Origin: a virus
Strand: one strand, 5' to 3'
Length of the DNA: 20,134 nt
Virus record (IMG/VR): IMGVR_UViG_3300037507_003212
Location: 1 to 20,134 of that record
In this document: positions 1 to 20,134 of the stretch, in pieces
How the letters are laid out: every line of letters starts with the position of its first letter
Numbering within the stretch: the stretch's first letter is position 1
The notes under the pieces: generated by a model
Database searches by the model: none
Told to the model about the DNA's origin: nothing
What the model saw: only the letters and a program-made list of their open reading frames with translations
Made by a program: the position numbers and the translations under genes

Positions 1-180
1 AGTGCCAGTGAAGTTTCGGTCATCACAGTCTGTGCCGTTGTAGTTATCTCGGAACCACTGAGCCTGAGTCTCATCCATCGCTAAATAGATTTTGTGACAG
101 CCATCAAAGGCAATACATTTTGCGTATTGCACTTCTTCACGGACATCTAGCCAATAATCTTCCATTGTTGTTGTAGCCAT
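1..180 (-). CDS. Hypothetical phage protein, 3' end outside window
   Basis: An open frame starts at ATG 180 and runs without a stop to the window edge (60 codons visible). The protein begins MATTTMEDYWLDVREEV and contains two Cys flanking an FDG stretch (AKCIAFDGC), then a Gln/Trp/Asp-rich segment. A purine-rich ribosome-binding stretch (AGAAAGAAG) lies about 8-10 nt upstream, and a well-formed promoter sits at 225-253, so it is probably transcribed from its own start. I do not recognise a family; small soluble proteins like this are common in actinophage accessory regions. It is partial only because the window ends. Confidence 0.7.
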   Translation of the reverse strand, partial: MATTTMEDYWLDVREEVQYAKCIAFDGCHKIYLAMDETQAQWFRDNYNGTDCDDRNFTGT

Positions 181-224
181 TGTGTTTTCTTCTTTCTGTT
201 GGGTTGGTTATTGCTTACACTTAC

Positions 225-253
225 ATTGTAGGGGGTTGTATCACAGTTTGCAA
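225..253 (-). promoter_or_regulatory. Sigma-70-like promoter TTGCAA-N17-TACAAT
   Basis: Read on the minus strand: -35 TTGCAA (253-248), exactly 17 nt, then -10 TACAAT (230-225). It lies in the gap between the stop at 256 and the start at 180, giving a leader of roughly 40 nt with a ribosome-binding site. The same -35 with 17-nt spacing recurs at 818-846 and 16359-16387, which supports it as a real promoter class. Confidence 0.7.
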
Positions 254-255
254 CC

Positions 256-573
256 TTATTTGTCAAATACTTCCTCATCGTGCCAACGATAAGACTCATT
301 TTCCTCAATTACTTCTTCTGAGGGTGTACCCATTATTTGAAGTGTGTGAGGGTCGATAATTCGGAAACACCTCTCACATAGGCAGTGGTTGCAGTCCATC
401 GTGCGAGTATCTTCTTGTCGTGTGCCATTTTCTTGACACGGCGAGAAACCCTCACTGTCGGGAGTATTGCCGCACTTGCAGACCCAGTAATCACTACTTT
501 GCTCAACGATGTAGTCAGAAATAGTTTCCGGCGGCGCAAGAAGCATGTCCGTCCAGTCTGGTTTATTTTCCAT
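256..573 (-). CDS. Small Cys-rich, zinc-finger-like phage protein
   Basis: This 105-residue protein starts MENKPDWTDMLL. It holds two Cys-rich clusters: WVCKCGN at about residues 31-37 with a following SPC, and a MDCNHCLCERCF cluster near residue 65. The spacing suggests a treble-clef or zinc-ribbon fold binding one or two metals. The C-terminal third is acidic (TPSEEVIEENESYRWHDEEVFDK minus its ends). ATG 573 was chosen because it overlaps the upstream gene's stop by 11 nt, whereas the longer frame would start deep inside that gene. Similar CKCGN...Cys-cluster proteins are frequent hypotheticals in actinophages. Function unknown; metal binding is inferred from the cysteines. Confidence 0.75.
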   Translation of the reverse strand: MENKPDWTDMLLAPPETISDYIVEQSSDYWVCKCGNTPDSEGFSPCQENGTRQEDTRTMDCNHCLCERCFRIIDPHTLQIMGTPSEEVIEENESYRWHDEEVFDK

Positions 574-811
574 TCTTAGCCGCCCAGTATGCTTTGACTT
601 CCGCCTGCTCGTCGTCTGTGCCGTCCGATAGGGCAATCTCAAACTGATGTAGACCGTTGATGATACGAAAAGTCTCAGCGTCGGCTACGCTGTCCCAAGT
701 GAGAGCATTACGAAGGGCATTGGTTGTGCCACCTCTATCTCCCAAGAGTTTTGCCACGAATCGTCGATAGCCCTTTTCATTGTTTTTTTGTAATAGGTAT
801 TGTGTTGTCAT
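563..811 (-). CDS. Hypothetical protein, probable leaderless mRNA
   Basis: An 82-residue soluble protein beginning MTTQYLLQKNNEKGYRRF; I recognise no family. Its centre is Arg/Asn-rich and its end acidic then basic (DDEQAEVKAYWAAKNGK). An in-frame TTG at 829 would lengthen it, but it falls inside the promoter spacer. The -10 box TACAAT ends only 6 nt before ATG 811, so the transcript should begin at or next to the ATG, as in leaderless actinobacterial genes. No ribosome-binding site is visible. It is the first gene of a two-gene unit with the Cys-rich protein downstream. Confidence 0.7.
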   Translation of the reverse strand: MTTQYLLQKNNEKGYRRFVAKLLGDRGGTTNALRNALTWDSVADAETFRIINGLHQFEIALSDGTDDEQAEVKAYWAAKNGK

Positions 812-817
812 GACTTT

Positions 818-846
818 ATTGTACCACAAATAATCCAGTTTTGCAA
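818..846 (-). promoter_or_regulatory. Promoter TTGCAA-N17-TACAAT, leaderless
   Basis: Minus strand: -35 TTGCAA (846-841), 17 nt, -10 TACAAT (823-818), then six bases (AAAGTC) and ATG 811. Both hexamers and the spacing match the promoter at 225-253, and the flank GGTTGCAAA is shared too. The short -10 to ATG distance predicts a leaderless transcript. Confidence 0.7.
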
Positions 847-923
847 CCTTGTTCGCAATTTCACAAGCAACACTGTCGGGTATTTTATTTGAGACACTTT
901 CTTCTTTTTGTCTCTCTGCCTCT

Positions 924-960
924 GTCCCAAAAAATGGTGTTCCAGCACTATTTCATTTAA
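924..960 (+). repeat. Copy A of three-copy MVFQ repeat
   Basis: A run of six A followed by TGGTGTTCCAGC is shared exactly with copies at 3722 and 4719. It also shares a preceding GTCCC with copy B. Reading from ATG 934 gives a nine-codon micro-ORF, MVFQHYFI then TAA, ending at 960. It lies in a gene-free gap (847-983) between the stop of the gene at 984 and the promoter at 846. On the minus strand it shows TGGAACACCA then TTTTTT, but a 3-bp dyad is too short to call a terminator. Confidence 0.75.
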
Positions 961-983
961 GGAGCGGCCGTTCCCTTGGGCCC

Positions 984-1220
984 CTATGGCCGGTCAGAAT
1001 CCTTCACGGAGGCGAGCACACCCATATCAATAAAACTCTTTCGCAGTTGCCGCACGTCATCGACAGATAAACAAATGTAACCGGTTACGGTCCAACCCAT
1101 CCCCTTCCTTGCTTCATGCAGCAGGATTTCTCCTGTCTCATCCATTCCGCGGATGAGCGCGACTATCTGTAGGCCCTTGCCACGCGTCTCCGCAGCGGCG
1201 CTAACGGTGATTGGCTTCAT
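984..1220 (-). CDS. Hypothetical protein
   Basis: A 78-residue protein beginning MKPITVSAAAETRGKG, with a compact alpha/beta look: hydrophobic strand LQIVALIRG, then GEILLHEARKGMGW, TGYICLSVDDV and an amphipathic C-terminal helix. ATG 1220 was chosen because it lies 10 nt after the stop of the upstream gene; the longer in-frame extension overlaps that gene in another frame and looks like antiframe coding. I do not recognise the family. It is the last gene before repeat copy A and a possible transcript end. Confidence 0.6.
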   Translation of the reverse strand: MKPITVSAAAETRGKGLQIVALIRGMDETGEILLHEARKGMGWTVTGYICLSVDDVRQLRKSFIDMGVLASVKDSDRP

Positions 1221-1230
1221 CTTCGGCAAT

Positions 1231-1485
1231 CTAGCCCACCCATCTTCCAAAGACCGTGTAGCCGCCTTCTTCGCGCCGCGCCACCCACTCCGTGCCCGGG
1301 TAGCGCACCTTGTACTGCTGTGCTTTCGAGTGTGCGGTACGAGCAATATTCCCTGTGCAATAAACAAGCCACTCTCCGGAGTTCTCCCTTAACTGCTCGA
1401 CAAAGCGCGCAACCTGAAACGGGCTGCCACTTTTAGGAGTTGGCGGCGGACGGAACTGCCCGCAGTGGGGACATTTAGTTTTCAT
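1231..1485 (-). CDS. Small CPHC-motif hypothetical protein
   Basis: An 84-residue protein beginning MKTKCPHCGQFRPPPTP. It has a single CxxC at residues 5-8, a Pro-rich linker and a core with PGTEWVARREEGGYTVFGRW, the type of strand-turn-strand seen in several tiny phage proteins. The start is uncertain: ATG 1485, ATG 1494 and ATG 1506 are all in frame, and an AAGGAAG purine tract lies just upstream of 1494. One CxxC alone is not enough to claim a metal site unless the protein dimerises. Function unknown. Confidence 0.6.
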   Translation of the reverse strand: MKTKCPHCGQFRPPPTPKSGSPFQVARFVEQLRENSGEWLVYCTGNIARTAHSKAQQYKVRYPGTEWVARREEGGYTVFGRWVG

Positions 1486-1549
1486 TTGTTGCATATCTTC
1501 CTTCATTAAATTAATTAGCACACTCTACCATGCGCCTGTTGTTAAATAT

Positions 1550-2023
1550 CTAGAACGGCAACCTAAACCACCTGGATTTGCCGCGTGCGCAATCATGAAC
1601 ACTCTTTAGTCCGAGTTTGCGGTACATCGCCCTGGTATTCATGTTGGAGTCAATCGCGTGGTAAATACTTTGGTCATCGCCATAATTTTTAAACACATGA
1701 TTGAGCATCTGATGTTCTTTAATCGCCGGAGCGTTTTGCCCGTCATGTTTCGTATTATTAAACAAAGCAACGTCCGGCTGCCATCCGGTCTCGCTCTCAA
1801 TGCGCTTCAGGGTGGGAATTGCCCACTTGATGTTGCGAGCCGTGATGAGGATGACAAATTCCGGCCGCAGCAACTCCACCATCCACTTTCGATAGCACTC
1901 GTGGTTATCCACGAAGTCCTGAAACCCGTGGTTGCGCATCTCGCCAAAGTTTGACGACAGCGCAACATTGAGGTCCATAAGAACAATCCTGTTGAGTGAC
2001 TTCGTTTCTGATGCTTCAGCCAT
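1550..2023 (-). CDS. HAD-superfamily-like protein with altered motif I
   Basis: A 157-residue protein whose order of motifs fits the haloacid-dehalogenase fold: hydrophobic strand plus D17-L-N19 (RIVLMDLN), T61 after a hydrophobic strand (FVILITAR), K102, and D125-S126-N (YHAIDSN). HAD phosphatases use DxD in motif I, the first Asp as nucleophile and the second as acid/base; here the second is Asn, which in the family usually goes with non-phosphatase or weak activity. Phage HAD proteins of this size often resemble the phosphatase part of polynucleotide kinase, but no kinase domain is present. ATG 2023 follows a GAGAG ribosome-binding site and overlaps the upstream stop by 8 nt. Substrate unknown. 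Confidence 0.6.
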   Translation of the reverse strand: MAEASETKSLNRIVLMDLNVALSSNFGEMRNHGFQDFVDNHECYRKWMVELLRPEFVILITARNIKWAIPTLKRIESETGWQPDVALFNNTKHDGQNAPAIKEHQMLNHVFKNYGDDQSIYHAIDSNMNTRAMYRKLGLKSVHDCARGKSRWFRLPF

Positions 2024-2516
2024 TCTTCTCTCGTTCTCTGTCCTCTTTGGGGTCTCGCACCTCCCACACACCGCGGCTTATTTTCCGGAAGTAAGGGGAA
2101 GTCTTGACGTAGTTTAGAACCGTGGAGTAGGAAAATCCCGAAAGGCTGACCATCTGTTCGGTGGTTACTTCGGCGTAGGTGTTGGCTTTCGCCCACTCCT
2201 CCAGCGCTTTCCACTTGTTGGCCCGCTTCTCAGGCTTCTTTTCTTTTTCTGCCTTTACGAGATGCTGCTTGCCCAGATACTCGCCGATTAAATATTCAGA
2301 CACCTCTGTCGAGATTGAATACTCTTTCATGAAGCGAAGAACATTGCCGGGGTTTGGCGTGTTCTGCCAGACCTGCATCACGTACAGCCCGCGGATGAGT
2401 TCTCCCATACGAGATTGCTCATCGCGCGGAACTTTGGACGCTGTCCCGTGTTTACTCTTTGCTTCACTCCAGATTTTTCTGTTTACTTCATCCACCAAGT
2501 CGTCCGTAATCTTCAC
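2016..2516 (-). CDS. Hypothetical protein with C-terminal winged-helix-like region
   Basis: A 166-residue, highly charged protein starting at GTG 2516 (VKITDDLVDEVNRKIW). GTG is chosen because it forms a 4-nt GTGA overlap with the stop of the upstream gene. The middle is a Lys/Glu-rich probable helix or coiled coil (KAEKEKKPEKRANKWKALEE), followed by an HTH-like stretch around residues 112-140 (VTTEQMVSLSGFSYSTVLNYV) and a short wing. This suggests DNA binding, perhaps transcriptional or replication-related. I cannot assign a family; a small terminase-like role is conceivable but there is no support from neighbours. Confidence 0.6.
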   Translation of the reverse strand: MKITDDLVDEVNRKIWSEAKSKHGTASKVPRDEQSRMGELIRGLYVMQVWQNTPNPGNVLRFMKEYSISTEVSEYLIGEYLGKQHLVKAEKEKKPEKRANKWKALEEWAKANTYAEVTTEQMVSLSGFSYSTVLNYVKTSPYFRKISRGVWEVRDPKEDREREKNG

Positions 2517-2773
2517 CAGCCGTCTCCTGCTGCATTGAATACCCCGTTGATAAGTGCAAGTCCGTAGAACCCGCTGTAGTCGGCAACTCCGGCACACATC
2601 TCACAAATCCATGCGCCGCCCTGCTGCTCAATGAGCACCGCACGTGGCATTGCGCACGCGTCGCACTCTGACTTTGGCTCGTGTCCCACCGTCACGGTGT
2701 AGGTGAGGATGGGGGTTGTTGCTGAGGAAGGTGCACCCGAGTTACGACTGGACCTTTTTTTACGACTTGCCAT
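2513..2773 (-). CDS. Small four-Cys zinc-finger-like protein
   Basis: An 86-residue protein starting MASRKKRSSRNSG, with a basic Ser/Arg-rich N-terminus and then two CxxC pairs (ECDACAMP and WICEMCAG) about 20 residues apart, typical of a zinc ribbon. ATG 2773 is preceded by AAAGGA at about 11 nt. The gene overlaps the upstream membrane-protein gene by 81 nt in another frame and the downstream gene by 4 nt. Nucleic-acid or protein binding is a guess from the fold; no family recognised. Confidence 0.6.
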   Translation of the reverse strand: MASRKKRSSRNSGAPSSATTPILTYTVTVGHEPKSECDACAMPRAVLIEQQGGAWICEMCAGVADYSGFYGLALINGVFNAAGDGW

Positions 2774-2970
2774 AGTTGTTTGTATCCTTTCATGAGTTGA
2801 ATTGGAGTAGGAATTCGCAAGAATTGCAACCATTTGTTAGTGAATCGCAGGAATACCAACGAAGGCATGACCAGCACGAATACCAACATCGGACCGACTA
2901 TCTCAAACGGAAACTCCAGCGCTAATGCCACTGGAAGAATGAAAAAGCACAAGACCCATATTTTTGACAT
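2692..2970 (-). CDS. Small membrane protein
   Basis: A 92-residue protein with two hydrophobic segments, about residues 4-18 and 22-42 (ILPVALALEF and VGPMLVFVLVMPSLVFL regions), then a basic soluble tail ending Pro/Gln-rich (PQQQPPSSPTP). ATG 2970 has a strong GAGGAG ribosome-binding site 5 nt upstream, located in the last codons of the preceding gene. Its last 81 nt overlap the next gene. Two-TM topology with a basic tail is compatible with a holin-like or membrane-anchored accessory role, but there is no lysin nearby to support holin. Confidence 0.6.
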   Translation of the reverse strand: MSKIWVLCFFILPVALALEFPFEIVGPMLVFVLVMPSLVFLRFTNKWLQFLRIPTPIQLMKGYKQLWQVVKKGPVVTRVHLPQQQPPSSPTP

Positions 2971-2972
2971 TG

Positions 2973-3356
2973 TTACTCCTCTGAAATTAGGTTGGTGTTC
3001 ATTGTAATCCAGTGGCGCAGGTATGCGGTCATGTCTGCATACATGGAGCCTTCCACCATCGGGTCAAAGTCTCCGCCGAATGATTCGGGGAAATGCTTGA
3101 CGATGGTCGTCCAGAAAGACTCAAGACCTTTGTCTACGGCCTCTTCCATCCGTGCATCTAGTTCAATACTCATTTGTTTCACCTCCTTCATTGGGTTGTT
3201 ATCACAGTCTATCATGCTCACGTGCGTGCCACAACCTGAGCAGACTTCTTTTTGGGACGATGGGTCACCCATTACATCCCACTCCACCAGGGCGGTATTC
3301 TCGCCTAGTGGGTGCGGAGCATCGGCGAGTTCTCCAACCGGGCACATCGCGGTCAT
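2973..3356 (-). CDS. Hypothetical protein with possible internal start
   Basis: A 127-residue protein. The first 60 residues include a Cys pair (CSGCG) and Pro/Gly-rich loops; the last 66 residues (from MSIELDARMEEAVD) are an acidic helical part ending ISEE. The full-length start ATG 3356 forms TAATG with the upstream stop, which suggests coupling. A very strong in-frame ribosome-binding site, AAGGAGGT at 3188-3181 with 7-nt spacing, precedes ATG 3173, so a shorter product may also be made. No family recognised. Confidence 0.6.
   Translation of the reverse strand: MTAMCPVGELADAPHPLGENTALVEWDVMGDPSSQKEVCSGCGTHVSMIDCDNNPMKEVKQMSIELDARMEEAVDKGLESFWTTIVKHFPESFGGDFDPMVEGSMYADMTAYLRHWITMNTNLISEE
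3181..3188 (-). promoter_or_regulatory. Strong internal Shine-Dalgarno AAGGAGGT
   Basis: The sequence matches the full anti-Shine-Dalgarno and sits 7 nt before in-frame ATG 3173 inside the gene at 2973-3356. It is the strongest such site in the left part of the window, better than the site at the full-length start, so it may define a nested 66-residue product. Confidence 0.5.
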
Positions 3357-3541
3357 TAACGCGCCGCCTGTTCAAAGACCATGTATTCGCCGGTATGGTC
3401 CCGTACGATTCCCGTAGCGCGGGCGTTGTCCACATTGCTGAGTAGTTCGTCCAGTTGACTGATGACTTGCCCAACCGCTGCTGAATCATCCTCACTCATG
3501 ACATCCATTGTCACCATTGCTGTAACTCGATATTGCTTCAT
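3356..3541 (-). CDS. Small hypothetical protein
   Basis: A 61-residue protein beginning MKQYRVTAMVTMDVMSEDDSA. The pattern is beta strand, acidic loop, amphipathic helix (AVGQVISQLDELLSNV), then strands ending YMVFEQAAR, compatible with a ferredoxin-like mini-fold seen in many small phage proteins. ATG 3541 has GAAAGG 7 nt upstream. First gene of the minus-strand run that ends near 984, with a promoter candidate at 3577-3605. Function unknown. Confidence 0.65.
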   Translation of the reverse strand: MKQYRVTAMVTMDVMSEDDSAAVGQVISQLDELLSNVDNARATGIVRDHTGEYMVFEQAAR

Positions 3542-3576
3542 TGTGTTGCCTTTCGTTAGGTATAGCCTTACTACCC

Positions 3577-3605
3577 ATGATAGAGCATGCTACAACCAAA
3601 ACCAA
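3577..3605 (-). promoter_or_regulatory. Candidate promoter TTGGTT-N17-TATCAT
   Basis: Minus strand: TTGGTT (3605-3600), 17 nt, TATCAT (3582-3577), about 30 nt before ATG 3541. It lies in the divergent region 3542-3789 (248 nt, otherwise gene-free apart from repeat copy B). The hexamers are less canonical than the TTGCAA class, and an alternative -10-like TATACC lies at 3564-3559. Confidence 0.4.
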
Positions 3606-3721
3606 CCTTTTTTCAGAAATATTCTGCCAAGTTGTACTCATATACCTGTGACTCAAAAGAGTTTTATCTTTCCCGCGTTTGTGAAAGTGCGCACAAGCAC
3701 AATCAAGTATTCCTGCCCCAG

Positions 3722-3761
3722 GTCCCAAAAAATGGTGTTCCAGCCGATATTGGTTTAATTT
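3722..3761 (+). repeat. Copy B of three-copy MVFQ repeat
   Basis: Over 35 nt (3727-3761) it matches copy C at 32 positions; upstream GTCCC is shared with copy A. Reading from ATG 3732 gives MVFQPILV then TAA (to 3758). It lies about 30 nt upstream of the plus-strand gene at 3790, at the left boundary of the plus-strand cassette. Weak similarity to copy C seems to continue downstream (CGCC, then TAAA, AACTG and CACA blocks). Confidence 0.8.
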
Positions 3762-3777
3762 GTTCGCGCCGATTCCC

Positions 3778-3783
3778 TAAACT
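3778..3783 (+). promoter_or_regulatory. Possible leaderless -10 box TAAACT
   Basis: TAAACT is followed by six bases and ATG 3790, the spacing expected of a leaderless actinobacterial start. The -35 position (3755-3760, TTAATT) is weak and overlaps the end of repeat copy B. No Shine-Dalgarno precedes 3790, which fits a leaderless start. Confidence 0.3.
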
Positions 3784-3789
3784 GTTCAC

Positions 3790-4332
3790 ATGACCCGGCC
3801 GCGAGATAATCAGCGCAGCCGCCTGTACGCAGCGGAGTGGGAGTGCTTCGGATGGACGCATATGCAGTTCAAAGACTTTCCGGCAACCGAGAAATACCTT
3901 TGGAAAGTTTTATCGAACAGATATGTCCAGCGTAAATACCAAATCGCCCGCGACATAAAGTCTGGACTCATTCCAATAAAAGTCTCCAAGGGGGACGGCT
4001 CTCGTGTTGCCTGGGCCCGGATACTCCCAGACAAGATGTGGGTGTCATTCCCGCGTAAATGGAGGAACGACTTCACCGTCATCCATCAAGTCGCCCATCT
4101 CCTCACGCCGCCCAACGTTCAGGAACACGGAAGAGAGTTTTGCCGAACGTACCTACATTTAGTACTTGTCGTAATGGGCCGGGAAAAACAAAAACAACTC
4201 AAGGCCGCGATGAAGAAACACAAATGCAAGTACTCTCACACTCACACCCCGTATAAAAATCCTCTCACTCAGGAGGAAAAGGACATCATGCTCGCTAGAC
4301 TCCTACGCATCACATATGAAAAACGGACATAA
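3790..4332 (+). CDS. Zincin-like (SprT-like) protein with HQxAH in place of HExxH
   Basis: A 180-residue protein. The N-terminal DNQRSRLYAAEW and the later WVSFPRKWRNDFTVIHQVAHLL...HGREF pattern match a metallopeptidase-like family common in actinophages and actinobacteria, in which the core is HExxH plus a downstream His. Here the core reads H99-Q100-V-A-H103, with H113 as likely third ligand. Zinc ligands are kept but the catalytic Glu is Gln, so it may bind zinc without protease activity, or the base may be wrong. The C-terminus is Lys/His-rich. It is the first gene of a two-gene plus-strand cassette between repeat copies B and C and overlaps the next gene by 17 nt. Confidence 0.65.
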   Translation: MTRPRDNQRSRLYAAEWECFGWTHMQFKDFPATEKYLWKVLSNRYVQRKYQIARDIKSGLIPIKVSKGDGSRVAWARILPDKMWVSFPRKWRNDFTVIHQVAHLLTPPNVQEHGREFCRTYLHLVLVVMGREKQKQLKAAMKKHKCKYSHTHTPYKNPLTQEEKDIMLARLLRITYEKRT

Positions 4333-4720
4333 GCGCCTTAAAACGAATCACAAGTGGAATGTTCTCAGAGTAATGCGGTTCTACAACCGGATTGGTCGGG
4401 ACTTCAACACCCAGACATACATGAATTTCTTCGGGCCAATCGAGCCAGCAGAACATGGTGCAGCAAAACTTCCGACAGAACCGGAAATTAATCTCATCAT
4501 TCGTAGACACATTGAAAACGGATGGGTGGCACGCAAAAATGGGAATGTTGTTCTCACCAACAAGGGACAACTTGCATTCTTAAAATATGACAAGGATGAA
4601 CATCTTAAAAAGATGAAGAATAGAGAAAACAGATATGAGGAACACTCTGAGTATTTAAAAACTCTTGAGCGAATCCGCAATCCAGACGGAAGTTACGCGA
4701 AAACAAAAATCAAACCGTAA
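4316..4720 (+). CDS. Basic winged-helix-like hypothetical protein
   Basis: A 134-residue basic protein. Residues about 55-90 (EPEINLIIRRHIENGWVAR, then NGNVVLTNKGQLAFL) look like the recognition helix and wing of a winged HTH. The last third is a Lys/Arg/Glu-rich helix (DEHLKKMKNRENRYEEHSEY). It overlaps the preceding zincin-like gene by 17 nt and has no clear ribosome-binding site, so translational coupling is likely. Its stop abuts repeat copy C directly. Probably DNA-binding; no family assigned. Confidence 0.65.
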   Translation: MKNGHKRLKTNHKWNVLRVMRFYNRIGRDFNTQTYMNFFGPIEPAEHGAAKLPTEPEINLIIRRHIENGWVARKNGNVVLTNKGQLAFLKYDKDEHLKKMKNRENRYEEHSEYLKTLERIRNPDGSYAKTKIKP

Positions 4721-4754
4721 AAAAATGGTGTTCCAGCAAATATTGATTTAATTT
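4719..4754 (+). repeat. Copy C of three-copy MVFQ repeat
   Basis: It starts at the stop codon of the gene ending at 4720. From ATG 4725 it reads MVFQQILI then TAA (to 4751). It is the closest relative of copy B (three mismatches in 35 nt) in the same orientation, 993 nt apart, so B and C bracket the plus-strand cassette as direct repeats. It sits in a convergent gap (4721-4825) that holds no other gene. Confidence 0.8.
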
Positions 4755-4825
4755 ACGCCATTTCTTAAAAAAATAACTGCGCGCACACGTCCAATTTCTT
4801 AAGCAACCAGACTGTTTTTGTCTAA

Positions 4826-5389
4826 CTACCGACGCTTTTTCGGTCGTGCCGGACGCTTACGCACCGTCTTTTTACCGGCCTTCTTTACGGTCTTCCCATT
4901 TTTTGCGCTCGACCTTTTACCGGACCGTGTGCGAGAGTATGCTAATGCGTGCGATAGTGTGGTAGATGTACGGCGTGATGGTATCCGAGGCATACTCAAG
5001 TGAGGTGCAATCATCTCCGCCAAAGCATCTGTCACCCTTTCATTGACGTAGTCAATCCCTTTCTTGCGCATGGGGAATGTCTTGGGAGATAACTCTTCTA
5101 AGTGTTCTTCGGCGATTTCGTTTATTGCGTTGATGTGACAGTGCATGAGTTCGTGAGCGATAGTGCTTCGCATTACACTTGGTGACCACTTCCTCCATGT
5201 TTTGCATAAAGAGATTGTTGCGGAGTTTTGTGCGGGCAGTACGGAGATTTCTGCGAATGCGTCGTCCTCACAGAAGTATTTGTCAAATTGAATCTGCCAG
5301 TGAGCAAGTTTCATCTCGCCTTGGATTTTTTTGACATAGTCCTTCACCCAGGAGGGGTAACTGGTTTTGCGTGCTTTGAAAGTCGTCAT
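4826..5389 (-). CDS. Zincin metallopeptidase-like protein with basic C-terminal tail
   Basis: A 187-residue protein with HELMH at residues 79-83 (MRSTIAHELMHCH) and a downstream E117 in NERVTDALAEM that could be the third ligand, as in gluzincins. The N-terminal part (SWVKDYVKKIQGEMKLAHWQI) matches phage proteins that precede such a motif. Residues from about 156 on form a tail in which about half of residues are Lys/Arg (GKKTVRKRPARPKKRR at the end), suggesting nucleic-acid or anionic-partner binding. ATG 5389 was chosen because the upstream in-frame extension has no support and runs into the opposing gene. TACACT eight bases before the ATG may be a -10 box. Substrate unknown. Confidence 0.7.
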   Translation of the reverse strand: MTTFKARKTSYPSWVKDYVKKIQGEMKLAHWQIQFDKYFCEDDAFAEISVLPAQNSATISLCKTWRKWSPSVMRSTIAHELMHCHINAINEIAEEHLEELSPKTFPMRKKGIDYVNERVTDALAEMIAPHLSMPRIPSRRTSTTLSHALAYSRTRSGKRSSAKNGKTVKKAGKKTVRKRPARPKKRR

Positions 5390-5489
5390 GATTCCACAGT
5401 GTAGGATTATCTTCCGCGTATTGTTATGATAGTACCGCGGGTATAGAGGGTGTGTATGATAAGTTTTATGGGGATTGCGAGGTAGTCCT

Positions 5490-6071
5490 GTGACCATCGA
5501 AAAAAAACTAGTAATCAATAAGTCCACCTACGCTGAAACCTTGCTATTTAGCGCCTTGGACTGCCAGTACATCATTGACTGGGCTATCCGGTACGGGAAC
5601 CCACAGCCAGGCCTCATCCATACCCTCTCAGAAGCGTCAGGAAGCGTTTTAAGGCGTTGTAAGGAGTACACCCTAGACGCACGCGATATTTCCCTTAATG
5701 ACGGCTCTACGCTCGCCATGCGTGTCCATGGAGCCTTTGCCGAAGCCAATGTCTGGAATCTGTCCTTTCTGGATGTTCCGTCAGTTCGGGTTATGGAGTA
5801 TCAGGTTGGGGACGGGTACGGGTGCCACACCGATTGGTCGCCTGGAGCAGCCAAAGAACGAAAGTTGTCTATGACCGCTCAACTGTCTTCCCACTACGCC
5901 TACAAGGGGGGCCAGGTGGTGTTGTATGCGGGGCCAGAGGATGACTACATCTCTCAGGTTCAGGGGATGGCTACTGTCTGGCCTTCTTGGACTCTTCACG
6001 AGGTCCTTCCAGTTGAGCAGGGGGTTCGTTACTCCCTTACGGCTTGGGCACACGGCGAGATGTACCGATAG
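5490..6071 (+). CDS. 2-oxoglutarate/Fe(II)-dependent dioxygenase, PKHD type
   Basis: A 193-residue protein with the prolyl-4-hydroxylase-like double-stranded beta-helix: YQVGDGYGCHTDW gives H113 and D115, TLHEV gives H170, and GVRYSLTAW gives R180 for 2-oxoglutarate. Such enzymes hydroxylate proteins, nucleic acids or small molecules; the phage substrate is unknown. GTG 5490 is chosen over TTG 5475 because GAGGT (5479-5483) stands 6 nt before it. It starts a plus-strand unit with the two genes downstream and is divergent from the zincin gene, with a TATGAT at 5455-5460 as a possible -10 box. Confidence 0.85.
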   Translation: MTIEKKLVINKSTYAETLLFSALDCQYIIDWAIRYGNPQPGLIHTLSEASGSVLRRCKEYTLDARDISLNDGSTLAMRVHGAFAEANVWNLSFLDVPSVRVMEYQVGDGYGCHTDWSPGAAKERKLSMTAQLSSHYAYKGGQVVLYAGPEDDYISQVQGMATVWPSWTLHEVLPVEQGVRYSLTAWAHGEMYR

Positions 6072-6081
6072 CGTTTGAACA

Positions 6082-6576
6082 ATGACAATTGTAAAAATTG
6101 AAAAATGGGAATATGAACGGGCCTTTGCCGTAGGTATTGCTCGATGTACGGCTCGTTGGGGCTCTATGGATGCGCCACACTACGCAGACAAGTCTCGCCA
6201 AGAAGATAACCGTACGGCAGAAGTTGCTGCGGCGCTGTGCGAACTGGCCGTTGCGAAACTTATCAACCGATACTGGCATGGAAGCGTCTGGCATCACACC
6301 GAACACCATCTACATCGGGACTTGCCGGATGTAGGTACAAATGTAGAAGTGCGGCGGCTAAGGACTCGGGAGGAGGTTGCCGTAAGGAAGAGGCAGAATT
6401 CTCAAGAGGGGCTCGTCATATTTGCGGCGCGGGTTGTCGGCGCCGAAATGCGCGAGGTGGAAGTTCTTGGTTACATCAGCCAGAAAGAAGGCTGGGATAT
6501 CGGGACTCCATCCGATTACGACCCGGATGCTACCCGGGTAGTACACATATCAAAGTTGCATCAAGTCTCCAACTGA
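6082..6576 (+). CDS. PD-(D/E)XK nuclease-like phage protein
   Basis: A 164-residue protein. Its layout fits the restriction-endonuclease-like fold: an N-terminal helix with E54 (EVAAALCELAVAKLIN), then LPD83VGTNVE89VR91, then hydrophobic strands (GLVIFAARVVG, VEVLGYIS). The expected motif is E...PD...ExK; here the Lys is Arg, a tolerated change in some members. Similar compact proteins occur in many phages, usually unannotated. It follows the dioxygenase by 10 nt and precedes the next gene by 10 nt, so all three are likely cotranscribed. A DNA-nuclease role is inferred, not shown. Confidence 0.55.
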   Translation: MTIVKIEKWEYERAFAVGIARCTARWGSMDAPHYADKSRQEDNRTAEVAAALCELAVAKLINRYWHGSVWHHTEHHLHRDLPDVGTNVEVRRLRTREEVAVRKRQNSQEGLVIFAARVVGAEMREVEVLGYISQKEGWDIGTPSDYDPDATRVVHISKLHQVSN

Positions 6577-6586
6577 AAGAAAACAT

Positions 6587-6877
6587 ATGGCAAATAAAAA
6601 ACAAAAAGGCATGTTCGGGAAAATCTCAATCAAGGGGGAATTGACTCGCTGCGTCTACATCATCTGGCAGACCAGAGACCCGAATAAGACGTGGTTCGTG
6701 AATGTGCCGTGGAAAGACAAAATTATTAGGTGCAGACTCGTGGCCCTGCTTGACCGTCGCCCTCATGAAGCCAACAGCGGGTTTACTCAGGATGCGTGGT
6801 CTTTCGAGATTCTCGACGAGGCAACTTTTTTGAAGGTGCAGGGCGGCGGGATTCCAATACCACCCAAAGACCTGTAA
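6587..6877 (+). CDS. Hypothetical protein
   Basis: A 96-residue protein beginning MANKKQKGMFGKISIKGE. It is strand-rich with two Trp-containing strands (CVYIIWQTRD, TWFVNVPWKDK) and ends in a Gly/Pro loop (GGGIPIPPKDL). I recognise no family. A weak purine tract (GAAAGAAAA) lies upstream. It is last in the plus-strand unit and ends 10 nt before the stop of the converging minus-strand operon. Confidence 0.65.
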   Translation: MANKKQKGMFGKISIKGELTRCVYIIWQTRDPNKTWFVNVPWKDKIIRCRLVALLDRRPHEANSGFTQDAWSFEILDEATFLKVQGGGIPIPPKDL

Positions 6878-6887
6878 GCAGAATTTT

Positions 6888-7100
6888 TTAGCCTTCTTGG
6901 CTTTTGCGCTGACTTTTATTTGTCTTCTTCTTGCCTACTGGGCCGTGAAGGTCATGGGTTCGTAATGGGTCGCCTAGCGATAGTCGGGTTCGGCGCTTTC
7001 CGGCTTTGGTTCCGGGAACGACTTCAATCTTTCCGGTGAGGTAGTTCAGTCGTTCGCGTTGCTGCGCACCGCGTGAAACACTTTTATTCTTCTTACCCAT
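6888..7100 (-). CDS. Small highly basic hypothetical protein
   Basis: A 70-residue protein, rich in Lys/Arg at both ends (MGKKNKSVSRGAQQRERL and GKKKTNKSQRKSQEG). It has no hydrophobic core long enough for a membrane segment and may be disordered or bind nucleic acid. It is the last gene of the operon starting at 12876, 2 nt after the speD-like stop. Function unknown. Confidence 0.6.
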   Translation of the reverse strand: MGKKNKSVSRGAQQRERLNYLTGKIEVVPGTKAGKRRTRLSLGDPLRTHDLHGPVGKKKTNKSQRKSQEG

Positions 7101-7102
7101 GA

Positions 7103-7492
7103 CTAGATTCGCTGACCTGTTTTCTCAATCACAAAACCATCTTCACGATTTATCACTACATAGTGGTAATCGACCAAGTCAAAATACTCTTCACACTTCT
7201 CCAATACGAGTTCCGTAGGAAGGGTTGAGCATGTATACAAGTCAAACTGTACGCGCGCTGGGACTTCTTCATCCCAAACGTGAAAAGCAATGTGTGATGT
7301 CTCAATACATACAGCCGCAGTAATTCCGCGATTGCCTTCCGCTTCCACATAGTGCGCATGAGGACCGGTGACAATCTTCATGCCGATGTCACTAACTAAT
7401 TGAGTCAGCCAATCCTTGACTGATTCGATTTCGCGCGGCGGCCGATAGGCCTTGCCGTTCATCAAAAGGTGGTGATGCAAGATTGTTGTCAT
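7103..7492 (-). CDS. speD: S-adenosylmethionine decarboxylase-like protein (SpeD family)
   Basis: A 129-residue protein of the usual size of class 1b AdoMet decarboxylase. ETSHIAFHVWDEE corresponds to the self-cleavage site: S66 is the expected pyruvoyl precursor, H71 is five residues on as in the bacterial enzyme, and FDLYTC88ST matches the conserved catalytic Cys. The N-terminal HHHLLMNG aligns with the family's first strand but has Asn where many have Glu. The family makes decarboxylated SAM for spermidine; some relatives have shifted to ornithine or arginine decarboxylation, so the substrate is open. It overlaps the WhiB gene by 101 nt, and no spermidine synthase is in the window. SpeD genes are known in some aquatic phages. 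Confidence 0.8.
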   Translation of the reverse strand: MTTILHHHLLMNGKAYRPPREIESVKDWLTQLVSDIGMKIVTGPHAHYVEAEGNRGITAAVCIETSHIAFHVWDEEVPARVQFDLYTCSTLPTELVLEKCEEYFDLVDYHYVVINREDGFVIEKTGQRI

Positions 7493-7955
7493 GAGATACT
7501 TTCTTGATAAAGGCGATGTCTTCTGGATGAATAATGTAGTCCAACAACGACCTGTATCTCAGGAAGGATGCCTTTACCCTCCAATTTCTCTTATTTTCGA
7601 TATTCCACTGCTTACCCAAAAGCGCTCTAATCCTCTCCGAAAACCCTCCCCAAATACCGTGCGGTTCGTATTCCAGCGAATACATCAAACACTTGGCCCG
7701 GATGTCGCACGAGCGACAAAGTCCTATTGCTTCGTTTCTTTTAGCAAGTTCATGCTTGGTGTACCGCCCATCGACATGTCGGATAAAAAATATTGATGTG
7801 TCTTTGCCTTCGCAGGCTCCGCCACGGGGGAAGTCAATATCCTCTCCGACAATGAACCTATTCAACTTAAGAAATTCGTCCTGCGCAACTTCTACACGCT
7901 TTTTGGGAGATGGGGAAAAAGCGTTGTGCTCTCTTGTTTGGTTTTGATTTCTCAT
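7392..7955 (-). CDS. WhiB-family [4Fe-4S] transcriptional regulator with long C-terminal extension
   Basis: A 187-residue protein with the four WhiB cysteines C48, C80, C83 and C89 (AC...GLCRSCDIRAKC) and the GIWGG turn at 100-104. WhiB proteins bind an iron-sulfur cluster and act with the principal sigma factor; they are confined to actinobacteria and their phages, and mycophage examples can interfere with host WhiB proteins. Typical members are about 80-130 residues; this has some 70 residues after the core (KQWNIENKRNW onward), without the common basic AT-hook-like tail. The start ATG 7955 has AAAGG 6 nt upstream and forms an ATGA overlap with the gene before it. The 3' end overlaps speD by 101 nt. 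Confidence 0.9.
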   Translation of the reverse strand: MRNQNQTREHNAFSPSPKKRVEVAQDEFLKLNRFIVGEDIDFPRGGACEGKDTSIFFIRHVDGRYTKHELAKRNEAIGLCRSCDIRAKCLMYSLEYEPHGIWGGFSERIRALLGKQWNIENKRNWRVKASFLRYRSLLDYIIHPEDIAFIKKVSHDNNLASPPFDERQGLSAAARNRISQGLADSIS

Positions 7956-8179
7956 TGTTTGCCTTTCGTTGTGTTTTGTTCACCATTACCGTACGACCAA
8001 AGGTGTCGTTCTTCCAACATCAAAGTCGAAATTTTGAATACGACGTTCTCTTCTTCGGTAAAAATTCCATTAGATGTACAGAGATAATGAATCTCTGCAG
8101 TTGTCAGCATTTCACATTCGCTCGGGTCTAACGCGTGACGCTGAAGGCTTTGAGTTAATACAACCGCAGAGGCGTACAT
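7952..8179 (-). CDS. Hypothetical protein
   Basis: A 75-residue protein beginning MYASAVVLTQSLQRHALDP. Its middle (TAEIHYLCTSNGIFTEEENVVFKI) resembles small alpha-helical phage proteins, but I recognise no family. It overlaps the upstream gene by 25 nt and WhiB by 4 nt (ATGA), so WhiB is probably translated by coupling to it. No strong ribosome-binding site precedes 8179; an internal ATG giving MLTTAEIHY is possible. Confidence 0.6.
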   Translation of the reverse strand: MYASAVVLTQSLQRHALDPSECEMLTTAEIHYLCTSNGIFTEEENVVFKISTLMLEERHLWSYGNGEQNTTKGKQ

Positions 8180-8436
8180 GCGCTGCCAGTACTTAGCGCT
8201 GCCGCCTTCAGGACTAAAGGGGATACCACCCTCTTTGAAAACAAATCAATAACGCAGTCCCAAGTTTCTTCAGATGGAGCAGGGAATCCTGCTTCTGCCG
8301 ATATCTTGGCTCGATACTTTGGCGACATGTTCCTCACATTGAACAAGTGAAGCCCCATGTTTTCAATTCGGTCAACAATCCTTGTTGCTTTATAAAAGCG
8401 ATTTTGTCTTCGGTATGGGTTTGGTTCTGTATCCAA
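8155..8436 (-). CDS. Hypothetical protein, TTG start
   Basis: A 93-residue basic protein beginning (M)DTEPNPYRRQNRFYKATRI. TTG 8436 is chosen over an in-frame TTG at 8490 because AAAGAGGTG stands 7 nt upstream and the stop of the upstream gene (8441) is within that spacer. The centre has NVRNMSPKYRAKISAEAGFPAPSEETWDCVIDLF. I recognise no family. Confidence 0.6.
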   Translation of the reverse strand: MDTEPNPYRRQNRFYKATRIVDRIENMGLHLFNVRNMSPKYRAKISAEAGFPAPSEETWDCVIDLFSKRVVSPLVLKAAALSTGSACTPLRLY

Positions 8437-8440
8437 GGTT

Positions 8441-8626
8441 TTACACCTCTTTCGTTTTCCAAACCCTACTGCTGTAACTAGGCTTTGCAACTTTTTCAGC
8501 CTGCAATTTTTTCAGTTCTTTATTTTCGGCGTAAACAAAAGAATGCGCTAAAGAAACCAAACACAGAACAACAAATAAACAAATAGCGATAAGCCAGCCA
8601 ATTACGGCAATAGTTATCCACAGCAT
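8441..8626 (-). CDS. Small single-pass membrane protein
   Basis: A 61-residue protein with one long hydrophobic segment at about residues 2-30 (LWITIAVIGWLIAICLFVV and on) followed by a basic cytoplasmic-type tail (ENKELKKLQAEKVAK). GGAG 6 nt upstream of ATG 8626 supports the start. The topology would suit a membrane-anchored accessory protein; nothing nearby indicates lysis. Confidence 0.65.
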   Translation of the reverse strand: MLWITIAVIGWLIAICLFVVLCLVSLAHSFVYAENKELKKLQAEKVAKPSYSSRVWKTKEV

Positions 8627-8628
8627 TT

Positions 8629-8913
8629 TTACTCCAGTGGCGCTCGGCCACCAGCAATTATTTTTCGTGCAAGCGCTACCATCTGCTGGATGAGCGGTTT
8701 GGAAACGGTAAGTTCTCCAGCCATTTCCGAATAAGAAAGACCTTCTGCGTCTGAGCCACCAAATTCGCAGGACTCTTTAATGGCAAGAGCACGCTGCTCA
8801 ATGATGCCGCGGCGAATCTCTGCTACTGCTGGGAGGAGTTCAAAATGTAGCGCACGCGCACGCTCCACTGGGTCAGAGATTTTTGTAACTTCTTTTAGTT
8901 TGTTCTCAATCAT
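8629..8913 (-). CDS. Small helix-turn-helix protein
   Basis: A 94-residue helical protein. Residues about 60-84 (LSYSEMAGELTVSKPLIQQM) form a classic HTH, similar to sigma-factor region-4-like helices in small actinobacterial proteins. The N-terminal part (ISDPVERARALHFELLPAVAEIRR) is helical and may dimerise. It lies 3 nt after the RusA gene stop and 2 nt before the membrane-protein gene. Likely DNA-binding regulator; target unknown. Confidence 0.7.
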   Translation of the reverse strand: MIENKLKEVTKISDPVERARALHFELLPAVAEIRRGIIEQRALAIKESCEFGGSDAEGLSYSEMAGELTVSKPLIQQMVALARKIIAGGRAPLE

Positions 8914-8916
8914 GTC

Positions 8917-9294
8917 CTACTCCAACTCGGTTATTTCGATAGTTGCCTTACTCTCACCGGATATGACAGGTGCTTCGAATATCAGTCTACGCACAGTATC
9001 CGGTCCATCGCCAGTAAGCACACCGGCGTCTACTAGGCCGTCAATCATGGCTTTTGCCACGGGGAAGTGCCCACCAGTGTCTGCTAGGCCCCGTTTGTTC
9101 ACCCGATGGGGGGTGAATCGGACCTCGATTGCCTTCATTTTGGGAATCTTGCGAGCAATAGCAGAAACACAAGCCGCCTCTCTCCACTCCTTCACTTTTT
9201 TGGCACGAGTGAAGTGATGCTGAGTCCTTTCTTTGTTCAAGGTCCACATTTCACCCCAAACCTCAAGAACGTGTGTCGTTTTGGAGGCGGCCAT
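8917..9294 (-). CDS. RusA-like Holliday junction resolvase
   Basis: A 125-residue protein of family size. LAD72TGGHFPVAKAMID85GLVDAGVLTGD96 shows the acidic residues and the Lys-x-x-(I)-D-G-L helix that define RusA-type endonucleases. The usual second Asp of the DxD pair is replaced within DTGG, as often seen in actinophage members. RusA cuts four-way junctions during recombination and resolves branched DNA before packaging. ATG 9294 forms TAATG with the stop of the CmoA-like gene; longer in-frame starts lie inside that gene. Confidence 0.8.
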   Translation of the reverse strand: MAASKTTHVLEVWGEMWTLNKERTQHHFTRAKKVKEWREAACVSAIARKIPKMKAIEVRFTPHRVNKRGLADTGGHFPVAKAMIDGLVDAGVLTGDGPDTVRRLIFEAPVISGESKATIEITELE

Positions 9295-10013
9295 TACTTG
9301 AACGCAATCCATCCTGCGAAGTTCAGGCATTGCCAGAACCTTTGCACATTCGTGAAACCAGCATCTTTTAACATTCTTTCATTTTCTGAACCACGCAGAG
9401 GAACCAGCACACCCTGTAGTGCCTTCCTCTTTTCTTCAATCTGTTCTTCTGTGTAGCCGGAGTCTGATTTGTATGTGTGATAAATGTCAACGAGAAAACC
9501 CTGCGAGACGGGACTTTCACCAAGTATTTTCTCTACGACCACAAACGCTCCATCAAAGGATAAACCACTATGTACTTTCTGGAAGAAGTCTTGGCGAACG
9601 TCAAGCGGAATGAACTGCGCCGTCAATACAGACGTAATGAGAGAATATTTGCCAGGGGTGATATCAGCAGCCTGCAAGTCAGCGTGAATAAAGTTGACAT
9701 TTTCAAAATTGCTAAAGGATTCAGTGGCGACGTCAATCATCGGCTTAGAAGAATCAACTCCTACGGCAGTAACCGTCTTTTGATTTGGAAGCGAATTAAG
9801 GATTTGGTAAATGGTCTCTCCACGGCTGCACCCAAGGTCCAGTAGGAACGGACTCTTTGTTTTGGTAAGCATTGGATAAGCAACGCGAACAACACAATCT
9901 CGCATTGTCGAATAGCCGGGTATCGACCTAGAAATCATGTCCTCAAATACTTTTGTTACCCCTTCATCAAAGGACCACTTGCCTTCAGGTTTGTAATTAT
10001 CTTTTTGACTCAT
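9294..10013 (-). CDS. CmoA-like carboxy-SAM synthase / SAM-binding enzyme
   Basis: A 239-residue protein matching CmoA along its length: FDEGVTKVFEDMISRSIPGY (15-34), DLGCSRG (59-65, SAM motif I), VGVDSSKPM (motif II), TAQFIP, SGYTEEQIEEKR (185-196) and WQCLNF (227-232). CmoA converts SAM and prephenate to carboxy-SAM; R199 of the E. coli enzyme contacts the carboxylate, and the aligned R196 here is kept. In bacteria CmoB then carboxymethylates tRNA U34. No CmoB is recognised in the window, so carboxy-SAM may serve another acceptor. It overlaps the ParB-methyltransferase gene by 4 nt and RusA by 1 nt. Confidence 0.85.
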   Translation of the reverse strand: MSQKDNYKPEGKWSFDEGVTKVFEDMISRSIPGYSTMRDCVVRVAYPMLTKTKSPFLLDLGCSRGETIYQILNSLPNQKTVTAVGVDSSKPMIDVATESFSNFENVNFIHADLQAADITPGKYSLITSVLTAQFIPLDVRQDFFQKVHSGLSFDGAFVVVEKILGESPVSQGFLVDIYHTYKSDSGYTEEQIEEKRKALQGVLVPLRGSENERMLKDAGFTNVQRFWQCLNFAGWIAFK

Positions 10014-11557
10014 AGTTGTATGCCCAACCTTTTGGAGAATGCCGCTTTTGCCTCTTCTGCCATGCCAAGTCTCCTGCCTTCTGGGTGCGGGACATTAAAT
10101 TCAAACTCGATAGCGGCACGCAATTCGTCGGCTTCAATTTTGCGGGCGTTGCAACCAACCGCCTGAACAAGTCCGTTTTTAGCGGTCAAGAATGTCAGAA
10201 CTTGTTTATAGCCATGGGAAATAAGATTGCCAAACTCAGTTTCCGTGTGGTACTTCTGGACCTTTGGCTTTAGGGCAATATCGGAAATGATGATTCGGGG
10301 TTCGTAGTCAAGGGCAAAGCCATTGCTCGAAGTGTCATGCCCCTTCTTTAAATCACCGCGCGTGTGATTGAACCAGCGGTCTGACTCAGTACAGATAGCA
10401 GCCGTATGGAGTTTTGTATAAGGCGACGACAGCGCGGCGACAATGGCGATTACGTGTTTTCTGTCTTGCAGGAAGGGGATACTATTAAAGACCGATGCAA
10501 TAAAGATGCTGTCCCACTCGGTGCCATCTGCAACTCTCTCAAGAAACTTTGCAGTAAGTTCGCGAGCAGCGTCAGTATCAATGTTCTCGTTGTCTCTGGA
10601 GAGAAAGAAAGGCTCAAACGCAACTGCGTCAACTCCCATTTTCTTGAGAATATCCGTCTTATCACATAGCCCAGCGCCAAAATCAATAACGTGATTGCCG
10701 TAATAATCTTTCCACAACTCGACGTGACGGGGATTATTCAGGTCAAAAGCCCCATTACGATTTCCGGAATTAATAAAGTGCCTCAAAAAGTCTTCAAGAA
10801 AAGTAGGGGTAAGAATCTGGACTCTTTGATTTTTTCTCCGGAAAGAGTTATAGCGCAATAAATCTTCGTATCTTTCCTGGATGTTGTAGTCCATCGTCAG
10901 CAAGTTCATCATTGCCCTTACCTCTTCTGCGACCTCAGGAGATACAATTACCGCATTGACAAAGTCTTCGTTATTAGAAACCGCATAGGTCAATCGAGCA
11001 AGCCCATTGAGGACCTTGTAATCGGTCGTGCAGATAACAGGCATTTGCGGAAGTCCATTTGTTTTCAATTGAGCGGCCATCGCAATTGCGTGCTGTTCGG
11101 GCCATTTGCCATTTATCTGGATAAGCCGAAGAGAGGACACTGGCTTGGTCTTCATGATTGGGTACCACTCTGGAGTATCCAATGGGATATCCGGAAGCAT
11201 CTTAATTTTTTCTAAGTCTCCCAGTTTTGTCATGAGGTCTTCTTTTAAATCGGCAGTAGAAAGAGTTTTATACATATCATTTGTCGCGCGATTGTATAAA
11301 ACGTTTATTCCCATGCGTCTTTCAATCTTGAATGTTGGAACGCGAACAACCGGAATCATCTTGGCTCCCATATTTGTGGCGACCATATGACGTTGGTGCC
11401 CGCTTAATATTTCACCATCTCCATCTGCATAAATTGGTAGCAGCCAACCAAACTTACGCAGCGACAGTTCGACCATCTCTAGCCGTTCCTTGTCTGCTTT
11501 TCTTGGGTTATACGCAGATGGACGCAGGTCTTCAACCGGAGTTAATACTGGCTTCAT
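10010..11557 (-). CDS. ParB-like protein fused to a SAM-methyltransferase-like domain
   Basis: A 515-residue protein. Residues 5-75 are a ParB/Srx-like domain (NPRKAD..., then GEILSGHQRHMVA). Residues about 140-205 look like a second, diverged copy (KVLNGLARLTYA). Residues about 286-430 look like a Rossmann methyltransferase: VIDFGAGLCD (motif I) and a FEPF acidic motif after the second strand. The C-terminus is helical. The ParB domain may recognise DNA or hydrolyse nucleotide, and the methyltransferase domain may modify DNA or RNA; the motif I shows GAGLC rather than canonical GxGxG, so activity is uncertain. It is coupled by TAATG to the tandem-ParB gene and by 4 nt to the CmoA-like gene. 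Confidence 0.7.
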   Translation of the reverse strand: MKPVLTPVEDLRPSAYNPRKADKERLEMVELSLRKFGWLLPIYADGDGEILSGHQRHMVATNMGAKMIPVVRVPTFKIERRMGINVLYNRATNDMYKTLSTADLKEDLMTKLGDLEKIKMLPDIPLDTPEWYPIMKTKPVSSLRLIQINGKWPEQHAIAMAAQLKTNGLPQMPVICTTDYKVLNGLARLTYAVSNNEDFVNAVIVSPEVAEEVRAMMNLLTMDYNIQERYEDLLRYNSFRRKNQRVQILTPTFLEDFLRHFINSGNRNGAFDLNNPRHVELWKDYYGNHVIDFGAGLCDKTDILKKMGVDAVAFEPFFLSRDNENIDTDAARELTAKFLERVADGTEWDSIFIASVFNSIPFLQDRKHVIAIVAALSSPYTKLHTAAICTESDRWFNHTRGDLKKGHDTSSNGFALDYEPRIIISDIALKPKVQKYHTETEFGNLISHGYKQVLTFLTAKNGLVQAVGCNARKIEADELRAAIEFEFNVPHPEGRRLGMAEEAKAAFSKRLGIQL

Positions 11558-12876
11558 TACTCTCCGTTTGCTCTACGAGGGCTGACTTTCTTTGAGCGTC
11601 GCTGACGAGTGGAAACCCATGCATCGTTTTGTATTTCCAAAAGTTGCATAATCCCGGCACAAACTTCTTCGTATGAGAAGCCAAATTCAACAAAAATTGA
11701 CTCTTCCCAATCCTCGTAGAAGTTTGGAGCCATCTTGAATTCCCACTTACCAACGATTGACGTTACATTTCTTGGCTTGTCATTCTTTTCTTTGACTGGC
11801 TTTTCCTTAATTCCCCAACCAGCGACCTCATGCATTAAGTCATCAAGGTCGTCGCCGGTATACCCAGTTCCCTCAAATGCGGGGAGTGACTGAAGTATTT
11901 CGGCCAACTCCACATGGTCATATGAACCCATGTCGGAAGTTTTGTTATCAACCAAAACAATCTTTGCTGCTTCTTCGTCGTCGCAGTCAACAAATGTTGC
12001 CGCGATTTGCTTCCACCCCAAAGCCTTTGCGGCTTTCCAGGTGTGATTGCCGACAAGAATTGAATTATCTCGCTTGTTGACGACAATCGGTCTGAACTGT
12101 CCGTTCTTGCTTAGCGACTCAGCGATAAGGCCAATATCACCCTGACGAGCGTTCATTGGATATGGGAACACACTGTTGATGTCCACGTTTTCTGTAGACA
12201 GCATAACTGAGTGCATTTGCTGTCTGTCAATGTTTCGCTTTTGACGCTTTGCGCGTGCCTTCTGTGCTGCTATCTGAGAAACATCAGATAGGCGCAACCT
12301 CTTTTTCAATTCTGGAACAACCTTGTCCTCTTCGCCAACTTTAGAGAGGACACTTTCGGCCCAGTCTTTGTAGACATCATCATCAACCAGAACTCTGTAA
12401 CTTCCAACACACACACGGATTTCCTTGCCGACAGCACCGGTACGGTCCTTGTTGGGTGCTTCGAATTCTCCAGTTCCATCAATCAGCGTCTGCAACTGGT
12501 CAATGTCGACCTCGTTGAAACCAGTGCCATCTAGTGTTGGCAGAGACTGCAACAAGTCCAAAAGTTTTGAATCATCGTAAGAAGACATATCCGATGTTCT
12601 GTTGTCGGCCAAAACAATTTTTTGTGCACCGTAGTCATCAACATCCACAAAGGAAACAGCGATGTGCGTCCAACCCAGGCTTCGTGCAGCACGCCAAGTG
12701 TGATTGCCAGCAAGAATCATGCTGTCCCGTTTGTTCACGACAATGGGTTTGTATTGCCCATTTACTTCAAGTGACTTTGCTATTTCGTCAACATCACCGC
12801 GTCTTGGATTCTTTGGATAAGGTTTAAGGCTTGTAATTTCTACAATTTCTGTGTTTACGTGAATATTGTCCGACAT
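11557..12876 (-). CDS. Protein with two tandem ParB-like domains
   Basis: A 439-residue protein made of two homologous halves. Repeat 1 (about 11-176) and repeat 2 (about 229-395) each have PYPxNxRxGD, GQ(Y/F)(K/R)PIVVNKRD, GNHTW(R/K)AA, KIVL(A/V)DN(R/K)TSDM and LLQSLP-like blocks, then a VGxxxxxxxxxxYxDWxES block. This ParB type is the one often found at the N-terminus of DNA methyltransferases, rather than chromosome-segregation ParB. A basic linker (KARAKRQKR) and a basic C-terminus (RQRRSKKVSPRR) suggest nucleic-acid contact. Possible leaderless start with TATACT 7 nt before ATG 12876. Confidence 0.8.
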   Translation of the reverse strand: MSDNIHVNTEIVEITSLKPYPKNPRRGDVDEIAKSLEVNGQYKPIVVNKRDSMILAGNHTWRAARSLGWTHIAVSFVDVDDYGAQKIVLADNRTSDMSSYDDSKLLDLLQSLPTLDGTGFNEVDIDQLQTLIDGTGEFEAPNKDRTGAVGKEIRVCVGSYRVLVDDDVYKDWAESVLSKVGEEDKVVPELKKRLRLSDVSQIAAQKARAKRQKRNIDRQQMHSVMLSTENVDINSVFPYPMNARQGDIGLIAESLSKNGQFRPIVVNKRDNSILVGNHTWKAAKALGWKQIAATFVDCDDEEAAKIVLVDNKTSDMGSYDHVELAEILQSLPAFEGTGYTGDDLDDLMHEVAGWGIKEKPVKEKNDKPRNVTSIVGKWEFKMAPNFYEDWEESIFVEFGFSYEEVCAGIMQLLEIQNDAWVSTRQRRSKKVSPRRANGE

Positions 12877-12883
12877 GAGGACA

Positions 12884-12889
12884 AGTATA
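12884..12889 (-). promoter_or_regulatory. Candidate leaderless -10 box TATACT
   Basis: Minus strand TATACT followed by seven bases and ATG 12876. No Shine-Dalgarno is present before the ATG, and the gap to the previous gene is only 23 nt, so the box is well placed for a leaderless internal promoter. The -35 position is poor (CACTCG at 17 nt spacing). Confidence 0.45.
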
Positions 12890-12899
12890 GTTCACGTAT

Positions 12900-13247
12900 T
12901 TAATTGCGAGTGGAAAGGGACGCCTTGATTTGTGCGATGATTTTTGCTATCTCTTGCCTGTCCTCTTCTGTTCTAGGTTTTTCTAAAGCCTTTTGCTCTG
13001 CCTCACGGCGCTCTTTTTCCACCCAAACCCGATGGCTATGCAAAGGAGAGATGGCCTCCCTAAATTCTGCCCAAGAGGGAAAGAATTTGCAGTGGTCTTC
13101 AATCTTCTTTACGGCTTTTCGCGCATCTTCAAAATGAAATGTCAGAAGGTTATTCTCCCAACGGCGAACCTCTTCGACAACGAGGTTCTTGGAAGGGAAA
13201 CAAACATTGAGTTCCGCAATGATTGCGTCTGCTTGGTCAGGAGTCAT
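12900..13247 (-). CDS. Replicative helicase loader-like protein (G39P-type)
   Basis: A 115-residue protein. MTPDQADAIIAELNVCFPS, then a Trp-containing helix (RRWENNLLTFHFEDARKAV) and FFPSWAEFREAI, follow the pattern of phage G39P-type helicase loaders, which bring the replicative DnaB-type helicase to the origin. The C-terminal half is a charged helix. ATG 13247 forms ATGA with the upstream stop, and family members usually begin at that MT; a longer frame from 13268 is possible. It sits three genes from a winged-helix initiator-like protein, a common pairing in phage replication modules. Confidence 0.6.
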   Translation of the reverse strand: MTPDQADAIIAELNVCFPSKNLVVEEVRRWENNLLTFHFEDARKAVKKIEDHCKFFPSWAEFREAISPLHSHRVWVEKERREAEQKALEKPRTEEDRQEIAKIIAQIKASLSTRN

Positions 13248-13537
13248 GGCGTGTAGTTGTTTCTCCATTGACTTGGAGAGTGAGTATCCTCAACTGACTT
13301 TTTATGTTCCTCATCCTGGTAAAGACGAATCATGTGGACGCATGGGTCGCCAGTATCAAACTCTTGACCTTCTTCATCGGACATCGGAAATCCATCGTGG
13401 GTATAGCAGACTGGTGGACCACACCATCCATGGCCTATTCCGAAAGCCATCCAATCGTCAAAAGACGTATCGCCCGGAATCTGGTTACGCCCAACTCCAA
13501 GAAAATTCTTTTCGGGGTCATAAAATGACTCAGACAT
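13244..13537 (-). CDS. Conserved-looking phage hypothetical, GHGWCGPPVC type
   Basis: A 97-residue acidic protein with FGIGHGWCGPPVCYTHDG and GDPCVHMIRLY stretches, a pattern I associate with small hypotheticals in actinophages and actinobacteria. Three Cys and two His could bind metal, but the spacing is not a standard finger. It overlaps the initiator-like gene by 8 nt and the helicase-loader gene by 4 nt. Function unknown. Confidence 0.65.
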   Translation of the reverse strand: MSESFYDPEKNFLGVGRNQIPGDTSFDDWMAFGIGHGWCGPPVCYTHDGFPMSDEEGQEFDTGDPCVHMIRLYQDEEHKKSVEDTHSPSQWRNNYTP

Positions 13538-14207
13538 TCAACTCACCTTTCACTGTTGTATTTTCTAACAGACGTTGTTCTCTTGCTGCCTTGATTGCAT
13601 TCCATCCCTTTGGCACAACACCACTGAGGCCGTTCATTGGCTGTCCTTCTGGGTCGCACTCTGACCATCTGTTGACTAGCGCAGATGGTGTCATTGTGGC
13701 ATTGGGAAACTTCTGCTTGTACACGGCGGCTCTGGCTTGAATTTGCTCCGGAGTTGCGCTGCATTCATTAAGCACCCTGACCATTCGACCGTACCTAGAA
13801 GCCTCAGAAGAATTCACCTTGTCCGGGTTCACACCACACACCTGAAGAAGTGTGTCCCATATCGGATTGCGTTCTCTTTTTGCCAAAGATTTTCTCTTCC
13901 TGTCAAAACTTGGGACCTTGCTTCCCGAAGAGTTTTGAGGAGCATCACTTTGATTTGTCACAATTTTGTACACGTTGGACGTGCCGTGTCTTTTAAAAAT
14001 TGCCAACTCTCCTAATTCAACAAGGTCCTGCAATCTTCGTTTTACGGTACGCTCTGAGACGTTGGCTTTTCTTGCAATAACACTGATACGAGGAAAAGCA
14101 TCTTCTCCGTCACTATTGCAGTGGTCAGCAATGACAAGCAAGATGAGTCGCTCAATGCCTTGGGCTTTTGAGTTTTCAAACACCCACTCCATAATTTTGA
14201 TTGACAT
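13530..14207 (-). CDS. Winged-helix replication initiator-like protein
   Basis: A 225-residue protein. Residues 1-75 (EWVFENSKAQGIERLILLVIADHCN, ISVIARKANVSERTVKRRL, then a wing LVELGELAIF) are a winged HTH of the replication-initiator type, often found at the N-terminus of phage O-like proteins that bind the origin. A basic linker follows, then a helical domain (about 115-205) with TPEQIQARAAVYKQKFPN. Position in the operon, with a loader-like gene two steps later, supports a replication role. TAATG overlap with the HTH gene upstream. Confidence 0.7.
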   Translation of the reverse strand: MSIKIMEWVFENSKAQGIERLILLVIADHCNSDGEDAFPRISVIARKANVSERTVKRRLQDLVELGELAIFKRHGTSNVYKIVTNQSDAPQNSSGSKVPSFDRKRKSLAKRERNPIWDTLLQVCGVNPDKVNSSEASRYGRMVRVLNECSATPEQIQARAAVYKQKFPNATMTPSALVNRWSECDPEGQPMNGLSGVVPKGWNAIKAAREQRLLENTTVKGELNV

Positions 14208-14581
14208 TAATTCCTCACCGACTTGTAAGCGATTGAAATAATCGCCAATTCTACTTCCTTGTGCGTATAGGTTGTTTCAGAACTAATGCCGTGAATAGTG
14301 GGTGTCCTCTTTGCGTTTCTTAAAAACTTCTTAACATTTTCCTCAATGACAATCGGGCTTCTTTTTCTTTGTTTTGAACTTTCGGACAGAAAACCTCGCG
14401 CCCTAGCGGCCATAATGCGCTTAGCCATTGTCGACACGGGGATATTGAAAGCCTTTGCTAGGCCCTCCTGTACTGGCACTCCACGCTCGTGCAGTTGCCA
14501 ATACATGACAGCCAGGACTTTCAATTCTTCGTCAGTGTGTTCACGCCCACTGTGTGGCTCAACAACGTGTGTATTGTTCAT
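14207..14581 (-). CDS. HTH protein of actinobacterial type
   Basis: A 124-residue protein. The N-terminal acidic stretch (EELKVLAVMYWQLHERGVPV) leads to an HTH (EGLAKAFNIPVSTMAKRIMAARARGFL), a pattern repeatedly seen in actinophage and actinobacterial proteins. The C-terminal part (KSVRN) is basic. Probably binds DNA; role unknown. ATGA overlap with the gene upstream and TAATG with the one downstream. Confidence 0.65.
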   Translation of the reverse strand: MNNTHVVEPHSGREHTDEELKVLAVMYWQLHERGVPVQEGLAKAFNIPVSTMAKRIMAARARGFLSESSKQRKRSPIVIEENVKKFLRNAKRTPTIHGISSETTYTHKEVELAIISIAYKSVRN

Positions 14582-15120
14582 TGCTTCTTCTTAATCGATA
14601 CTCGCTCGGCTTTTTCAACTTCACAAAAGTCATCTGGGTTCAATCCCGGAATCATTGAGCGAAGCGCTGTTACTCGCCAATCCCTGATTGCTGCAGTACT
14701 AATCAAACTCTCTACGACTGCATCAATTAGCGGCTTTGATATGTTTGCCAAGTCAACAACCTCTCCAGTGTTTGGGTCAATAACCATACCGGATGAACGA
14801 GATATTGCCTTATTTACTACAGCCTCCACAAGGGTTGCGTGTTCCCAGTTTTTGCGTGAAGAACTAAATTTTCGCTCACCAACAAAACTTCCAAACTCAA
14901 TAATTTTGTCGCCGTTCATGCGCATGTGTTCAGTTAGAAGAACATTTAATCGGGTCTCCGAATCGCGAAGTGCCGCTTTGATTTCGGCAAAATAGACAAG
15001 CCCGTAAAAAACATCTTCTTGATTGAATTCGTCTGTTTTGTTTTCGAGCCCGTCTACTGCGTTTTTGACGTTAATAGCAACTTCATCGAATGCCAATTTT
15101 AGTGCATGATAAATGTTCAT
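14578..15120 (-). CDS. Phage hypothetical, possible recombination accessory protein
   Basis: A 180-residue helical protein beginning MNIYHALKLAFDEVAINVKN. ATG 15120 overlaps the HIRAN gene stop by 4 nt (ATGA); the longer in-frame extension would run into that gene. The centre has FGSFVGERKFSSSRKNWEHATLVEAVV, the Arg/Ser then Trp pattern found in phage proteins next to recombinases. Position between HIRAN and HTH genes supports a replication/recombination role. No confident family. Confidence 0.6.
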   Translation of the reverse strand: MNIYHALKLAFDEVAINVKNAVDGLENKTDEFNQEDVFYGLVYFAEIKAALRDSETRLNVLLTEHMRMNGDKIIEFGSFVGERKFSSSRKNWEHATLVEAVVNKAISRSSGMVIDPNTGEVVDLANISKPLIDAVVESLISTAAIRDWRVTALRSMIPGLNPDDFCEVEKAERVSIKKKQ

Positions 15121-15470
15121 TTCGAATCTCTCCAAACGTGTAGTTTTAATCCTGGTTGATTCATGTTTTGGCTGGATACAACTATGGAATGAACGGATGC
15201 ATTCCATTTTTCTCCAGCATCTATTTTGGGTGCCAAAATCAAAGCGATTAACCGTGGCAAGTGGCCAAGCATTCCCGAGTTTGCATCAACGCGTATTGCG
15301 TTGGTATCAAATTCGTTGTCTGGCTCTCTCACCAAAGTGCATGGAGCATTCATCACTGCAGTGTCTTTTGCAAGGGAGTAAATGTTTTCGGGATAGGAAT
15401 CCACGAAAGAAACCCCTACAACTTTTGTGACGAACTGATTTGGCATTTTTCCGTCAGCCTCAGACGTCAT
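15117..15470 (-). CDS. HIRAN-domain protein
   Basis: A 117-residue protein with the HIRAN pattern: VVGVSFVDSY start, then LVREPDNEFDTNAIRVD and GMLGHLPRLIALILAPKIDAG. HIRAN domains recognise DNA ends or single-stranded 3' termini and stalled forks; stand-alone ones occur in phage recombination modules. It sits between the annealing-like protein and a phage hypothetical, with 4-nt overlaps on both sides. Confidence 0.8.
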   Translation of the reverse strand: MTSEADGKMPNQFVTKVVGVSFVDSYPENIYSLAKDTAVMNAPCTLVREPDNEFDTNAIRVDANSGMLGHLPRLIALILAPKIDAGEKWNASVHSIVVSSQNMNQPGLKLHVWRDSK

Positions 15471-16318
15471 TCAGTTTCCGACGCTGCCTCAAAAATTTGA
15501 ACAATTCTGTCGTACTCGTTCTCATCCAACTCAGCGGGCCATGATGTTGGGTCGCCTAGTTCCTGACGAACAACTTCCTGAATCCGGGGAGAGGAAAAAT
15601 CGTACATTGACTTAACTGCCATGATGTCAACCATGTTGGTTTCCGACTTTTTTTCTGAGCGGATTCCTTCAAGTGTGATAATCAGAGTGTTTAACTCCTC
15701 TTTCGGCATTGGCCACTGACGGTTATTGAGTTTTTCGTGAGCATCGCGAAGTGCCTCTAGGTCGTCAGGAGAAAGGTCGGAACATGACTGCTTAAAGCGA
15801 TGATGTGCTTCCTCACGCTCAGTATCCGAAGGCCAACCAATAAGCGGCTTAATCGGCTGCTCTTTGGACTCCACCTGAATCTTGGGCTGAGCAATCTGCA
15901 CACCAGCAACAACCGACTTTGACTCCATTACTGGAGCAACATTCTTTGGCTGTGTTGGCGATGCGCTACCAGTGGCCTCACGAAAGCGCATCCAGACCTT
16001 AAGGTCATTCATGTTGTCTGGGTATCCAGCCTTCTTAAGGGCACGTCCCATTGCCTTTGAGCACAGGACATTCCATGAGTCGGTATCTCGACCTTTGGCA
16101 TCAGAAAGGGTCTTGTAGCCAACCATTGGGCGGTCATCGCCTGAATGCCGTGTGATTGTGGCGATGCAAACCTTTTCGTCTTTCTTGTGGAAAGAAGAAG
16201 GGATTCCTGCTTCACCTGCAGTGCCTTCGGAAAATTCAACAGTGGCATCTGGCCAATCTGCCTTGAACATTGCCCACCTGAGTGAGGTGGAGATGTAATC
16301 GTCAAAGTTTATGGGCAT
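15467..16318 (-). CDS. Single-strand annealing recombinase-like protein
   Basis: A 283-residue protein. The region SWNVLCSKAMGRALKKAGYP (81-100), after a GYKTLSDAKGRD strand, follows the pattern of Rad52/Erf-type annealing proteins in phages, where a conserved AxGRAL helix is typical. The C-terminal half is Glu/Lys-rich and probably flexible. AGGAGG 6-7 nt before ATG 16318 is a strong ribosome-binding site and a TTGCAA-class promoter is just upstream, so it heads the operon. The assignment is by pattern only; the exact annealing family is uncertain. Confidence 0.55.
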   Translation of the reverse strand: MPINFDDYISTSLRWAMFKADWPDATVEFSEGTAGEAGIPSSFHKKDEKVCIATITRHSGDDRPMVGYKTLSDAKGRDTDSWNVLCSKAMGRALKKAGYPDNMNDLKVWMRFREATGSASPTQPKNVAPVMESKSVVAGVQIAQPKIQVESKEQPIKPLIGWPSDTEREEAHHRFKQSCSDLSPDDLEALRDAHEKLNNRQWPMPKEELNTLIITLEGIRSEKKSETNMVDIMAVKSMYDFSSPRIQEVVRQELGDPTSWPAELDENEYDRIVQIFEAASETE

Positions 16319-16358
16319 ACGCCCTCCTAACTTGTTTGTGGTTTATTCGGTTAATGAC

Positions 16359-16387
16359 ACTATACAGGTGATTTTCTAACTTTGCAA
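16359..16387 (-). promoter_or_regulatory. Promoter TTGCAA-N17-TATAGT
   Basis: Minus strand: TTGCAA (16387-16382), 17 nt, TATAGT (16364-16359), about 40 nt before ATG 16318. The -35 lies in the last codons of the 52-residue gene. Same class as 225-253 and 818-846; it should drive the recombination/replication operon. Confidence 0.7.
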
Positions 16388-16534
16388 CTTGCCTGCATCA
16401 AAGGTATTTTTCGCTTGGCTTTGGGCTCTCAAGGCCTGGATGGTGGCTTTGAGAATGGCATTTTCGCGACTTAGGTTGGCGATTTGTAACGCAAGTTCTC
16501 CGACTACGACGTTGATATCTGGCTGTAGATTCAT
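16376..16534 (-). CDS. 52-residue coiled-coil protein
   Basis: A short protein beginning MNLQPDINVVVGELALQ, with hydrophobic residues at heptad spacing (V, L, I, L, I, L, I, L through about residues 10-40) and a polar face, so a short parallel coiled coil or leucine-zipper-like dimer is likely. The start forms ATGA with the dioxygenase stop at 16531, and coupling supports translation. Its last codons contain the -35 box of the next operon. Family unknown. Confidence 0.65.
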   Translation of the reverse strand: MNLQPDINVVVGELALQIANLSRENAILKATIQALRAQSQAKNTFDAGKLQS

Positions 16535-17883
16535 GTTCCTACATCCTCTTTCTCTGCATGATTATACCATTTTACTGCAGCGTAGCGGATTCCGCGAGTT
16601 ATCGGCGAGACTGAATGCATGTATGGATAAGACGAACCAAAAAACACCACTTTTCCAGCCTTTGGGACAATCCTTAAATCAAAATGCTCAAATACAAGGT
16701 CGCCTCCAGAGTAGTCGTCATTTAAAAACATCGAAACTGAGAGAACGCGGGGGAATTCAGCACAATCATCAAAGTGTTTATGGAACATGTTGCCTTTTTC
16801 GTATCTGACCAACTGCCAGTTGACAGAACTTAGTTCTTTTACGGAATAGATTTTTCTATATTCATTAAGCATTGGCTTGATTCCAGTCTCCAGCGACTCC
16901 CACAACCTTCGGAGTGGGTCCTGTGGATGACAAGATTCTGAACCATCGCTAATAAATTTTGTATAGCAGCGCCTTGAAAAGCGGTCAATACCTGCTTTGC
17001 TTTTAATTAAAACTTGTCCTTTTTCCCACATGGCGAAAGTGAAGTTGTGCGTAAGACCCTTAAGAACACGAGCCGACTCTTCCGAAAATTGAAATTCAAT
17101 TATTCCAGGGGCAAGAACTTTTGTTTCCAAAATTGACATATCAACAAGTTCCGGCTCGGAGTTGACATGCTCGCCACAAACACTGTTATAAATACGCAAC
17201 ACATGCCCATAATCGTGACACGAGCAAATCGGTTGCTCAAACGGAGGGTCGGGCATGGGGAGAAACCTATTTCGATTAAAATATCGAATGTCGCCGTCGG
17301 AGCCATATTTTGTCATCCCATTTGTTTCTTTTTGAATCCAATGAGATGCTTGCGTAAAATGAAGAAATAAAACTGTTGTGAAAACGCTTTCGTCGTCTGA
17401 TGGGTATGGCGGTCGCGCATGCATGTGTTGTTGGCCAGCAAAAATCATTGCACTATTTTTTTCTTGGGTAAATTCTTTACGCTCAACAATTAAATTCCAG
17501 TTTGCCGTGTTTTCAATTGCAACGTCTATGGTTGTTTGTGTCCCATTTTGGTCGGTATGTTCCCACAAATTTGGAATACAGCCGTTTTGTATTTGATATC
17601 TACAAACGAAAAAGTAAGCCTTTTCAAGCGTGTTATCATTAAATATTTCGCGAGCCCTAGCAACACAGAACTTCTCTATGTCTCCGTCAAAGGAAATTCC
17701 AGCATCCCATCGACCAATCATTGTGTGGTATTTCAACCATCCGCCAGGGCCCATTCCTGATGAATTGACTTTTTCGACAACGCGCGCAAACATTTCCTCA
17801 GAAAAGAAATTATCAATTTTGTATGGTTCAGCAACAAGGGGCTCGGGAAGTTCAAAATTGATTTTTCCGAGGATTTCAGACAT
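16531..17883 (-). CDS. Two-domain 2-oxoglutarate/Fe(II) dioxygenase
   Basis: A 450-residue protein with two beta-helix oxygenase-like halves. C-terminal half: H370-F-D372 (HKHFDD), H423 (YMHSV) and R433 (GIRYAAV), a complete PKHD-type set. N-terminal half: H109-T-D111 (WEHTDQNG) and H153/H155 (QQHMHARPP), with weaker overall similarity, so it may be active or a degenerate duplicate. A Cys/His-containing linker (ICSCHDYGH) lies between. ATG 17883 has GAAGG 6 nt upstream. Substrate unknown; candidates are DNA bases, tail proteins or host proteins. A single-domain relative is at 5490-6071. Confidence 0.8.
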   Translation of the reverse strand: MSEILGKINFELPEPLVAEPYKIDNFFSEEMFARVVEKVNSSGMGPGGWLKYHTMIGRWDAGISFDGDIEKFCVARAREIFNDNTLEKAYFFVCRYQIQNGCIPNLWEHTDQNGTQTTIDVAIENTANWNLIVERKEFTQEKNSAMIFAGQQHMHARPPYPSDDESVFTTVLFLHFTQASHWIQKETNGMTKYGSDGDIRYFNRNRFLPMPDPPFEQPICSCHDYGHVLRIYNSVCGEHVNSEPELVDMSILETKVLAPGIIEFQFSEESARVLKGLTHNFTFAMWEKGQVLIKSKAGIDRFSRRCYTKFISDGSESCHPQDPLRRLWESLETGIKPMLNEYRKIYSVKELSSVNWQLVRYEKGNMFHKHFDDCAEFPRVLSVSMFLNDDYSGGDLVFEHFDLRIVPKAGKVVFFGSSYPYMHSVSPITRGIRYAAVKWYNHAEKEDVGT

Positions 17884-17927
17884 GTTAAACCTTCTCGTAC
17901 TTTATAAATTAAAGCCATTTGTATACA

Positions 17928-18170
17928 TCACCACTTACCCAATGGACAGATAGCATTACTGAGTTTTGTTTTCATCAACATAATGCATCCGCACTCTTTG
18001 CACTGTGTAGTCGCACGTATGTATCTATCGCACTGGGAGCAAATAGCCATGCGCTTAGAGACTGACTCCTCATCAATGCGAAGATTTGGATTAAGGACAT
18101 GCCAAGGCTTGGCCTGTTTTGTTGATGTTTTTACTTTGTATTTTTCCCAGTTTGACTCAGGCTGGCTCAT
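17928..18170 (-). CDS. Six-Cys zinc-ribbon phage protein
   Basis: An 80-residue protein with C44-x2-C47 (ICSQC), C57-x2-C60-x-C62 (CKECGC) and C75 in CPLGKW. The MKTKLSNAICPLGKW end is typical of a small family seen in T4-like cyanophages and other aquatic phages. ATG 18170 follows a GGTGG purine tract and overlaps the upstream stop by 14 nt; a longer in-frame start lies in another gene. Role unknown, placed just after the tail genes. Confidence 0.75.
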   Translation of the reverse strand: MSQPESNWEKYKVKTSTKQAKPWHVLNPNLRIDEESVSKRMAICSQCDRYIRATTQCKECGCIMLMKTKLSNAICPLGKW

Positions 18171-18561
18171 GTAAACCACCATCAACATATGTCCACCCAA
18201 TCGCCGCTTTTGGGGTATCTGCTGTAATTTCAAAAAGAACAGGACTGCTCGTCATTGCCGCAGCAAGAAGTTCGTTTGAAATATGAAGCGTGTAAGCAGT
18301 TGAGCCACCAACAACGATATCCATTGCCGCTTCCCCTTCTGGAATTGAATTGGCTGCACTGACATCAACAATCGTTCCGGCCTGCAGGGCCTCCCAGATT
18401 GGCGGATAAGTGGTGAATGTGGCAACAATCTGCCCGTCAATTATCACGGCAATCGGCTTTCCTGGCGAAGCGCCTTCCGCTAGTCCGCGCTCTGTCGATG
18501 GGGTCCATTTGTACCCACAATCTGTACCAAGGTAAGAAAAACCTGATGTTTCCGTAATCAT
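18157..18561 (-). CDS. Hypothetical protein next to tail-fibre gene
   Basis: A 134-residue acidic, strand-rich protein beginning MITETSGFSYLGTDCGYKW. It has IAVIIDGQIVATFTTYPP and repeated Thr/Ala-rich strands, and resembles small structural or fibre-associated proteins by composition. AGGATGG 4 nt to the left of the ATG spacing supports 18561. It follows the tail-like gene by 29 nt, so a virion role is plausible but not shown. Confidence 0.55.
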   Translation of the reverse strand: MITETSGFSYLGTDCGYKWTPSTERGLAEGASPGKPIAVIIDGQIVATFTTYPPIWEALQAGTIVDVSAANSIPEGEAAMDIVVGGSTAYTLHISNELLAAAMTSSPVLFEITADTPKAAIGWTYVDGGLHEPA

Positions 18562-18590
18562 AATACCATCCTATATGTTGCAGTCGTTAC

Positions 18591-20134
18591 TTACGGAGTA
18601 AAAATGCCAGAGCAGTCGTTTGGTGCGCTTTGGAACGGCGACAAACAATAGTCCTGACAACAGCAGATTTCGTTTGCGTAGAGGAACTCTGAACAGGTTT
18701 GTCCATCATAAGCAGGTGGGTCAACTGGCGAAACTGGGTCAACTGGCGAAACTGGGTCAACTGGCGAAACTGGGTCAACTGGCGAAACTGGGGATGGGGA
18801 GCCAGCACACTCTTCAAGACAATAAATTGTTTCCGTGTTGTCATCATGAACAATGCGGGCAAATAATGTAAGGGTATCTGCATCCCAAAAGAATCCGATT
18901 CTATCCGTGTAATCATTTGCTTGATATTGAATTCCTTCTTTCCAGACTACTGTTTTTTCAGAATTAGAAAGTGCCCCATCGGATGAAAAAAACTCAAGTT
19001 TTTCCCATGTAAGTATGGACTTGCTGCCAATAAATTCGCTTTCGGCACCATTGAGTTTAATCCCAGCAGCATCGTTTCCTTGGCTATCTGTTAGTCCCTC
19101 AGCGGTTTCAAGGTTCCCAATAATCATATTTCCAAGGAATGTTCCTCCAAGAAGCAAATACTGTTCGCCAATTTCTAAATCTCCGATTTTTCCTGTTGAC
19201 GCAATCATGAAACCGGCATTTGTTACTGAAAATGGAGCAGAACCTATACTGGCAGAACCGGACCACATGTCTCCATTTGCCCCAACGTGAAATGAGGTAT
19301 TGTCAAAACCTCCGATATCAATTGTTGAACCAACAATTTGACCAGCAAAAAATCCGTCAACCGTATATAGGTCGCCAGTCACAGAACTAATTTGAGTTAC
19401 CAAATCTCCAGCGTTATCAAATGCGCGGAGTCCCGAAGAATCTATAATAATTCGCGGATTGGATGTAGATGTTTGCAGTGTCGGTGCGGTAAGCGTTCCT
19501 TGAACCCATGTCCCGTTTCTTACTGTTACTGAGTTAAGTTCTGCGTCTCCAGATGCTTCAATTGTCCAGCCGCTTGTGTCTGCAACATAATTGTTTGAGC
19601 GGATTGCTCCGTTGAATAAGACCTGAGCGCTTGCAGAAGCAGTGAAGGAAAACGGGGGGGATGGGACGCCAGATTGACCATTTGTCGTGTACGGCAAAAT
19701 TGTGAATTGATATTCACGCCCAGGTGCGGCAAGGTTTTCGAATACAGCAGAGTTTTTGTCAGCCGCAACGGTTGTTGAGTGTCGTTCAACAATTCGAGTC
19801 ACGTCACCCACAGAGGCTGTTCCGGTTGGGATGTCTGGACCTACGTCATCAAAGGTGAAAAATGTTGCTGAGGCACTTGTCAAAAACACAAGTGTTCTGT
19901 CAAAGTATTCATCTGTAGTGCCAGTGATATTGATTAGGTCGCCGACATTAAAACCATGCTCATCGTCAACTTCTCCATAAACAATGTTTCCGTCACGGTA
20001 GATGTCAACAATTGGATAACTAATTGCTATTCCAACACTGTTTTGCTCTTCTCGGTAAACAATCGCTTCGTAATGAGTAGCGCTTGTGTTGTCTGGGGAT
20101 TCCCAAGAGGCAACAACTCTGTTGCTCATCCCAA
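18591..20134 (-). CDS. Tail-fibre or minor-tail-like protein, probably 5'-partial
   Basis: At least 512 residues. The first codons (MSNRVVASWESPD, ATG 20129) read like the interior of a fibronectin type III domain, and no stop lies between it and the window edge, so the gene likely continues upstream. The FN3 fold is interrupted at residues about 35-110 by a module with HGFNVGDLINITG, common in fibre proteins, and resumes (GREYQFTILPYTTNGQSG). The middle is strand-rich and Gly/Ser/Thr-rich. Then come four PVSPVD repeats and a Cys-rich end with eight Cys (ICCCQDYC among them), which could form disulfides or a receptor-binding tip. Confidence 0.75.
   Translation of the reverse strand, partial: GMSNRVVASWESPDNTSATHYEAIVYREEQNSVGIAISYPIVDIYRDGNIVYGEVDDEHGFNVGDLINITGTTDEYFDRTLVFLTSASATFFTFDDVGPDIPTGTASVGDVTRIVERHSTTVAADKNSAVFENLAAPGREYQFTILPYTTNGQSGVPSPPFSFTASASAQVLFNGAIRSNNYVADTSGWTIEASGDAELNSVTVRNGTWVQGTLTAPTLQTSTSNPRIIIDSSGLRAFDNAGDLVTQISSVTGDLYTVDGFFAGQIVGSTIDIGGFDNTSFHVGANGDMWSGSASIGSAPFSVTNAGFMIASTGKIGDLEIGEQYLLLGGTFLGNMIIGNLETAEGLTDSQGNDAAGIKLNGAESEFIGSKSILTWEKLEFFSSDGALSNSEKTVVWKEGIQYQANDYTDRIGFFWDADTLTLFARIVHDDNTETIYCLEECAGSPSPVSPVDPVSPVDPVSPVDPVSPVDPPAYDGQTCSEFLYANEICCCQDYCLSPFQSAPNDCSGIFTP
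18718..18789 (-). repeat. Four perfect 18-bp tandem repeats encoding PVSPVD
   Basis: The unit GGGTCAACTGGCGAAACT (plus strand) occurs four times without mismatch and is itself two related 9-bp halves (PVS and PVD codons). It encodes a Pro-rich spacer between the tail protein's body and its Cys-rich end. Perfect identity suggests recent slippage, so copy number may vary among relatives. Confidence 0.9.

Follow-up and report, generated by a model that had tools for sequence, protein, structure and literature searches.

In bacteria CmoA works with CmoB in a tRNA wobble pathway (cmo5U). In December 2025 a phage CmoA was reported to feed CmoX, a C5-methyltransferase (C5-MTase) that makes 5-carboxymethylcytosine, with an amide ligase, CmoY, acting in the same system (PMC12783734). 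The transferases described in that study were of the C5-MTase type only, and its authors' preliminary search found no candidate adenine N6- or cytosine N4-carboxymethyltransferases with CmoA (PMC12783734).

We analysed a 20,134-nt stretch of viral DNA (the window) that carries a CmoA homologue beside a different transferase family, in the place where the 2025 work (PMC12783734) described the C5-MTase type only. The locus shares with the CmoA-CmoX-CmoY system of Synechococcus phage S-B43 (PMC12783734) a CmoA, an adjacent transferase, a ParB neighbour and the lack of CmoB. It differs in that the window's clade has neither CmoX nor CmoY, its transferase belongs to the unrelated ParB-MT family (phrog_5475), and it has a HAD-like partner, whereas CmoX loci are without HAD. 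With the bacterial CmoA-CmoB pathway the locus has in common a CmoA with the Cx-SAM-binding Arg; unlike that pathway, phage records lack CmoB, and ParB-MT shows no detectable kinship with CmoB. Phage fusions of ParB with DNA methyltransferases, such as phrog_498, have the same type of N-terminal ParB domain, but the C-terminal MTase domain of ParB-MT is without adenine or cytosine MTase motifs and belongs to a separate family. We put at roughly 60% the probability that the core of the locus (ParB, ParB-MT, CmoA and the HAD partner) works as a variant phage carboxy-SAM (Cx-SAM) DNA-modification system.

Gene content and packing

An earlier note on this DNA had named a SpeD, a CmoA-like protein, a ParB-MTase fusion, a tandem ParB protein, a RusA and a WhiB. 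Profile searches found all six genes at 6888-12876 of the window, on the minus strand, each where the note had placed it. The tandem ParB gene (11557..12876, 439 aa), the ParB-MT gene (10010..11557, 515 aa) and the CmoA homologue (9294..10013, 239 aa) are consecutive ORFs with overlaps of 1-4 nt. Downstream of the CmoA-like gene are genes for a RusA-like Holliday junction resolvase (8917..9330), a WhiB-like transcription factor (7392..7955) and a SpeD-fold pyruvoyl decarboxylase (7103..7492). Intergenic distances inside the unit run from -101 to +3 nt. The note had also remarked on the absence of CmoB, and a search of the phage records with TIGR00452 gave no match.

Equally tight packing extends upstream as far as 16318, which makes membership of one operon weak evidence by itself. 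The genes might lie together by chance in a crowded region of early genes, since the whole stretch of 6.9-16.3 kb is closely packed and RusA, WhiB and SpeD do look like neighbours of that sort. For CmoA and ParB-MT this is refuted by a pairing that persists at low sequence identity in many phyla (see below), and as an account of the locus it has a negligible chance of being right. The conserved core is ParB, ParB-MT and CmoA.

The CmoA homologue

The CmoA-like protein matches TIGR00740 over its full length (residues 11-239, E 6e-46), with a score of 157 bits that falls below the curated cut-off of 193.3, and its sequence aligns with the solved CmoA structures 1im8 and 4gek. Arg199 of Escherichia coli CmoA touches the carboxylate of Cx-SAM (PMC4482062), and R196 of the window protein aligns to it. 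Judged by sequence, the window protein is a probable Cx-SAM synthase.

The Arg199 equivalent is present in 127 of the 158 ParB-MT-type CmoAs whose sequences aligned at that position. It is lost in the other 31, which fall in distant clades and include those of phages SM1, HJ05 and Evaa; it is therefore possible that part of this set does not produce Cx-SAM. Two prophages (Vibrio and Photobacterium) carry an Arg199-less CmoA in hosts that have their own CmoA and CmoB. We make no claim that host supply of these enzymes accounts for the loss; a Puniceicoccaceae case does not fit.

ParB-MT and the tandem ParB protein

ParB-MT matches phrog_5475 across its full length (E 4e-88) and ParB_N at E 5e-4. 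Its layout is a ParB domain at residues ~1-95 and a class I SAM-MTase domain at ~275-515; residues ~165-215 may form a second ParB-like segment, as read from the motif NGxxR, and there is a basic helix, LRYNSFRR. In the window protein the MTase part goes unrecognised by Pfam. The MTase call rests on motif I (VIDFGAG), on weak Methyltransf_23 matches in relatives and on the predicted fold. The AlphaFold model (pLDDT 84.8, pTM 0.80) has Foldseek matches to class I MTases and to ParB, and shows a Rossmann MTase fold with motif I and an acidic motif II, as in class I enzymes. The class I motif residues D292-G294-G296 and E315 are invariant in the alignment; the invariant positions among 37 non-redundant relatives are D292, E315, N358, D365, R366, R188, R235, R241, K432, Q434 and K435.

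The DNA N6A/N4C motif [DNS]PP[YFW] is missing from ParB-MT, which has SVFNSIPF after strand 4, and the ParB-MT alignment shows no conserved PC motif of the C5-MTase kind. We dropped ParB-MT as a CmoB homologue, a relationship that hhalign did not detect (probability 9%). ParB-MT is a candidate Cx-SAM-dependent carboxymethyltransferase.

The tandem ParB protein has two ParB_N stretches (Pfam, E 1e-17) and matches phrog_723/8071. In nearly all relatives the gene immediately upstream of ParB-MT also encodes a ParB, which is single in most of them and tandem in the window's clade, and a ParB gene adjoins both kinds of transferase, ParB-MT and CmoX. The tandem ParB protein of the window is a probable DNA-binding or targeting partner.

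Pairing with CmoA and exclusion of CmoX

The earlier note had said beforehand that CmoA and ParB-MTase genes occurring at random in relatives would count against a common pathway. Their co-occurrence is strongly non-random, both in the loci and in the exclusion and exchange patterns that follow. CmoA was present in all 80 viral loci found in IMG/VR by searching with ParB-MT alone, and in 46 of 52 ParB-MT loci of prophage type. Four of the remaining six are contig ends or fragments; one (L164) resembles a prophage remnant and retains the HAD gene, and one (L168) has nothing phage-like seen adjacent. The two genes lie less than 1 kb apart in 155/160 pairs. The pair also occurs in prophages of many phyla, and the pairing holds from 100% to ~31-39% identity in phages of many bacterial phyla. 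Beside a very distant homologue, from Cetobacterium, no CmoA-like gene is annotated.

We also scanned from CmoA, using a narrower CmoA alignment (A4) and not the diverse one (A2), and clustering at 85% identity. ParB-MT was adjacent in 15 clusters, CmoX in 28, both in none and neither in seven; the mutual exclusion has a Fisher p of 8e-8, on counts drawn from related sequences. The CmoX motif SPPC is present in 37/38 CmoA-linked C5-MTases. On the CmoA tree the ParB-MT and CmoX partners were exchanged ~11 times, although many deep branches are weakly supported and the well-supported ones force only 5-6 changes per label. Mutual exclusion and these swaps indicate that ParB-MT fills the CmoX slot, which makes it a candidate second carboxymethyltransferase family.

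A C5-MTase encoded at some other place in the genome could have served as CmoX. We searched with PF00145 and found none in the records and large contigs of the window's clade, nor in the complete phages Evaa, HJ05 and SM1. Five other loci (L018, L019, L027, L165 and L167) have a C5-MTase that lies several kb away from ParB-MT and matches the CmoX profile weakly (~1e-15), reading PCQ and not SPPC in L018; all five keep CmoA beside ParB-MT nonetheless.

ParB-MT could instead methylate DNA or protein in the ordinary way, with SAM, while CmoA serves separately, for example in depleting SAM against SAM-using defences. CmoA does use up SAM, and the possibility is raised in PMC12783734; some CmoAs of the group are without Arg199. 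This would leave unexplained the tight pairing, the exchange with CmoX in the same place and the retention of Arg199 in most of the group, and we consider it unlikely.

HAD-like protein

A HAD-like gene, kin to phrog_32036, lies at 1550..2071 on the minus strand, beyond the interval covered by the earlier note, which had missed it. The protein is found in 131/161 loci with ParB-MT and CmoA and in 0/41 CmoX loci; counted by cluster, it accompanies ParB-MT in 35/49 and CmoX in 0/28. Its motifs are DLN, ITAR, K and DSN. The model (pLDDT 93) has a HAD fold, and its best PDB matches are Pnkp1 (Foldseek 1.7e-4) and the T4 Pnkp 3'-phosphatase domain. The catalytic DxD motif I is replaced by DLN in all of 32 sequences.

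Pnkp1 belongs to the Pnkp1/Rnl/Hen1 RNA repair complex, and ParB-MT might accordingly be thought to work on RNA (tRNA or cleaved RNA ends), with Cx-SAM or SAM, the HAD protein serving in end processing. The MTase core of ParB-MT is of general class I type, and bacterial CmoA is a tRNA-pathway enzyme, both of which would suit an RNA substrate. However, the HAD protein reads DxN where the catalytic DxD would stand. The neighbourhoods show no recurrent RNA ligase, kinase or CmoB, and ParB-MT carries fused ParB domains and shares its slot with a DNA enzyme, CmoX. We regard action on RNA as quite unlikely.

SpeD, RusA and WhiB

The SpeD-like protein matches AdoMet_dc (PF02675, E 3e-13) and conserves the catalytic Ser, His and Cys when aligned to the solved AdoMetDC sequences 2iii and 1tlu. 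In every SpeD of the window's clade TSH replaces the ESH cleavage site, and HVWDE stands for HTWPE, so that the WPE proline, at its presumed position, is lost. That proline is given as a mark of bona fide AdoMetDC in PMC10407285. The SpeD fold, the Ser, His and Cys, a Thr before the catalytic Ser and the lost Pro are all shared with SpeD-derived pyruvoyl ornithine/arginine decarboxylases (PMC9992855, PMC10407285). The nearest phage homologues are of the pelagiphage HTVC201P type, which has been shown to be an arginine decarboxylase (PMC9992855); identity to the HTVC201P protein is 43%. Pelagiphages and freshwater phages carry such a SpeD as a polyamine gene (PMC9992855). The window protein is probably an ornithine or arginine decarboxylase and not an AdoMetDC.

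SpeD does not extend beyond the window's clade and is missing from all other ParB-MT clades tested; L011, a phage of the window's own clade, also lacks it, with synteny intact. We therefore rejected SpeD as a core pathway member on distribution and residues, and the three SAM-chemistry enzymes of the earlier note are really two. The RusA-like protein (phrog_34, E 8e-11) and WhiB (Pfam PF02467, E 3e-12) are found, among ParB-MT relatives, only in the window's clade. We take RusA, WhiB and SpeD to be neighbours outside the conserved module, with roles of their own in recombination, transcription and polyamines.

The larger pathway of the earlier note, with a SpeD-made amine (putrescine or agmatine) joined to a carboxymethylated base, would fit the fact that most members of the window's clade have SpeD inside the unit. 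It would also fit Rhizobium plasmid p7, where a SpeD-like gene lies one gene away from a CmoY-like ligase and ParB-MT and a CmoA-like gene are also present; the p7 SpeD, however, is without the catalytic His. The distribution of SpeD and its known use as a phage polyamine gene (PMC9992855) also speak against such a pathway, as does the absence of a CmoY-type ligase (AMP-forming, Asn-synthase type) from the window and the large contigs of its clade, searched with PF00733 and the CmoY profile. We think it very unlikely. In Aeromonas phage HJ05 and in p7, CmoY-like ligases do accompany ParB-MT, as one would expect of a system that produces a carboxyl handle.

Proposed modification system

In the DNA-modification system that we favour, CmoA would convert SAM and prephenate to carboxy-SAM. 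ParB-MT would replace CmoX: its C-terminal class I MTase domain would bind Cx-SAM, and the enzyme would transfer the carboxymethyl group onto an atom of a base of phage DNA, while the ParB modules may hold it on the DNA or spread it there. The HAD protein would perform a further step, specific to the ParB-MT branch. The earlier suggestion of a carboxymethyl route that acts on nucleic acid of the phage, involves ParB modules and does without CmoB survives in this form, in line with the published CmoA-CmoX type (PMC12783734) and with the non-random pairing; its SpeD part does not.

We propose more tentatively, at a little under an even chance, that ParB-MT enzymes form a new family of DNA carboxymethyltransferases that depend on Cx-SAM and are widespread among phages and prophages across many phyla, that the base it makes is other than 5-carboxymethylcytosine, and that the HAD protein is its branch-specific partner. 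If so, a new modified base is predicted, Cx-SAM recognition on DNA would have a second solution, and ParB domains and a HAD protein would have a role in DNA hypermodification. Cultured phages with ParB-MT exist: Gordonia phage Evaa, Aeromonas phage HJ05 and Pseudomonas phage SM1.

Gene layout

Three genes on the minus strand, encoding a tandem ParB protein (11557-12876), a ParB-methyltransferase fusion (ParB-MT; 10010-11557) and a CmoA homologue (9294-10013), overlap by 1 and 4 nt. Downstream on the same strand come genes for a RusA-like resolvase, a WhiB-like factor and a SpeD-like protein (7103-7492), with four small genes between RusA and WhiB and one more (6888-7100) after SpeD. Close packing extends upstream to 16318; a shared unit is therefore little proof of a pathway, and the test is conservation elsewhere. 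RusA, WhiB and SpeD of the window's type are restricted to the window's clade (L002-L016).

Conservation of the CmoA and ParB-MT pair

An IMG/VR scan with ParB-MT as sole query gave 79 loci (100% to 38% identity), and with the window included all 80 encode CmoA, as judged by a CmoA profile. A bacterial-genome scan gave 54 loci, most of them resembling prophages and spread over Verrucomicrobiota, Lachnospiraceae, Oscillospiraceae, Desulfovibrionaceae, Vibrio, Photobacterium and further groups. Of the 52 that have ParB-MT, 46 also encode CmoA; the remaining six include four that are contig ends or fragments. Over all loci the two genes lie <1 kb apart in 155/160 pairs. ParB, ParB-MT and CmoA also occur together in cultured isolates: Gordonia phage Evaa, Aeromonas phage HJ05 and Pseudomonas phage SM1, which are unrelated to one another. 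The system that the earlier note saw is real, and the adjacency it suggested looking for in related phages is conserved.

A Cetobacterium somerae plasmid (L223:4340-6350) has ParB and, at 22% identity, a distant homologue of ParB-MT, with no adjoining gene annotated as CmoA-like, which may mark either the family limit or a loss.

Exchange of ParB-MT and CmoX

In a published system (Yang et al. 2025, PMC12783734) phage CmoA makes carboxy-SAM, CmoX, a C5-methyltransferase with an SPPC motif and a carboxylate-binding Arg, uses it to produce 5-carboxymethylcytosine, and an Asn-synthase-type enzyme, CmoY, then attaches glycine to that base. The layout is present in phages PaBG, S-B05 and TurkishDelight. 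In contrast, our searches found neither a C5-methyltransferase nor an Asn-synthase ligase in the window's clade, where ParB-MT stands beside CmoA instead; Evaa, HJ05 and SM1 likewise gave no C5-methyltransferase. CmoB, the tRNA partner of bacterial CmoA, was found in none of the searched phage records, the window's clade included, bearing out its reported absence here.

A second IMG/VR scan used a CmoA alignment to avoid selecting by ParB-MT. Its 50 clusters (85% identity) held ParB-MT in 15, CmoX in 28, both in none and neither in seven (Fisher p 8e-8 for exclusion, with a query itself mostly of ParB-MT type). SPPC is present in 37/38 CmoA-linked C5-methyltransferases. A CmoA tree of 86 representatives shows ~11 partner changes, of which well-supported branches alone force 5 to 6 per label. 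Because of these counts and repeated changes, we conclude that ParB-MT and CmoX swap at one place beside CmoA, a pattern best explained by common use of the CmoA product. We infer that ParB-MT is a carboxymethyl transferase of phage nucleic acid, with activity, substrate and base all putative. Yang et al. remarked on ParB genes near the phage CmoA system, and their preliminary search turned up no candidate carboxymethyltransferase of N6-adenine or N4-cytosine type accompanying CmoA (PMC12783734). The literature searched held no description of the ParB-MT transferase family, its exchange with CmoX or the HAD-like partner described below.

Residues of CmoA and ParB-MT

Window CmoA R196 aligns with E. 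coli Arg199, the sole side chain contacting the carboxyl group (PMC4482062). Of the 158 ParB-MT-type CmoAs readable at this position, 127 retain the Arg; most of the others, from divergent clades, have Ala or Glu and may have a different chemistry. Vibrio and Photobacterium prophages (L188, L206) have CmoA without Arg199 in hosts with their own CmoA and CmoB, the phage copy being perhaps decayed or altered in role.

The ParB-MT model (pLDDT 84.8, pTM 0.80) predicts ParB and class I methyltransferase folds; motifs hint at a second ParB-like segment at about 165-215. After strand 4 comes SV[FL]NS[IV]PF, of general class I type, and neither [DNS]PP[YFW] nor PC occurs at that position. Invariant in 37 non-redundant relatives are R188, R235, R241, D292, E315, N358, D365, R366, K432, Q434 and K435, whose basic members are candidate carboxylate-site residues, likened to Lys91 and Arg315 of CmoB (PMC4482062). 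Sequence comparison detected no kinship of ParB-MT with CmoB itself.

A HAD-like third partner

A HAD-like protein, encoded in the window at 1550-2071 (minus strand), is tied to ParB-MT/CmoA modules. Across loci it has about 140-170 aa with motifs DLN, ITAR, K and E/DSN, and its gene lies between the two genes or close by in 131/161 ParB-MT+CmoA loci versus 0/41 CmoX loci (by cluster, 35/49 versus 0/28). Among 50,697 records of a phage collection only Evaa matched (one record); searches of SM1 and HJ05 found none, and the gene is therefore common, not essential. In predicted fold the model (pLDDT 93) most resembles Pnkp1 and the 3'-phosphatase domain of T4 Pnkp, but all 32 aligned sequences have Asn in place of the second Asp of the catalytic DxD (DxN). 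A neighbourhood scan gave no further partner of similar spread, the runner-up being a terminase-like gene (14/49).

SpeD and other genes

The earlier note's pathway had its chemistry about right but grouped in SpeD, which is most likely an unrelated enzyme: it occurs only in the window's clade, where L011 is without it, and its residues and homologues point to arginine or ornithine decarboxylation. Catalytic Ser, His and Cys are retained, while throughout the clade TSH replaces ESH and Trp-Asp replaces the AdoMetDC Trp-Pro (diagnostic residues in PMC10407285). The nearest phage homologues (43% identity) are pelagiphage HTVC201P-type proteins; that of HTVC201P is an arginine decarboxylase and does not feed spermidine synthesis, and its relatives in freshwater phages act on ornithine (PMC9992855). 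The window SpeD is most likely a polyamine gene. The idea of a SpeD-made amine in base modification is kept alive by Rhizobium plasmid p7, where a single gene separates the CmoY-like gene from the SpeD-like one and both ParB-MT and a CmoA-like gene lie a few kb off, although the p7 SpeD has lost its catalytic His. Plasmid p7 (R. bangladeshense; L222, L224) is phage-like, and about 9 kb of it holds the ParB-MT, CmoA-like and Asn-synthase-like genes together with the degenerate SpeD.

Two 2OG-Fe(II) oxygenases (PF13640; 16531-17883, minus; 5475-6071, plus), limited to part of the window's clade, are possible base or protein hydroxylases. The window also encodes a SprT-like zinc metalloprotease (4826-5527, minus; weak Pfam match), a further small protein that may carry an HxxH motif (3790-4332, plus) and a tail-type protein (18591-20129, minus) with weak fn3 and tail-tip matches and, close to the C-terminus, a short SPVDPV repeat.
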